A DNA stretch of 64,000 nt from contig CAKZTQ010000032.1 of assembly GCA_937921735.1 (NCBI GenBank), positions 32,169 through 96,168 on the forward strand, written 5' to 3'. Positions 1 through 64,000 of the stretch are shown in pieces (the first letter of the stretch is position 1; the number at the start of each line of letters is the position of its first letter). Both the position numbers and the translations under genes were made by a program. The notes under the pieces were generated by a model, which was not told the origin of the DNA, did not search any database, and saw only the letters and a list, made by a program, of their open reading frames with translations. The DNA is from an uncultured archaeon (GTDB taxonomy: Archaea > Hadarchaeota > Hadarchaeia > Hadarchaeales > Hadarchaeaceae).

Positions 1-95
1 CCCGCGATCGAAACTTGGCCATCCTAATTCTTTAATGTTAGGTCGGCGCCGTGAACTAAAACTTTATGAAGCTGGAACTGACAACAAAAAATTGA

Positions 96-1286
96 TTGGT
101 AAATATGCCGTTCGATTTCAGCTTCGAAGGTCTCCTAGCTTGGCTGGTGTTGATCCTCCTACTTAGCTTTATTACCATGTATCTCATGCCGTACCAGTTT
201 ACTTTCCAGACCCGTTTGATGATAGGGCAGGTGCGCAAGTCGTTGAGCCAGCTCGAGGAATGGGCAAAGGAGGGAAGGAGGATCGCGTTGAGCACGATTA
301 CCAAGCATGGCCGAACCAAGCGAGATATCGAGAAGGAGTTCGACGATTTCCTCGAATTCTTCACCATAGAGCCAGTCAGCGATGACCCGGCGGGGGTACT
401 TCGGAGGCTGGAGCACGTGCTCGACGTGCGGAAGAAGCGCTTCGAGGGGATGGTCGCCCGCTTCGCCCCCAACGCTGATCCCGAGACCGCGGCGAACCTC
501 GAGATGACTATCGAGGGAGCGATGGCGAGCAACTTGGTCTTCCGCTTGGTGCGCCACTACATGTTGCTCGCGGAGAAGACCAAGAGCTATCAGCTGATAA
601 TGGCCCTCCAGATGCAGATGCCCATCCTAAAGGAGTACGCCAAGGCCTTCCTCGACGCTACTAAGGCCTTCGCCGAAGGGAAGCCGATCGGCGACGGCGT
701 TGGCGCGATGGTGGCGACCAAGTTGGCAGGCGGCGCGAGCTGGAGGGAGCTCGTGGAGGACACCGTGTACGCGGAGACGAAATTCGACGGGCGAAAGCTG
801 ATAGTGGTCAAGGCAAAGGGTCCGGGAGGCAGGGTCGGCAAGCCCGGTGAGCTCATTAAGCGTTTGATGGAGAGGAGGAAGGTGGACAGGATCATAATGA
901 TCGACGCCGGGCTGAAGCTTGAAGGCGAGGAGAGCGGTCACGTCATCGAAGGCGTCGGCGCTGCGATAGGGGGCCCGCCGACCGAAAAGTACAAGATAGA
1001 GGAGATCGCGGTCAAGAAAGGCGTGCCCGTCGATGCCATAATCGTCAAGGAGTCATTCAAGGAGGCCATCACGCCCCTCAACAAGCGCTTGGCGAAGGCG
1101 GTCGACGCCACCGTCGAGCGGGTTAAGCAGGCCATCCGAGAGCGCACCAAGCCGGGCGAGGTGGTGATCGTAGCCGGTATAGGCAACACTATAGGAATAG
1201 GCCAAAACCCCGAGGAGCTGCCTAAGGATTTCCCTGAGCCTAAAGAGGAAAAGGGGATAGAGTCCGACAAGCTGCTCTTTCGATAG
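96..1286 (+). CDS. DUF1512-family archaeal membrane-anchored protein
   Basis: 396 aa ORF with an N-terminal TM segment followed by a long conserved soluble region; looks like the archaeal DUF1512 family. Confidence 0.7.
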   Translation: MVNMPFDFSFEGLLAWLVLILLLSFITMYLMPYQFTFQTRLMIGQVRKSLSQLEEWAKEGRRIALSTITKHGRTKRDIEKEFDDFLEFFTIEPVSDDPAGVLRRLEHVLDVRKKRFEGMVARFAPNADPETAANLEMTIEGAMASNLVFRLVRHYMLLAEKTKSYQLIMALQMQMPILKEYAKAFLDATKAFAEGKPIGDGVGAMVATKLAGGASWRELVEDTVYAETKFDGRKLIVVKAKGPGGRVGKPGELIKRLMERRKVDRIIMIDAGLKLEGEESGHVIEGVGAAIGGPPTEKYKIEEIAVKKGVPVDAIIVKESFKEAITPLNKRLAKAVDATVERVKQAIRERTKPGEVVIVAGIGNTIGIGQNPEELPKDFPEPKEEKGIESDKLLFR

Positions 1287-1354
1287 GTTTTAATATCCTG
1301 CGGTTATTTTTTACCGATAAATCTCATAACATAAGTCAGACACGAGGGAAAGGC

Positions 1355-3541
1355 ATGAGGCGCTACAAGCACCTTGCGGACGTTCAAAAGCTGATGTGGC
1401 AGCTGGAGCAGATACGCAACATAGGCATAGTGGCCCATGTCGATCACGGCAAGACCACGTTGACGGACAGCTTGGTCGCAGCCTCCGGCATCATAAGTTT
1501 CGAGCTCGCCGGCGAGCAGTTGTTCACCGATTTTCTGGAGATCGAGCAACAGCGAGGCATCACGATCCAGACATCCGCGGTGAGCCTCGCCCACACCTAC
1601 GAAGGGAAGGAGTACCTGATCAACTTGCTCGACACGCCTGGCCACGTGGACTTCAGCGGGGACGTGACCAGAGCCCTGCGCGCCATAGATGGTGTCATCG
1701 TCGTCGTCGATGCCGTCGAGGGGGTCATGGTGCAGACGGAGACCGTGCTGCGCCAAGCCCTGCGAGAGCGAGCGCGTCCAGTACTTTTTATCAACAAGGT
1801 CGACCGGCTAATAGACGAACTCAAGCTCACGCCAGAAGGCATGCAGGAGCGCTTCATCAAGATCATAACCAAGTTCAACCAGCTCATACGCAGGTATGCA
1901 CCGCCTGACGTCGCTGAGCGATGGCAGGTGAGCGTCGAGGCCGGTTCCGTTGCGTTTGGCTCGGCTAAGGAAAAATGGGCGCTGTCAATAACGCAGATGA
2001 AGAAGAAGAACATCACTTTCAAGGATATCATAGAAGCGTACAGGAAAGGGGAACAGGCGAGGTTGGCCGAGGAAAGCCCGCTCTACGAGGTCATCCTCGA
2101 CATGGTAGTTAAACACCTGCCCGATCCGAAGCAGGCGCAGTCCGATAGGATACCTGTCATATGGAAGGGCGAGATAAATAGCGAGCTCGGAAAGGACATG
2201 CTTACGTGCAACCCCAACGGCAAGATCTGCATGGTCATAACGGATATTATCGTGGACGAGCACGCCGGTGTGATATCCACGGGCAGGGTTTTCTCCGGCA
2301 CTTTGGAGAAGGGGAAGTCGGTTAGGCTGGTCGGCTTGGGTCAGGAGGCACGAATACAGCAGGTAGGCATTTACATGGGGCCAGATCGGATAATCGTGGA
2401 CAAAGTGCCCGCGGGGAACATAGCCGCGATCGTTGGCATGAAGGAAGCGGTGGTCGGCGAGACGCTCATCGAGTCAGGAATTGAAGGGGCAGGATTTGAG
2501 GAGCTCAAATACGTAAGCGAGCCGGTCGTCACGGTGGCGGTCGAGCCCAAGAACTTCCAAGACTTGCCTAGGTTGATCACCGCGCTGAAGAACATCTCGC
2601 GCGAGGACCCCAACGTCCACGTCAAGATCAACGAGGAAACCGGCGAATACCTCGTGTCCGGCATGGGCGAGTTACACTTGGAGATAGTCGAATACAAACT
2701 TAAGGAGGCCGGGCTTGAGGTCAAGACCTCCGAACCGATCGTGGTCTACCGGGAAACTGTCACGGGCAAGGCCGGGCCCGTGGAGGGCAAGTCGCCGAAT
2801 AGGCACAACAGATTTTTGATCTCCGTGGAGCCGCTCGAACCTGAGGTGATCAAGGCGATCGAGGAGGGCAAGGTCAACATGAAGCAAGATCGCAAGGAGC
2901 GCGCGAACGTGCTGCGGGGGCTCGGATGGGACACGGACGCCGCTAGGGGGGTCGTGACGATAGTCGGGCCGAACATCCTAACCGATGTCACGAAGGGGGT
3001 GCAGTACATGAGGGAGGTCGAGGACTACGTCATCGAGGCCTTTACAGAGGTGGTGAACGAAGGGCCGTTGATGCGGGAACCCATGCGAGGGTTGAAGGTG
3101 CTGATCGTGGACGCGATGCTTCACGAGGACTCGGTCCACCGCGGTCCGGCACAGATAATCCCCGCGGTCAGGCGAGCGATTCAGGCGGCGGTCCTGATGG
3201 CTAAACCACAGGTGCTCGAACCTATCCTCAGGTTGGAGGTCCGCGTGCCCCAAGAGTTCTTGGGTAGCTGTACCAAGGTAATCCAAGGTCGACGTGGACG
3301 CATCATCTCCATGGAATCCGAGGAGGATATCGCCGTGGTTAAAGCGCTGTTGCCCGTGGCGAACTCCTTTGGGCTTGCGGCCGAAATGCGATCGGAGACG
3401 GAAGGGCGGGCAATATGGGGCACGGAGTTTGAGAAGTTTGACCCCATACCCAGAGAACTGCAGGAGCAGACGATCTTGGAGACCCGCAAGCGCAAGGGTC
3501 TCAAGCCGGAGCCACCCAAGCCCGAGGACTTTTTAGATTAG
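1355..3541 (+). CDS. fusA: Translation elongation factor EF-2
   Basis: 728 aa; GTPase motifs AHVDHGKTT, DTPGHVDF, NKVD; diphthamide-region motif LHEDSVHRGPAQIIPAVRRA. Confidence 0.97.
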   Translation: MRRYKHLADVQKLMWQLEQIRNIGIVAHVDHGKTTLTDSLVAASGIISFELAGEQLFTDFLEIEQQRGITIQTSAVSLAHTYEGKEYLINLLDTPGHVDFSGDVTRALRAIDGVIVVVDAVEGVMVQTETVLRQALRERARPVLFINKVDRLIDELKLTPEGMQERFIKIITKFNQLIRRYAPPDVAERWQVSVEAGSVAFGSAKEKWALSITQMKKKNITFKDIIEAYRKGEQARLAEESPLYEVILDMVVKHLPDPKQAQSDRIPVIWKGEINSELGKDMLTCNPNGKICMVITDIIVDEHAGVISTGRVFSGTLEKGKSVRLVGLGQEARIQQVGIYMGPDRIIVDKVPAGNIAAIVGMKEAVVGETLIESGIEGAGFEELKYVSEPVVTVAVEPKNFQDLPRLITALKNISREDPNVHVKINEETGEYLVSGMGELHLEIVEYKLKEAGLEVKTSEPIVVYRETVTGKAGPVEGKSPNRHNRFLISVEPLEPEVIKAIEEGKVNMKQDRKERANVLRGLGWDTDAARGVVTIVGPNILTDVTKGVQYMREVEDYVIEAFTEVVNEGPLMREPMRGLKVLIVDAMLHEDSVHRGPAQIIPAVRRAIQAAVLMAKPQVLEPILRLEVRVPQEFLGSCTKVIQGRRGRIISMESEEDIAVVKALLPVANSFGLAAEMRSETEGRAIWGTEFEKFDPIPRELQEQTILETRKRKGLKPEPPKPEDFLD

Positions 3542-4370
3542 ATGCGATGTAGTTCGAAATGGAGCCCAGCTCTTCGGGCGTGAGGTCCATCACCCTCCTG
3601 TTCGCTAGATCCTTTGGGATCGTCTCGTCCACGATCCTACGCCTTTCCGACTTAGGCTTTGGTTGTGGAAACACCTCATTAAACGAGTGAAATAGGGCAT
3701 TGCGCACCTTTTGCCGCTTGTGCTGGAACAACGCGCGGACTACATCGAAAAATAGGGCTTCATCGATTACGTAAAAGGGCGGACTTCGTGGCCTCAACCT
3801 CACCAACATGGACGAGACCTTTGGTCTTGGGAAAAATGCAGAAGGCTCGACCTCCTCCAACAACTCGACTTCCGCACGATAGTATACGCCAACCGTCAAA
3901 CGACCATAGTCCTTGGAGCCGGGTTTGGCGATTAGCCGTTGGGCGAACTCCTTTTGATACATCAAAACAGCAAGCTCGAAGTCATGCTCGAGCAATTTGA
4001 ACGTGATCTCGGACGATATCGCGTAGGGCAAGTTCGCGACTACCTTATTGAAAGGCGGAAGCTCCATCTGCAAGATGTCTGCGTTCACCAGATCCACATT
4101 CGCGAGGCCCTTCGCCTGCTCCCGAAGGACTCGGAACAGCTTCGCGTCCCGTTCCACCGCTATTACCTTCCCCGCACGTTCTGCGAGCAGCTTCGTCAAG
4201 TTCCCCATCCCCGCACCTATCTCGAGCACAAGATCGCGAGAAGAGACGCCCGCGTAATCGACCATCCTCCTTAACAAGCTAGGGTCGATCACGTGGATTT
4301 GACTGCCGCGTTTGTTTAACCTTATGCCATATCTTCGCAAGGTCACAAGCAACTGGTGCATGCGATCCAC
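3501..4370 (-). CDS. ksgA: 16S rRNA dimethyladenosine transferase KsgA/Dim1
   Basis: SAM motif VLEIGAGMGNLT, NLPYAISSEI motif. Confidence 0.95.
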   Translation of the reverse strand: MDRMHQLLVTLRRYGIRLNKRGSQIHVIDPSLLRRMVDYAGVSSRDLVLEIGAGMGNLTKLLAERAGKVIAVERDAKLFRVLREQAKGLANVDLVNADILQMELPPFNKVVANLPYAISSEITFKLLEHDFELAVLMYQKEFAQRLIAKPGSKDYGRLTVGVYYRAEVELLEEVEPSAFFPRPKVSSMLVRLRPRSPPFYVIDEALFFDVVRALFQHKRQKVRNALFHSFNEVFPQPKPKSERRRIVDETIPKDLANRRVMDLTPEELGSISNYIASNLKSPRAWVAPA

Positions 4371-4411
4371 GCTTTTTATAGTTCGACCCTAGGAAATAGA
4401 ATTAACGCCGG

Positions 4412-4774
4412 ATGTGCATGGTCTCCGAGGTCTTTTTGCGAAAAAGAAACGAACTGTTCAAAAAACTGAAGGAGGTCGGCTTACTGACGGATGAAGTCAG
4501 GCAGACGATCGTGGACACCTATGGTTCAAGGGGGAGAAAGGCCCTAGAGGTGATAGACAGGGGAGGTGTGGTAAAGCGAGGAAGGCGTTGGTTCGTACGC
4601 GGCAAAGGCGATGAGTACGAGGTGGTCCGAACTTACTGCACCTGCCGCGATTACGTCTTAAATGTGGTCACCGAAAAAGTAGACGTCGATATGTGCTACC
4701 ATGTGCTGGCGAAGGTGATATGCGAGATGTTGGACGCTTACTACATGGGTGGTGAGGGTGCGCCTAGTGATTAA
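4412..4774 (+). CDS. SWIM-type zinc finger protein
   Basis: 120 aa; CTCRDYVLNVVTEKVDVDMCYHVLA resembles CxCx(n)CxH SWIM motif. Confidence 0.7.
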   Translation: MCMVSEVFLRKRNELFKKLKEVGLLTDEVRQTIVDTYGSRGRKALEVIDRGGVVKRGRRWFVRGKGDEYEVVRTYCTCRDYVLNVVTEKVDVDMCYHVLAKVICEMLDAYYMGGEGAPSD

Positions 4775-6176
4775 GTTCGGTGGGGTACCGGTCAAGGACG
4801 GCAGGAGCATTCGTAACGCCGCGCAGCTCGTCGTCGCCCGCTATCGAAGGGGAGACGAGGTGGTCGCCGTCGTCTCGGCCATGGCAGGCATCACAGACGA
4901 GCTAGTAGCAATAGCTCATCGCTTGCTCGAGCCCGGGACGAACGCCGAGCAATTGATCTCCGACTTCATGGACCGTATTTCGGGTAGGCATCTACAAGCT
5001 TGTAAAGATGCCATCGATGATGAGGCCACGTTGAGTCGTACTTCCAGGGCGGTGGAGAACGCACTCGAAAACTTGGAGAGGGTCCTGACGGGCGTAGCGT
5101 ATTTGGGCGAGCTCTCGCCCCGATCGCAGGATTTAATAATGTCCTTTGGCGAACGCCTTTCGGCGCCGATTCTAGCAGGCGCGATCCAATCGCTCGGGGT
5201 TCCCGCTCGTTACTTAACCGGCTTCGAGGCCGGCATCGTAACCGATAACCGCCACACCGAGGCCAGGCCCATTTTTGAGCTGACCCGAAAGCTCGTACGG
5301 CAGCGGTTGGGCAAGCTGTTGGCAGCCCGAAAGGTCCCGGTGGTGGCTGGCTTCATAGCTGGTACGGAAGACGGCATCGTGACGACGCTTGGGCGAGGAG
5401 GCTCGGATTACTCCGCTTCCATCATAGGTGCCTCAATAGGGGCCGACGAAATATGGGTGATGACGGATGTCGACGGCATCATGACCGCAGATCCGAGGGT
5501 CGAACCCGACGCTAAGGTGATAGACACCATCTCCTATCTTGAGGCCACCGAGCTGGCATATTTCGGAGCCAAAGTGCTACACCCGAAGACCATCGAGCCA
5601 GCGATGGAGCTGGACATCCCCGTTCGCGTGCGCAGCGCGTTCAACCTCTCCCATCCAGGGACGGTGATAGTCAGGAAGCCGAGAAAGGTGAAAAACACGG
5701 TGAAGGCCATCACAATGAGCAAGGAGGTGGCGGTGATAACGGTCGGTGGTCCGGGCATGATCGGGATGCCAGGAGTGGCCGCCGCGGTGCTCGACATTTT
5801 GGCTAGGGCGAATATCAAGGTTTTAATGATATCTCAAAGTTCTTCGCAAGCAAACATAAGCTTCGTCGTCCCCAGGGCCGAGCTGGAGGCCGCGTTGAAG
5901 GCGTTACGCGTCGAGTTCGCCGAGCGCCGCATCGACTGGCGCATAGACTACGATCGAAACGCTAGCATCATCGCCACCGTGGGCGCTGGCATGAAGGGTA
6001 CCCCTGGCGTGGCCGCGCGGGTCTTCGGGACGATGGGCCGCGAGAACATAAACATAATCATGATAGCCCAAGGCTCATCTGAACTGAACATATCGTTCGT
6101 GGTCGCCGAAGAAGATGCTATAAAGGCTGTGCGTGCCCTGCACGCCGAGTTCGGGTTGGGTCGAGGACCCCGCTGA
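4749..6176 (+). CDS. lysC: Aspartate kinase
   Basis: KFGGVPVKDG start, GRGGSDYSA motif, two C-terminal ACT-like repeats. Confidence 0.93.
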   Translation: MVRVRLVIKFGGVPVKDGRSIRNAAQLVVARYRRGDEVVAVVSAMAGITDELVAIAHRLLEPGTNAEQLISDFMDRISGRHLQACKDAIDDEATLSRTSRAVENALENLERVLTGVAYLGELSPRSQDLIMSFGERLSAPILAGAIQSLGVPARYLTGFEAGIVTDNRHTEARPIFELTRKLVRQRLGKLLAARKVPVVAGFIAGTEDGIVTTLGRGGSDYSASIIGASIGADEIWVMTDVDGIMTADPRVEPDAKVIDTISYLEATELAYFGAKVLHPKTIEPAMELDIPVRVRSAFNLSHPGTVIVRKPRKVKNTVKAITMSKEVAVITVGGPGMIGMPGVAAAVLDILARANIKVLMISQSSSQANISFVVPRAELEAALKALRVEFAERRIDWRIDYDRNASIIATVGAGMKGTPGVAARVFGTMGRENINIIMIAQGSSELNISFVVAEEDAIKAVRALHAEFGLGRGPR

Positions 6177-6177
6177 T

Positions 6178-6444
6178 TTAAGGGAGGAAGGATTCCTTTC
6201 TGGAATCGGGTATTCGCCTGCTGAGCAATTGCCCGCAGCGATCGCACTTGAGGAGTACCCAAGTCCCCCGTCTTTCGATGGGTTCCATAGATCTCCCACA
6301 GCACCGTGGGGCGGTGCTGCCGTCTAGCCCCTTTGCTCGTAGACGGTCCGTCAAGCGCTCTCGCATCGCCTTAGTCTGCAGTCTCCATAAAGCGTAGCCT
6401 GCGGCGGCTATGGAAAGAATTCCTATCCCCAGCTCGATGAGCAT
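6178..6444 (-). CDS. Small membrane-anchored zinc ribbon protein
   Basis: N-terminal TM helix; CCGRSMEPIERRGTWVLLKCDRCG. Confidence 0.5.
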   Translation of the reverse strand: MLIELGIGILSIAAAGYALWRLQTKAMRERLTDRLRAKGLDGSTAPRCCGRSMEPIERRGTWVLLKCDRCGQLLSRRIPDSRKESFLP

Positions 6445-6502
6445 CCTCCTCCCGCTCCTCCGTTTTTTATTTTTCCTTTAAGGGGAAAAATATTTTTCGC
6501 TT

Positions 6503-7183
6503 TTATTCAAACCGGGGCAAGTGGCGCTTTTGTTCATCTGAAGGGTAAAAACAAAGGTCACGGATCGGGCAATTTCCACATAAGGGTGCACGCGCGCGGC
6601 AGTACCGCCGGCCGTGTTGTATCAGCAGGATGTGCGCCTCCCCCCTGCGGCCGCTCGGGACGAGGGCTTCAAGCTTCGCCCTGACCTCTTCATAGCCATC
6701 CCCGGCGCTCGTGAAACCGAGCCTTTCCGATATCCTGAAGATATGGGTGTCGATCGGCAGCACATCGCGCCCTCCCGCGAACAGCAAAACGCAATCGGCA
6801 GTTTTGAACCCCACGCCAGGTAATGCCAAAAGCTCTCGCCGCGCTTCTTCAACGGGTTTGCGGATAACCTTTCGGAGATCGCCGCCATATTTCTCGCAAA
6901 CGATTTGAGCTATCTGCTTCAACCGCGCGGACTTCATTTGGTGAAGGCCGGCCGGTTCTATCAAACGTTGGATCTCCTTTGGGTCGGCTTGGGCTAGTTC
7001 TTCAGGCTTTTTAAACTTCTGCATCAAGCGATCGAACGCCAGTTTGGTGTTGCGCCAGTTGGTATTCTGTGACAGCACCGTCTGCACGAGTACTTCAAAT
7101 GGGTTCTTGCTTCGATATTTCCAGAGCTGGAACTCCGCGCTCAGGCGGTTGAGTATTTCGATGATTCGCCAGCGATCGTCCAT
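6503..7183 (-). CDS. nth: Endonuclease III-family DNA glycosylase
   Basis: LPGVGFKTADCVLLF HhH, catalytic Asp PIDTHIFRI, C-terminal CRARAPLCGNCPIRDLC FeS motif. Confidence 0.92.
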   Translation of the reverse strand: MDDRWRIIEILNRLSAEFQLWKYRSKNPFEVLVQTVLSQNTNWRNTKLAFDRLMQKFKKPEELAQADPKEIQRLIEPAGLHQMKSARLKQIAQIVCEKYGGDLRKVIRKPVEEARRELLALPGVGFKTADCVLLFAGGRDVLPIDTHIFRISERLGFTSAGDGYEEVRAKLEALVPSGRRGEAHILLIQHGRRYCRARAPLCGNCPIRDLCFYPSDEQKRHLPRFE

Positions 7184-7240
7184 GGGCGGCCCTCAGCGAT
7201 GTCGGATATTCGTCATTCCGCTACCCTTACCTCTTAAATT

Positions 7241-7669
7241 TTGGAGCTAGTTTATCATTTTTGGGATGAGGTGAACATGGGGTTGACTTATGTCGTTTAC
7301 CTTATGCTCATCTTGGGTTCCTTCACCTTCGGGTTTGAAGCCCTTCTCCTCGGCTTGGGAGGGCGGCTTTTCGTGCTTTATCGCGAAAATCGCTCGCGCA
7401 CGCTCAAGCTGGCGTTATCGCTTGGGCTAGCGATAACATGTTTGTCGATCGCCATCTCGAGCCTACTCGGCTTACAGCTCATACACTTATGCGCATCCGT
7501 GCTCGCGTGCACGCTGCTCTTGAGTTTGATCGTCGGGCGTTGTAAGAAATTCGTAAAAACACCGCTGCCCGTGCCTCCACCCATTGCAGACGATGAAATT
7601 AAAAAGATGCTTAATAAGCACGGCCTGTGCGAATTCAAGGAGGAAGACGAAGCCAGTAGCAAGAGCTAG
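7241..7669 (+). CDS. Small integral membrane protein of unknown function
   Basis: 142 aa with about 3 hydrophobic segments. Confidence 0.5.
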   Translation: MELVYHFWDEVNMGLTYVVYLMLILGSFTFGFEALLLGLGGRLFVLYRENRSRTLKLALSLGLAITCLSIAISSLLGLQLIHLCASVLACTLLLSLIVGRCKKFVKTPLPVPPPIADDEIKKMLNKHGLCEFKEEDEASSKS

Positions 7670-7765
7670 TTTTCCGCGCCCCTTGTGGTTTGGCTTCCCC
7701 TGTCGCAGGGTGGGGAAAATTTTTTAAACAACAAAAGAGTTTAGTGTGGATACCAAGGGATCATC

Positions 7766-9757
7766 ATGGAGCAAAAGCATGGGAAGATCGCGGAGCCTAT
7801 TAAATGGGTCGTAGAGGATCCTGAACGCAAGGAGGTTTGGTGGCCTTCCCCGGAGCTCAAGAAAAGGGCTTGGGTAAGCGATGAGTCGATATATGAACAG
7901 TCCGGGAAGGACCCGATCGCTTTTTGGGCCGCCCTGGCCCGGGAGGGGCTGCACTGGTTCAAGGAATGGGACAAGACCTACGAACAGGACCCGCCATATT
8001 TCAGATGGTTCATCGGTGGAAAGATAAACGCCTCGTACAACGCCGTCGATAGGCACATAAGCACCGAGAAGAGGTACAAGGCAGCGATTATATGGGAACC
8101 CGAGCCCCTCGACGAGCCGGCTAGGGTGTTGACGTACTATGATCTCTATCGTGAGATCAACAAGTTCGCGAACGCCTTGAAATCGTTAGGCGTCGGGAAG
8201 GGCGACAGGGTAGGCATCTACCTGCCCATGATACCCGAAGTTCAAATCGCCATGCTCGCGTGCGCCCGCATAGGAGCTATACACAGCGTCGTCTTCTCGG
8301 CCTTCAGCGCCGACTCCTTGAGGTCTAGGTTGATGGACGCCGAGGCCAAGGTCCTCATCACCGCAGACGGCTATTACCGACGTGGTAAGATCATCAACTT
8401 GAAGGCGGAGGCTGATGAGGGGATAAAGGGAACCACCGTGGAAAAGGTCGTTGTTGTGAAGAGGGCGGGCCTCAACGTTCCGATGCTTGAGGGCAGGGAT
8501 CTTTGGTGGCACGAGTTGATGAAGGGGGCCGCTGCTTATTGCGAACCGGAGCCAATGGATAGCGAGGATACATTATTTATACTCTACACGAGCGGCACCA
8601 CGGGCAAGCCCAAGGGTGTGGTCCACACCACCGGTGGGTACCTTACCCAAGCTTACTGGACGACTAAGTGGGACTTCGATATCCACGACGATGACTTGTT
8701 CTGGTGCACTGCGGACATAGGGTGGATCACCGGCCACACCTACGCTTGCTATGGTCCCCTCCTGCTTGGTGCCACGATGCTCATGTACGAGGGAGCTCCC
8801 GACTACCCTGAGCCAGATAGATGGTGGGCGATAATCGAGAAGTACGGCGTAAGTATATTTTACACCGCCCCGACGGCGATAAGGATGTTCGTGAAGTACG
8901 GCGAGGAGTGGCCGAGGAAGCATGACCTCAGCAGCTTGAGGATACTGGGCACGGTAGGCGAGCCAATAGACCGCGAGGCCTGGCTTTGGTACTTCTACAA
9001 CATAGGCGGTGGAAGGTGCCCGATCATCGACACGTGGTGGCAAACCGAGACAGGTGGAACGCTGATAAACTCTCTTCCAGGTATAGGCCCGTTTATCCCC
9101 ACGGTCGCCGGCAGGAGCTTTCCGGGCACTAGACACGTGGTGCTCGATGAGAACGGCAGGAGGGTGGGCGTGGGCGAGACGGGAAGTTTAGTCCAGCTGA
9201 GCCCGTTCGCGCCGGGGATGCTTAGGGGAATTTACAAGGACCCGGAGAGGTACAAGGAGCTTTACTTCAGTAAATACGGCGACGAGATTTATTACACCCA
9301 CGACGGGGCGAAAGTGTGGGATGAGACATATAATATCCGCTTGGGAGGCAGGGAGGATGACGTGATGAAGGTAGCCGGTCACAGACTGGCGACAGCAGAA
9401 GTGGAGACGGCGCTTACGGATCACGAGGCGGTCGCTGAAGCGGCGGTCGTTCCTGCCCCTCACGAGATCAAGGGAGAGGTGCCGGTGGCGTTCGTGGTGC
9501 TAAAGAAGGGCTGGGAACCATCGGAGGCGCTCGAGAAGGAGATAGTGGCCAAGGTAGTCAAGGCCATAGGTCCCACGGCTAAGCCCCAAGCGGTCTTCTT
9601 CGTGCACGATTTGCCCAAGACGAGGAGCGGCAAGATCATGCGGAGGATACTTAGGAGCTTGATGAAAGGCGAGCCCGTCGGAGATACCACAACGCTCATG
9701 AATCCAGAGGTCGTGGAGGAGTTAAAAGCGAGGGTCGCTGGAGCGGCTTCTAAATAA
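7766..9757 (+). CDS. acs: Acetyl-CoA synthetase (AMP-forming)
   Basis: [41 protein letters not shown] motifs. Confidence 0.95.
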
Positions 9758-9798
9758 TTTCGATGATTTACGGCTTGCTCAGCTCCAAAGCGGCGCTT

Positions 9799-10392
9799 TT
9801 ATCGATGGGAAAGTTTTGCGTAGCGCTTGTCGAGTTCTTCTACCAGCTCCTTTACCTCCTTGATTTCGGCAGCGTAGGGGCCTAGGTCTGCGTGCACGGC
9901 TCGCCAGAGCTCGTCTAACTCGCGCGCGCGATTTCCACGTTCTCGATACTTAATAGCTTGAATTAGCATAGAGAGATAGTCAGCCGCGTGGACGATCTTC
10001 GCCTCAAAGGTGTACTTCTCCGAGTACTCCCGCCAAAGTTCCATAAGCATTTGTTGATTGGGCAGACCGGCGACGAGATCCCTCATCGCCTTGCCCTCCA
10101 TTTGTTTCTTAGTTCCGGGTTCCCCCAAATACTTCAAAGCCGTGTAGGGAAAGTCCGCAACCATCGCCTCTGCCCAGTCATGCAGAAGCGCCATGCTGAG
10201 GGCCCTTTCGACATCTAGCTCGCGGCCGCCGCGCTTTGCCTCGTCCGCTAGCAGGAGCGCGATCGCCGCTACCTCAAAGGTATGCTGTGCAACGTCTTCG
10301 ACTTCGTTCAATGGCACATTGCACAGCAGCCAACCCGTTCGGGGTATACGCTTGAGGTCGTTAAGTTTTTCCAAAAGCTCGCTCAGTTTCAA
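9799..10392 (-). CDS. HD-domain hydrolase (YfbR/5'-nucleotidase-like)
   Basis: H...HDWAEAM...D metal-binding HD pattern. Confidence 0.75.
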   Translation of the reverse strand: MKLSELLEKLNDLKRIPRTGWLLCNVPLNEVEDVAQHTFEVAAIALLLADEAKRGGRELDVERALSMALLHDWAEAMVADFPYTALKYLGEPGTKKQMEGKAMRDLVAGLPNQQMLMELWREYSEKYTFEAKIVHAADYLSMLIQAIKYRERGNRARELDELWRAVHADLGPYAAEIKEVKELVEELDKRYAKLSHR

Positions 10393-10793
10393 ACTACCAC
10401 CAACTTAGCCTGCTTAACGCCCCGCATGGCTCCGATGCGGTCGACAAGCTTGCGGATTTCGTCCGCCGCTCCTTTCACGACGATGATCTCTAGGCAATTC
10501 TTGGCATCGACGTGCAAGTGCTGGGCGGCGCTTATCACCTTCGAGTGCTGGTGCTGGATGTCCATGAGTTCGTCCACCAACCCCCTGACGTCGTGCTCGT
10601 AAAGCACCATGATGGCCCCCAGCTGCTCACCCTTCAACTCGCTCCTCCACTTGTAGTTCGCCAAGAAATCGCGAAGGGCGTCCCTAATGGCTTCCGAGCG
10701 GCTCGCGTAGCGTTGAGCCCTAAGCACGCGATCGAGTTCGTCGAGCAGCTCACAAGGCAGGGTGAGGCTTATGCGAGCTATTCTCGAAGACAT
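10389..10793 (-). CDS. nikR: Nickel-responsive regulator NikR
   Basis: Ribbon-helix-helix N-terminus (RISLTLPCELLDELDRVL..RSEAIRDALRDF) plus HQHSKV..HLHVDAKNCLE metal-binding region; start at MSSRIA preferred over the ORF-track start. Confidence 0.93.
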   Translation of the reverse strand: MSSRIARISLTLPCELLDELDRVLRAQRYASRSEAIRDALRDFLANYKWRSELKGEQLGAIMVLYEHDVRGLVDELMDIQHQHSKVISAAQHLHVDAKNCLEIIVVKGAADEIRKLVDRIGAMRGVKQAKLVVV

Positions 10794-10843
10794 GATGGCA
10801 CGATTGAATTTGCAAGATTTGGACATTTATGTTTTGCCGAAAC

Positions 10844-11137
10844 TCAGCACTTTGAGCGGGGTCTCGAGAGGACGACTGCGAAACCCCAAATGACGAGCAC
10901 CGGGATGAGCATCACGATTCCAAGTATGATCCCGCTAGTGATAGCCCCTTCCGTGGTCACCCGTATGAATTCCCCTCCTTCGTGCAGGTATCCGAGCACG
11001 TGGTCGACGAGTATCATCACCGTTGCTCCCCAAAGCATCAGACTCAGCATTCCGAGCTTGTATTCCCTGATGCCTAGAATTCTTAGCACCGTCACTAGAC
11101 ATGCCGCGATCAACGTCGTTATCAGCCACATGCTCAT
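10844..11137 (-). CDS. Small membrane protein, paralogue of upstream gene; candidate nickel-linked
   Basis: 97 aa, about 3 TM; MLWGATVMILVDH aligns with LLWGGVAMLAVEH of the neighbour. Confidence 0.65.
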   Translation of the reverse strand: MSMWLITTLIAACLVTVLRILGIREYKLGMLSLMLWGATVMILVDHVLGYLHEGGEFIRVTTEGAITSGIILGIVMLIPVLVIWGFAVVLSRPRSKC

Positions 11138-11139
11138 GC

Positions 11140-11466
11140 CTACCTACGGATACCCAATCTCGTTTCCATCGTCTTTATCAAGTTGAGCCGCGGGGCGATC
11201 GTCAGCATGCCTGTCCAAAGGAGAGTGCATGCTAGGGCCATTGGAACTCCGATCCGAACCATTTCCGGCAGGACTTCAGATAGTCCGGCGGTCAAGAAGG
11301 GCGGATATGGCACGATTTCTCCGTGAGCTAAATGTTCGACCGCCAACATCGCCACGCCGCCCCACAGTAGAGCGTTTAGCCAGTTTATGTTGTACCTCGT
11401 CGGGAACTTTTTCCTGAACAGCGTGGTTATCGCGCCCAGCGCCATGGGAACGAGGAAACAAGCCAC
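11140..11466 (-). CDS. Small membrane protein, paralogue of downstream gene; candidate nickel-linked
   Basis: GTG start at 11466 preceded by an AGGTGA-like RBS and a TATA element; about 3 TM; LLWGGVAMLAVEHLAHGE. Confidence 0.65.
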   Translation of the reverse strand: MACFLVPMALGAITTLFRKKFPTRYNINWLNALLWGGVAMLAVEHLAHGEIVPYPPFLTAGLSEVLPEMVRIGVPMALACTLLWTGMLTIAPRLNLIKTMETRLGIRR

Positions 11467-11486
11467 CCTTTCACCTCTTGCTTTTT

Positions 11487-11514
11487 GTAATACTTTTCCA
11501 TATTTAAATATTAC
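11487..11514. promoter_or_regulatory. Candidate NikR operator GTAATA-N16-TATTAC overlapping TATA box
   Basis: Perfect 6-bp inverted arms with exactly 16-nt spacer, containing TTTAAATAT, about 20 bp upstream of the GTG start of a nikR-containing operon. Confidence 0.6.
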
Positions 11515-11601
11515 CAATTCGATAGTAAAGCGCCAAAGAATTTTGCAGCCCAAAAGAAAAGGCATAAATTGACGAAAATCCACCGTAATCCGGTGAGGTG
11601 A

Positions 11602-11868
11602 ATGGAAAAGGAACCTGTTGAGAAGAAACTCGTAGGAAAGGTTACCCACTACTTTACGAGGATTGGGGTAGCAGTCGTTGAGTTGACAGACGAGTTAAAG
11701 ATAGGCGACAGGATTTCCATAGAGGGCGCGACCACGAATTTTCAACAGGTAGTGGGCTCCATGCAGATCGAACATAAAGACGTAAAGGTCGCTACGGCTG
11801 GGCAATCGATAGGTCTGAAGGTCGACCAAAGGGCACGTGAAGGGGACCTCGTCTACAAGATCCTTTAA
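11602..11868 (+). CDS. EF-Tu domain-2-like small beta-barrel protein
   Basis: KLVGKVTHYFTRIGVAVVELTDELKIGDRISIEG...MQIEHKDV. Confidence 0.8.
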   Translation: MEKEPVEKKLVGKVTHYFTRIGVAVVELTDELKIGDRISIEGATTNFQQVVGSMQIEHKDVKVATAGQSIGLKVDQRAREGDLVYKIL

Positions 11869-12737
11869 GCGGTTAGATCTAGCTTAAAAAGCAGGATTTT
11901 CGCCTTTCTTATATTTTCGGGAAGATTTCTGCAGTTCTTACAAAGGCCCATAGTTTGGGCGATCAAATCGCGATACCCTGAGAACTTCTCCTTTTTTTCC
12001 AGTATTCTGTCTAAGGTTCTCTCGAGTTGGGGGGTCGGCGCGAAAGTACTTCCGCATGCTGAGCATCGCCGCAGCTCTATCTTGGCTTCAGCCCCGATCG
12101 CTTTTCTATCCCCAGTTGCTCGTGGGCGCTCGGCCCCAAGCTCCACTGCCTCCTCCGGGCAGGCCTCCTCGCAGGAGGCACAGGAAATGCACTTTTCGTA
12201 TCTGAACCTCACCTTTCGTTCGTTGCCTTCGTCGACCATCTCTATTGCTCCAGTCGGACAAACCTGCACACAGGCCCCGCATCCGGTGCACTTCTCCGCG
12301 TCGATATTGGGCATTCCCCGAAAGCCACCGGGCACCTCCCAAGCTTTTGACCCCAGCTTTAAAACGTCAACGAGAGCCTCGACGATGGCGTGAGGGCTTG
12401 GAGGACACCCAGGCACATATGCGTCCACGTGAATTATTTCGTCCACCATGCCGTCCACGCTATAAGAGCCCTCGAAGGCCTCGCCGGACAGGGCACAAGC
12501 GCCGACCGCGATGGCTAGCCTCGGCGGCTTCAACCTTTCGTATACTTCTCTGAGCATATCTCGCGTCTTGACCGTCGGTACCCCTGTGACGATGAGCACG
12601 TTGGCCTCACTTGGGTCCCCGACGAGCTTTACCCCCAGCTCCTCTAACCCGAACCTTCTCGCAAATGCGCTGAACACTTCGATGTCACATCCGTTGCACG
12701 AGCCTACGTCCAGACGATAAACGTTGACCTGCCTCAA
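11865..12737 (-). CDS. [NiFe]-hydrogenase small subunit (NuoB/HycG-like) fused to a 2[4Fe-4S] ferredoxin domain
   Basis: SCNGCDIE, GACALSGEAF, VPGCPPSP cluster ligands; C-terminal CTGCGACVQVCPTGAI and CISCASCEEACPEEAV. Confidence 0.88.
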   Translation of the reverse strand: MRQVNVYRLDVGSCNGCDIEVFSAFARRFGLEELGVKLVGDPSEANVLIVTGVPTVKTRDMLREVYERLKPPRLAIAVGACALSGEAFEGSYSVDGMVDEIIHVDAYVPGCPPSPHAIVEALVDVLKLGSKAWEVPGGFRGMPNIDAEKCTGCGACVQVCPTGAIEMVDEGNERKVRFRYEKCISCASCEEACPEEAVELGAERPRATGDRKAIGAEAKIELRRCSACGSTFAPTPQLERTLDRILEKKEKFSGYRDLIAQTMGLCKNCRNLPENIRKAKILLFKLDLTA

Positions 12738-13834
12738 ACCCCTCTCCTGAGCTCCGACAGCTCCACCTGATGCTTTTTTCCAGTTCGTTGATCTACGAGC
12801 GTCAGACGATTTGTGCAGGAGATGCAGCGGTCTATGCTTTCTAAAATCAAGGGAAGGTCACTTAACCTCTGTCCCCGCAACATCTCAGGGAGGCTGCGCT
12901 CGTTCATGTAGGTGGGCGTTCTGATCTTTACCCTCTCAGGGATGTTCGTGCCGTTCGACTTGACGAAGTAGATCAATTCGCCTCGCGGCGCTTCCACCCT
13001 CCCAACCTCTTCCTTTTCCTTTGGCGGCTCGCCAACTTCGGCCGCGATGTTGCCGGATGGGAAATCGTCTAATAGCTGCCGTATGATCTCGATGCTTTCA
13101 AAAGTTTCCTTTACCCTGACAAGCGTTCTCGAAAGCACGTCTCCCCCGTCCTCCACCTGCACCTCGAAGTCTACCTCTTCGTATGCGGCGTAGGGATCGT
13201 CCTTGCGAACGTCGCTCTCAACGCCGGATGCCCTCAAAACGGGCCCCACGACACCTAACGCCAGCGCTTTCTCCCTTGGCAATGGGCCTATCCCCGAAAG
13301 TTTCGGGGCAAGTTCCCGCGTGGCACGGGCGATGTACCCTGAGAGGCTTGTTAAATCGTCTAGCGCGTGTCTAAGTCTTCTGATCATCTCCACGCTTAGG
13401 TCCCCCCTCACCCCACCTATCGCGTTGATCCCATAATGGACGCGGTTGCCGCACATCAGCTCGATCAGATCCATGATTTCCTCCCGCGCATCGACGATTT
13501 TGATGAAATGTTCCTTTTCGCCGAGGGTGTGAAACAGTAACGCGGTCCATAGATAATGGCTCTGGAGCCGCTCAAGTTCAAACATAATCGTTCGAATGTA
13601 CTTGGCCCTCTCCGGTGGCTCAACCTCGAAGACCTTCTCTACGGTTTGACAGTAACAAGTGGTGTGGGCATGTGAGCAAAATCCGCATATCCGCTCGCAT
13701 AGGAAAACGCCTTGGGCATAGGTCTTTGTGGCGAGGAGCCTCTCGATGCCCCTATGCGTGTAACCTTGCTTTATGTCCACGTCGACGATCTTCTCGTTGC
13801 TCACCGTAACTTCGTAGAGTTCGGGCTCTACCAA
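12734..13834 (-). CDS. [NiFe]-hydrogenase large subunit (NuoD/HycE-like); N-terminus uncertain
   Basis: GYTHRGIERL, ERICGFCSHAH (N-terminal CxxC) and DRCISCTNR (C-terminal CxxC). In-frame conserved residues RTSKIVVIGPYHPA extend upstream to 13876 without a standard start. Confidence 0.88.
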   Translation of the reverse strand: MVEPELYEVTVSNEKIVDVDIKQGYTHRGIERLLATKTYAQGVFLCERICGFCSHAHTTCYCQTVEKVFEVEPPERAKYIRTIMFELERLQSHYLWTALLFHTLGEKEHFIKIVDAREEIMDLIELMCGNRVHYGINAIGGVRGDLSVEMIRRLRHALDDLTSLSGYIARATRELAPKLSGIGPLPREKALALGVVGPVLRASGVESDVRKDDPYAAYEEVDFEVQVEDGGDVLSRTLVRVKETFESIEIIRQLLDDFPSGNIAAEVGEPPKEKEEVGRVEAPRGELIYFVKSNGTNIPERVKIRTPTYMNERSLPEMLRGQRLSDLPLILESIDRCISCTNRLTLVDQRTGKKHQVELSELRRGV

Positions 13835-13876
13835 GGCAGGATGATAAGGACCTATGACTACTATTTTCGACGTACG

Positions 13877-14743
13877 CTACACCCCCATTTTCTCGATCAA
13901 CTGTGAAATGGGGCTGCGGTGGAACTCGAGCTTGAGCTCGTTTGTAGGGACGCCCACCGCCAAAGCCAATAACTCAACTATGTGGAGGCACGGAAAGTTG
14001 TATTTCAAGCCATATTTCCTTAGCGAGATCTGGCCCGTCTCAAACTGGAGGATGCACATTGGACAAGCGGTAATGATGCCGTCAACCATAAGTTCCTCGT
14101 AGCATCTCAATTTGAGGTGCAGCCTCTCTTTAAGTGCCGCTTCTTCGTTTACTTGCATCATTGGGAATCCACAACACATGCGATCTAGTTTGCAGCTGAC
14201 CACGTCGGCGCCGGTAGCTTGTACCAGCTCCGTCAACATCCCCGGTTTTCTCCAAATGTCCCCCCCGTCGGCCTCGCGAAAGAGATGACATCCAGGATGA
14301 ACCGCAGCCCTGAACGTCAGTGGTTTGGCGATTTCCTTTATTCGGCTGATCCCAATGTCTTCGTATAGAATTTCAACGATGTGTTTCACGTTTACCGTGC
14401 CCTCATACTTTCTCCCGACCTCCGAAAGTAGTCCGTTCACCTCTTCTCTCAGTCCACTTTCTTGCTTCATCGCTTCGTTCGCTTCCCAAAGCGTTTCGTA
14501 GCACCCGTTGCACAAGGTTATGATATCCAAACCAAGTTGCTCGGCTAAGCTTAGGTTTCTAGCGGAGAGCGCGAGGGACATCCGCCTGTCGGCTAAACGT
14601 GCCACCACAGGATCTGGACAACAGGAGTAGCCGGAAAGGTCCAATACCTCAACACCTAGCCTCTCGAAAAGTTTTCTGGCTGCAAGTTCCACGCTGGGGA
14701 TCCTCTGAGGGATGAGACAACCTAAGAATAGTGCGTATTTCAT
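13877..14743 (-). CDS. hdrB: HdrB-like heterodisulfide reductase subunit (CCG domains)
   Basis: Two cysteine-rich CCG-type motifs: YSCCPDP...CNGC and HPGC...MCCGFP...CPMC. Confidence 0.88.
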   Translation of the reverse strand: MKYALFLGCLIPQRIPSVELAARKLFERLGVEVLDLSGYSCCPDPVVARLADRRMSLALSARNLSLAEQLGLDIITLCNGCYETLWEANEAMKQESGLREEVNGLLSEVGRKYEGTVNVKHIVEILYEDIGISRIKEIAKPLTFRAAVHPGCHLFREADGGDIWRKPGMLTELVQATGADVVSCKLDRMCCGFPMMQVNEEAALKERLHLKLRCYEELMVDGIITACPMCILQFETGQISLRKYGLKYNFPCLHIVELLALAVGVPTNELKLEFHRSPISQLIEKMGV

Positions 14744-14748
14744 GAAAT

Positions 14749-15405
14749 CTACCCTCGCCTCAACTTTTTCCTCTCCCAATCGTATCCTGCTTTTTTATCG
14801 AAGGCAACCCGTTTCATCAGTTCCTGAAGTTCGCGGAGTGCTTCCTCGCTCGCGTAGCTGGCAGGGGGAGATGCCGGCAGACCGGCTTCGTCTCTCTTCC
14901 GCTGCATGTGAGGTGAAAGCGGGGCGGTCGTGCCAACCGATATCAGGGACTCGGCCACCGGACATATTTTAGCAGGAAGCTCCCCCTCGAAGGGGCCTCT
15001 CAGGGGTGGACTCCCGGACCACCCCTCCGGTAATAGTAAGGGAGCAGGTCTTGGATGGGCTTTGAACCTCACTCCGAAAAGCTCAGCGGTTTCCCTCTCC
15101 GCCCACTCCGCGGCTGGCATTAAATCCGAGATGCTGTCGATTTCACTTGTTTCCTTCGCGATCACCGCGCGCAAGACCACAACTGTGCCATCGACGTCGA
15201 AGTTGTAAAGCAATTCGATGTCTAGACCTTCGTCGACGGCAGCTAGCATCATAAACCTTCCCTTATTCGATAGTATCTCGACCGCCTTCCGAATCGACCG
15301 CGGCTCGATTTCGACAACCGCCCTCCTTTCGCGAGAGTAAATGACCCTCGCCTTGACTTCCCTCGTGAGACCCTCGAGGATTTCATCCACGGCCAGATCG
15401 GTCAC
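14749..15405 (-). CDS. NuoC/HycE N-terminal-like 30 kDa subunit
   Basis: DLMPAAEWAERETAELFGVRFKAHPRPAPLLLPEGW signature. Confidence 0.88.
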   Translation of the reverse strand: MTDLAVDEILEGLTREVKARVIYSRERRAVVEIEPRSIRKAVEILSNKGRFMMLAAVDEGLDIELLYNFDVDGTVVVLRAVIAKETSEIDSISDLMPAAEWAERETAELFGVRFKAHPRPAPLLLPEGWSGSPPLRGPFEGELPAKICPVAESLISVGTTAPLSPHMQRKRDEAGLPASPPASYASEEALRELQELMKRVAFDKKAGYDWERKKLRRG

Positions 15406-15868
15406 CCTCTATAGCATACATGCGTCTGTTAAATTCCTCCGCCTCGGCTCGGCTTACCACTCTCAAAGCTCCGGGCGAACAATACTTCGCGCATACCGGA
15501 TCTCCATCGCAGAAATCACATTTCGCCGAAACTCGATGTTCCTCGTCGAACCATGGGCATGATAGGGGACAAGCTAGGATGCAGGACCGGCAACCAATGC
15601 ACTTCATCGGATTTATCTTCACCCATCCGCTCTCATCGCTTTTGGTTATCGCTTCCTCGGGGCAGGACGCCAAGCAAACCGGCTCCTCGCAGTGTCTGCA
15701 GTTCGTTGCCTCAAATCTCGCCACACGTTCATCGAGCGAAATATGGATGTGAGATTTAGCTGGATCTAGGGTGCCATAGTGCTGAAAAGCACAAGCTATT
15801 TCACAATATCCGCAGCCCGTGCATCGCTCTGGGTCGTAAATCAAAACTTTCTGATGGGCTGCTTTCAT
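15383..15868 (-). CDS. HycB/DmsB-like polyferredoxin (4 x [4Fe-4S])
   Basis: CTGCGYCEIAC, CRHCEEPVCLASC, CIGCRSCILAC, CDFCDGDPVCAKYC. Confidence 0.92.
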   Translation of the reverse strand: MKAAHQKVLIYDPERCTGCGYCEIACAFQHYGTLDPAKSHIHISLDERVARFEATNCRHCEEPVCLASCPEEAITKSDESGWVKINPMKCIGCRSCILACPLSCPWFDEEHRVSAKCDFCDGDPVCAKYCSPGALRVVSRAEAEEFNRRMYAIEGDRSGRG

Positions 15869-15920
15869 TTAGGCCTCGCTCCACACCGGGTGCTGGTTCA
15901 GGTCCATCTAACCATCGGAT

Positions 15921-16166
15921 CTATGTGAGGACCTCAACCTCCGCATCTTTGACCACGGATTCAGCCGCTGACTTCACCTGTTTGACTAAATAAGCTATCA
16001 GAGGACATCCGGGGATAGTTGGCCTAAATAATATTTTAGCTTTGTCCCCCTTCACTGTTATTCCTTCGATCATCCCCATGTCAACCACGTTTATGCCGGT
16101 CTCTGGGTCTATCACATCGCGAAGCTTTTCCCTTATCTGCTCCACCTTGTCCATCCCATCGCTCAT
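15921..16166 (-). CDS. DUF59/MIP18-family iron-sulfur assembly protein
   Basis: LRDVIDPETGINVVDMGMIEGI. Confidence 0.9.
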   Translation of the reverse strand: MSDGMDKVEQIREKLRDVIDPETGINVVDMGMIEGITVKGDKAKILFRPTIPGCPLIAYLVKQVKSAAESVVKDAEVEVLT

Positions 16167-17104
16167 ACCAACTCCTCGCCTGGCCTCCACTCAAATTGCT
16201 CCTGTAGTACAACATAAGCCGCAGATGGTGGGATTATGCCTCGCTCAGTTATTATCAGGTCTATGTATTCTGGAGGAGTAACGTCGAAGACCGGGTTGCG
16301 GATTTTAACGCCGGGAAATCTCTTTGGGTTCACTATCTCATTTGGTGGTCGCTCTTCGATCTCCACCAATCTCCCGACGAGGGTGCCTGGATGGAACTTA
16401 TAGCTCTCCGCCGCCACGAAGAACAGCACCCTAGCTTCATTCGCGGCCAACGCTAGTTGGGAGGTACCAATCTTGTTTATCACCGCGCCGTTCGCTGCTA
16501 TGCTGTCGGCACCGACTATCACCTTATCGACATCTCTTATGAAGTGCCTTACCGCAGAATCGACTATCAGCGTCGTCGGGATACCGGCCCTGCTCAGCTC
16601 GCGCGCGCTTATCAATCCCTGCCTCATTGGTCTAGACTCCGTTACGAATACTTCGAGGCGTTTCCCTTGTTTAAAAGCGGTTTTGATAACAGAGAGGGCA
16701 CAGTCGCTGTTACAATGTGTCATTATTACGTCTCCATCGGATATCCTGCGCGAGCCGATCTCTCCGATCCTCTTAACGGCCTCCAGAGACGTTTTGATGA
16801 ACTCATCAGCTTTGGAGATCACCATCTTCCGCAATGTCTCCAAATCTAGGTCTTTCGATACCATAGCTTTGTGCGTAACAAATCGTATCGCATTGGGCAA
16901 CGACACAGCGGTCGGCCGCGTGTTCAATAAGAACCTAGAAACCTGTTCGAGTTCTTTCAAGAATTCAGCAGATGTCCTAGCTTTCGTTGTCTTAGCCGCT
17001 ATCTTAAGTGCCCTAGCGGCAGCTCTCGCTATCCTACCGGCCCCCCTTATTCGCATTTTTCGGATATCCTCAGCAATTTTCTCGATTTGGGCTTGTGCCA
17101 TCAT
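16163..17104 (-). CDS. Ribose-1,5-bisphosphate isomerase (eIF2B-like fold)
   Basis: MTHCNSDCALSVI and VGADSIAANGAVINKIGTSQLAL, R15Pi-type active-site Cys and Asp. Confidence 0.85.
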   Translation of the reverse strand: MMAQAQIEKIAEDIRKMRIRGAGRIARAAARALKIAAKTTKARTSAEFLKELEQVSRFLLNTRPTAVSLPNAIRFVTHKAMVSKDLDLETLRKMVISKADEFIKTSLEAVKRIGEIGSRRISDGDVIMTHCNSDCALSVIKTAFKQGKRLEVFVTESRPMRQGLISARELSRAGIPTTLIVDSAVRHFIRDVDKVIVGADSIAANGAVINKIGTSQLALAANEARVLFFVAAESYKFHPGTLVGRLVEIEERPPNEIVNPKRFPGVKIRNPVFDVTPPEYIDLIITERGIIPPSAAYVVLQEQFEWRPGEELV

Positions 17105-17151
17105 CTCCCCTTTTTATTTTCCACTTAGTTTAAATATTGGGTGAAAATGGG

Positions 17152-17388
17152 TTAAGTAACGTGTTTCCGCAATTCGTTGAAAAAAATCCGCAAGTCGGTC
17201 TTGTGGACGGGGTCCGTTTCGGCCGAGATCTTATCCCTTAATTTTTCCATAAATGTTTGTAAGCCTTGGCTCTCGTTTAATAGCTCCTGAATTACTTCGC
17301 GAAGCTCGTGCGGATAAACCAAATAAGCCATAGTTGAGGAAAATGAGTCCCATATTAGTTTTGTTTCAGCTTCTCGCATCTTTGGCAC
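17152..17388 (-). CDS. Hypothetical protein co-directional with Lrp regulator
   Basis: 78 aa ORF abutting 17389. Confidence 0.45.
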   Translation of the reverse strand: MPKMREAETKLIWDSFSSTMAYLVYPHELREVIQELLNESQGLQTFMEKLRDKISAETDPVHKTDLRIFFNELRKHVT

Positions 17389-17862
17389 CTAGAGATTCAC
17401 CAACGTTTCCTTTACGGTTTCCATAACTACTACAGTTCTGACATTTTTCACGGGATCGAAGGAATAAATATGTTCTTTGATGAATTTATTAAGGCTTTCG
17501 AGATCCTTAACCCGGATCTTTATCATTAGGTTATGGCCTCCCGTTGTGCGGTGGAGCTCACAAACCTCATGAGACTTGGAAAGACGCGAGATAAGCTTTT
17601 GCATGCTTGGAAAATCGATATCGACGCTCACAAATGCTAGAAGTCCTCGGTCAAGTTTTTTGGGATCGATGATAGCAGTGTATCCCTTGATAAGACCCGA
17701 ACGCTCCAACAGTTTTATGCGCCTCCGAACCCCGGATGTGCTTAGCCCAACTTCCCTGCCCATTTTACTGATAGGTATGCGGGCATTAGCGTTTAACATC
17801 TTCAAAAGTTTTAGATCAACGCTGTCCAAAATTTCGCCTCCGACCCTTCGTGCAAGTTTCAT
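17389..17862 (-). CDS. Lrp/AsnC-family transcriptional regulator
   Basis: LKMLNANARIPISKMGREVGLSTSGVRRRIKLLERSGLIKGY HTH and RAM-type domain. Confidence 0.93.
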   Translation of the reverse strand: MKLARRVGGEILDSVDLKLLKMLNANARIPISKMGREVGLSTSGVRRRIKLLERSGLIKGYTAIIDPKKLDRGLLAFVSVDIDFPSMQKLISRLSKSHEVCELHRTTGGHNLMIKIRVKDLESLNKFIKEHIYSFDPVKNVRTVVVMETVKETLVNL

Positions 17863-17952
17863 CTCTTTAATTATTTATTTTTTGCGTGTTCAATTTTGCG
17901 CATCCTTGTTCTTTCGAAGATTTTATTTTCTCAGGCTTGACAAGTTTTTAAC

Positions 17953-18750
17953 ATGTTGAATGCCGAGATCCTTTCGTTGGGAAATGAGCTCATCGAGGGC
18001 CTACGAACTAACACGAATGCGACATGGCTCGCGAGGGAGCTCACGCGATTGGGCATCCGGGTGACCCGCATCACTTGCGTCGGAGACGAGCAGGGTGAGA
18101 TAAAAGCTGCCATCGGCGAGGCCCTTGCTAGGAAACCTAATGTGCTCATCATAACGGGTGGACTCGGGGCGACTCCAGATGATAGAACTCGCGAAGCTCT
18201 CGCGCTGGCTATGCGACGGGGGCTGATTTTGAATTCCGTAGCCCTTAAACTTGTGGAGTCAAGCTATAGACGCTTGGGACCATCGCGATCGATAAAACGC
18301 GAGGCTTTGGCCCAGGCGAAACAGAAGATGGCGAGGATTCCAAAAGGTGCAATCCCTTTGCCAAACCAAGTTGGTTTGGCACCGGGCATTAAGCTCAGGC
18401 ACGGAAAAACTTTAATATTTTGTTTACCCGGCGTCCCGGCCGAGGCGAAGGCGATCTTCCGGACCTCTGTTCGGCATAACCTAGCCGAACTGGGTGGACA
18501 GGTGATGTGCAGCCGCACGGTGCTAGTAAAGGGTATCGATGAGACGACGTTAGCACCCCTGCTGGAAAGGTTGGCCCATGCGTTTCCTAGCGTCGATGTT
18601 CGTTCTTATCCTTCGTGGAAGGGTACACAAAGCCAAATCAAAATAATGTTGGTGGCCCCGACGGCGGAGCAAGTAAAGGCTGCGGCCGAATTCTTTGAAC
18701 GTTCTTTAAAGGGATCTCGCGCATCAACCAGTCGGCGTGACCACCGTTAA
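17953..18750 (+). CDS. CinA/MoaB-like molybdopterin-binding domain protein
   Basis: AEILSLGNELIEG, VLIITGGLGATPDDRTREA, CLPGVPAEAKAIF. Confidence 0.9.
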   Translation: MLNAEILSLGNELIEGLRTNTNATWLARELTRLGIRVTRITCVGDEQGEIKAAIGEALARKPNVLIITGGLGATPDDRTREALALAMRRGLILNSVALKLVESSYRRLGPSRSIKREALAQAKQKMARIPKGAIPLPNQVGLAPGIKLRHGKTLIFCLPGVPAEAKAIFRTSVRHNLAELGGQVMCSRTVLVKGIDETTLAPLLERLAHAFPSVDVRSYPSWKGTQSQIKIMLVAPTAEQVKAAAEFFERSLKGSRASTSRRDHR

Positions 18751-20238
18751 CTTCTCTCGAACGACTTCACAAGCGTCTACTAGCGACTTTCCCCAACGCG
18801 CGGGGTCATCGAACAGAAGAACTTTTTCATATCGGTGTCCAAATCTTCGCAGGTAGCTTGAAAGAGAATCGACCACTGTTTGCTTTTGGCGTTCATCCAG
18901 CTCCTGCGGTACTTGAAATTGCCCAAGTGGGTAAACATCTTCAAGCTCCTCCGGCACCACGCCGAAAGGAGGTATCAACCTGACTAAGTGAGTTCGATCC
19001 GGATCTTCCAATTTCGGTCGCTCCTTCTCGAACGCGGGTACTATGGCCAAGATCGGCAAGGCAGGTGGTTCGTAGCGCTCCGCAAATCTTCGGATGTAGC
19101 GCACGACCTCCGGGCGATCTGCTGACTCGGGTCCCAGGTAAAAGAACGCGGATGGCTTGGTCACGGGATCGAAGCGTTCAATGAAATCGCGGTAGACCGC
19201 TAACCTGCGCAGGGCGTTCAAAAGCCTAGGATGGGCACGACATTTCATCTCCACGTATTCCAATAGTCGCCCCTCGACAATCGCTTGTCTTATCCTCCTG
19301 AGTTCTCCGAAGATAACGCTCAAATTATGTTTGGCCAACAACTTGACGCGCTCCTCCCGTGAGGCTCCTTTTATTTCGTCTAAAGTGTACTCGCTGCAGA
19401 TGGGACATTCGCAGGGCAAGTAGGCCAAGTCGTTCAACTTCAGCGTCTTGTCTGGCGTGATGTACCTGTCATCCTTCGCGTACAGTACGTAAGCGGCGGA
19501 ATCGAAAAGGTCGCAGCCCATCGCGACCGCTAGTGGCAACATCATGGGATGACCGGCGCCGAATAGGTGCGTCGGGCGTTCCGGTGGAAGGTTTTGTTTT
19601 GCGGTCATCACTAAATCCACGATTTCAGCATAGCGATATTCCTCGAGCAGCTCCACTGGGCTACCTATGGCATGTAGTTGATAATCCAATTTTCCGATCT
19701 CCCTCGCGCATTTCGCCACTAAGTCATAAAAGGTCCCGCCTTGGACGGGGCCACACCACGCCACCTTTGGGTTGGACCTGAGTCGGATGGCCTGCTTGGC
19801 TCGCTCCAGCGTTATCTCGACGGTCTCAGCCGCGCGTCCTCTGTCCACTCCTATGCCGGTTGGTATGTCCAGTATCGTCGCGATATCTGGGGCAATTGCA
19901 TCTTGGTAAAGCACGATCTCTTCCGGTCCAACATCGATCGTCCCGTAGCGTAAGATCTGATATCCCCCGCTATCCGTCATTATCGGACCATCGTAACGAA
20001 GTATCCTATGAACGCCTTGTCTTGTAGCCTTCTCGCCATAGTGACGTAGTATCAGATATGCGTTTGTTATCACGATCTCCGCTCCGAACTCCCGACGCAT
20101 CTCGCGAGGGGTCAGTACGATGTCCCTGGGATCTATCACTGGCATGAGCGTGGGAGTCGTCACCTCGCCGTGGGCCGTGGTGAGCTTACCGATTCTCCCC
20201 ATGCCGTCTCGGTGAAGTATTTGAAAAATTTTAACCAC
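18724..20238 (-). CDS. tgtA: Archaeosine tRNA-guanine transglycosylase
   Basis: MTDSGGYQ, CECPICSEY zinc motif, GAGHPMMLPLAVAMGCDLFDSA. Confidence 0.93.
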   Translation of the reverse strand: MVKIFQILHRDGMGRIGKLTTAHGEVTTPTLMPVIDPRDIVLTPREMRREFGAEIVITNAYLILRHYGEKATRQGVHRILRYDGPIMTDSGGYQILRYGTIDVGPEEIVLYQDAIAPDIATILDIPTGIGVDRGRAAETVEITLERAKQAIRLRSNPKVAWCGPVQGGTFYDLVAKCAREIGKLDYQLHAIGSPVELLEEYRYAEIVDLVMTAKQNLPPERPTHLFGAGHPMMLPLAVAMGCDLFDSAAYVLYAKDDRYITPDKTLKLNDLAYLPCECPICSEYTLDEIKGASREERVKLLAKHNLSVIFGELRRIRQAIVEGRLLEYVEMKCRAHPRLLNALRRLAVYRDFIERFDPVTKPSAFFYLGPESADRPEVVRYIRRFAERYEPPALPILAIVPAFEKERPKLEDPDRTHLVRLIPPFGVVPEELEDVYPLGQFQVPQELDERQKQTVVDSLSSYLRRFGHRYEKVLLFDDPARWGKSLVDACEVVREKLTVVTPTG

Positions 20239-20248
20239 CGTCGGCGAG

Positions 20249-21460
20249 CTAACAGAGCGGGATTTTCCCGTATGCTAAATCCATGCAAAACTTATCTATA
20301 TTTTCGAGCTCAGAGTTCATGATTTCCTCTATGTCCTCTCGGACCTCCTCGATGGTCACCCCTGGTTGTGGGATCACCTGTGCAATGGCGATGGCCGGTT
20401 GATCTATAGGTTGGCCTATTTTGCTCAGCAACCAAACGTAAACTTCTTCCAAGCCCGGCACCTGCTCGTATATTTTTTCTGCCATACGGTGCGTTAGAAC
20501 GTTGTAGATCTTGCCAACGTGGCTTATCGGATTTTTGCCTGTTGCGGCCTCGGAGCTCACGTGTCTGTTCAATGGGATCACACCGTTAACTCGGTTGCCC
20601 CTGCCGACTTGACCCGAATCAGCGCCATCCGCGCTTGTGCCTAGCACAGTTAGATAAATCCCGTCTACACCGCGTCCGGGTACATCTAACGTATTGAGGT
20701 GAATGGTAACTTTTTTGAAGTTTGCATTTTCTTCAACGAACGAGTTCAAGTTCTCGAGGACTTCTGATTTTTTCCTGAAATAATCATCTTCGCTTTCGAT
20801 AAACCTGTCAACGAAAGCTATTGAGATAGTCAAGTTCAACTCATCGTTTTTTCGAAATCCCATTACTTTTACATCCTCACCTGTTTCTTGGAACTCCTTT
20901 TTGAATTCCTTTGAATTTATGTATTTTTCTACCATGAGAACGAGTTTCTCGGTGTTGGTCATAGGCGCATAGCCAACCGCCGCGGATGTGTCGTTTGCGC
21001 TTAGGACCCTTCCTTTTCTCTTGAAGATATCCGTGAGCGCCGCCGATCCCGGTTTCAACTCAACTTGGTATCTCACGTGCTCCTCGGGGTCAACGAATCT
21101 GAGATTTTGCCTAAACCACTCCTTGGCAGCTTCGATGGCTATTTCCTCAACCGGGATGCTGATGCCCTCCACCTCACAGGTTGCCCTATCTCCGAATATC
21201 AAAAGCATGGGTTGTTTTACCGTCCCCCCTCCAAACTTGGTTTCGACTTCGCCGGCGACGAGCAGCGATTTATCGGCATTGTAATGCATTATCCTTCCAA
21301 ACTTTTTGAGGTATTCCATGTTCAACATTATGGAGACTCGATCTAAGATAGCATCGCAAATCGTATCTGGGTGCCCAAGACCTTTTCTTTCCACTATTTC
21401 AAATTTTTGTTTCTCCAGCGGCGTTTGTTTGAAATCCTCCACAATAATATTTCGGTCCAA
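20249..21460 (-). CDS. mat: Archaeal-type S-adenosylmethionine synthetase
   Basis: RNIIVEDF..VERKGLGHPDTICDAI; TTG start at 21460 favoured (TATA-like element lies just upstream of it). Confidence 0.9.
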   Translation of the reverse strand: MDRNIIVEDFKQTPLEKQKFEIVERKGLGHPDTICDAILDRVSIMLNMEYLKKFGRIMHYNADKSLLVAGEVETKFGGGTVKQPMLLIFGDRATCEVEGISIPVEEIAIEAAKEWFRQNLRFVDPEEHVRYQVELKPGSAALTDIFKRKGRVLSANDTSAAVGYAPMTNTEKLVLMVEKYINSKEFKKEFQETGEDVKVMGFRKNDELNLTISIAFVDRFIESEDDYFRKKSEVLENLNSFVEENANFKKVTIHLNTLDVPGRGVDGIYLTVLGTSADGADSGQVGRGNRVNGVIPLNRHVSSEAATGKNPISHVGKIYNVLTHRMAEKIYEQVPGLEEVYVWLLSKIGQPIDQPAIAIAQVIPQPGVTIEEVREDIEEIMNSELENIDKFCMDLAYGKIPLC

Positions 21461-21536
21461 ATCCGCACCCGCGGTTTTCGGTTCACTATTCAAATATTTA
21501 TAGGTTTTTCTGATAAATATAACTGATAGGAATGAC

Positions 21537-22115
21537 ATGCGCTTAATGAGGCCTACAGAGATACGTAACTTGCGCATTAAGCTAGGCTTGACGCAAGCAC
21601 AGCTCGCCGAGTTGGCGGGAGTGACCCAAGCCTACATAGCCAAAATCGAGGCGGGAATCGCCGATCCTAAGGTCTCAACGCTCGAGAGGATATTGACGGC
21701 GCTTGAGGGGGCGAAAGCCAAGAGGCGCATTACGGCGAGCCAAATAATGAACGCACCGATAATCTCAGTTAAACCTAACGATAAGGTCGAGAAGGCAATC
21801 CGACTGATGGAGTCCCACGACATATCTCAACTCCCGGTGCTGGAGGGCTCAACGCAAATAGGTTCGATATCGGAGGCGACGATCCTCCGCAAGATCGCTG
21901 AAGGCGAGGACATGTCCAAGCTTGTGCGAAGCGACGTCGAGGAGATCATGGAAGATCCGTTTCCGACCGTGGGCAGGGACGCGGATGTCGACACTATCTA
22001 CCACTTGCTCGAGCACAATCCCGCCGTCCTCATCGTTGACCGCAATAAGGCGATCGGGATAGTGACTAAGGCGGATGTGCTTAAGCTGGTGAACGAGTTC
22101 AAGAGGATCAAATAG
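21537..22115 (+). CDS. HTH (Xre-type) plus tandem CBS-domain regulator
   Basis: IRNLRIKLGLTQAQLAELAGVTQAYIAKIEAG; MNAPIISVKPNDKVEKAIRLM CBS repeats. Confidence 0.92.
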   Translation: MRLMRPTEIRNLRIKLGLTQAQLAELAGVTQAYIAKIEAGIADPKVSTLERILTALEGAKAKRRITASQIMNAPIISVKPNDKVEKAIRLMESHDISQLPVLEGSTQIGSISEATILRKIAEGEDMSKLVRSDVEEIMEDPFPTVGRDADVDTIYHLLEHNPAVLIVDRNKAIGIVTKADVLKLVNEFKRIK

Positions 22116-22146
22116 TTGATTACAATCAACGCGGTTTGTTAACCGC
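22115..22146. repeat. Two back-to-back 16-nt inverted repeats
   Basis: GTTGAT-TACA-ATCAAC immediately followed by GCGGTT-TGTT-AACCGC. Confidence 0.85.
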
Positions 22147-22196
22147 CCTGAAATGATTTATCCCCGGCGGTAATAGTAGAAACGGCGGTATAATCC

Positions 22197-22916
22197 ATGT
22201 TCAAGGACCCGATTAGGGAAAGGGTCGGGCGGTGGATAGCCGGGGACATAGCGCTGTCCGAGGACCCGGGCGGCGCCATAAAGCGATGGCGGGAGATCTT
22301 CGGCATGAGCCAGACCTCGCTCGCCGAAGTTTTGGGCATCTCCCCCTCCGTCATAAGCGACTACGAAGCCGGCAGGCGTAAATCCCCTGGCGTGGGGACG
22401 GTGAGGCGCATCGTCGAGGCTTTTGTCGAGTTCGACGAACAACACGGGGGGAAGGTGAAGAGGGCTTTTGCGCACATGTTTGGCACTCAACTACCGCCCG
22501 ACATCGTGCTAGACATCCGCGAGTTCAAGGAGCCAGTAGACGGGAGGACGATTTGTGAGGTCGTGGCGGGAGAGGTAGCGGCGAACGAAGAGCTGTTGGA
22601 TCAAAAACTCTTCGGTTACACCGTCATCGATAGTTACAAGGCGGTGCTGGGGCTCTCGGCAGACGAGTTCACGAGGCTGTATGGTCTGACGACTGAGAGG
22701 GCGCTCGTGTTTACGGGTGTCACGACTGGACGCTCGCCCATGGTCGCGATAAAGGTTATAGGCATCACACCCGGCATGGTGGTACTTCACGGGAGCCTTC
22801 AGACGGTTGACCCCTTGGGTATCAAAATAGCGGAAATCCTACGGATGCCGCTCGTCGTATCGAGGCTCCCATCAGTGAGCGATCTCATCGAGAAACTGCG
22901 CAAATGCGCGATTTGA
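22197..22916 (+). CDS. HTH transcriptional regulator upstream of mevalonate genes
   Basis: FGMSQTSLAEVLGISPSVISDYEAGRRKSPGVGTV HTH. Confidence 0.9.
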   Translation: MFKDPIRERVGRWIAGDIALSEDPGGAIKRWREIFGMSQTSLAEVLGISPSVISDYEAGRRKSPGVGTVRRIVEAFVEFDEQHGGKVKRAFAHMFGTQLPPDIVLDIREFKEPVDGRTICEVVAGEVAANEELLDQKLFGYTVIDSYKAVLGLSADEFTRLYGLTTERALVFTGVTTGRSPMVAIKVIGITPGMVVLHGSLQTVDPLGIKIAEILRMPLVVSRLPSVSDLIEKLRKCAI

Positions 22917-22918
22917 TA

Positions 22919-22930
22919 CGACGATCGTCG
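22919..22930. promoter_or_regulatory. 12-bp perfect palindrome CGACGATCGTCG upstream of the HMG-CoA synthase promoter
   Basis: Palindrome followed by an AAAATATTTA TATA-like element and then the mvaS start. Confidence 0.4.
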
Positions 22931-23012
22931 AAATAATTATAGACAATCGAAAAATATTTAATGTTCGCGCCAGACGATTAGCATAAATCTAGGAGGAGGA
23001 CGGCGAAAATTT

Positions 23013-24056
23013 ATGGATGTCGGAATTGTCGGTTACGGGGTCTATATCCCAAGATATCGGCTAAAGATAGAGGATATAGCCAAGGTATGGGGGGCCGACG
23101 CGGGGAGGGTAAAGCAGGGGCTGTTGGTGGAGGAGAAATCCGTCCCCGGACCGGACGAGGACACCGTCACCATCGCCGTGGAGGCGGCCAGAAACGCCAT
23201 GAGGCATGCGAGAATTAACCCCCAGGACATCGGCGCCATCTACGTCGGCTCCGAATCGCATCCGTACGCCGTTAAGCCCACCGCAACTATGGTTGCTGAG
23301 GCAATAGGGGCCACGCCTAACCTAACTGCGGCGGACTATGAGTTCGCCTGCAAGGCAGGCACGGCGGGCATCCAAACGTGCATGGGCATGGTCGAGGCGG
23401 GGATGATAAAATACGGCATGGCCATAGGCGCCGACACCGCCCAAGGTGCTCCCGGGGACCCACTCGAATACACCGCCGCAGCCGGTGGGGCAGCGTTCAT
23501 AATCGGAAAAAACGGGGGAGAGACGATTGCCGCGATAGAGGGGACCTGCTCTTATACCACGGACACCCCCGATTTCTGGCGTAGGGACATGCAACCATAC
23601 CCAAGGCACGGGGGGAGGTTCACGGGCAAGCCCGCCTACTTCAAGCATGTCCTCTCGGCAGCGGCGGCCCTTCTCCAGCAGCTACAGCTTAGGCCTCAGG
23701 ATTACTCGTATGTGGTATTTCATCAGCCGAACGGCAAGTTTCCGCTTCAGGCTGCCAAGGAGCTAGGTTTTTCAACAGAACAGGTGATGCCGGGGTTGCT
23801 TGTGACCAAGATAGGCAACACATATTCCGCGTCCACCTTACTTGGGTTAGCTGCCATTTTGGATCAAGCCAAGCCTGGCGAGAGGATCCTCGCCGTTTCT
23901 TATGGCTCAGGCGCCGGGAGCGATGCTATAAGCTTGCTAGTGAGGGACGCCATAGAGGAAAAGCGGAATTCGCCAAAGGTGTTGGACTACGTGAACAAGA
24001 AAATAATCATCGACTATAGCACCTACGCGAAGTTCAGGCGGCTGTTGGTGAAGTAG
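23013..24056 (+). CDS. mvaS: Hydroxymethylglutaryl-CoA synthase (archaeal)
   Basis: [32 protein letters not shown] active-site Cys; [11 protein letters not shown]. Confidence 0.93.
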
Positions 24057-25220
24057 ATGAGAGAAGTGGCGATAATAGGGGTGGGACTAACCAAGTTCGG
24101 CGAGCTTTGGGACGTTTCGTTCAGGCAGATGATCGTCGAGGCCGGTGCCCAAGCCATAGAGGATGCCAACGTGGACGGCAAACAAATCGACGCGATGTAC
24201 GTGGGAAATATGTCCGCCGGTCAATTCATTCGCCAGGAGCACGTGGCCTCGCTCATCGCCGACCACGCTGGCTTGGTGCCAATACCGTGTACTAGAGTAG
24301 AGGGCGCCTGTGCCTCCGGCGGGCTTGCCCTGCGTCAGGCGTTCATAGCCGTGGCCTCAGGGATCCACGACATAGTGGTGGCGGCCGGAATAGAGAAAAT
24401 GACGGATATCTTGACAGAGCAGACCACCGAGGCGCTCGCGACGGCCGCGGACCAAGAGTGGGAGGCGCAGATAGGTGCCACGTTCCCGGGACTCTACGCC
24501 CTCATGGCGAGGCGCCACATGTACGAGTACGGCACGACGGAGGAGCAGATGGCCATGGTCGCGGTTAAAAACCATCACAACGCCTGCTTCAACCCGTGCG
24601 CGCAGTACCACATGAAGATAACCGTCGAAGATGTTTTGAACTCCGCACCCGTTACCTATCCGCTCAAGCTGCTCGATTGCTCGCCCATCACCGACGGTGC
24701 TGCATGCGTTATCCTCGCCCCAGCTGAAAAGGCGAGGCGATTCACTGACACGCCAATCTTGATCGCGGGAAGTGGGCAGGCTAGCGATACCATTTCTCTA
24801 CACGATAGACCGACGTTGACAGGCATAAGGGCGACGACCGAGGCAGCGAGGGTCGCTTACAAGATGGCCGGCGTAGGGCCACGAGACATAGACCTCGCGG
24901 AGGTCCACGATTGCTTCACGATAGCCGAGATAATGGCGATAGAGGACCTGGGCTTCTGCAAGAAGGGCGAGGGTGGCAGGGTCACCGAGCAGGGTGAGAC
25001 AGCGCTTGGGGGGAGGATACCCATCAACACGAGCGGTGGCCTGAAGGGCAAAGGGCACCCCGTCGGTGCAACCGGCATCGCTCAGGCCGTCGAGATCGTG
25101 CAACAGCTCCGAGGCGAGGCCGGCAAGAGGCAGGTAGAGGGTGCGGAAATCGGTCTCACCCATAATGTGGGTGGAACAGGCGGTACCGCGGTCGTGCACA
25201 TATTTAAGAGGGGTGACTAG
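24057..25220 (+). CDS. Acetyl-CoA acetyltransferase / thiolase
   Basis: [35 protein letters not shown]. Confidence 0.93.
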
Positions 25221-25613
25221 GTGGGCGTTCCAAGGTTTTGGCGGGAGATACCCAATCGCTACAACTTGATCGGCACTAAGTGTAAGAACTGCAATAAGGT
25301 TTTCTTCCCGCCACGCTACATCTGCCCGAATTGCAGGCGCGTCGGCAAGCTTGAGCCGTACAAGCTGAAGGGGCGCGGCAAGATCTACTCCTATACCATT
25401 ACATACGTGCCATCGAACGGCTTTGAGGACCAAGTGCCCTACGTGCTGGCGATAGTTGAGCTCGAGGATGGACCGAAGATTACGACACAAGTCACGGACT
25501 GCGATCCGAACGACATCAAAATAGGCGATGAGGTGGAAATAGTTTTCAGGCGGATGGGCGAGGAAGGAGAAGAAGGAGTAATTTACTACGGGTACAAGGC
25601 GAGGAAAATCTAA
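25221..25613 (+). CDS. DUF35 OB-fold/zinc-ribbon acyl-CoA-associated protein
   Basis: GTKCKNCNKVFFPPRYICPNCR; contiguous with the thiolase gene. Confidence 0.92.
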   Translation: MGVPRFWREIPNRYNLIGTKCKNCNKVFFPPRYICPNCRRVGKLEPYKLKGRGKIYSYTITYVPSNGFEDQVPYVLAIVELEDGPKITTQVTDCDPNDIKIGDEVEIVFRRMGEEGEEGVIYYGYKARKI

Positions 25614-25622
25614 ACTGACCGA

Positions 25623-26378
25623 TCATACCCGTCGCGCGAAGGTCAGGTATCCGGTATGAGCGATCATTCGAGTCTTCGGCCTCGTGCTGCCTGGTTTGAC
25701 CTCGAATTCCCTGACCAGGCATTCTATGGTTTGGTAGTTGACGAAGCTATAATTGGGCAGTTCCGCGTGTAGCCTCTGAATGTGCTCGATGCATGGGGAG
25801 AAGACCGCGAGGTAACCCCCTGGCTTAAGTGCCGCTTCAGCATGGGGTAATACCCGCTCGGGCTGGGGCAAATCTAGCGCAACGAGGTCAACGTCTCGTT
25901 CCTCTATTCCCTCGTAGATATCTTTGAGCTTTATCGTCACGATATCGCTCAGCCCGGCCGAGCGGATGTTGTCCTCGGCTAATCGAGCGAAGTCCTCCCT
26001 GACCTCGTAGCTTATCACTCGGCCGTTCGGCCTCACCAGATTTGCTAAAAACATCGCCAGCGCCCCCGAGCCGGCCCCCGCGTCCACCACGATATCGCCA
26101 GGGCCTAGCCCAGTGTAAGCGATTATCTGCGCCGCGTCCTTTGGGAGCACTATCTGAGGGGCGCGTTTCATCTTCTGCAAAAAGTCCGTGATTCTTGGCC
26201 GCAAAAGTACGAACTCTTTGCCGGTGTGCGATTTCAACCTCTCGCCTGGTTTTTTGCCGATCGCGGCGCCGAGGTCGATGGCACCTAAATCGGTATGTAG
26301 TTGTCTGGGCTCCGCTGCGACGAGATATTTTCTGCCTCTTTCATCGATCAGTATTACCTTCTCTCCCCTTTGGATCAT
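25623..26378 (-). CDS. trmI: tRNA (adenine-58-N1) methyltransferase TrmI
   Basis: GDIVVDAGAGSGALAMFLA, DLVALDLPQPERVL. Confidence 0.9.
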   Translation of the reverse strand: MIQRGEKVILIDERGRKYLVAAEPRQLHTDLGAIDLGAAIGKKPGERLKSHTGKEFVLLRPRITDFLQKMKRAPQIVLPKDAAQIIAYTGLGPGDIVVDAGAGSGALAMFLANLVRPNGRVISYEVREDFARLAEDNIRSAGLSDIVTIKLKDIYEGIEERDVDLVALDLPQPERVLPHAEAALKPGGYLAVFSPCIEHIQRLHAELPNYSFVNYQTIECLVREFEVKPGSTRPKTRMIAHTGYLTFARRV

Positions 26379-26441
26379 CCAATCGCCAATTTTGTTGTCG
26401 AGCTTATATATCCCCTGTTAAACGTTGGATAAGGGGGCGTC

Positions 26442-27332
26442 ATGCGCATGAGTTTGCCGTTCCTCTACATGCGGCCGCGGCAAATGATCGCCATACCCGC
26501 GATCCTTTCCGTCATCTTCTTGATCGCAATTTTGATTCGTGGGGTTCCCATTGGCATGGAGTTCACCGGTGGCACGTTGGTCAGGATTCGCGGGCTTGAT
26601 GATCGGCCCGACCTTTCGATGGTCGAGCCTGCGGTTGAGAATTTTTTAGGCTCGAAGATATATCTCAAGATAACTGAGGACCGCACCCGTCAAACTGGAA
26701 GGTTTGGATTGGACTTGGAGACCAGCAAGGTGTTGAGCGAGGAGGAAAAGGTCGAGCTTCAGAAGTTTTTGGAGAAGAAATTTGGCATAACGGGGAACTA
26801 CGGCGCGGAATGGTTTGGTTCTATACTCACGGGCATCTATCGAGAGCAAGCGCGTCGGGCGATAATTGCTGCGATCATCGCGATGGCCATCATCATCTTC
26901 ATCGCGTTTAGGCGCAAGGTGGTGGTCGGTGCCATCCTCCTTTGCCTAGGCCTTGACATGCTCGGGACACTTGGATGCATGGCGATATTTGGAGTTCCCC
27001 TCACCTTGGCATCGATCGCTGGACTCCTGATGCTCATAGGTTATGCCGTCGATACCAATATCCTGCTGTCGGTTCAAACCGTGAAGCGCTTGGGAGGTGA
27101 GGTAAGGGAACGGATCCTCACCGCCATGAAAACTGGGCTGATGATGAGCGGCACCACAGCGCTGGCGATGATCATCATTAATGTCATCACCGTTGCTCCG
27201 GCCCTCTACCAGCTCTCCGCGGTTCTTATATTCGGTATCTTGGTCGACATCGTCAACACTTGGTTCTTGAACGCAGGGATTTTGTTGTGGCATTCAAGCC
27301 GAATTAAGGAGGAGTTCTATGTCAGCGAGTAG
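26442..27332 (+). CDS. secF: Protein translocase subunit SecF
   Basis: GVPIGMEFTGGTLVRI and C-terminal SecD/F TM block with LIGYAVDTNILL. Confidence 0.92.
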   Translation: MRMSLPFLYMRPRQMIAIPAILSVIFLIAILIRGVPIGMEFTGGTLVRIRGLDDRPDLSMVEPAVENFLGSKIYLKITEDRTRQTGRFGLDLETSKVLSEEEKVELQKFLEKKFGITGNYGAEWFGSILTGIYREQARRAIIAAIIAMAIIIFIAFRRKVVVGAILLCLGLDMLGTLGCMAIFGVPLTLASIAGLLMLIGYAVDTNILLSVQTVKRLGGEVRERILTAMKTGLMMSGTTALAMIIINVITVAPALYQLSAVLIFGILVDIVNTWFLNAGILLWHSSRIKEEFYVSE

Positions 27333-29052
27333 GGACTGGCACATTTGGTTGCTCGTGCTCGTTACATTGTTTTCGGCGATGTTGCTCATAAGGCCGGGTA
27401 TAAAATACGGGGTAGACATCGCCGGCGGATCTAGGATAACTTTGCGGTTGGAGGCATCTCACGTTACCATCAAAATAGAGGATTTGTCCAAGTTGGACAA
27501 CCTCGTCAGAACGCTCGAGGACAACTTGCTTTCGACGGTCAAGGTAGTGGCCTACAACGAAAACGTAAAACAGATCACGCTGGAAGTGGGCAGGGCTGTG
27601 ACCGAGGACATGATATCAGGCATCATCGACAACCTTGGACAGCTCGTTGGGCTCGAGGAAAATAAGGTCAGCGATGAAACACGCGACGAGATCATGCATA
27701 TACTTCAAGCTAGGGTGGATCCGTACGGTACAATTGGGGCCCAGTTCAAGCCGCTCGGGATGAACTTCATCCTTTTTGAAATATCAGGCATCGAGCCAGA
27801 AAGGGCCAAGGAACTGCTCGGGAGGCAAGGCATGCTGGAGGCGTTCGTGGACAACACGCTCGTCTTGAGGGGGGGAGACATCTTGCGCGTGGGCCTGATC
27901 AGGATCGAGCTAGAAGCTGGAGGATATAAGTACCATGTCCCGTTTGAGATTTCGGAGGATGGCGCTCGGAGATTCGCGCAAGCATCCGTTGGAAAGGCCG
28001 GCCATTGCTTGGCGATTTACTTAGATCGTCCGGACGATGCAGTTTTGATCTTTAATAGACAGCTCTTGGGAGAGCTGGAGGCCTTTACCTACGACGAGAA
28101 CTTGAGGGTATTCATCCACCGCACCGGCGGATTTCCGGTCATGGTCCCTGCGGCGGCAGTGACTCCAGGGTCGCTGGAGGTAGAGGTTCTAGAATTTCTG
28201 CAGAAACAGCGCGAGTCCGCGATTCGGGCGATTTTTTTGGGTGAAGAAAAGGACTTTTCTCCAGTGATTGTTGATAAAATAAGGGAGCTTTTTTCGATCG
28301 TTGAGAGCATACCGAGACCCGCGGATCAAATAGCAGACGAATGGGTGCGCCGAGCCTGTGGATTAGAATCTTGGCCACAAATTCAAGCGGATATCGCCGG
28401 AAAAGCGGTGACGAACGTCGAGATAACCGGCGTTCGAAGTTCTAGGGATGATGCGGAAAGGGACGCGAGGGATCTGCAAATATTGTTGTCTCAAAGATTG
28501 CCAGTAAAAATCTCGTTTGAAGGGGAGACGGCGATCGAACCGAGACTAGGCGCCGAAATAAAGGGCGAGGCCATGAGGGCTGCGGTGGGGGCGATCGTCG
28601 GCATTTGGGCGATGCTTTACATCCGCTATAGACGCCTTAGGATCGCTGTAGCCATCGTCGGAACGATGCTGTGTGAAGTGATTATTACGTTGGGGCTGGC
28701 TTCCGCGATTCGCTGGACGATTGGTTTGCCGGAGATAGGTGGGTTGATCGCGGTCATAGGCAGCGGCGTCGATCATCAAATAGTCATCACCGATGAAATC
28801 TTGAGAGGAGTGGCACCTCAGGCGAAAAAGGTGAGCATCAGAGGTCGGATCGGTAGGGCCTTCTCGGTGATTTTTGCTGCAGCTGCGACGACCATCGCGG
28901 CGATGGTATGCTTGGCATCGCTCGGCTTTGGTGTGATGAGGGGCTTCGCTCTGGTAACGATCATCGGCGTGTTATCTGCGGTTCTAGTCACCCGCCCGGC
29001 TTATGCTAGACTGATCAGCGCATCGTTGGCGAAGGAACTTAGCGAGGGTTAG
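27319..29052 (+). CDS. secD: Protein translocase subunit SecD
   Basis: IKYGVDIAGGSRITLRLE; GGLIAVIGSGVDHQIVITDEI. Confidence 0.92.
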   Translation: MSASRDWHIWLLVLVTLFSAMLLIRPGIKYGVDIAGGSRITLRLEASHVTIKIEDLSKLDNLVRTLEDNLLSTVKVVAYNENVKQITLEVGRAVTEDMISGIIDNLGQLVGLEENKVSDETRDEIMHILQARVDPYGTIGAQFKPLGMNFILFEISGIEPERAKELLGRQGMLEAFVDNTLVLRGGDILRVGLIRIELEAGGYKYHVPFEISEDGARRFAQASVGKAGHCLAIYLDRPDDAVLIFNRQLLGELEAFTYDENLRVFIHRTGGFPVMVPAAAVTPGSLEVEVLEFLQKQRESAIRAIFLGEEKDFSPVIVDKIRELFSIVESIPRPADQIADEWVRRACGLESWPQIQADIAGKAVTNVEITGVRSSRDDAERDARDLQILLSQRLPVKISFEGETAIEPRLGAEIKGEAMRAAVGAIVGIWAMLYIRYRRLRIAVAIVGTMLCEVIITLGLASAIRWTIGLPEIGGLIAVIGSGVDHQIVITDEILRGVAPQAKKVSIRGRIGRAFSVIFAAAATTIAAMVCLASLGFGVMRGFALVTIIGVLSAVLVTRPAYARLISASLAKELSEG

Positions 29053-29339
29053 CTGCTTAAAATTAGGCCCGCCGATATGGCTGCGAATGTCGCCATGGCC
29101 GCTACGAGGCATAAAAACTTCCTTCCTATCCCGAGTAAATCTAACACCGGTTTTGAGGTCGCATAAACTGCCGCCGCGCAGATGAAATAGAACCAAAGGA
29201 CCACTGCGGATACCATCAACAATGGAAATTTCAACAGGAGTAAGATGAATGCGATGAAGCCAGCTGCGCACGCCGCTAAAGCTAGTGGGTAGAAAAGGAC
29301 CAACAGTAGGACTCTCTCCCTAGTAGTCATGTCCGTCAC
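29049..29339 (-). CDS. Small membrane protein
   Basis: 96 aa, hydrophobic. Confidence 0.5.
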   Translation of the reverse strand: MTDMTTRERVLLLVLFYPLALAACAAGFIAFILLLLKFPLLMVSAVVLWFYFICAAAVYATSKPVLDLLGIGRKFLCLVAAMATFAAISAGLILSS

Positions 29340-29731
29340 ACCATGAAGAAGTATTGGGTCACCGTCGGAAGCTTTCTTCTAAGGGAGGCTATCTCCGGGA
29401 GGTATACGAGAAGTTCTCCACCAGCACATTTTTTCCCCAATAGTTGGCTCACCACCTTCGCTTCAACTTCTCCAGTTATCTTTGCCGTCCCCCTGCCAAG
29501 CTTTGGATCGAAAGATACCAAAATAGGGAGAAACAGGCTATCCCATTCGCTTTCAGGTAAAATGCTTGCTAGCAGTTCAAGCTCGTCACGTTCGAACTCG
29601 TGGACCGATCCGTTTCTGCCGACGACTTGCGGTTTTTTTGACTTCAGGGCCTCGCTCAGCGAGATCCGCTTCATCGGGAGGTGGGCATTTAGCTTGGCCA
29701 GCTCCCGCTCGATCCAGCGCTCAGAGTTCAT
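29336..29731 (-). CDS. DUF61-family protein
   Basis: Pattern ..LNAHLPMKRISLSEALKSKKPQVVGRNGSVHEFERDELELLASILP. Confidence 0.75.
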   Translation of the reverse strand: MNSERWIERELAKLNAHLPMKRISLSEALKSKKPQVVGRNGSVHEFERDELELLASILPESEWDSLFLPILVSFDPKLGRGTAKITGEVEAKVVSQLLGKKCAGGELLVYLPEIASLRRKLPTVTQYFFMV

Positions 29732-30381
29732 ATCCTCGCCTCGAGCATCGCTTTGATCCGTTTGAGGCGCGAGAAGTTTTCCCTTTCCATCTCACCCAGT
29801 CTCATTGTTATGAATTTTATTGTCGCTTCCAGGCGGGGGATTATTATATACTCCAGCGCGTTGGCCCTTCGCTTCGTCTTCTCCAGTTCCCTAGCTATCG
29901 CTCGAGCAGACTCCTCAAGTTCGGCCAATTCGACTAGGAGCTCGAGGGTTTTTTCGAACTCCCTCGCCGCATCGTCTAAGGCGGAGGATGTGAAGTGAAT
30001 GCTATAACCCCTTTCCAAAACCGTGCGCTCTACTCTTTCGATCCTCAAGGCCGGGGTCATGATCCCCATTATATAGCGAGTGGACGCATCCAACTGGATC
30101 TCCCGTCTAGCCTCCCGAGAGGCTTGCTGAGTTTCGATCGTGCCGACGACGGCGAGGCAAACGGATAGCGCCCGATGGGCAGCGGATAATTGCCGCAGGG
30201 CATTCGTCCTCGCCTGTTTTACCCTTTTGAGCACCTCAAAGAACTCGATGATGAGGGCATCCATTTTTTCGGTGAGTAAGTCATGTCCCCTCTGCGCCAA
30301 GCTGATTCTCCTCCTCAGTTTTATGAGTTCCATCCTAGTTGGGGAGATCGCCATTGGTGCGGCCATTTTAACCTCCCCCAA
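29728..30381 (-). CDS. atpD: A-type ATP synthase subunit D
   Basis: ISPTRMELIKLRRRISLAQRGHDLLTEKMDAL. Confidence 0.93.
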   Translation of the reverse strand: MGEVKMAAPMAISPTRMELIKLRRRISLAQRGHDLLTEKMDALIIEFFEVLKRVKQARTNALRQLSAAHRALSVCLAVVGTIETQQASREARREIQLDASTRYIMGIMTPALRIERVERTVLERGYSIHFTSSALDDAAREFEKTLELLVELAELEESARAIARELEKTKRRANALEYIIIPRLEATIKFITMRLGEMERENFSRLKRIKAMLEARI

Positions 30382-30706
30382 CTTTTTCTGTCACCCTCGC
30401 CCCGACGGCACGTTTAATAAGTTCATATAACTCATCCACCGCCGGTACATAGCCGGTCTTATCAGGTATCGCGAGCACCACCGGAAGAACCCCTTTGGCC
30501 CTCATCAACAGCTTGAACTCTTCTCCCAAATCATCGATGGTCCGATGAGTGATCAACAATAGCCCCATATCCTTCTCCATCAAAAAACTCTTGAGTTTGG
30601 ATAGGGTTTCCTCCTTGCTTACGTGTATGTGGGTATGCCGCACGCCGGCAAGCGCAAAGCCGGTCACCGTGTCAGCGTCGCCGATCACCGCGATTTTATA
30701 GCTCAA
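30368..30706 (-). CDS. atpF: A-type ATP synthase subunit F
   Basis: KIAVIGDADTVTGFALAGV. Confidence 0.92.
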   Translation of the reverse strand: MSYKIAVIGDADTVTGFALAGVRHTHIHVSKEETLSKLKSFLMEKDMGLLLITHRTIDDLGEEFKLLMRAKGVLPVVLAIPDKTGYVPAVDELYELIKRAVGARVTEKVGGG

Positions 30707-31835
30707 TTTTAGGCACCCTCACCAGCAATTCCTTAATCCTCTCCGGCTCGACTCCATCCACCTTAAGTCTAATGATTGTACGTAGGTTCTTGATCTCCGT
30801 TTCCTTCATGTAAATGTAGGAGAGCACAGGGGCTAAGCTGAGCAATTTTACTATTGACATCCATTTGCATATCCTCAGCAGCCCTTCGTCCAGCGATTTT
30901 TCCATCGCCAAAAGTGAGCCAGTGGATTCGAAGTGGGGCATGGCTCCTGTAAGGATGGGGCCATAACTGGTGTGCGATACCGCCTCAACAGATGCTGACA
31001 CATCCTCAGCGAGGATCATGGACCTCAGCACCTCCTCCGATAGCTCGTGCGACGGCCTGATCACGAATTTATCTATTTCATCTGGCGGTACCCCTTCTTT
31101 TTTGAGCCGTAATATCAGCTTAATATTCACCGCGTCTATCTCGTAGCCGATCACCGCCTTCAGGATTTGGCGCTGGCGTTTCGCCTTCAACACCTCTGCC
31201 CACAAACTCGAATAATAATGCTTGTCCAAGGCGGAGGTCAGGGCGATCAACCCCAACTTCTCATAGGCCTGAAGGGCTTTAGAAGCGGCTTCGAAGTACT
31301 CGGTGCCCTCCAAATACTTGAGGAATTCCTCGAGACCCTCTGCGGCGGCCAGCAGCTCGAGCCTATGGAGGGGGAGAGTCGGAGATGGTATGAGGTCCTT
31401 CATCCTCTCCTCTTTCGGAAGCTTATCGTGGATCGCGGCGAGTAGGACCTTGAGGTTCCAAAGATCTATTCGCTGGATCAACTTGGCGATCACCCCTCTC
31501 CCCTCTCTCGGTACCATCTGGAGGAGCTCCCGATAGCGCTCGCTGACGCTCATCTTCAGGGCCCGTTCGATCGCGATGACGTCGATCCTTTCGGACCTCG
31601 GAATATCCTTGAGGTATGGGCCATAATCGGTATCGTCTAAGCCGGCTAGAATATTGACGACCTTGGCCGCATCCGCGAACTCAAGGAGGCGGGACTCAGG
31701 GATGGACCTTGCCTCCCAAGCACTGATCTTCGCGCTGCAGTAAACGTATGGCGTCGTGCGTTTGGCGTGGGCGATGATCAAGACTAAAAAAATCCCCATG
31801 AGCGCGAATACCAGCATCAAAGCCAGATCACTCAT
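30696..31835 (-). CDS. atpC: A-type ATP synthase subunit C
   Basis: YVYCSAKISAWEARSIPESRLLEFADA...ETEIKNLRTIIRLKVDGVEPE. Confidence 0.9.
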   Translation of the reverse strand: MSDLALMLVFALMGIFLVLIIAHAKRTTPYVYCSAKISAWEARSIPESRLLEFADAAKVVNILAGLDDTDYGPYLKDIPRSERIDVIAIERALKMSVSERYRELLQMVPREGRGVIAKLIQRIDLWNLKVLLAAIHDKLPKEERMKDLIPSPTLPLHRLELLAAAEGLEEFLKYLEGTEYFEAASKALQAYEKLGLIALTSALDKHYYSSLWAEVLKAKRQRQILKAVIGYEIDAVNIKLILRLKKEGVPPDEIDKFVIRPSHELSEEVLRSMILAEDVSASVEAVSHTSYGPILTGAMPHFESTGSLLAMEKSLDEGLLRICKWMSIVKLLSLAPVLSYIYMKETEIKNLRTIIRLKVDGVEPERIKELLVRVPKIEL

Positions 31836-32452
31836 GTGGACCCTTCGAAAAGTACCTTTGCTACTTTTATTCGGAGAGCTTCGAACTCTCTCTTCATCCT
31901 AGTCTCGAGGGTATCGTCGATTTCCATCTTACCATCCGGCGTTCCAACCCTCACCCCGCCCATCGTCTGAATTGGCTCGCCCAGCGATACGCTTGTGAGC
32001 TCTCCCACAGCCCGAATAATTTCACCCATGTGCCTTTCGAGGAGCTCGAGATCCCTTTTGTTAGCACGGATGATTACCTTATCCGAATTGAGTTTTTTGC
32101 ACGCCTCGGCCGCGATGCGGATGAGGTCCTTTTTGTACCTCTCGGAAGACGCGTATTTCGCGAGTCTCTCCTTCGCTTGCTCGAACACCTCGTTTACCAG
32201 TTCTTCTCTCTTCCGTAGGATCTCCTTCTTTGCTTTCAACCTACCCTCCGCGAGCATCGCCCTGTAAAGTTGTTCGCCTCTCGCCCTCGCTTCTCTCATC
32301 TCTCGTTCTATTTCCTCCCTCGCGGCGAGGCGGGCCCTGTTCAGGATAGATCTCGCCTCGTTCTGCGCGGCCTCCATGAGCTGAGCTGTTTTTTCTCTAG
32401 CCTCTTTGAGTATCTCATCTACTATCAATTGTGCACCTTCTTCGCCCTGCAA
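31832..32452 (-). CDS. atpE: A-type ATP synthase subunit E
   Basis: VDEILKEAREKTAQLMEAAQNEA.. and GGVRVGTPDGKMEIDDTLETRM. Confidence 0.9.
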   Translation of the reverse strand: MQGEEGAQLIVDEILKEAREKTAQLMEAAQNEARSILNRARLAAREEIEREMREARARGEQLYRAMLAEGRLKAKKEILRKREELVNEVFEQAKERLAKYASSERYKKDLIRIAAEACKKLNSDKVIIRANKRDLELLERHMGEIIRAVGELTSVSLGEPIQTMGGVRVGTPDGKMEIDDTLETRMKREFEALRIKVAKVLFEGST

Positions 32453-32464
32453 CTTTTCGACCCC

Positions 32465-32932
32465 TTACCATACGCCGATGCTTATCAGCAGCAGGAACGT
32501 CGCTAGAAAGCCCAAAATGGCGTAAGTCTCGACCATCACCGTGTACATGACACACTTCCCGAATACTTCCGGCTTTTTAGCAATTGCCGACACGCCAGCC
32601 GTGGCTGCCAACCCCTGCGCATAGGACGTGAATCCTTGGAAGATCACCGGAACAGCCGCCGCCAGCACCGCTAGGCCACTTATGCCAGGTCTGAGCTCTC
32701 CGCCCAGTAAACCCGTTCCAATTATTATCAACATCGCCGCGATGAAACCATAGAAGCCTTGGGTCCCCGGGAGTACCTCTAGCACGAAAGCCTTGGAGAA
32801 CTTCGTCGGATCCTCGCTCGTCACGCCAGCCGCTGCAACGCCCGTCATCCCGACCCCAATCGCCGCGAATATTCCCGGGATGCCAACCGCTAACCCTGCC
32901 GCCAATGCAACCCAAGCAATGTCGGCTACCAT
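32465..32932 (-). CDS. atpK: A-type ATP synthase K (proteolipid) subunit, 4-TM
   Basis: 155 aa duplicated hairpins; VLPGTQGFYGF, VIFQGF, MVETYAILGF. Confidence 0.93.
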   Translation of the reverse strand: MVADIAWVALAAGLAVGIPGIFAAIGVGMTGVAAAGVTSEDPTKFSKAFVLEVLPGTQGFYGFIAAMLIIIGTGLLGGELRPGISGLAVLAAAVPVIFQGFTSYAQGLAATAGVSAIAKKPEVFGKCVMYTVMVETYAILGFLATFLLLISIGVW

Positions 32933-34989
32933 TTATTCACCCCTTTTAATTTGGTGAAAGTCCTTTTAGCTTTAAAGGGAGAGAACTTCAAGCCCCCGGC
33001 CTCGTAAAATTTGCCAAAGAATTCAGCGAAGTGAAGCCTCATGCTATGAATGAACCCTCCCAAGCTATTGATAAATATGTTAAAACTGTGTCCAACGATG
33101 AACAAAAACGCTAGGATGGCGATCAACGGGATAGCAACAATCGCCGTGAGCACGGAAAGTTCGGAAGGAAACATTGTTTGGTAAATGAATTTGATGATGT
33201 AATTTATTAGGAATGCTATAACACCTGTCGCTAGTCCCAACGCCATAAGTCTCGAATAGGAGACCACATCGGCCACCATTCCTATTATGCCGTAAATAAC
33301 ATTCATCGAGCCGCCGATCCTCTGTGAGATTCCCTCCTTCGTCAGGATTTCTCCGGCAATCCCAATCCCGAGACCTGAATAAAAGAAGGCACGGAAAGCC
33401 AGGACAATGGATTGAGTTGGCACGAATGGATTAAACGCGTCAAATAAACCCATTTTCGGAAAGGTAAAGTCTATGCCAAGCGATGTCATGCTCATGCCGA
33501 GGACGCAGAAGGCTAGACCGAAGAACCCAACGATGATTAACGTTCGAGAAATCCGGATAAATATCAAGCTCCTCCAATTCCGCCTAAATATATCTTTGAG
33601 GCCACCAGCTAGGCCGAACGCGATGAGGAGGTGAAGGACGCCTATGAGCAGCGCCAGCTTCAGCAACGGCAGCGGGTCCTCGATCGGGTTGGTCCAATGT
33701 GCCCTGAAAAATGGATGCACGTTTGCTAGGGCGTCTCCAAACCATCCGCCCATGAGGAAGCCGGCCACCACGGTGAACACGGCGCACAGGATCATGATCC
33801 GCTTAAGCTCTAGAGGGAATATCCTCACGATCCAGAAGTTCGAGGCGAGGAATAAAGCCAGCGCTATTCCATAACCCGCGTCTGACAGGCAGATGGCGAA
33901 GAAGATGGCGAAGGTGATCGCCAAAACCGGCGTTGGATCTACCTCATCGTATCTCGGCAAGCCGTACATCTCGGTGATGTACTCGAAGTCCTTGATGCCG
34001 CTCGGGTTCTCAAGCTGGATTGGGGTCCTTTCGATCTCCATTTGTTCGGGCTCGTAGGTCCTAACGACATATCGCCCTTTGGTCGCCGCGGTGAGTGTCG
34101 ATTCGAGTTCACCCATTTTTTTAGCTGGGACCCACCCCTCTACGACGACGGTCGCATCCGTAAAGCCAAATATCGAGTCGCAGCTTAACCTGTCCCTTTG
34201 GATCTCGAGTAGTTCCGCCATGCAGTTAAGCTGGGATGCTTTGGCCCTCGCCAATTTCCTCTTCCTTTTTTCTAGGTCCTCGGCTTGTTTTTGCAGCTCC
34301 TTCAGTTGACCTTCTAGGTTCTTCAGCACCTCACGCGGCAGCCCCTTTAGGGGGGGAAGCTCGATCGGCTCGACCTCATATTTGTACAACACCGGCAGGA
34401 GTTTCTGTTGATCCTTTGTCCTACATATCACCACTAACGTGCGCGTCCTACCTTTTCCTAGCAGGGACATTGCCATCCTTCCCGAGAGGGCATCGCTTGC
34501 CGATTTTAGGAATTCGGATACTTTTTCCGCCGCGATCCTCCCGGTTGCTACGTAGATCTCTTCAGTCGAACGGAGATATTGCAATGGGATCCTAAACTCG
34601 CGGAAGTCCTCAAGCACAGCAATTTGGGAAATCACCTCTTGTTTCTTATCCATCAACCACTTCTCCTTAGCCTTCAGCGCTTCTACTTTAGGCTCGAGCC
34701 CGAGGAGAAGCTCTTTGGCCTGCTTTAGTAACTGCTCATGAGTGAGTTCTCTGACCTCAACCGGGCGACCATAGCTCAAGGTCTCTAAAAATCTTTGTAT
34801 CTCCTTGACCCTAGCCAGCGCGGAGGAGATCTCGTAAAATTTATCGCTCAACATCCTCCTTGCTACCCCGACGTCGGAGACCTCCTTCAGCTGGACTACC
34901 CCTGCCTCATGTAATCTGGATACAACTTCGTCGCGATCGCGCTGGAGGATCACCGCGCGAAACTTTTGCATCTTGGCGGTCCTGAACAT
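32926..34989 (-). CDS. atpI: A-type ATP synthase subunit I
   Basis: 687 aa, N-terminal soluble coiled-coil region and C-terminal multi-TM region. Confidence 0.93.
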   Translation of the reverse strand: MFRTAKMQKFRAVILQRDRDEVVSRLHEAGVVQLKEVSDVGVARRMLSDKFYEISSALARVKEIQRFLETLSYGRPVEVRELTHEQLLKQAKELLLGLEPKVEALKAKEKWLMDKKQEVISQIAVLEDFREFRIPLQYLRSTEEIYVATGRIAAEKVSEFLKSASDALSGRMAMSLLGKGRTRTLVVICRTKDQQKLLPVLYKYEVEPIELPPLKGLPREVLKNLEGQLKELQKQAEDLEKRKRKLARAKASQLNCMAELLEIQRDRLSCDSIFGFTDATVVVEGWVPAKKMGELESTLTAATKGRYVVRTYEPEQMEIERTPIQLENPSGIKDFEYITEMYGLPRYDEVDPTPVLAITFAIFFAICLSDAGYGIALALFLASNFWIVRIFPLELKRIMILCAVFTVVAGFLMGGWFGDALANVHPFFRAHWTNPIEDPLPLLKLALLIGVLHLLIAFGLAGGLKDIFRRNWRSLIFIRISRTLIIVGFFGLAFCVLGMSMTSLGIDFTFPKMGLFDAFNPFVPTQSIVLAFRAFFYSGLGIGIAGEILTKEGISQRIGGSMNVIYGIIGMVADVVSYSRLMALGLATGVIAFLINYIIKFIYQTMFPSELSVLTAIVAIPLIAILAFLFIVGHSFNIFINSLGGFIHSMRLHFAEFFGKFYEAGGLKFSPFKAKRTFTKLKGVNKW

Positions 34990-34993
34990 CGCC

Positions 34994-35305
34994 TCACCGC
35001 AAGACAGCTTCTAAAATTAGCTTAATCGCATCCTCATATCTCGCCTTGGCCTTCCTCTCCAACGATTGGACCTGCGCTTGAGTCTGCTTGAACAGCCGCT
35101 CGATCTCGGCTTGGGCCCTCGATCTATACTGGTCCATTATCTCTTCAGCCTTGGCCCTCGCCTCGTCCCTCGCCCTCTCCTTTATTTGCTCTGATTCCGA
35201 TCGAGCCGAATCCACGATTTTTCTAGCCCTCGCCTGTGCGTCCTCAATTAACCTCTTGGCCTCCCTTTCGGCCTCGAAAATCGCTTTGAGGCTTTGTTCG
35301 ACCAC
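34994..35305 (-). CDS. atpH: A-type ATP synthase subunit H
   Basis: Coiled-coil AEREAKRLIEDAQARARKIVDSARSES; adjacent to subunit I. Confidence 0.85.
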   Translation of the reverse strand: MVEQSLKAIFEAEREAKRLIEDAQARARKIVDSARSESEQIKERARDEARAKAEEIMDQYRSRAQAEIERLFKQTQAQVQSLERKAKARYEDAIKLILEAVLR

Positions 35306-35442
35306 CCAAGCGCCCTCCTTTATTGGTTCATTCGGCCCTTTAATGTCGACGGTTCATAAACATTCTGATTTTGCAATCATTTTTTATGGCGGCATGTTCA
35401 TATTCAAAAAAGTAACCATTTCGTCAGAACGAGGGTGTAAGT

Positions 35443-37227
35443 TTGGGCAAGATCATCAGGGTCACCGGCCCCGTGGTAATCGCCGACGGCATGAAAGGTT
35501 CAGAGATGTATGAACTCGTCAGGGTCGGCGAGGAGGGGCTCATAGGTGAGATAATCGGGCTGGCCGGAGATAGGGCAACGATTCAAGTCTATGAGGAGAC
35601 CTCGGGCATCCGACCGGGTGAGAAGGTCGAGGGTACGGGTAGGCCGTTGTCGGTAGAGCTCGGGCCCGGCCTGATCGGGGCAATCTATGATGGTACGCAG
35701 AGGCCGCTGACGATCATCCGGGCCAAGACCGGCGATATGATAACCCGCGGCGTTTTCGCGCACGCTTTGCCAAGGGACAAAAAGTGGAAGTTCGTGCCGA
35801 AGGTCGAAAAGGGGGCGAGCGTCGTAGAGGGCGACGTTTTAGGTGTAGTGAAGGAAAGCAAGCTGGTCGAGCACCGCATCCTCGTGCCTCCAGGGTTGAG
35901 CGGCAAGGTGCTCGAGATCTCGGAGGGGGCTTATGGTGTCCAGGACGTCGTGGCATCGATCGAGACCAGCGAGGGTAAGAAAGGGATCAGGATGATGCAG
36001 ATGTGGCCCGTCAGAAAACCTAGGCCGCATAAGGGGAAGCTCGAGCCTCGGGAGCCGCTGATCTCCGGGCAGCGCGTCATAGACTCACTGTTTCCCATCG
36101 CTAAAGGGGGGACGGCAGCTATACCCGGAGGCTTCGGCACGGGGAAGACCGTCATGCTACACCAGTTCGCGAAGTGGGCCGCGGCGGACGTTGTCGTCTA
36201 CGTCGGATGCGGCGAGCGCGGCAACGAGATGTGCGACGTGCTCACCCACTTCCCGGAGCTCAAGGACCCCAGGACCGGCGAGCCTCTGATGGAGCGGACC
36301 GTGCTCATCGCCAACACCTCAAACATGCCGGTCGCAGCAAGGGAGGCCAGCGTCTATACCGGCATCACCATCGCCGAATATTTCAGGGACATGGGCTACG
36401 ACGTCGCCCTCATGGCGGATTCAACTTCTCGCTGGGCCGAGGCCATGCGGGAGATCTCGGGCAGGTTAGAGGAGATGCCAGGCGAGGAGGGCTTCCCGGC
36501 CTACTTGGCTTCGAGGCTGGCGGAGTTCTACGAGCGGGCGGGTAGGGTGAGGACGTTGGGCTCCGAGGAGAGGTTCGGTTCGGTCACGGTGATCGGCGCG
36601 GTGTCTCCGCCGGGAGGCGATCTATCCGAGCCGGTTTCTCAGAACACGTTGCGCGTGGTCAAAGTTTTCTGGGCGCTGGATTCGAGTTTAGCGGACAGGC
36701 GTCACTTCCCCGCCATCCACTGGCTCAACAGCTATTCCCTCTACGTCGATGCCGTCAAGGATTGGTGGGGGCAAAAGCTGGGCATGAATTGGAAAGCGAT
36801 GAGGGACGAGGCGATAGCCATGCTCCAGGAGGAGGCCGAGCTCCAAGAAATAGTGAAGCTGGTCGGTCCCGATGCCTTGCCCGAGCGGGACCGAGCCGTG
36901 CTCGAGGCGGCCAGGATCATGCGCGAGGACTTCCTTCAGCAGTTCGCCTATCACGAGGTAGACACGTATTGTCCGGTGGAGAAACAGCTCCGCATGCTCG
37001 ACGTGGTGCTGGACTTCTACCGCAGCGCGATCGAGGCGACGAGGCAAGGGGTTTCGGTGGATGAGATAAAGAAACTGCCGGTGAGGGAAAGGATAGCGAC
37101 GATGAAGCGAGTTCCACCAGCGGAGTTCGAGGCCGAATACAGGTCCATCAAGAAGCAGTTGAAGGAGCAATTCTCGGAGCTACTCAAGGCGAAGAGGGTT
37201 CTGGTGAGGGGGAGCGAGGGTGGTTGA
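35443..37227 (+). CDS. atpA: A-type ATP synthase catalytic subunit A
   Basis: P-loop [42 protein letters not shown]. Confidence 0.98.
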
Positions 37228-38614
37228 CGAGGCGATAAAGCATCGGGAGTACCGAACGGTCACTAAGGTCTCAGGTCCCTTGATAATAGTTGAGGGGGTG
37301 AGCGGCGCAGCTTATGGGGAAGTTGTGGAGATAATGACCCCCTCCGGCGAGGTCAAGCGCGGGCAGGTGCTCGACGCCTACGAGGACCGCGCGGTCGTGC
37401 AGGTTTACGAGGGCACTAGGGGCATCGATACCCTGCAGACGAGGGTCAGGTTTACCGGTGAGACGGTGAAGTTCGGCGTGGGGCTTGAGCTTTTGGGCAG
37501 GATCTTCAACGGTAGGGGCGAGCCCATCGATGGCGGTCCTAGGCCCCTGTTCGAGGATAAATGGGACGTGCACGGAGCGCCGATCAATCCCTCCGCGAGG
37601 GAGTACCCGAGCGAGTTCATACAAACCGGCATCTCGGCGATCGATGGCATGAACACGCTCGTGAGGGGGCAGAAGTTGCCGATCTTCTCGGGCTCGGGCC
37701 TCCCCCACAACGACTTGGCGGCACAAATAGCTAGGCAGTCGAAGGTCTTGGGCGAGGAGGAGGAGTTCGCGGTTGTATTCTGTGGGATGGGCATCACCCA
37801 CGAGGAGGCCGCCTTCTTCATGAGGGACTTCGAGAGGACGGGGGCGCTGGAGCGGGCCTGCATGTTCTTGAACTTGGCGAACGACCCGGCGATAGAGAGA
37901 ATACTGACGCCGCGGCTTGCCCTTACGGCTGCCGAGTACCTTGCGTTCATCCAAGGCATGCATGTGCTGGTCATCCTCACCGACATGACCAACTACGCCG
38001 AGGCCCTCCGCGAGATCTCGGCCGCTCGAGGGGAGGTGCCGGGTAGGCGGGGGTATCCCGGTTACCTCTACACGGACTTCGCGACCATCTACGAACGAGC
38101 GGGTAGGATAAAGGGGAAGAAGGGCTCGATCACGCAGATGCCGATCTTGACCATGCCCGGGGACGACATCACCCACCCCATACCCGACCTAACCGGCTAC
38201 ATAACTGAAGGGCAGTTGGTGATGGACAGGGAACTCCACCACAAGGGCATCTACCCCCCGATCAACGTGCTGCCCTCGCTTTCTAGGCTCATGAAGGACG
38301 GCATAGGCGAGGGTCACACGCGCGAGGACCACAGCGACCTCTCGAACCAGCTTTACGCCGCCTACGCCGAGGGCAAGGACCTTCGCGCGCTGGTGGCGGT
38401 GGTGGGGGAGGAGGCGCTGATGGAACGCGACCGCCGTTACCTCGAATTCGCGGATAGATTTGAGCGGGAGTTCATCAACCAGCGCAGGGACGAGGATCGC
38501 CCGATCGAGGTCACCCTAGATCTGGGCTGGGAGCTGCTCCGCGGGCTGCCCGAGGCGGAGCTGAAGCGAGTAGATCCCAAGTTCATAGCTAAGTACCTCC
38601 ACAAGCGGGGTTAG
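37220..38614 (+). CDS. atpB: A-type ATP synthase subunit B
   Basis: [47 protein letters not shown]. Confidence 0.98.
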
Positions 38615-38615
38615 C

Positions 38616-39032
38616 TTGGTCGAGATCAGGGACTTCAGGAGCGAGGACGTAGATGAGGTCCTCTCCATCCTGCATGCCTGCTTTGGCCCGACCGGACTCG
38701 AGGACGTCGATCGCGTGAACCTGTTGGGCTGGCATTACCAGTTCCCGGGCGGCATGAAGGTAGCGCTTGAAAAAGGGCGGATAGTGGGCTTCGTCTTCGC
38801 GTTCAACTCTTACAGGGTGGGCTGGATCACGCTGCTCTGTGTCAAGCCCGAGCTCCGAGGTAGGGGGATCGGGACGAGCTTGCTCAGGAGCGCCATCGAG
38901 CATCTCCGCGAGCGTGGCGTGGAGGTGATCAAGCTGGATGTCGAGCCTGACAACCCCGCCTTGGGGCTTTACAGGAAATTCGGCTTTGAGGTCGAGCGAA
39001 CGTTGCTACGACTGCGGAAGAAGCCGCCGTGA
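38616..39032 (+). CDS. GNAT acetyltransferase (RimI-like)
   Basis: LCVKPELRGRGIGTSLLRSAIEHLRERG..LDVEPDNPALGLYRKFGFEV. Confidence 0.92.
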   Translation: MVEIRDFRSEDVDEVLSILHACFGPTGLEDVDRVNLLGWHYQFPGGMKVALEKGRIVGFVFAFNSYRVGWITLLCVKPELRGRGIGTSLLRSAIEHLRERGVEVIKLDVEPDNPALGLYRKFGFEVERTLLRLRKKPP

Positions 39033-39116
39033 TGCGCTCGGGGACTCAAAATCCTCATCACGTGGTCAGTTGGGTCAGACTCGTCATCGCGCGTTCGACT
39101 TTCTTTTTCTGGAGGG

Positions 39117-40262
39117 TTAAAACCCTTTCGCGCCACGAGGTGAATAAATTTCCTCCGCGAGCTTCTTCACTTTAGCTCTGATCCTCTCCCGCTCGAGGCG
39201 ATGCGAGTTTAAAAATTCGGTCATGGCCTCGATCGCGCGCGATTTACAATCGCCGCAGATCATCGCTCCGGATTTACATGCCTCCCTTATGCTTAAAAGT
39301 TCCTCGTCGTCGGGCGCGAGGTGGTAGAGGTAGAGCTTGTACACCGTGCACCTATCTGGGTCCCCGCCCAGCCTGCGCTGTTCTTCCGCCGTGGGCTGAC
39401 CACCCGTAAACGCATCCCTGATTTTGTGCTTCACCTCCTCGACGCCATCGGTCAGGAAGATGGCCGTCTCCGGCCTGCTGCTCGACATCTTCTCGCCCGT
39501 GAGGCCGGGCATGAGATAGTGATAAGTTGAGGATGGCGGTATAAACCCGAACTCGTTCTGGAACCTAGCCGCCACGTCTCGGGCGAGCCTTATGTGGGGG
39601 TCTTGGTCCACCCCCACCGGAACGACGGTTGGGCATGGTCCCTCGAATTCGCTCAACTGCGGATGCAGGATGTCGGCCACGTCTATCATCGGGTAGAAGA
39701 TGTGTGCGATATTCGAGTCGCCGGCGAACCCGTAAATCGCGCGCATCTCGTTGAAGTTCACCTTCTTCGCGAGCACGTATGCTAGGTGGCGCACCGCATT
39801 GCTTCGGGACTGGAAGTAAACGTGACACCTTTCGAGGTCCAGGCCGAGGGCTTGGTAGTTCACGAGATACTCGTCGACCGCGAGTCGATAAGCCTCTTGA
39901 AATGTCACGTTTCTCGCCGAATAAGCCTCGAGGTCGGCGATGCACAGGTAAATTTTTGCCCCTAGGTCCTGGTACCAGATGAGCTGGTCGATGACCAATT
40001 TGTGGCCGATGTGCATGCGGCCGCTGGGCATCAAGCCCGTCATCACGACGAACTTCTCGCCCGAGAGCATCGCGTCCAGCACGCGCCCGAAATCGCGGTG
40101 GCCGAAGATCACACGTCGGCGCATGAGGTGATGCGCTTTCGGCAAGCGATCGAGCAGGTCCGTGAACGGCTCTATCCCAAACTCTTCCATCAGTTTGGCA
40201 TAGTCCTCCGGAACGGCTGTGCCCCATGGATCGATCTTGATCGGCATCTCAGGGCCTCTCAC
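39117..40262 (-). CDS. trpS: Tryptophanyl-tRNA synthetase
   Basis: GLMPSGRMHIGHK and GEKMSSSRPETAIFLTD. Confidence 0.92.
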   Translation of the reverse strand: MRGPEMPIKIDPWGTAVPEDYAKLMEEFGIEPFTDLLDRLPKAHHLMRRRVIFGHRDFGRVLDAMLSGEKFVVMTGLMPSGRMHIGHKLVIDQLIWYQDLGAKIYLCIADLEAYSARNVTFQEAYRLAVDEYLVNYQALGLDLERCHVYFQSRSNAVRHLAYVLAKKVNFNEMRAIYGFAGDSNIAHIFYPMIDVADILHPQLSEFEGPCPTVVPVGVDQDPHIRLARDVAARFQNEFGFIPPSSTYHYLMPGLTGEKMSSSRPETAIFLTDGVEEVKHKIRDAFTGGQPTAEEQRRLGGDPDRCTVYKLYLYHLAPDDEELLSIREACKSGAMICGDCKSRAIEAMTEFLNSHRLERERIRAKVKKLAEEIYSPRGAKGF

Positions 40263-40797
40263 GCTTCAACGAGTAATAGGTAATATCCCCTTCGTCGTCC
40301 ACTATCGCGAAGAGCATCTCCTTCCGCACGCTGTGCGCCAACCTCACCGCTCGAGCGAGCTCTGCGGGCGTCAACCTCGCCCCCTCTGGCAGTGCGTGCA
40401 CTAAGTACTTGGAGTGGGTCTCGCCCGGTCTCTCGCCCCTATCGTAGACCCGGAAGTGCGCCCCGAACTTCAGCCCGGTCTTGACGATGTAGCCGCGAGA
40501 GCGCAGGTCGGAGTACAACAGGTACTTGAGCATGAGGTCGGGGTCGTGTCTCGCCAGCCTCGCGGCGAGCTCGTTGAACTTCAAGGGTTGTCCCGTCTCC
40601 CTGTCCACGACCTTGATCTTACCGCAGTCGAGCAGGTAGAGCGCCTCCACCGGCGCCAGCTGGAGCTTCCCTCCCGAAAGGGGCTTGCCGTACGCTCCGC
40701 GTTGGTAAAGTTGGTTTGCTTGGGCTTCGTCCCACACCATTATCTTATCCTTGTACCAGTAGGCCTCCGCCGGCGCCTCAGGGATCTCGGCTTCCAT
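40249..40797 (-). CDS. endA: tRNA-splicing endonuclease EndA (short single-domain form)
   Basis: 182 aa; LLYSDLRSRGYIVKTGLKFGAHFRVYDRG..HSKYLVH..VRKEMLFA with catalytic Y/H/K. Confidence 0.93.
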   Translation of the reverse strand: MEAEIPEAPAEAYWYKDKIMVWDEAQANQLYQRGAYGKPLSGGKLQLAPVEALYLLDCGKIKVVDRETGQPLKFNELAARLARHDPDLMLKYLLYSDLRSRGYIVKTGLKFGAHFRVYDRGERPGETHSKYLVHALPEGARLTPAELARAVRLAHSVRKEMLFAIVDDEGDITYYSLKRERP

Positions 40798-40990
40798 ACC
40801 GTCCCCTAGGCTATGATTGCAGGTATCCGTTAAGAAGTTGTCGCTGGGGGCTCTTATCCAGCCGCCTTCTTTCAGCTCTTGGTAGCTCGAATTCCTCGAG
40901 ATGGACTTTGCCCTTAAAATAGCCGATTTTTAAACTTACCTCAAATTTTAAATATGGGTTCTCTAATATAATATATTGCCAAAATGGCGC

Positions 40991-41130
40991 TAATACCGGG
41001 CGGAACGGCCGAGACGATGGCGAAAACCTGAGGCTGAGGGGGTGGTTTTTCTCCATTCCTGCCGGCCTTCGAGCAGGGGGGAAGATGAGTCACCTCCATC
41101 TAAGTCCATGTGGCTGCCCGCCCGGTATTA
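40991..41130. ncRNA. Candidate structured ncRNA of unknown class
   Basis: 13-bp perfect terminal helix TAATACCGGGCGG/CCGCCCGGTATTA enclosing further helices (GATGG/CCATC; GGGGGTGG/TCACCTCC; CTCC..CCTGC/GCAGG..GGGG); A/T-rich TATA-like promoter sequence 15-45 nt upstream; no credible ORF. Confidence 0.55.
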
Positions 41131-41213
41131 ACTGAAAATTTTGGTCATTGAGCGACGCTTGAATGGCTTATCGCTTCGATAGGCTCCGCGATTTTTAAAC
41201 GTCCGCGGGGACA

Positions 41214-43022
41214 ATGAAATCAGCGGTGTTCATGAAAAATCCGAGCTCCTTAGGTGACATGACGAAAGTTTTGGTCTCGACGGCGTTGGGTAGGGAGAAG
41301 GCAGACCTTGTGGTGAGGAATTCGAAATTGGTGAACGTCTACACCCGCGAGCTTCTTGTGGGCATCGATGTGGCAGTGAAGGGAGACAGGATAGCCCTCG
41401 TCGGCGACGCCACCCATGCAATTGGCCCGAGCACCGTCGTGATGGACGCGACGGACAAGTACCTCGCGCCGGGTTTTCTCGACGGCCACGTGCACGTGGA
41501 AAGCAGCATGTTGACGGTGACCCAATTCGCCAGAGTCGTCTTGCCGCGAGGGACGACCGGGGTATTCATCGACCCGCACGAGATCGCGAACGTCCTCGGC
41601 CTAGACGGGGTGAGGATGATGCTGGAGGAGTCGAGGGGTCTGCCGCTGAGGGTTTTCATCTGCATCCCGTCTTGCGTCCCCGCTATCTCGCCAGAGTTCG
41701 AGACGGCCGGGGCGGAGATCGGCCCGAAGGAGATAGGGGAGGCGCTCGGCTGGGAAGGCGTGGTCGCCTTAGGTGAGGTGATGAACTATCCCGGCGTGTT
41801 GGCGGGCGACGAAAGGATGCACCTCGAGATCCGAGCTGCGCTAAAGGCGGGAAAGGTCGTCGAGGGACACTCGAGCGGCCTCCTCGGCAAGGAGCTCGCC
41901 GCGTACGCAGCGGCTGGCATGAGCTCGTGCCACGAGTCGACTCAGGAGCTCGAGGCCCTGCAGAGGGCTAGGTTAGGGATGTGGGTGATGGCTAGGGAGG
42001 GCTCGGCCTGGCGCGACCTCGCCGACGTGATAAGGGCTTACACCGCGCGGGGCATCGACGGCAGGAGGTTCGTGCTGGTGAGCGACGACCGCCACCCGGA
42101 GGACCTCCTGCGGGAGGGCCACATGGACCACATACTTAGGCGCGCGGTCGAGGAGGGGGTCGATCCTCTTGCCGCCATTCAGATGGCCACCCTAAACACC
42201 GCCGAACACTTCGGGCTCGATCGTGACTTAGGAGGCATCGCTCCCGGCAAGTTCGCGGACATGGTTCTGTTGAGCAACCTCCACGAGTTCTCCGTCGACG
42301 CGGTCATCGCCGGCGGTAGGATGGTCGCTAAACGAGGAAGGCTCCTCGTTGACCTGCCTCGCTTCAGGTACCCCCAGCGAGCGAGGAGGACGATGAACGT
42401 GGGGGGTCGACTCACCCCTCGAGATCTAACCGTGAGGGCCCCTTTAGAACGAGGGAAGGTCAGGGTTCACGTGATCGGCGTCAGCGAGGGCAAGGTCACG
42501 ACGAGGCACCTCGTGGAGGAGCTCGAGGCGATCGACGGCGAGGTATCGCCGGACGCACGAAAGGACATCGCGAAGGTGGCCGTGGTGGAGAGGCACAAGG
42601 CGACGGGGAACATCGGCTTGGGATTCGTCAAGGGGTTTGAGCTCGAGCGCGGCGCCTTGGCCTCGACCGTCGCGCATGACAGCCACAACCTGCTGGTGAT
42701 GGGTGTGAACGACCACGACATGGCGTTCGCAGCGAACAAGCTGATCGAGGTGGGGGGAGGGATGGTCGCGGTTGGCGAGGGCAAGGTCCTAGCTCTGGTC
42801 GAGCTTCCGATAGCCGGGCTGATGTCGGAGAAGGGGGCGGAGGAGGTGAGCGAAGAAGTGGTGGCGCTGAAGGAGGCCTGGGCGAAGCTGGGGTGCAAGA
42901 TGGTCTCGCCGTTCATGACCATGTCCTTGCTCGCCCTGCCCGTGCTGCCCGAGCTCAGGATCACCGACAAGGGGCTAATCGACACCGTCGAATTTAGGAG
43001 GATTTCCACGTTGGTTCAATGA
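41214..43022 (+). CDS. ade: Adenine deaminase
   Basis: APGFLDGHVHVESSMLT, GHSSGL, VSDDRHPEDL. Confidence 0.93.
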   Translation: MKSAVFMKNPSSLGDMTKVLVSTALGREKADLVVRNSKLVNVYTRELLVGIDVAVKGDRIALVGDATHAIGPSTVVMDATDKYLAPGFLDGHVHVESSMLTVTQFARVVLPRGTTGVFIDPHEIANVLGLDGVRMMLEESRGLPLRVFICIPSCVPAISPEFETAGAEIGPKEIGEALGWEGVVALGEVMNYPGVLAGDERMHLEIRAALKAGKVVEGHSSGLLGKELAAYAAAGMSSCHESTQELEALQRARLGMWVMAREGSAWRDLADVIRAYTARGIDGRRFVLVSDDRHPEDLLREGHMDHILRRAVEEGVDPLAAIQMATLNTAEHFGLDRDLGGIAPGKFADMVLLSNLHEFSVDAVIAGGRMVAKRGRLLVDLPRFRYPQRARRTMNVGGRLTPRDLTVRAPLERGKVRVHVIGVSEGKVTTRHLVEELEAIDGEVSPDARKDIAKVAVVERHKATGNIGLGFVKGFELERGALASTVAHDSHNLLVMGVNDHDMAFAANKLIEVGGGMVAVGEGKVLALVELPIAGLMSEKGAEEVSEEVVALKEAWAKLGCKMVSPFMTMSLLALPVLPELRITDKGLIDTVEFRRISTLVQ

Positions 43023-43048
43023 ACCTCAGTTTCACCGGTGCCTTAACG

Positions 43049-43233
43049 TTAACGACGAGCGAAACGTGGTACCACATCCAAATTGGCGGCGGGGGCATAT
43101 TCTTTTATCACTGTTTTATATCTTTCCCGTGCCAAACTTTCTATAATCGCTTTAAACACATTTTCGGCTTTTTCTTTGTCTTGGCATAATTTGCAGAAGA
43201 AATCAATAGCAAAATGAGCATGTTTGAGAATGA
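43049..43233 (-). pseudogene. Open frame without a start codon downstream of 43234-43506; likely gene remnant
   Basis: Reads LKHAHFAIDFFCKLCQDKEKAENVFKAIIESLARERYKTVIKEYAPAANLDVVPRFARR*, with an in-frame stop just upstream and no ATG/GTG/TTG start. Confidence 0.4.
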
Positions 43234-43506
43234 CTAGGCTATCCTATAGCCATTTTCATCGTAGCAACGGGAAATCATCTTATTAAGCTTTCTATAAAAT
43301 TTTACAACAGCAGACTCATTTTTACCTTTCCGTGGAATTACGTTCATTATTTCACACCACCCGTTCCCTGTGTCCCAATATACAACATCTACAGATTTAC
43401 CACTTGCTTTCCATGCACGCCATCCATATTCTGGAACATGTTTATGAAGTCCATTACAGCCTATTACTGCAGAAAGTATTTCACTTTCCACTTCTACCAT
43501 ATTCAT
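43234..43506 (-). CDS. Hypothetical protein (90 aa)
   Basis: Co-directional with the EVE-nuclease-like gene; AT-rich compared with surroundings. Confidence 0.45.
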   Translation of the reverse strand: MNMVEVESEILSAVIGCNGLHKHVPEYGWRAWKASGKSVDVVYWDTGNGWCEIMNVIPRKGKNESAVVKFYRKLNKMISRCYDENGYRIA

Positions 43507-43511
43507 CGCTC

Positions 43512-44483
43512 CTAGTCTACTCTCGAAATTTGAAGATTAAATAATAACTCGCTAACCGAATACTGTTTTTGCAAATCAAAATTTTGAAAGGAATAGAGGA
43601 AGCAATCAATCATCTTGTTTTTTGCTTCTTTCATAACTTTTTTCGATACTTTTCTGCCTATCAGAATTCCTTTTTCGCATTCTTCCCCCAATTCAAACAT
43701 ATATTTTTTAAGTTGTTCAACATCTCTTTTTTGTAAAGCACCCATTTTAATCTCGGCAATCAATTTTTTGCAATACCCTTTGGGCGAACTTTCTTTAATT
43801 AAGATATCAACGTGGCCTTCTGGAAAGGCTTTTTCGCCCAATACCTCGAAATCCTCCGCGGAAAGTGCACTAAGTCCTAAAGAGTTGAAAATTTGTTGGA
43901 GGTTTTCTCTTTGAGAAAGCCAGTGCCGTATCAGCGATTGAAGAATAAATTCGTGGAAAGGAAAAATCTGAGGTGGGTTGGACATTTTTCTATCAAATAC
44001 AAACAGAGGTTCAAATTCCTGAAAATCCTCCTCAAAAATGAATGTAGGACTTTTATAAGGTTCTCCAATTTGAGAAACGGCCTGGAGCGTCGTCAGATCT
44101 GCTTGAAAATGGGTTTTTCGATAGCCTCCCCTTAAAAGCAAATTTTCTGCTACATAAGCAAATTCTGGTTTAATCATCGACTCCGTGAATTCCCTGAGCG
44201 GCTTCAAAGAAATTCGAAAAGGAAAGTAATAGGTATGACCAGACATTTTGAAAGTTACGGGTGGCCAAGGGCCAACCCTATCGGCATCCTTTATGGCAAA
44301 TTTTCGCTCAACTCTATATAGATTAAATACTTTTGCCCCATACAAAAAAGAAACAAAATCTCCCTCATCGATTTCCGAAAATGTCCACACGCCGTTGATG
44401 CTATTTGTAAAGCCTGCCAATGCGTATTTGATACATAACTCCAAATTTGTTTTGTTTGAAACGGAAATTAAAAAATACGACAT
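43512..44483 (-). CDS. EVE/PUA-like domain fused to PD-(D/E)xK-type nuclease domain
   Basis: N-terminus MSYFLISVSNKTNLELCIKYALAGFTNSINGVWTFSEIDEGDFVSFLYGAKVFNLYRV; C-terminus GHVDILIKESSPKGYCKKLIAEIKMGALQKRDVEQLKKYM (D..ExK). Confidence 0.6.
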   Translation of the reverse strand: MSYFLISVSNKTNLELCIKYALAGFTNSINGVWTFSEIDEGDFVSFLYGAKVFNLYRVERKFAIKDADRVGPWPPVTFKMSGHTYYFPFRISLKPLREFTESMIKPEFAYVAENLLLRGGYRKTHFQADLTTLQAVSQIGEPYKSPTFIFEEDFQEFEPLFVFDRKMSNPPQIFPFHEFILQSLIRHWLSQRENLQQIFNSLGLSALSAEDFEVLGEKAFPEGHVDILIKESSPKGYCKKLIAEIKMGALQKRDVEQLKKYMFELGEECEKGILIGRKVSKKVMKEAKNKMIDCFLYSFQNFDLQKQYSVSELLFNLQISRVD

Positions 44484-44645
44484 ATTGCATCCCTCTCTTA
44501 TTTAACTAAAATGTAGGTAAATTTAAAGACATGTGGCACGAAGGAGACCAATTTGCGATTACATGAGCCAAAAATAAGGGCCTCTAGCCGGTCTGTCAAA
44601 AAGGCGATCACCTTGAGAGTTCCCTCAAAGACGGTCTGCGCATGG

Positions 44646-44720
<75 letters not shown>

Positions 44721-44808
44721 AAGAAATCTTCTCCGTCGAATTAATAAAGAATCATCTCCTCGCTCCATCGCCAAAAAAGAGCGACGCAGCGAGGATGGCC
44801 AGCGCCCG

Positions 44809-46110
44809 TCATATGGGCTTCATGTAGCCCCATTTGTCCAAGGCCGCCTTCAACTCCTTGTGGGTCTCGGCGTACTCGTCTAGGCTCACTCCCTTCTTGT
44901 ACGCCTCGATGGCCTGCACCACCGCCCTAGCCCCGGCTTCGATGCCCATCGGATGCCCCTGCGTCCCCCCGCCGACCTGTACGACGATGTCGGTAGTGCC
45001 GTAGATCTTGAACAGCTCGGGCAGGAGGCCGGGGTGAAGGCCACCGGAGGCGACTGGGAGCATAGGCTTGATCTTACCCCATTTCTGAGGCATCCTCAGC
45101 CCGGGGATCTCGTCCACCTCCTGCTGCGTGATCATCTCCTTCGTGGCGATGATCTCCCTCTCCTCGCCCGCCAGCTTCCCGACGACGGTGCCTATGTGGA
45201 GCTGATCTATGCCCGCCAGCCTCATCAGCTTAGCGAGGAAGAGCATGGACATGCCGTGCTTTGGGTTCCTCGTCATCATCGCGTGCATGGCCCTATGCCC
45301 ATGGATCGCCATGTCGTAGTCGTGGGCGAGCTCGGTCGCGGTCTGCACGGCGGTGAAGCCGCTCACGACGACGTCGATCATGAAATACCTGAACCCATGG
45401 TCATGGACCAGCTTTACCCTCCGCTCGAGCTCCTTCAGGTTTGGCGACGTCACGTTGAGGAATGCCTCCTTGACCTCGCCCGTCTCCTTCTCGGCTTTAT
45501 CCCTGTACTTCGCCACGAGCTCCACCCTCCTCTCGAACCTGTTGAACTTCTGATTCGTGAGGTTCTCGTCGTCCTTTATGCAGTCCATCCCTCCCCTCCA
45601 CACGGCGTACGCCACCTTCGCCGCGTGTTCGAAGGCGGTGTAGCCGATCTTGGGCTTCGGCACCACCGCGGTTATCGGCCCGGACTTCCTCTTGAAGATC
45701 CTCCTTATAGCATCCCTCCCGTAGGTGGGCCCCTTGAAGTGCTTTATGTACTCCAGCGGCAACTCAGCGTCGATCAGCCTGAGGTTCTGCACCGCCTTCA
45801 TGCCGTAGACGTTGCCCCCGAACCCGCTCATCATGCCGGCGATGGACCCCTCCTCAAAGATCAAAAGCGGGTAGGCGATCTTCACGTAGCGTTCGTCGTA
45901 GTAGTACGCGTACGCCTTCACCTTGGGCAGGAGCTTGGGAAGCGTCGTCAACGTGGTCCAGGTGCCAGACGAGCTCTCTGAGGCTATCCTGCCTATGGCA
46001 TCCTCCTTGCTCACGCCCGGCGCCGGCTCGTAGTAGAAAAGCACCTTGACGTCGGTCCTCGATGGTCTATACTTGGTGTCCACGAACTCATGATACCATT
46101 CGATCTTCAT
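44809..46110 (-). CDS. rbcL: Ribulose-1,5-bisphosphate carboxylase, archaeal type III
   Basis: GGMDCIKDDENLTNQ (carbamylated Lys), GHRAMHAMMTRNPKHGMS, GIDQLHIGTVVGKLAGE, SGGLHPG. Confidence 0.93.
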   Translation of the reverse strand: MKIEWYHEFVDTKYRPSRTDVKVLFYYEPAPGVSKEDAIGRIASESSSGTWTTLTTLPKLLPKVKAYAYYYDERYVKIAYPLLIFEEGSIAGMMSGFGGNVYGMKAVQNLRLIDAELPLEYIKHFKGPTYGRDAIRRIFKRKSGPITAVVPKPKIGYTAFEHAAKVAYAVWRGGMDCIKDDENLTNQKFNRFERRVELVAKYRDKAEKETGEVKEAFLNVTSPNLKELERRVKLVHDHGFRYFMIDVVVSGFTAVQTATELAHDYDMAIHGHRAMHAMMTRNPKHGMSMLFLAKLMRLAGIDQLHIGTVVGKLAGEEREIIATKEMITQQEVDEIPGLRMPQKWGKIKPMLPVASGGLHPGLLPELFKIYGTTDIVVQVGGGTQGHPMGIEAGARAVVQAIEAYKKGVSLDEYAETHKELKAALDKWGYMKPI

Positions 46111-46126
46111 GCTTCGACCTCAGCAT

Positions 46127-46318
46127 CTACTTCTTGAATCTCGCTATCTCGTCCATTAGGTCCACGCTCGTCAGCATCGTGGAGCGGCAACAATAGCGTG
46201 TTAGCCCTAAGTCATCGAGCACGCGCGCGGGTCGCTCGCCCTTCGCCACCCTGCGCTCGAACTCCTCGAACTTATCCCCCAGCAGCTTGCCACAGGTGAA
46301 ACAGCGGATGGGCTTCAC
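46127..46318 (-). CDS. rpoN: DNA-directed RNA polymerase subunit N
   Basis: MKPIRCFTCGKLLGDKFEEF...LDDLGLTRYCCR. Confidence 0.96.
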   Translation of the reverse strand: MKPIRCFTCGKLLGDKFEEFERRVAKGERPARVLDDLGLTRYCCRSTMLTSVDLMDEIARFKK

Positions 46319-46322
46319 GTCC

Positions 46323-46721
46323 TCACCTGTACGACTTTTGGAACTTAGCCCTAGCCCCGGGTCCTCCTGGCTTCTTGGGCTCCTTGAAGCGCACGTCGCT
46401 TTTTATCAGCGTCCAGTCGTGCTGCTTGAAGAGCTCGCGCAGCTTGGCATCGCCTGACCACTCGATCAGCCCCCTCGCGATCGCCGTTCGAGCTGCGTCC
46501 GCTTGTCCCATGAATCCGCCTCCGCTGACCTTGACCTCGATATCCACCTTCTTCGCGATCTCCGGAGCTAGCACTAAGGGCTCCATGATTCGCAGTCTCG
46601 CCAGTTCGGGCTCGTGTGCCTCGATGGAGCGGTTGTTGATGACAACCCTGCCCTTCCCATCTCTAATCGTGGCTCGCGCGATCGCTGCCTTCCTCCTCCC
46701 GACGGCTAGGACGATCCTCAA
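46323..46721 (-). CDS. rps9: Ribosomal protein S9 (uS9)
   Basis: GRRKAAIARATIRDGKG...GARAKFQKSYR. Confidence 0.96.
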   Translation of the reverse strand: MRIVLAVGRRKAAIARATIRDGKGRVVINNRSIEAHEPELARLRIMEPLVLAPEIAKKVDIEVKVSGGGFMGQADAARTAIARGLIEWSGDAKLRELFKQHDWTLIKSDVRFKEPKKPGGPGARAKFQKSYR

Positions 46722-46730
46722 TTCTCACAC

Positions 46731-47171
46731 CTAAAACTTTGCTCCTAGGTGTTGGCTAAGTTCCCCCACTCTAATAAACCATTCGGTGCGGAGGCGACTG
46801 AGGTGGGCGTCGGGGATGCTTTCGAACTTCATGTCCTTGAGCTCCGGGGGCACGCCCGTGTAAACCCTGAGGCGGCGGTATGCCTCGCGACCCCTGGGCT
46901 TGTCGAACGGAAGCATGCCACGCACGGTTAGCCTTACGAGTGCGTCCGGGCGTCTCGGGTGGAAGGGACCCTTCTTAGGGTTTACGAGGTTCCTGATCTC
47001 CATCCAAGCGTCGTAGGCCTTAAACGTCGCCTCCCTCTTGCCCGAGATCACCGCCCTCTCGGCGTTCACTATTGCCACCCTTTCGCCCTCGAGCAAGCGC
47101 TTGGCCACGAAGCTGGCCATCCTGCCCAAGATCAAGTCGGTGGCGTCGATGACGAGCATCTTCTCACCCAA
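46731..47171 (-). CDS. rpl13: Ribosomal protein L13 (uL13)
   Basis: VIDATDLILGRMASFVAKRLLEGERVAIVNAE. Confidence 0.96.
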   Translation of the reverse strand: MGEKMLVIDATDLILGRMASFVAKRLLEGERVAIVNAERAVISGKREATFKAYDAWMEIRNLVNPKKGPFHPRRPDALVRLTVRGMLPFDKPRGREAYRRLRVYTGVPPELKDMKFESIPDAHLSRLRTEWFIRVGELSQHLGAKF

Positions 47172-47529
47172 TTATCACCACGTTTTTTCCCTCGGGGTTT
47201 TGCTCCAGCAGCTGTTGAATGGTGAGCGCCCTCCCGCCCGCCTCGAGGATCTTGCGGCGGGCGGTTTGCGAGAACTTGAACGCGGCCACGCAGATGGGGC
47301 GGTCGAGCCTCCCGGCGCCCAAGACCTTGCCCGGTACGACCGCTATACATCCATCCTTACAATGGCGATTGAGGTGGCTGAGGTTGACCTCTGCTCGGCT
47401 GCGGCGTGGCTTGGAGAGCCTCTCCGCTAGGTCGCGCCAAAGCGTCGAGTTCGTCTCCTTCCCTTTCGAGCGGAGCTGGCGCAGCAGCTTGCGCAGGATT
47501 GGGTTCGTAGGGCCTGTGGGCTTGGGCAT
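47164..47529 (-). CDS. rpl18e: Ribosomal protein L18e
   Basis: MPKPTGPTNPILRKLLRQL...VVPGKVLGAGRLDRPICVAAFKFS; the 219 aa ORF in the track is N-terminally over-extended. Confidence 0.93.
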   Translation of the reverse strand: MPKPTGPTNPILRKLLRQLRSKGKETNSTLWRDLAERLSKPRRSRAEVNLSHLNRHCKDGCIAVVPGKVLGAGRLDRPICVAAFKFSQTARRKILEAGGRALTIQQLLEQNPEGKNVVIIG

Positions 47530-47643
47530 CTTCGGCACCCGCCTCAGCTTTCGACACCTTCTTTGAGCACGTTCTAATAAGCTTACCCTTGGGCGAGACC
47601 AAAGGTAATTTATCGACGAAGCGAATATTTTTCTGGCGAGCGG

Positions 47644-48969
47644 ATGCCCCTCGCGGTCAAGTGGCTGAAGGACCTGATCCCGCCAAAGCTCGCGAGCGAG
47701 CTGGAGCCCCCAGTGTTGAGCATCGAGGTGGCTAGAGCTCCCTCCAGCTCCCTCTGCCTGCTGTGCAAGGGAGGCCGCATGCTCTGCGGTAAGCTTAGAT
47801 GTCCGATCATAGCTAAGGCCCAATCGCTGGCGAGGTGCAGCGCGAGGATAGAATCGGAGAGGATAGAGGGGTCGACGCCGCCAGGCGTGTTCGTGGGGCG
47901 GATAGGTTACCCAAAGGTGTACGTCGGCCCCATGGTGCCCCCCTACTTCGGCGACACCTCCATCCTAGACGAGCCCGAGCTCTGGGTCGGCAAGACCATA
48001 AACGAGATCATGGACTACCGCTTCTCGCTGGTGAGGGGCAAGGTCAGGGCGAGCGTGTTCGACGCGCCATCGGGCGGGGGGACGCTGGGCTTGCTTCAGG
48101 AGCTGGCGATGAGCACCAGTCCCATCGACTCCGAGGCGGTGTTCGCGAGGAGGCCACGAGGTGTGATCACCCTGAGCGAGGACACGCCGCCTTTTGGGCC
48201 GTCCGCCCCGCTCAAGTCCTTCAGGGCGGCGGAGGTCAAGGTGGACAGGAGGATAGAGAAGGCCTTCTACGATCGGGACCTGAGGGCGACGGAGGCGGTG
48301 GTGGATCTTTACTCCGAAGGGGTTTCGGTCACCAAGCTTCAACGGGCCTTCAGCTTGGGCATGTTCGGCGTGAGGTCTAGGCGAAGGCTCGTGCCGACGC
48401 GATGGAGCATAACCGCGGTCGACAGCATCCTGTCGCAGGCCCTCATCGACGAGGTGAAGCAGTACGACACCATCGACGAGTACCGCGTCTACTCGTTCGA
48501 GAACCTCGACAACCTCTACGTGGCGATACTCATGCCTGAGCGATGGAGCTTCGAGTGGATCGAGTGCTGGTTCCCGGGCACCACCTGGAACCCCGACGCC
48601 GGAGCCAGCCCAGCGATGATGGGGGACCACGAGTACTACTGGGGTAGGACGACTTATCCAGACGTCGGCGGGTGCTACTACGCTTGCAGGTTGGCGGTGG
48701 CGGAGAGGCTCAGCCGGGAGCGCAGGCAGGCGTCGGCGCTCGTTCTGCGGGAGATCCACCCGGGCTACATCCTACCCGTGGGCGTCTGGAACGTGCGCGA
48801 GAGCGTCCGCGCGATGCTTAGGGCGGAGCCCAAGAGGTTCGACGACCTGCAGGCCGCTTTGAACCACGCGTGCTCAAAGCTCACGGTCCCCCTTCGAAGG
48901 TGGATCGAGAGCAGCGAGCTGCTGAAGCGAGCGTTGTTCCAGAGGAAGATCACGGAGTTCTCACCATGA
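47644..48969 (+). CDS. nre: Archaeal Nre-family DNA repair protein
   Basis: CLLCKGGRMLCGKLRCP zinc motif; C-terminal QRKITEFSP resembles a PCNA-interacting motif. Confidence 0.85.
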   Translation: MPLAVKWLKDLIPPKLASELEPPVLSIEVARAPSSSLCLLCKGGRMLCGKLRCPIIAKAQSLARCSARIESERIEGSTPPGVFVGRIGYPKVYVGPMVPPYFGDTSILDEPELWVGKTINEIMDYRFSLVRGKVRASVFDAPSGGGTLGLLQELAMSTSPIDSEAVFARRPRGVITLSEDTPPFGPSAPLKSFRAAEVKVDRRIEKAFYDRDLRATEAVVDLYSEGVSVTKLQRAFSLGMFGVRSRRRLVPTRWSITAVDSILSQALIDEVKQYDTIDEYRVYSFENLDNLYVAILMPERWSFEWIECWFPGTTWNPDAGASPAMMGDHEYYWGRTTYPDVGGCYYACRLAVAERLSRERRQASALVLREIHPGYILPVGVWNVRESVRAMLRAEPKRFDDLQAALNHACSKLTVPLRRWIESSELLKRALFQRKITEFSP

Positions 48970-49832
48970 GCGTCGAGTATTCGTCGATCACCTGCAGGAC
49001 CGCGCTCTCGCCGAGCAAGTTGCCGGGACTGAAGTACTCGCTCAACCCATACGTGGGCTGCGAGCACGGCTGCATCTACTGCTACAGCAGGTCCATCTTC
49101 AGGGACAGGGAGCTCGCCCTGCGGTGGGGAAGGTTCGTCAGGGCAAAGCAAAACATCCCGGAGCTCCTTTCGCGAGAGATAAAGCGCAAGCCTAAGGGGG
49201 TCATAGGGCTGAGCACCATCACCGACCCCTATCAACCCCTCGAGGCCAAGCTGGGGCTGACGAGGAGGTGCTTGGAGGTCCTCTCGAGGCACGAGTTCCC
49301 GGTGTCGATCCAGACGAAGTCCGACCTCGTGCTCCGCGACGCGGACTTGGTAAAGCCCGGAAGGTTCGACGTGGGGGTGACGATAACCACCATGGACGAG
49401 GATCTCGCGAGGAAGATCGAGCCTAAGTCGCCCAGCCCCGATGCGAGGGCGCAGGTGGTGGAGGAGTTCGCCTCGCGGGGCGTGGAGACGTGGGTGTTCC
49501 TCGGCCCCATCATACCCGAGATAAACGACGACGCACCGAGCATCGAGCGGGTGATCGAGGTGGCTAGGAGGAGCGGGAGCAAGCTCATGTACGACAAGTT
49601 GAACCTCAGGGCTTGGGTGCTGGAATCCATCGCGCCCTTCCTCGAGGAGGAGAGACCGGGGCTCGTTGATAGGCTGCCCTCGCTCCTCACCGCTGGGTCC
49701 GACTACTGGCGCAGGATCTCATCGCTTGTCGAGGGACTCTGCGCCGAGCGAGCCGTCCGCTGCGAGCCCGCCTTCCCTAGCTGGGCGTGCGAGGTCCCGT
49801 CCAAGAGGCAGGCCACGCCATCCAAAAGGTAA
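48966..49832 (+). CDS. SplB-like radical SAM protein
   Basis: NPYVGCEHGCIYCYSRS CxxxCxxC motif; overlaps the end of nre by 4 nt. Confidence 0.88.
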   Translation: MSVEYSSITCRTALSPSKLPGLKYSLNPYVGCEHGCIYCYSRSIFRDRELALRWGRFVRAKQNIPELLSREIKRKPKGVIGLSTITDPYQPLEAKLGLTRRCLEVLSRHEFPVSIQTKSDLVLRDADLVKPGRFDVGVTITTMDEDLARKIEPKSPSPDARAQVVEEFASRGVETWVFLGPIIPEINDDAPSIERVIEVARRSGSKLMYDKLNLRAWVLESIAPFLEEERPGLVDRLPSLLTAGSDYWRRISSLVEGLCAERAVRCEPAFPSWACEVPSKRQATPSKR

Positions 49833-50034
49833 GATACTCGACCATTTTCGCGTAGAGGCAACTTTTAAAAAGTTTTGGACGATTTGGGGCAGGAAATCGA
49901 CGAAATCAAAAGAATTGAGATTTATGAAGGGCCAAAAATCTATCAAATGAACGGTTTTTGAAGAATTGGTAAATACTCCTGGAAACAATGGACCGATAGC
50001 CGCGCGAGCGCGCGGGCTAGAAGAGGTGGGAAGG

Positions 50035-50478
50035 ATGAGGAAGGCGATACCCGCGTTGATCGCGATCGCGTTGGCGCTAGCGACGGCAGGGGTAGCGCTG
50101 GCGCAGACTAGGGATACGCAGGGTTGCGCGGAGAACAGGCCTCCCCTGCACTGGCGCTGGCGGGGGCTGCGAGGTCCATGTCTCAAGGAAATCCATCCCG
50201 CGCTCGAAGTAAGCGAGGAATTCCAGCAAAAGGTGATGCAAATAGCTAAGGCTGACCCAGACGTTCAGGAGCTACTCGACGCGGGTTACGAGAACGCGGG
50301 GATAAAGCCCATCGTTAAAGCGACGGTGCAGGGCAACGGCGAGGTGACGCTGAGGGCAAGCAAGGCCATACTAATGCTCCGCAAGGAGGGCGGCCGCGCG
50401 ATGGTGCACGTCGACGTCGAGGCGGAAAAGGTGACCAAGATAGTGAAGGTCGAGTGGACGGTGATCGAGAAATCTTAA
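50035..50478 (+). CDS. Secreted hypothetical protein
   Basis: Signal peptide MRKAIPALIAIALALATAGVALAQT. Confidence 0.65.
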   Translation: MRKAIPALIAIALALATAGVALAQTRDTQGCAENRPPLHWRWRGLRGPCLKEIHPALEVSEEFQQKVMQIAKADPDVQELLDAGYENAGIKPIVKATVQGNGEVTLRASKAILMLRKEGGRAMVHVDVEAEKVTKIVKVEWTVIEKS

Positions 50479-50513
50479 GCGGCGCAGCTAGAAAACTTAA
50501 AGTCGTGCTGAGC

Positions 50514-51350
50514 ATGTCTTACGCGCGATCCCGCCGGAGGAAGCGTGAGGCCGTTAGGCTTGGGACGGCGTTGGCTTTAGTCGCCGTCGCCGCCTTCCTA
50601 GCGGGGACCATCTTCGGCGTGGAAGTGCTGAGCCCCGCCCGCCACCGCCAGGTCTCCGGCCACGCTTGGACGACTTCCACGCAGGAGGCGTCGATAAGGA
50701 TAGCCGCCGTGCGCTCCGACGGGCCGGGCGTGATCTGCGGTCTGACGGTCACGATTAAACCGGGCATGGGTAGGATCTTCACCGACACCCGTCCTCTCAT
50801 TGGGTTGGACTTTCAGGACTCTGAGAGGATCGCCGTCAAAGTGGCGGCCGGGCTCACCGACGTAGCCTTAAACGAGAACGGCGGACTGATGGGCGCGGAC
50901 GTGTTCTTCGCCGTCTCGCCACCTGCGGAGGGCAGCGTCACCATCCAAGCGGTGGATGGGCCTAGCGCAGGCGCGGCGATGACGGTGGCGGTGGTTGCGG
51001 CGATCGAAAACAGAAAGGTCAAGGAGGACGTGATCATAACCGGCACGATCCGGGAAGACGGGAGCATAGGCCCGGTGGGCGGGATCTTCGAGAAGGCGAG
51101 GGCGGCGAACGACTTCGGTGCGAGGCTCTTCCTCGTACCCAAGGGGCAGAGCGTGGTGATCATGTACAGGGAGGTCGTGCGCCAAGCTGGGCCGTTCAGG
51201 TTCGTGACCTACGAGCCGGTGGTCGTCGACCTCAACTCGTACGCTGAGAACGCGGGTTGGAGCATCCGCATCTTGGAGGTCTCCAACATCCAAGAAGCTG
51301 TGGACCTGATGCTAGAGGCAAGGCCAGCGATCGAGGGAGGGCTGCTGTAG
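50514..51350 (+). CDS. Membrane-anchored stand-alone Lon (S16)-type protease domain
   Basis: N-terminal TM helix; DGPSAGAAM (Ser) and GPVGGIFEKARAA (Lys) dyad; no AAA+ motifs. Confidence 0.85.
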   Translation: MSYARSRRRKREAVRLGTALALVAVAAFLAGTIFGVEVLSPARHRQVSGHAWTTSTQEASIRIAAVRSDGPGVICGLTVTIKPGMGRIFTDTRPLIGLDFQDSERIAVKVAAGLTDVALNENGGLMGADVFFAVSPPAEGSVTIQAVDGPSAGAAMTVAVVAAIENRKVKEDVIITGTIREDGSIGPVGGIFEKARAANDFGARLFLVPKGQSVVIMYREVVRQAGPFRFVTYEPVVVDLNSYAENAGWSIRILEVSNIQEAVDLMLEARPAIEGGLL

Positions 51351-51422
51351 TCACTTTTCGGCCGGCCGTGACCGCTAGCTCTCAAATTTATTAGAGCGGA
51401 CGAAATTACAACAGGGGTTTAA

Positions 51423-52118
51423 ATGCGGATCATGGTGGTGAATCCCATCACCACGCGCGAGTTCGAGCCGCTCACCAGGAGCGAGTTCGAGGCAGCCGCG
51501 AGAGCCGACGTTGAGATCGAGGTGGTGAGCTTGGACGAGGGTCCGCCCTCGATAGAATCGCGCTACGAGGAGCAGCTAGCGGCGAGGGATATCCTGAGGA
51601 AGGTCGAGAGGGCGAACGCGGAGGGCTACGACGCCGTGATCGTAAATTGCTTCGGGGACCCCGCAATAGGTGCTGCTAGGGAAATCTCGAGGATCCCCGT
51701 CATCGGACCAGGCGAGGCTTCGTTCTTGCTCGCCTGCTGCCTCGGGCAGAACTTCTCCGTGGTCACGATGGTAGACAGCTTGGTGCCGGTGGTGGTCGAG
51801 AACCTTCGTAGGCTTGGCCTCTTGGATAGGTTGGCCTCGGTGAGGACGCTGGAGATACCCGTGTTAGAGTTGATGGACAGGGCGAGGGTCAAGTCCGCCC
51901 TGTTGGAGGCATCGAGGAAGGCGGTGAGCGAGGACCGCGCGCAGGTGATAGTCTTGGGGTGCACGGGACTCGTAGGACTGGCGGCGGAGGTTCAGGGGGA
52001 GCTAGGGGTTCCGGTCGTGGACCCGGCGATAGCCTCGCTGAAACTCGCCGAGGCCTTGGTCGACATGAGGCTATCTCACAGCAAGGCGACGTACGCAAAG
52101 CCTAAGGGGACCAAATAG
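51423..52118 (+). CDS. Asp/Glu/hydantoin racemase family protein
   Basis: VVNPITT, NCFGDPAIGAAREI, VLGCTGL. Confidence 0.88.
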   Translation: MRIMVVNPITTREFEPLTRSEFEAAARADVEIEVVSLDEGPPSIESRYEEQLAARDILRKVERANAEGYDAVIVNCFGDPAIGAAREISRIPVIGPGEASFLLACCLGQNFSVVTMVDSLVPVVVENLRRLGLLDRLASVRTLEIPVLELMDRARVKSALLEASRKAVSEDRAQVIVLGCTGLVGLAAEVQGELGVPVVDPAIASLKLAEALVDMRLSHSKATYAKPKGTK

Positions 52119-52209
52119 CGCCGTTGTCTTTTCTCTTCGTCGATGGATGGGCTCAAGCCTTTCACAGCTCCGCGCGCTTTCTGGCGCGAAAAAAAAGCTT
52201 CTAGAACTA

Positions 52210-52297
52210 TGGTGCGGGGGCGGGGATTTGAACCCCGGAACCCCTACGGGACAGGCTCCTAAAGCCTGCGCCTTTGACCAGGCTCGGCCACCCCCGC
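52210..52297 (-). tRNA. tRNA-Leu(TAG), CCA encoded
   Basis: GCGGGGG/CCCCCGC acceptor, anticodon loop TTTAGGA in CAGGC/GCCTG, long variable arm, T arm GGGGTTCAAATCCCC, 3' ACCA. Confidence 0.95.
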
Positions 52298-52304
52298 ACG
52301 ATGC

Positions 52305-52517
52305 CTACCAAAGCTTCCCCGGCTTTCCGCTTGCCTGCGAGGCGCGCTGGGCCATCCGCTCCAGCCTGGCCTCCTTCTTGCCCCTCTTGAAGCAGCCCCT
52401 GCAGTACCACTTGCCCGTCGTCTTCTTCGCGCAGGCGCGGTGGAGCTCTACGCCGCAGCCATTGCACTTGACCGTCGGCGGCTCCAGCGGCTTCCTACAT
52501 TCAGGGCATTCGATCAT
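52305..52517 (-). CDS. Small zinc-finger protein
   Basis: CPECRKPLEPPTVKCNGCGVELHRACAKKTTGKWYCRGC. Confidence 0.7.
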   Translation of the reverse strand: MIECPECRKPLEPPTVKCNGCGVELHRACAKKTTGKWYCRGCFKRGKKEARLERMAQRASQASGKPGKLW

Positions 52518-52625
52518 CGTCTCGCCTTTTCGCTGGCACAGTAGCAACGAATTATTTGGGAACTTCCCACCTTAATCCTTTCTCGCGCGTTTGGGGTCCG
52601 GCAGGTCCGAGTTAAAAGATGGAAA

Positions 52626-52802
52626 TCAAGCCGGTCTTTCCCTTCGAAGTTCAACAGGGTCTTCTGACCTCAATTGATTGGTAAAGGAGTAGAGAGCTCC
52701 ACCAAGCATGAAGTGCATCTCCCAAATGTTTTTGGCGTCTCCGCGTCTTGAAAGATTATGTGCTCGCTCAAACCAGGTGAAGTGCTCTTTCGACGTAAAA
52801 AT
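52626..52802 (-). pseudogene. Protein remnant, origin unresolved (possibly from a mobile element)
   Basis: Stop-bounded frame IFTSKEHFTWFERAHNLSRRGDAKNIWEMHFMLGGALYSFTNQLRSEDPVELRRERPA* with protein-like composition but no credible start. Confidence 0.35.
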
Positions 52803-52860
52803 TCAGGCGAAGTAAGAATTTCGAAGGAGAACCCTAAGGGAGAGATTTTAAGTGGTCACG

Positions 52861-55800
52861 TTACCGCCGCTTCTTGAGGAAAACAGCCAGCCCAGCTACT
52901 ATCACTACGACAAGGCCGATGCCGATGATAACCTCAGGTTTGGGTTTGGCCTCTGGAGGCCTTTCCTCAGGGGGTTTCCCCTCAGGCTTCTCGGACTTAA
53001 GTTGTATGTTTTCGTCCCAGCTGCCATCGCTGCCTCGATCGATTTCCACATTGACTTCACCAGTGCTCATTCCTTTCCACGAGGTAGGAGTAACACGCTG
53101 AGTTTCGCCGCCGCCTAGGAAAATGTTCTTATGCTCGAAGGACTGCAGTGTTTCATTTTCAGCGAGGTAATCCACCCTGAGGTCATAGTATGTCGCGGCG
53201 CCATCGTTGCGGACGATAACCGCGTCCCCTTCGGGTGTGGTGGAAAACGTTATGTTTCCGCTGTGGGTCTTGATGTTGTCCAAGGTGAACATCCTAGCCG
53301 TCCTTTCTTTCTCAAATTCCCTAACCAGCTTGTAGCTGAATTTCTTCGAATCCGGGGTCGAAAACGTGGTGGAGAGCTCCCGGGGCCTGAAGGTTATACT
53401 GTCTTTCGAGCCCGCCGAAGTTTCCACATCAAATGTCATCAGCATCCCATCCATGGGCATGTAGAGGAAGTCGTACTTCCCCGATTCCCTACCGAAAACC
53501 TCGATCTGGTGGGACTTCGGGGGGGCGTAAAACAATCGAACCGAGGAATTCGCCCCTTCGGCTGGAAGGGGTATGGGCAGGCAATATGGCATGCCGGTCG
53601 CAGGATTTATGTTTAGCCCACCTTCCGTGGTGAAGGACTGGTGCCCCTCGTTGTCCGCCATTTGTGTCGGCTCGGCGCTGCCTATGAGGGCTAAAAAGGT
53701 CCAATCGGCTATCAGCTCAGGTAGATCCTCCAACCCGGGAAGATCAGGATCTCCGCGGAGCAGACTTACGGGGATGGTCAAAATCCAGTCGTTGCCCCAT
53801 TCCTCACCGTTTGACATTTTGTACGTCCATGAGTTCCCGCGGCTTGGGTCGATGTAGATTGCGCTGTTGTCGTCCGATGTTTCCGTGTAACTGAATGGTT
53901 TGTTTGGGTCGTATACCCTGATGAGCTTTCTACCATCGGGAAGGTCCTCCATGGCGTAAGCCGTCACAGTGTGGGCTCCACCCGTGTGATCTTTAAACAT
54001 GGCAACGTAACAGGGGAGCCCGGATCCCCCGATGTCCTCAAGCATCTTACTGGACCACCTATTCCAATTACTGCGAGCCGGGATAATGGTGGAAAAGCGC
54101 CTGATGAATTCCGTCGATACAATCCACCACTGTCGCTTCCTTATGTAATCCTCTAAACCCTCATCGGGTTCAGCCAATCCAAGGTTCTTCGAAGCAGCAT
54201 GCGGCAAGTTCGGATGATCTTCCCAGCTGGTTCGGGCGATATCCTCCGCTATATCGTAAGCCGAAACTGACATGCCGGTGCAGTTTCCCCCTCTCCCGAT
54301 CGGAATAACGTTCCATAAAAGCCAGGGAATGAACCGAGGCACTCGTCCCCAAGGCGTCCAGGAGGTAGTTTCATCCCAGCCGAAGAAGTCTGCGAACTGC
54401 TCGAAACCGATGGGTCCGGAGGAGAAGTTTGGAAAAGAGAATCCCCTGTCCCTCCGGAACATATAGCCATGGAGGGGGAAACCGGTGGTCACGGAGTTCT
54501 CGTTGCCATCCAGATTCACCTTGAGCTTAAGCTTCCCAATGACCGTCGATTGCCCTGGGGTGAACAAGCTCCGCCAGGGGGAAAAGTCCCGGGGGTAGGG
54601 TGCTACTACGGTGTGGTATTCTCCACCTGCACCTATGGCTATGCCGCTGATCGGAAGACTTACCTCGATCCCTTCGGCCTCGATCGAAAGCCCGTTGATG
54701 AAATTTTCCGTTAGGATTTCAGGTAGGCCCCAGACAAAGGCGTTGAGGTTTTCCCCGAAGATGTCCCTTATGTTCCACTCCATCCTCAAGACATGCAGGT
54801 CAAATAACCCAGCAGCGCTATCACCAAAATTATCAAACACCTGCACCTTCACTTTATATCGCCCGCTGGGAAGTCCGTTATCGGGTGAATTAAATCGAAC
54901 CGTGAGCTGGTCTCCTGAAACTGATCGAGTCCAGGTCAAGCCGTCGGGGAGGTCCTTGCCGTAAATTCCCGATCCCACCGTGACCTGGTAAGGCGGCAGC
55001 CCTCCGCTGAATTGGACCTGGGCTCTGTACTTGGCCCCTTGGACCGCGGGTGGTAGGAATCGCCCCGCGGTGATCAGCTCGAGGGCCTGCCTGGGCCTTA
55101 CGGTGATGGCAAAACTTCTTTGCTCCAGGAGGCCCGAGTTGTCAACCACCCTCACCTCGAATCTGTGTTCCTTCACGGCCTCGGTGGGAGTGCCCGAGAT
55201 GAGCGCTAACCTCGAGAGGTCGATGGGATATTTCATTCCTTGGGAAAAGCTCAAACCGGGGGGCAAGGTCCCAAGCAGGGTCCAAGTATAAGGGCCTGTT
55301 CCGCCGAGGACCTCGAGCCGGGCGCTGAACGAGTTATCCACCCTCCCCTCGAGCTCGACATCCGGGATACGAAGGCCTTCCAGGCGCCTCCACGAGGGGC
55401 ACCCCATCCACTCATTGCGTGCTGTTAAGGAGAACACTCCGAGGAAAATCCCTGTAGTGTATCCTATATCCTTCAGAAGTTTATTTTCAGTGACTTGGAC
55501 TCGATCATTTTCGATCTTCAGCTTCATCACCCAAAGCTCTTGGATTGTTCCATCCAAGCCCGACCTCATCCTTATGAAGGCAATTTCCCTCGAATCGGGG
55601 GACCAAGAAGGGGAGATCTCCCACTCGGAGGTGGAGGTGAGTTGGAAGACCCGCCTCGTGTTAATGGGCCCCCAAGAGTCGGCAATGTAAATATCCGACT
55701 GAGTTTCGGTCTTCATTGAGCAGGCAATCCATTTTCCATCCGGAGACCAATCGGGGTTTATTTGATCTCTCGTGGTATAAGGTGGTACACCTGGGAGGGC

Positions 55801-56412
55801 GCGGTTCACGCTTGCAGGGTTGCTGATATCGAGCGTGTAGAGCTGGAACTTGTCGCCCTCGCGGTTGGAGGAGAACACTATCTTTGTGCCGTCTGGGGAG
55901 AAACATGGCCAGCGGTCTTGATGATTACCTGAGGTCAACTGCCTTTCAAGCAGGATATACCTACGTAGAGTCGGGCTCCACATCCATCCCTCGAAGAGGT
56001 AGAGGTTGGAGAAACGTCCAGTGGTGTCAAACCGCGAGAAAACTATTTTCGTACCGTCTGGAGAAATGGCTGGTTCAACATCATCGACATTGTTGTTGGT
56101 GATCCTGACTTGGTTCTCGCCGTCGGAATCCATCGTCCAAATCTCCGATGTATTTTCCACGATTCGGGCGAAAGCCACTTTTTTACCGTCCGTCGAGGCC
56201 GAGGGCTGGAATTCCCAGAAGTCGGGACTCTTGGTGAGGTTTGTTTCCCCACCCCCGGTAGCTAAAACGACCTTGACGTCGCCCTCCTCGGAGAAGTAGA
56301 TTTGAGCAGGGGTGGCGGAATAATTTGAGGCAGGAACCGGTTGTAAATTGAACAGAAAGCTGGTCAAAAGAACAAGTAGAACTAAGGGGATAAAATCTTT
56401 TTTAACGCTCAT
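52861..56412 (-). CDS. Large secreted surface protein: TolB-like propeller, Ig-like repeats, papain-like cysteine-peptidase-like domain, C-terminal TM
   Basis: Signal peptide MSVKKDFIPLVLLVLLTSF; repeated SPDGTKIVFS/SWSPDSREIAF; GRGGNCTGMSVSAYDIA...GGAHTVTAYAM...VYDPNKP; C-terminal hydrophobic segment plus KKRR. Confidence 0.75.
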   Translation of the reverse strand: MSVKKDFIPLVLLVLLTSFLFNLQPVPASNYSATPAQIYFSEEGDVKVVLATGGGETNLTKSPDFWEFQPSASTDGKKVAFARIVENTSEIWTMDSDGENQVRITNNNVDDVEPAISPDGTKIVFSRFDTTGRFSNLYLFEGWMWSPTLRRYILLERQLTSGNHQDRWPCFSPDGTKIVFSSNREGDKFQLYTLDISNPASVNRALPGVPPYTTRDQINPDWSPDGKWIACSMKTETQSDIYIADSWGPINTRRVFQLTSTSEWEISPSWSPDSREIAFIRMRSGLDGTIQELWVMKLKIENDRVQVTENKLLKDIGYTTGIFLGVFSLTARNEWMGCPSWRRLEGLRIPDVELEGRVDNSFSARLEVLGGTGPYTWTLLGTLPPGLSFSQGMKYPIDLSRLALISGTPTEAVKEHRFEVRVVDNSGLLEQRSFAITVRPRQALELITAGRFLPPAVQGAKYRAQVQFSGGLPPYQVTVGSGIYGKDLPDGLTWTRSVSGDQLTVRFNSPDNGLPSGRYKVKVQVFDNFGDSAAGLFDLHVLRMEWNIRDIFGENLNAFVWGLPEILTENFINGLSIEAEGIEVSLPISGIAIGAGGEYHTVVAPYPRDFSPWRSLFTPGQSTVIGKLKLKVNLDGNENSVTTGFPLHGYMFRRDRGFSFPNFSSGPIGFEQFADFFGWDETTSWTPWGRVPRFIPWLLWNVIPIGRGGNCTGMSVSAYDIAEDIARTSWEDHPNLPHAASKNLGLAEPDEGLEDYIRKRQWWIVSTEFIRRFSTIIPARSNWNRWSSKMLEDIGGSGLPCYVAMFKDHTGGAHTVTAYAMEDLPDGRKLIRVYDPNKPFSYTETSDDNSAIYIDPSRGNSWTYKMSNGEEWGNDWILTIPVSLLRGDPDLPGLEDLPELIADWTFLALIGSAEPTQMADNEGHQSFTTEGGLNINPATGMPYCLPIPLPAEGANSSVRLFYAPPKSHQIEVFGRESGKYDFLYMPMDGMLMTFDVETSAGSKDSITFRPRELSTTFSTPDSKKFSYKLVREFEKERTARMFTLDNIKTHSGNITFSTTPEGDAVIVRNDGAATYYDLRVDYLAENETLQSFEHKNIFLGGGETQRVTPTSWKGMSTGEVNVEIDRGSDGSWDENIQLKSEKPEGKPPEERPPEAKPKPEVIIGIGLVVVIVAGLAVFLKKRR

Positions 56413-56470
56413 ATGTTCTTTTATTTTTCTTGAAATAAAATATAAACGTTTTGTCAACATTTCAGCGAGC

Positions 56471-57154
56471 TCATTTTCTTTTGAGAATACTTCTTTTGTT
56501 CCCCTTTTCCGGAAAATTTGATAATCGGCAGTGGTAACTCGTGATGCTCGCTTTGCCCTTTGGTGCTAAGCTAGGATCGGCATTTGAGTTAATGACAATG
56601 TCGTAACCCTCATCGAGATTCTTGATGAGCGTTGGGTATCCAAATAAGTTCAAATCTACTCCCAAGAATACAGCGAAGCAAGAGGGAGACATCTTCAAAT
56701 TCTTTACGTACCCAATAATCTTACCATTCAAGTCCCTTTTTCCAACAGTTCCAAAAAGTGGTCTTCGCATTTGCGTTGGACACGATAGGACTTCTGAAAG
56801 TTTTTTGTCTCCAACTCTTACCCCTTTAACTTCCCCTCCTTCAACAATTATTTTGTCCACTTTATGATCGACTAAGACCTTCCCGCCGTTAAGCTCGATT
56901 GTTTCTTTAAACCTTGTTTGCAAATCTTTACACCCCTCCTTTTGGAAAATGCCCTCCTTGCAGGTAATAGGAAACGCATCGGTAAGTCGCTGGCCGCAAG
57001 AGTTAGATCCATTAAATTGAAGTCCTTCTTCCAAATTTGAGACGTCACGAGAATCAAAGAAATCGTGAGAGGAATGGTTACGCCTAATTCGTCTCCCATG
57101 CCGCACAAAACCCATTAAAAAATCCAAGGAACGAAGGAAACGAGTATATAACAT
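56471..57154 (-). pseudogene. Degenerate phytoene-desaturase-like FAD oxidoreductase fragment
   Basis: KDLQTRFKETIELNGGKVLVDHKVDKIIVEGGEVKGVRVGDKK...VINSNADPSLAPKGKASI; no dinucleotide-binding N-terminus and conserved blocks scattered over frames. Confidence 0.6.
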
Positions 57155-57275
57155 GCCGGGAATTTTCTTTCCATCCTAAATCCCTAATCGTTCATCTGAC
57201 CACAAAACCATCTTATCGAGCTGTTAGCATGAAATCAAAGGAGAAACTAGATCAGAGAGAAGAACTAAAATCTAG

Positions 57276-57395
57276 TGCCCCGGGCGGGATTTGAACCCGC
57301 GTCGCCGGCTTTCCTCACCAGTGCACGAAAGGCCGACATGATTGGCCTTTGGACAGAGGCGCTGCCCAAAGTTGGCCCGTCTACACCACCGGGGC
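57276..57395 (-). tRNA. tRNA-Glu(TTC) with two introns (D-arm, ~57342-57371; 37/38, ~57311-57325)
   Basis: Removing 30 nt and 15 nt gives a 75-nt tRNA: GCCCCGGTGGTGTAGACGGGCCAATCATGTCGGCCTTTCGAGCCGGCGACGCGGGTTCAAATCCCGCCCGGGGCA. Confidence 0.9.
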
Positions 57396-57555
57396 ACATG
57401 CTGATGTTTCATCCAAAGGGATAAAATACCTGACGCAGCTTGAGCTGCTGAGTATGGGGCATTTCGCTGTAAAAATTTTAACCCAAACCCAAACTTACAA
57501 TTCAAAGCTTAAAAAATAATGCATAGTAGAACGATAATAAAGTTGTGATATTTGA

Positions 57556-57990
57556 ATGAGAAAACTTGAAGAAATAGTCGAAGAAGTTACATGGATTTAT
57601 TCCCAGAGCAGTAATCAAGCCGAAGAATATATACTCAAAGCCAGAAAATTAACGGAAAAATTTGGCTCAGGCCTAGCGATAGTTTACTGTTGGTTTTACT
57701 CAATTCCCCAAAAATGGACTCAAGTTGAGCCTAAAATCTTTGAATTAGCGAAGGAAACAAACTTTTTAGACTTAACGCCATTTCGACGATGCCTAAGGAA
57801 AAACTAGAAACCTGTTGGATTTTTCGAGAGAGATAACTAACAGATTAGGGAAAAAGGGTTTAACGATGTTTCCATGATCAAATGGTCGCTTACGATATGG
57901 TTCGATAAAACAAACATTCATGCAGATGAGCTATTGAGGTACGTTATACATTTCAACTTCTTGATTTTTCTTGATTTATTTAAGGGAGCC
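57556..57990 (+). pseudogene. Hypothetical gene broken by stop/frameshift
   Basis: 83 aa ORF followed in other frames by LLDFSREITNRLGKKG and then GFNDVSMIKWSLTIWFDKTNIHADELLRY, which read as continuous protein. Confidence 0.45.
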
Positions 57991-58079
57991 TCCAGCTGCT
58001 TCGGATTGCTACATTTTAACGTCAAAATTAGGAAATAAAAAAAATTAAAACTTATAATTTCCATCATATCATTGATTAG

Positions 58080-59027
58080 ATGATTGGAATGAAGGTATTC
58101 CTTGCGTCTGGCTTCTTTAAGAACATTAAGAGAAGTGTTATGGATGGTGTGAAGGCCGATGAACTAGAGGTTAGAGACCACTTGCTTAAGGAGAAAATTC
58201 TCAAATACTATGGTGATGGCCCAATCAAGCTGTGGGCTTTGAAGGAGCCTCTTCATGATCGCTGGGCCTCCATCGATGAGGAGGATTACGTATTATTCTA
58301 TCATGCGGGCAAGTTTATCTATGTTGGCAGGGTATCCTTCAAATATCCATTTGCTGAAGAAAATAAGCAAATAAAAGCTGGCGGTTATTTAGCGGAAAGT
58401 GTTTGGGGTAGGGATGTTAACGGCGAAACTTGGCCCCTCCTCTTTTTCTTGAAAGATGTAAGGGAGATAGATCTACCCTTATCTAAACTCAACGAGTTGG
58501 CAGGATATAACTTGACGTCTGTAAGGGGATTTATGAAGATGCAGGAGAAGAAGGGTCAAAATGTTATTGAATATTTGCAGCAAGTTTACCTTAAACCTCC
58601 TGTTAAACCTCCGGCTAAGCCCTTAGAGTTAATCCAGCACGATGAGATAGTTGATGCTATCTATGCTCTTGGCGAGCTAATAGGATATAAGCCTGAAAGG
58701 AAATGGAGGCATAAAAGGTATGAGTTCGATGTCGTATGGCACAAGCCTCCTAGGATCGGCCCGAAATATGTGTTTGAAGTCCATGTAAAGGGAAGCTTGG
58801 AGAAAGCTCTACTAAGGCTTAAGCATGCCTATGACTTGTGGGAATCTCAAATATTTCTAGTCTCGACAGAAGATCAGCTTGAAGAGGCCCAATCAAAATT
58901 TCTAGGCGAGCTTCACGAGCTTAAAGACAAAGTGACCCTCCTAAATATAAAAGACGTCGAAGAGTTTTACGGTTTTAAAGGAAAATTCGAGTGGCTTGAG
59001 AGGAAGTTCGGATTAAAACCGACATAA
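58080..59027 (+). CDS. EVE/YTH-like N-terminal domain plus PD-(D/E)xK-like C-terminal domain
   Basis: HDRWASIDEEDYVLFYHAGKFIYVGRVSFKYPF...AESVWGRDVNGETWPLLFFLKDVREIDLP; C-terminal YEFDVVWHKPPRIGPKYVFEVHVKGSLEKALLRLKHAYD. Confidence 0.55.
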   Translation: MIGMKVFLASGFFKNIKRSVMDGVKADELEVRDHLLKEKILKYYGDGPIKLWALKEPLHDRWASIDEEDYVLFYHAGKFIYVGRVSFKYPFAEENKQIKAGGYLAESVWGRDVNGETWPLLFFLKDVREIDLPLSKLNELAGYNLTSVRGFMKMQEKKGQNVIEYLQQVYLKPPVKPPAKPLELIQHDEIVDAIYALGELIGYKPERKWRHKRYEFDVVWHKPPRIGPKYVFEVHVKGSLEKALLRLKHAYDLWESQIFLVSTEDQLEEAQSKFLGELHELKDKVTLLNIKDVEEFYGFKGKFEWLERKFGLKPT

Positions 59028-59041
59028 ATATTTCGGATGAG

Positions 59042-59081
59042 AAATTTTTACCCCTTGCCTTTGGGTTTGGGGTAAAAATTT
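59042..59081. terminator. 13-bp perfect inverted repeat, candidate terminator
   Basis: AAATTTTTACCCC (59042-59054) / GGGGTAAAAATTT (59069-59081), 14-nt loop, 15 nt after the stop codon. Confidence 0.6.
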
Positions 59082-59347
59082 TAACCCTTAAAGAAACAAA
59101 ATATATTTTGGTAGACACTAAACGAGGAACCATAACAACGAAACCGGTAGACAACGACATCCATCCCCTTACTCGAGTTCCTCGTGGGAAACGGTGGAGA
59201 GTCATTCGAACGAATAAGAACAACCAGTGAAGGCATGGGAGATAGCCAAGGAGACGGGACGAGCTTTGGGTATGAGGTTTTGTGGCAGGCGAGGAGAGAG
59301 GGCGTATTACCATCATCCAAACCCGGGAGACCACGCAAGGTGAAGCC

Positions 59348-59701
59348 ATGACGTATTGGAAATGCAAGGAATGCGGGAGGATCTGGCTCGAGGAGGTGCC
59401 CCTAAATTACGAGAGATGTCCCTTCTGCGAGGCATCACCGAACTTCGAGAGGGTCGCGAATCCGAGCAAGACCGACCTTCCCGATCAAAAGGAGATCCTG
59501 AGGTATCTCTCGAATCATGGGGGGTCGTCGACCAACGACGAGATGTATCGGGAGAAGTTGGGGGATGTGGGGAGGGGCTGGGACACGATACAAAAGCTCA
59601 AGAAGTTGGCGGACGAGGGGAAGGTAAGACGGGAGATCCAGCACATCTTCCAAGGAGGGAGGTGCGTGCGGACGATAATCAGATGGAGTTCGGTCTCTTA
59701 G
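59348..59701 (+). CDS. Zinc-ribbon / winged-helix-like small protein
   Basis: MTYWKCKECGRIWLEEVPLNYERCPFC and ILRYLSNHGGSSTNDEMYREKLGDVGRGWDTIQKLKKLADEGKV. Confidence 0.55.
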   Translation: MTYWKCKECGRIWLEEVPLNYERCPFCEASPNFERVANPSKTDLPDQKEILRYLSNHGGSSTNDEMYREKLGDVGRGWDTIQKLKKLADEGKVRREIQHIFQGGRCVRTIIRWSSVS

Positions 59702-59744
59702 TCAACGTGTCAATCGCAATATCCGCTTTTTCTTTCCAATTAAA

Positions 59745-60010
59745 AAGAGGTAAAAATCGGCTTAAATTCTCAAAAATTCGGTTATCAAACGATTTAAAAA
59801 GGAAAATCCTAGTTTAAATTTGTGAAAGTTCAATTAATTCATGAAAATCGACTTAACTCGTGAAAAATATGGAAAAACCCGGAAAAATTCAACTTGATTC
59901 CCAAAAATTCCTGGTTAATTTGAAAAATCCCATTAATTCTGAAAAAATTCGACTTAATTCTCGAAAAATTCGTGAAAAAATCCGGTTCGGGAAAATCCCG
60001 ATCAATTGGT
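59745..60010. repeat. Degenerate AT-rich repeat region
   Basis: Imperfect copies of AAAAATCGRCTTAATTCTCGAAAAATTCG near 59751, 59842, 59882 and 59941. Confidence 0.6.
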
Positions 60011-60148
60011 ACTTAGCCATGTGAACGGGAAAAATTATCATGAAAAGCCGGAAAATTTAAAAATAAATATGATAAAAATTGGGAAGTTAAAATTTTATTG
60101 AGTCCAACAACTACAATTAAGGAACAAGTTGAAACTGGGGGAATAAGA

Positions 60149-60307
60149 ATGAACAAGTGTGGGATTTGCGGGAAAGGGGGCGACGATGTTAGTTTGCTCT
60201 TTGCCCACCATCGAGAATTGGGAGGCGTTTGGCTTTGTGGTGATTGCTGGAAGAAGGAATACCACAGGATATTGTCCTCTGGTGGATCCGGTAGCTGCTG
60301 CGGATAA
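60149..60307 (+). CDS. Small zinc-finger protein
   Basis: MNKCGICGKGG...LFAHHRELGGVWLCGDCWKKE. Confidence 0.6.
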   Translation: MNKCGICGKGGDDVSLLFAHHRELGGVWLCGDCWKKEYHRILSSGGSGSCCG

Positions 60308-60330
60308 ATAAGAAATGAAGATGACCTCGA

Positions 60331-60637
60331 ATGATTGAAATCAAGCCCCTAAATACTCGGTCAGGAGCTGCAGTAGGTGTTGAGATAAGAAACCCAGAAG
60401 AGCCTAAAAAGCCAGCTATCATAGTGGTAATAGCGAAGAGGGAGTCTTTTGGTCTGCGGTAACTTTGACATAAATGAGCTTGAAAAAAGAAATGTAACCG
60501 CAGCCAGAATAGTTGGCTTAACGAAAATTGAAGATGTTCTGCAAAGAAATGTTGTTTCTGTCGCATCGCTGGCTAAGGCTTTAGGCGTCAATGTGGGCAT
60601 GTCTGGCAGCGATGCTCTTGAGAAAATGAACGTCTAA
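60331..60637 (+). pseudogene. DUF1805-like gene interrupted by a single +1 frameshift
   Basis: Frame 1 MIEIKPLNTRSGAAVGVEIRNPEEPKKPAIIVVIAKRESF then, skipping one nt near 60451, VCGNFDINELEKRNVTAARIVGLTKIEDVLQRNVVSVASLAKALGVNVGMSGSDALEKMNV. Confidence 0.75.
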
Positions 60638-60667
60638 GTCTATAGCCGAAAGGGGGGATAAAAAATT

Positions 60668-61072
60668 ATGGAGAAGGAAAAGAAAAAGGAACCTAAAATA
60701 CTTGAAGATTGCTATAAGTCTGCTGAGCATGAAAATGTGATTTGGGTTTGCGACGGAGCCGCAAACGTGGGTCAAGTGGGCCAAGCGGTTGGTGTTCTGC
60801 TAACAAACATAGATAAGGGACGCATGTGTTGTACAGTAGCCGTTGCAGCGGGCTCTAAGCCGCATCTGGACATAGCTGAAAAAGCGAAAAAGAACATAGT
60901 AATAAACGGGTGCGCAAACAGGTGCGCTTCCAAAGTTTTAGAGAAGGCTGGAAAGAAAATACACTATGAAATAATCATATCGAAGTATTTGCAAAAGGTT
61001 CCAACGCTTGACATCTATATGGGCGATGCAAAAAAGATAGCCCAAATAATAACTGAAGAAGCCAAGCTTTAA
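60668..61072 (+). CDS. DGC-domain putative zinc-binding protein
   Basis: DGAANVGQVGQAVGV, INGCANRCASKVLEKAGK. Confidence 0.8.
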   Translation: MEKEKKKEPKILEDCYKSAEHENVIWVCDGAANVGQVGQAVGVLLTNIDKGRMCCTVAVAAGSKPHLDIAEKAKKNIVINGCANRCASKVLEKAGKKIHYEIIISKYLQKVPTLDIYMGDAKKIAQIITEEAKL

Positions 61073-61237
61073 AATGGAAAAGCAGACAGCGATGTTGCTC
61101 TTGTTTGCTTTATGCTAATGCTTCACCTAAAAAGCTTTTGGAAACAATTTTACTGGTAAAAATTTAAAAACGATGGCCTCGATGAATGCTAGGGTGATCC
61201 CCGGTATGAGTACCGAAAAATTCGACGGTGGCGTTGG

Positions 61238-61588
61238 GTGTTCGATATGGGCATCCACGTTATCGCCGAATTGTTCGGTGTCGATCCGGAGAGAATTTCC
61301 CGAGTGGATCCCCTGCGACGAGTGCTCGAGCGAGTGGTCTCTAGGTCTGGCTTGAGGGCGGTCCACTCCGCTTATCACCAGTTTGAGCCCCACGGAGTTT
61401 CGGGTTTCTACCTGCTGAAGGAATCACACCTAAGTGTCCACACTTGGCCCGAACACGGATACGTCGCCGTCGACATCTTCACCTGCGGCCGAGAGGGCGC
61501 TGCCATCCGCGCTCTGGAGCTTTTGGTGAGCGAGCTGAGGCCTAAGCATGTCAAGAGGAAGATCATAAGGAGGGATCCATTTGAATAA
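61238..61588 (+). CDS. speD: S-adenosylmethionine decarboxylase proenzyme
   Basis: FYLLKESHLSVHTWPEHGYVAVDIFTCG; Ser in ESHLS at the processing site. Confidence 0.92.
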   Translation: MFDMGIHVIAELFGVDPERISRVDPLRRVLERVVSRSGLRAVHSAYHQFEPHGVSGFYLLKESHLSVHTWPEHGYVAVDIFTCGREGAAIRALELLVSELRPKHVKRKIIRRDPFE

Positions 61589-62609
61589 GGTAGAGGAGCT
61601 CATCCTCCGCGAGCTCGCAGCCTCCGAGAAGTCCCTTTGGGAGCTCTTGGACGCCAGCCAGTTCCCCCTGAAGGATTTCCTCCGAGCTATCGAAGGCCTT
61701 CGTGCGAAGGGGCTCGTGGCGCCCACCGCAAAGGGGATTGGGCTCACCAGAAAAGGAGCCAAGGCGATCGGCGACCGCTCGGCAGCGTACGCTAGCAGCG
61801 TCTGCGATCGATGCTCAGGAAAGGGGATCCTACCGGAGGGCAAGTTCGAGGAAGTCCTCTCAGGGTTCAAGGAGTTGGTGAAGGGCAGGCCTGGTCCCTC
61901 GCTCTCCTTCTTTCAGGGTTATATGAAGGAGGAGGACGTCGTCGCCCGGGCGGCGCTGATGCACCTACGAGGCGATCTTCACCGCAGGGAGATCGTGCTC
62001 ATGGGCGACGATGACCTCCTGAGCATAGCCCTCTGCTTAACTGGCATGCCCTCTCGGGTCTGCGTGCTGGACGTGGACGAGAGGTTGGGGGATTTCATTA
62101 AAAAGGTAGGAAGGGAGCAGGGCTTCGACGTAGAGTTCAGAAAGTACGACGTGTCCGAACCGTTGCCCGAGGACTTGGTAGGAGCGTTCGACGTCTTCTC
62201 CTCCGAGCCCCTGGAGACGCTCAGCGGGCTTAGGGCCTTCGTGGCTAGGGGCGTGGGGTGCCTCCGGGAGAACGGGGCCGGCTACCTCGGTTTAACCCTG
62301 CTCGAGGCCTCGCTCGAGAAGTGGGCGGCGATCGAGAGGCTGCTGCTGGCGATGAATTGCGTGATAACCGACGTCATCAGGGATTTCTCGAGGTACCCCA
62401 CTAAGTACGGCGAGCTGAGCTACGAAACGTTCGTCGAGAACCTGAGCTTCCCCGTGCGGGAGAACCCTGGCATAGATTGGTACAAGGCGACCCTTTTCAG
62501 GTTCGAGGTGATGGGCAAACCGAGGCTCGTCATCCCCCCGACCAAGAGGCTGAGGATAAGCTACGTGGACCCCGAGGAGGACTTGACCTATCCTGGGCGT
62601 AGGCGATGA
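61581..62609 (+). CDS. bpsA: Branched-chain polyamine synthase BpsA (DUF43)
   Basis: REIVLMGDDDLLSIAL, VLDVDERLGDFI, wHTH N-terminus; contiguous with speD. Confidence 0.9.
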   Translation: MNKVEELILRELAASEKSLWELLDASQFPLKDFLRAIEGLRAKGLVAPTAKGIGLTRKGAKAIGDRSAAYASSVCDRCSGKGILPEGKFEEVLSGFKELVKGRPGPSLSFFQGYMKEEDVVARAALMHLRGDLHRREIVLMGDDDLLSIALCLTGMPSRVCVLDVDERLGDFIKKVGREQGFDVEFRKYDVSEPLPEDLVGAFDVFSSEPLETLSGLRAFVARGVGCLRENGAGYLGLTLLEASLEKWAAIERLLLAMNCVITDVIRDFSRYPTKYGELSYETFVENLSFPVRENPGIDWYKATLFRFEVMGKPRLVIPPTKRLRISYVDPEEDLTYPGRRR

Positions 62610-62637
62610 GTTACACGTGGCGCTGGGTCGCGAGGGC

Positions 62638-63672
62638 TCAGAGGAGTTCCGCCGCCGCCTTATATATCGGGTCGAGAAAGGTATAGTCCTTCACGAGGCT
62701 CATCTTTTCCAAGTTTTCCAATATGTTATGCATGACGCTACTCGAGATCGTGTAGCCCTCCTTCTCCTCTAGGTATCCCTTCACCTCGCTCCAGCTCCTT
62801 CTACCCTTCGCGATCGCTTTGAGCGCGTACTCATACCTCTTGGGCCTCCCCGCCAGGAGGTTTCTAAGCTCCCTTAAAGCCAGCCCGATCGCTTTCTCCT
62901 TTATCGATTTCAAGTCGGGTTTTCCCACCAAGCATGAGTTTCCGAAGAAAGTCAGCCAACCAGGTATCCCATCCAGTTCCTTGACGGCCTGTTCGAGTAT
63001 TCCTCCCTCGATTCTAATACCAGCTTCTTCAAATCCCCTCCTAAGGAAGTCCATCGATTGCTCCTCGGTAAACCTTTCCAGCACCACTTCCTGAATGAAC
63101 CTTCCGTAAAGCGGCGAGCTCTCGTCTTCCACCCCCAAAAACTCATGGAGGAGGCCCACCTCGGAGCCCGTCAAAATAAAGGTCAGGTCCCTGTCGTAAT
63201 CATAGGCATGGGCCATCGCGTTCTTTATTTCGATGGAGAAGGGCCCCCGAAGCTTTTGGGCCTCGTCTACGGCGATGATCATTTTTCCCTCGTTCAAGCG
63301 GTCAAAGAGCTCCACCAGGCTCAGGCTCTCCCTCCCCTTCCAGCCGATCTCGATCTCGAGCCCGAGGATTTTAATCCCCCTCACAGACTTTAGGAGACCC
63401 TCAAGCCTTGGTAGCGAGGGCTTCAGGGCATTTGCAAGTAGGGAATAGAACTCCCTTCTTCCGTAGTTTGGACCCAACCCCCTAGCATCGATGATCACGC
63501 TGGGGCGATCTATTTCCTTGAGGGCAACCTTCAAGACCGAGGTCTTGCCTATCCTCCTTATTCCCGTTAGAACCACGAGTGGACGTTTAACGGCTTTTTT
63601 TATTTCCTCGAGTTCCCTCTCCCGGTCGAAGAGCTCCTCCCTTTTTTCCTTGGGTCTTTCGTCGAATAGCAT
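62638..63672 (-). CDS. Archaeal AAA ATPase (SSO-type, STAND-like)
   Basis: P-loop VLTGIRRIGKTSVLK, Walker B MIIAVDEAQ, LTGSEVGLL sensor. Confidence 0.88.
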   Translation of the reverse strand: MLFDERPKEKREELFDRERELEEIKKAVKRPLVVLTGIRRIGKTSVLKVALKEIDRPSVIIDARGLGPNYGRREFYSLLANALKPSLPRLEGLLKSVRGIKILGLEIEIGWKGRESLSLVELFDRLNEGKMIIAVDEAQKLRGPFSIEIKNAMAHAYDYDRDLTFILTGSEVGLLHEFLGVEDESSPLYGRFIQEVVLERFTEEQSMDFLRRGFEEAGIRIEGGILEQAVKELDGIPGWLTFFGNSCLVGKPDLKSIKEKAIGLALRELRNLLAGRPKRYEYALKAIAKGRRSWSEVKGYLEEKEGYTISSSVMHNILENLEKMSLVKDYTFLDPIYKAAAELL

Positions 63673-63673
63673 G

Positions 63674-63707
63674 TTCTGCCCCAGAATATATTTTCTGCCC
63701 CAGAATA
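63674..63707. promoter_or_regulatory. Two direct copies of TTCTG-CCC-CAGAA at the ATPase gene start
   Basis: TTCTGCCCCAGAATA at 63674-63688 and 63693-63707; each contains inverted 5-bp arms. Confidence 0.55.
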
Positions 63708-63741
63708 AAAGATTTCGGTCTCGGCGATGGGCAATCGAACC

Positions 63742-63978
63742 TTACATCGCGCGAAGCAGGAGGAAGGCGAAAAGGACGGCCAAGAGGATGCCGACGAGCA
63801 TCATCGCCTTTGCGATGGTCTCGCTGGTTCCAAAGGCTATGGGAAAGGGGCCGATGACTACGACGCCCCCTCCCTCGACCCTGCTCTTCTCGGCCGCCTT
63901 AAACAAGCCGTAGGCGATGGTGAGCATGCCGATGAATATGAGCAGGAAACCCGCGATGATGAGGTACCTAAGGTCCAT
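63742..63978 (-). CDS. Small membrane protein (TIGR00304/DUF131-like)
   Basis: MDLRYLIIAGFLLIFIGMLTIAYGLF...GGGVVVIGPFPIAFGTSETIAKAMMLVGILLAVLFAFLL. Confidence 0.75.
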   Translation of the reverse strand: MDLRYLIIAGFLLIFIGMLTIAYGLFKAAEKSRVEGGGVVVIGPFPIAFGTSETIAKAMMLVGILLAVLFAFLLLRAM

Positions 63979-64000
63979 GTTTAAGCCCCATATCAATTTT

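Follow-up and report, generated by a model that had tools for sequence, protein, structure and literature searches.

A modified-base reader joined to a PD-(D/E)XK-like domain in a hadarchaeal protein, a probable type IV restriction endonuclease

RESULTS

A fusion of a reader and a putative nuclease encoded by a genuine gene

The 64,000-nucleotide stretch of hadarchaeal DNA analyzed here (the window) carries a gene whose 315-residue product, P0001, unites a reader domain homologous to the N-terminal domain of Thermococcus gammatolerans McrB (TgMcrB) with a domain that has the fold order of PD-(D/E)XK nucleases. In our judgment, P0001 probably acts on its own as a modification-dependent (type IV) restriction endonuclease; it would be a small enzyme whose most likely function is the destruction of invading DNA with base modifications.

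The P0001 open reading frame is intact, starts with ATG and agrees with the letters quoted in the first-pass annotation of this DNA. Translation would begin at M1 or at M4 (58089), the equivalent of which opens the reading frame of a relative in Bathyarchaeia (L113). Counted from its first base, the TATA-like box CTTATAAT lies 29 and 38 nt upstream of these two candidate starts, suggesting that the gene may have its own, nearly leaderless promoter. Full-length homologues were found at loci L010 (64% identity, one stop) and L130 (45% identity, intact), and the substitutions that separate the C-terminal domains of P0001 and L010 are overwhelmingly synonymous (pN 0.11, pS 0.83). Since homologues exist and substitutions follow this synonymous pattern, P0001 is a genuine gene and not a chance open reading frame. 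The same comparison gave a dN of 0.12 in the C-terminal domain and 0.33 in the reader, so that the former is the more constrained half. The coordinates of all features are collected in Table 1.

Scanned as a single protein, P0001 matched no Pfam family at E ≤ 10, yielded nothing useful from Pfam, PADLOC, NCBIfam or the PDB, and found no relatives among genome contigs and viral contigs. The leads came only from profiles and from PHROG_14240, which residues 13 to 168 match at 8.7e-12.

Table 1. Positions in the window of P0001, its parts and neighboring features
Feature	Coordinates	Strand	Basis or remark
CDS P0001	58080..59027	+	Reader domain + linker + PD-(D/E)XK-like domain, 315 aa
AT-rich TATA-like box CTTATAAT	58051..58058	+	Read from sequence
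Reader domain, residues 1-168, TgMcrB-type YTH/EVE (PUA superfamily)	58080..58583	+	Profile, Foldseek, alignments
Codons of W52, Y74, W118	58233-58235, 58299-58301, 58431-58433	+	
Proline-rich linker, residues 169-186	58584..58637	+	AlphaFold2; pLDDT <50 at 174-182
C-terminal restriction-endonuclease-like domain, residues 187-315	58638..59024	+	AlphaFold2, alignments, 78-sequence conservation
Putative metal-binding/catalytic core D217...E233-x-H235	58728..58784	+	Conservation in 78 sequences
Codons of D217, E233, H235	58728-58730, 58776-58778, 58782-58784	+	
K248-H249-A-x-D252-x-W254 signature, helix alpha-B	58821..58841	+	77-78 sequences
H279-E280, conserved beyond core fold	58914..58919	+	H279 77/77, E280 76/77
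tRNA-Glu(UUC), two introns	57276..57395	-	Neighbor, not part of the system
30-nt insert in tRNA-Glu D loop	about 57342-57371	-	Bounded by repeated GGCCAA
15-nt intron in tRNA-Glu anticodon loop	about 57311-57325	-	
43.5-kb gene	43512-44483	-	Sub-threshold NucS_C match, 37% GC

The N-terminal half is a TgMcrB-type reader

A profile of seven reader domains, the window's own among them, was run with hmmsearch against the PDB and matched the N-terminal domain of TgMcrB at 2.3e-9 (6p0f/6p0g) and 2.4e-8 (6ut5), with homology spanning profile positions 10 to 145. A Foldseek search with the AlphaFold2 (AF2) model of whole P0001 (pLDDT 89) likewise ranked TgMcrB entries first (6p0g, 3.7e-8), followed by weaker matches to ASCH, PH1033 and VcaM4I, so that the domain has the PUA-superfamily fold. 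The Pfam EVE family (PF01878) did not match P0001. By profile and by fold, these searches bear out the first-pass proposal of an EVE/YTH-type reader of the TgMcrB kind at the N terminus; the stretch quoted in its support does lie inside the reader but covers only the middle of a domain that extends over about residues 1 to 168.

Five reader residues, W52, W62, D69, Y74 and W118, are invariant among the aligned relatives. W52, Y74 and W118 are candidate aromatics of a base pocket, and TgMcrB aligns a W and a Y with the first two but an F with W118. We propose that the domain would flip a modified base into this aromatic pocket and that the base read is most likely N6-methyladenine. In the literature, the TgMcrB N-terminal domain is termed a 6mA-sensing YTH domain (PMC7897488), whereas the PDB title of 6p0g names m5C DNA.

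The C-terminal half has a nuclease-like fold and nuclease-like core residues

Modeled alone, the C-terminal domain (C-domain) gave a confident AF2 structure (pLDDT 91, pTM 0.84) with helices (H) and strands (E) in the order H8-22, E25-32, E35-42, E51-56, H61-75, E78-83, which is the alpha-beta-beta-beta-alpha-beta order of the PD-(D/E)XK nuclease core. Its fold matches were individually weak (best E, 3e-3), and many of the best ones were PD-(D/E)XK nucleases; they include the R2 endonuclease domain, Can2, BstEII, SfsA and Hjc, entries that we take to belong to the PD-(D/E)XK superfamily. By sequence, the C-domain had no match in Pfam, NCBIfam or the PDB, and neither PF01939 (NucS) nor PF04471 (Mrr_cat) was found in P0001 (E ≤ 10) or in 59 aligned members (E value of 0.01).

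An alignment of the C-domains of three members from the phylum retrieved 80 loci from 11.3 million contigs, and whole-genome searches brought further carriers beyond these; the relatives number about 80 and occur in both archaea and bacteria. Among 78 sequences, D217 is present in all and E233 in 76, W220, K248 and H249 are invariant, and the signature around K248-H249 is invariant wherever letters exist apart from A250 (77/78), with the columns covered by the search patterns P[TK]YVFEV[QH] and LKHA[YHF]D[LIE]W being biased; neither pattern covers D217, W220, G276, H279 or E280. At position 235, which the first of these patterns covers, Q stands in 61 of the 78 sequences, H in 9, N in 4, C in 2 and S in 2. 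The divergent members L132 to L134, which are less biased matches, have E-x-E and lack both K248 and H279; H279 is also missing from L130. In two members from Myxococcota (L082 and L087), S or L has taken the place of E233.

The first-pass annotation had called this C terminus PD-(D/E)xK-like, with an unusual E-V-H in place of ExK, and had reserved the role of a mere sensor for the case that a complete active site proved absent across homologues. The strand and helix order and the many weak fold matches agree with that description, the E-V-H corresponds to residues 233 to 235, and the homologues largely keep the D217/E233 pair together with Q or H at the lysine position. We know of no ExH enzyme, and H at this position is to our knowledge without precedent.

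We consider the C-domain a putative nuclease on the strength of this fold and this conservation. Base flipping by the reader would place it on the DNA that the reader has bound; D217 and E233 would then coordinate a metal ion for cleavage of the backbone, and H235 and/or K248/H249 may replace the usual catalytic lysine. The absence of K248 from L132 to L134 weakens the idea that this residue is a universal migrated lysine.

Both halves exchange partners with restriction modules

In tblastn searches, the reader domain was found in other settings. The Archaeoglobus profundus provirus ApPV1 has it fused to a McrB-like AAA+ domain (AAA_5, 2.4e-14), and the gene that follows is annotated PD-(D/E)XK. 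Haloarchaeal plasmids carry the reader joined to Mrr_cat, and its partner is HNH in Peribacillus, Natronorubrum and Nocardiopsis. On the Peribacillus plasmid (L006:1751-3945), a NucS_C-domain protein, a gene annotated as MazG-like and the reader-HNH protein are adjacent, and in Nocardiopsis (L008) a gene annotated as a nucleotide pyrophosphohydrolase lies just upstream of the reader-HNH gene.

The C-domain, for its part, follows several kinds of reader, typed here by profile scoring (an earlier BLAST clustering of the N-terminal parts had merged nearly all of them). Most carriers have EVE (33/59 by Pfam at an E value of 0.01, and most others by an EVE profile). The TgMcrB-type reader precedes the C-domain in the window, in L010 and L130 and in the damaged L011; another PUA-like reader does so in L012, L014, L045, L081 and L117 (judged by eye and with the EVE profile); DUF1802 takes this place in L118; and Mrr_N takes it in L120 (7.9e-25) and, by similarity, in L084 and L089. 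The last two genes, from Chloroflexi, lie upstream of what reads as an SbcD/Mre11-type gene.

In a tree of the C-domain, for which the alignment is short and many forks are unsettled, the sequences with TgMcrB-type readers group together in a single clade (100/98) that stands well apart from the EVE-type copies of Hadarchaeota, the window copy groups with Bathyarchaeia and Thermoprotei and not with the copies of its own phylum, and Mrr_N requires at least two origins. The modules on both sides are thus swapped for restriction modules, and this is our strongest argument that P0001 is a restriction enzyme.

Patchy distribution and decay

Carriers of the C-domain are sparse: 3 of 28 genomes in the phylum, 13 of 257 in an archaeal class, 17 of 197 in a bacterial class and 12 of 229 in a third class. 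The gene has a GC content of 42% and the 684 bp upstream 34.5%, against 54% for the window. Horizontal acquisition of P0001 is the best explanation of this low-GC island and of the patchy distribution.

Several close relatives are damaged, although some of this damage may reflect assembly errors. The reading frame of L010 is interrupted by a single stop, TGA in place of the W62 codon; L011 is frameshifted, and its genome has another ruined copy; L114/L125 is a frameshifted relative of the window protein. In L113, the reader is 69% identical and the nuclease core is lost, and an N6-adenine methyltransferase gene follows (PF02384, 1.9e-7). In this Bathyarchaeia copy (L113:1285-2121 and L126), the window-type reader is intact and another tail stands in place of the nuclease core, with a fragment of the C-domain found at a distance of 42 kb.

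Relatives sit beside truncated methyltransferases

Neither defense genes nor a methyltransferase were found beside the window gene. In the host assembly, a metagenome-assembled genome of 1.05 Mb that is 83% complete, no DNA methyltransferase exceeded the Pfam cutoff for PF01555, PF02384 or PF00145 (N6/N4/C5). This is expected of an enzyme that attacks modified DNA, but at 83% completeness it does not prove absence from the host. Within that limit, the missing cognate methyltransferase and the patchy distribution agree with a type IV system.

Among the EVE-type relatives, six genes (L023, L032, L042, L053, L063 and L070, with the 5' end cut by the contig edge in L042) lie near a beta-class methyltransferase that is truncated at its C terminus: the matches end well short of full-length methyltransferase relatives, which have 453 to 534 amino acids. 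L013 and L051 have a similar context on weaker evidence, and several of these cases are related on the C-domain tree. On the far side of the gene stands a TdeIII restriction endonuclease without its N-terminal half or more (L070 and L080) or an NgoMIV restriction endonuclease (L063). A position at the junction between the methyltransferase and restriction genes of broken restriction-modification (R-M) systems fits an enzyme that is incompatible with an active methyltransferase, the evidence being one of association only.

The EVE-C-domain gene of Dehalococcoidia has a different setting, a conserved neighborhood with secA, a PolX-like gene and valS (names by sequence reading) at L018, L019, L025, L033, L038, L040, L047, L065, L071, L075 and L079. 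This stable context is unlike that of a mobile defense gene, and a purely mobile-defense view leaves it unexplained. A core-gene role in Dehalococcoidia is weakened by the prevalence of 17/197.

DISCUSSION

Alternative roles for P0001

P0001 might instead be only a sensor: the reader would bind modified DNA, and the C-domain, as a nuclease fold that has degenerated, would serve dimerization, DNA binding or recruitment and not cleavage. The replacement of the ExK lysine by H, Q, N, C or S, the loss of E233 in the Myxococcota members and the lack of a catalytic match by sequence in the PDB all lean this way, but the conservation is that expected of an enzyme, reaching from D217 and E233 to H249, D252 and, in most members, K248, H279 and E280. 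Moreover, Q or N replaces K in the active type II enzymes BglII, NotI and MspI (PMC4081073), and the C-domain is the half under more constraint and occupies the Mrr_cat slot behind Mrr_N. We therefore regard a pure sensor as unlikely. A nuclease directed at RNA or at the host, serving quality control of modified tRNA, rRNA or mRNA or acting as a toxin, seems to us slightly less likely again. YTH and EVE domains do read modified RNA elsewhere (PMC7641849 and PMC11090510), the secA/valS context in some Dehalococcoidia looks vertical, and some of the weak fold matches (Can2/Cdn1) are defense nucleases other than restriction enzymes. Against this, the closest characterized reader acts on DNA, as part of McrBC (PMC7897488), partners are swapped with DNA restriction modules, relatives lie at R-M loci, and the distribution is patchy, with copies that decay.

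That P0001 is instead one half of an ordinary R-M system, its restriction subunit, with a methyltransferase giving protection, as the position of several EVE-type relatives next to a beta-class methyltransferase might imply, is highly improbable. In at least six of these relatives the match to the methyltransferase is missing its C-terminal portion and would give no protection against an enzyme that cuts unmodified DNA; the type II endonuclease genes or remnants on the far side at L063, L070 and L080 belong to other families; and the window gene is without a nearby methyltransferase, with none over the cutoff in the assembly. Modification-dependent restriction thus remains our preferred reading. 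A more far-reaching version of it is tentative and would need to be met with some doubt: the C-domain may represent an undescribed ExQ/ExH family of PD-(D/E)XK nucleases, mixed with at least four reader types across archaea and bacteria, that tends to settle at resident R-M loci and to break them because the cutting of methylated DNA is incompatible with an active methyltransferase.

Relation to known systems

The reader is homologous to that of TgMcrB by sequence and by fold (6p0f/6p0g). TgMcrB, however, also has an AAA+ GTPase domain and acts together with McrC, whereas in P0001 the reader is joined directly to the nuclease-like domain; P0001 lacks an AAA+ domain, and the neighboring open reading frames scanned gave no match resembling McrC. 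VcaM4I (EVE-HNH) resembles P0001 in having a base-flipping reader of the PUA superfamily ahead of a C-terminal nuclease, in its spotty distribution and in its lack of a methyltransferase partner, but its reader is a true EVE domain for 5mC/5hmC and its nuclease is HNH (PMC7897488). Mrr-type enzymes (Mrr_N plus Mrr_cat) are related through those P0001 relatives that put Mrr_N before the same C-domain, which, unlike Mrr-type enzymes, has no Mrr_cat match in Pfam.

The closest precedent in architecture comes from Bell, Wolf and Koonin, who in 2020 reported EVE-PD(D/E)XK fusions as putative type IV enzymes and also stated that YTH domains like that of TgMcrB are found joined to PD(D/E)XK nucleases (PMC7641849). 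These share the plan of P0001, a modified-base reader and a PD-(D/E)XK domain in one chain, so the general plan was already known. The accessible part of that paper does not name the catalytic domain of P0001, the ExQ/ExH motif or its reader repertoire. What is new, as far as that part of the paper and the other literature searched extend, is an unnamed and undescribed catalytic domain with an ExQ/ExH motif, absent from the libraries searched. If it cuts, the enzyme would be a compact archaeal modification-dependent nuclease with an ExH/ExQ motif and without the usual lysine. Its catalytic domain is missing from current family libraries despite its spread over archaea and bacteria, and the broken methyltransferases near its relatives would offer a direct test of mutual exclusion between methyl-dependent cutters and methyltransferases.

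Surroundings of the gene

The first-pass annotation had described two reader-nuclease proteins of unrelated sequence within 15 kb, each beside a tRNA. Sequence comparison upheld the lack of relationship between P0001 and the 43.5-kb protein (best local E, 0.011). The reader-nuclease plan held for P0001; the 43.5-kb gene gave only a sub-threshold nuclease match (NucS_C), and its reader half is at most putative. That gene lies on the 3' side of a tRNA-Pro and has relatives of ~46 to 53% identity in 4 of 28 phylum genomes.

The tRNA-Glu near the P0001 gene is real. ARAGORN and Rfam missed it in default mode, and removal of both inserts leaves a normal tRNA-Glu(UUC); the Rfam matches near the gene are due to chance or to a fragment of its T arm. 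Its adjacency means little, and we rejected it as an integration site: the gene lies on its 5' side, and the tRNA end is not duplicated in the window, where nothing beyond a shared T-arm motif repeats it. The low-GC stretch by the gene also includes, at 56471-57154 (-), the apparent remains of an FAD-dependent (phytoene-desaturase-like) oxidoreductase, with no Pfam match over threshold, and, at 60668-61072 (+), a gene for a DGC-domain putative zinc-binding protein (PF08859, 5.2e-22).
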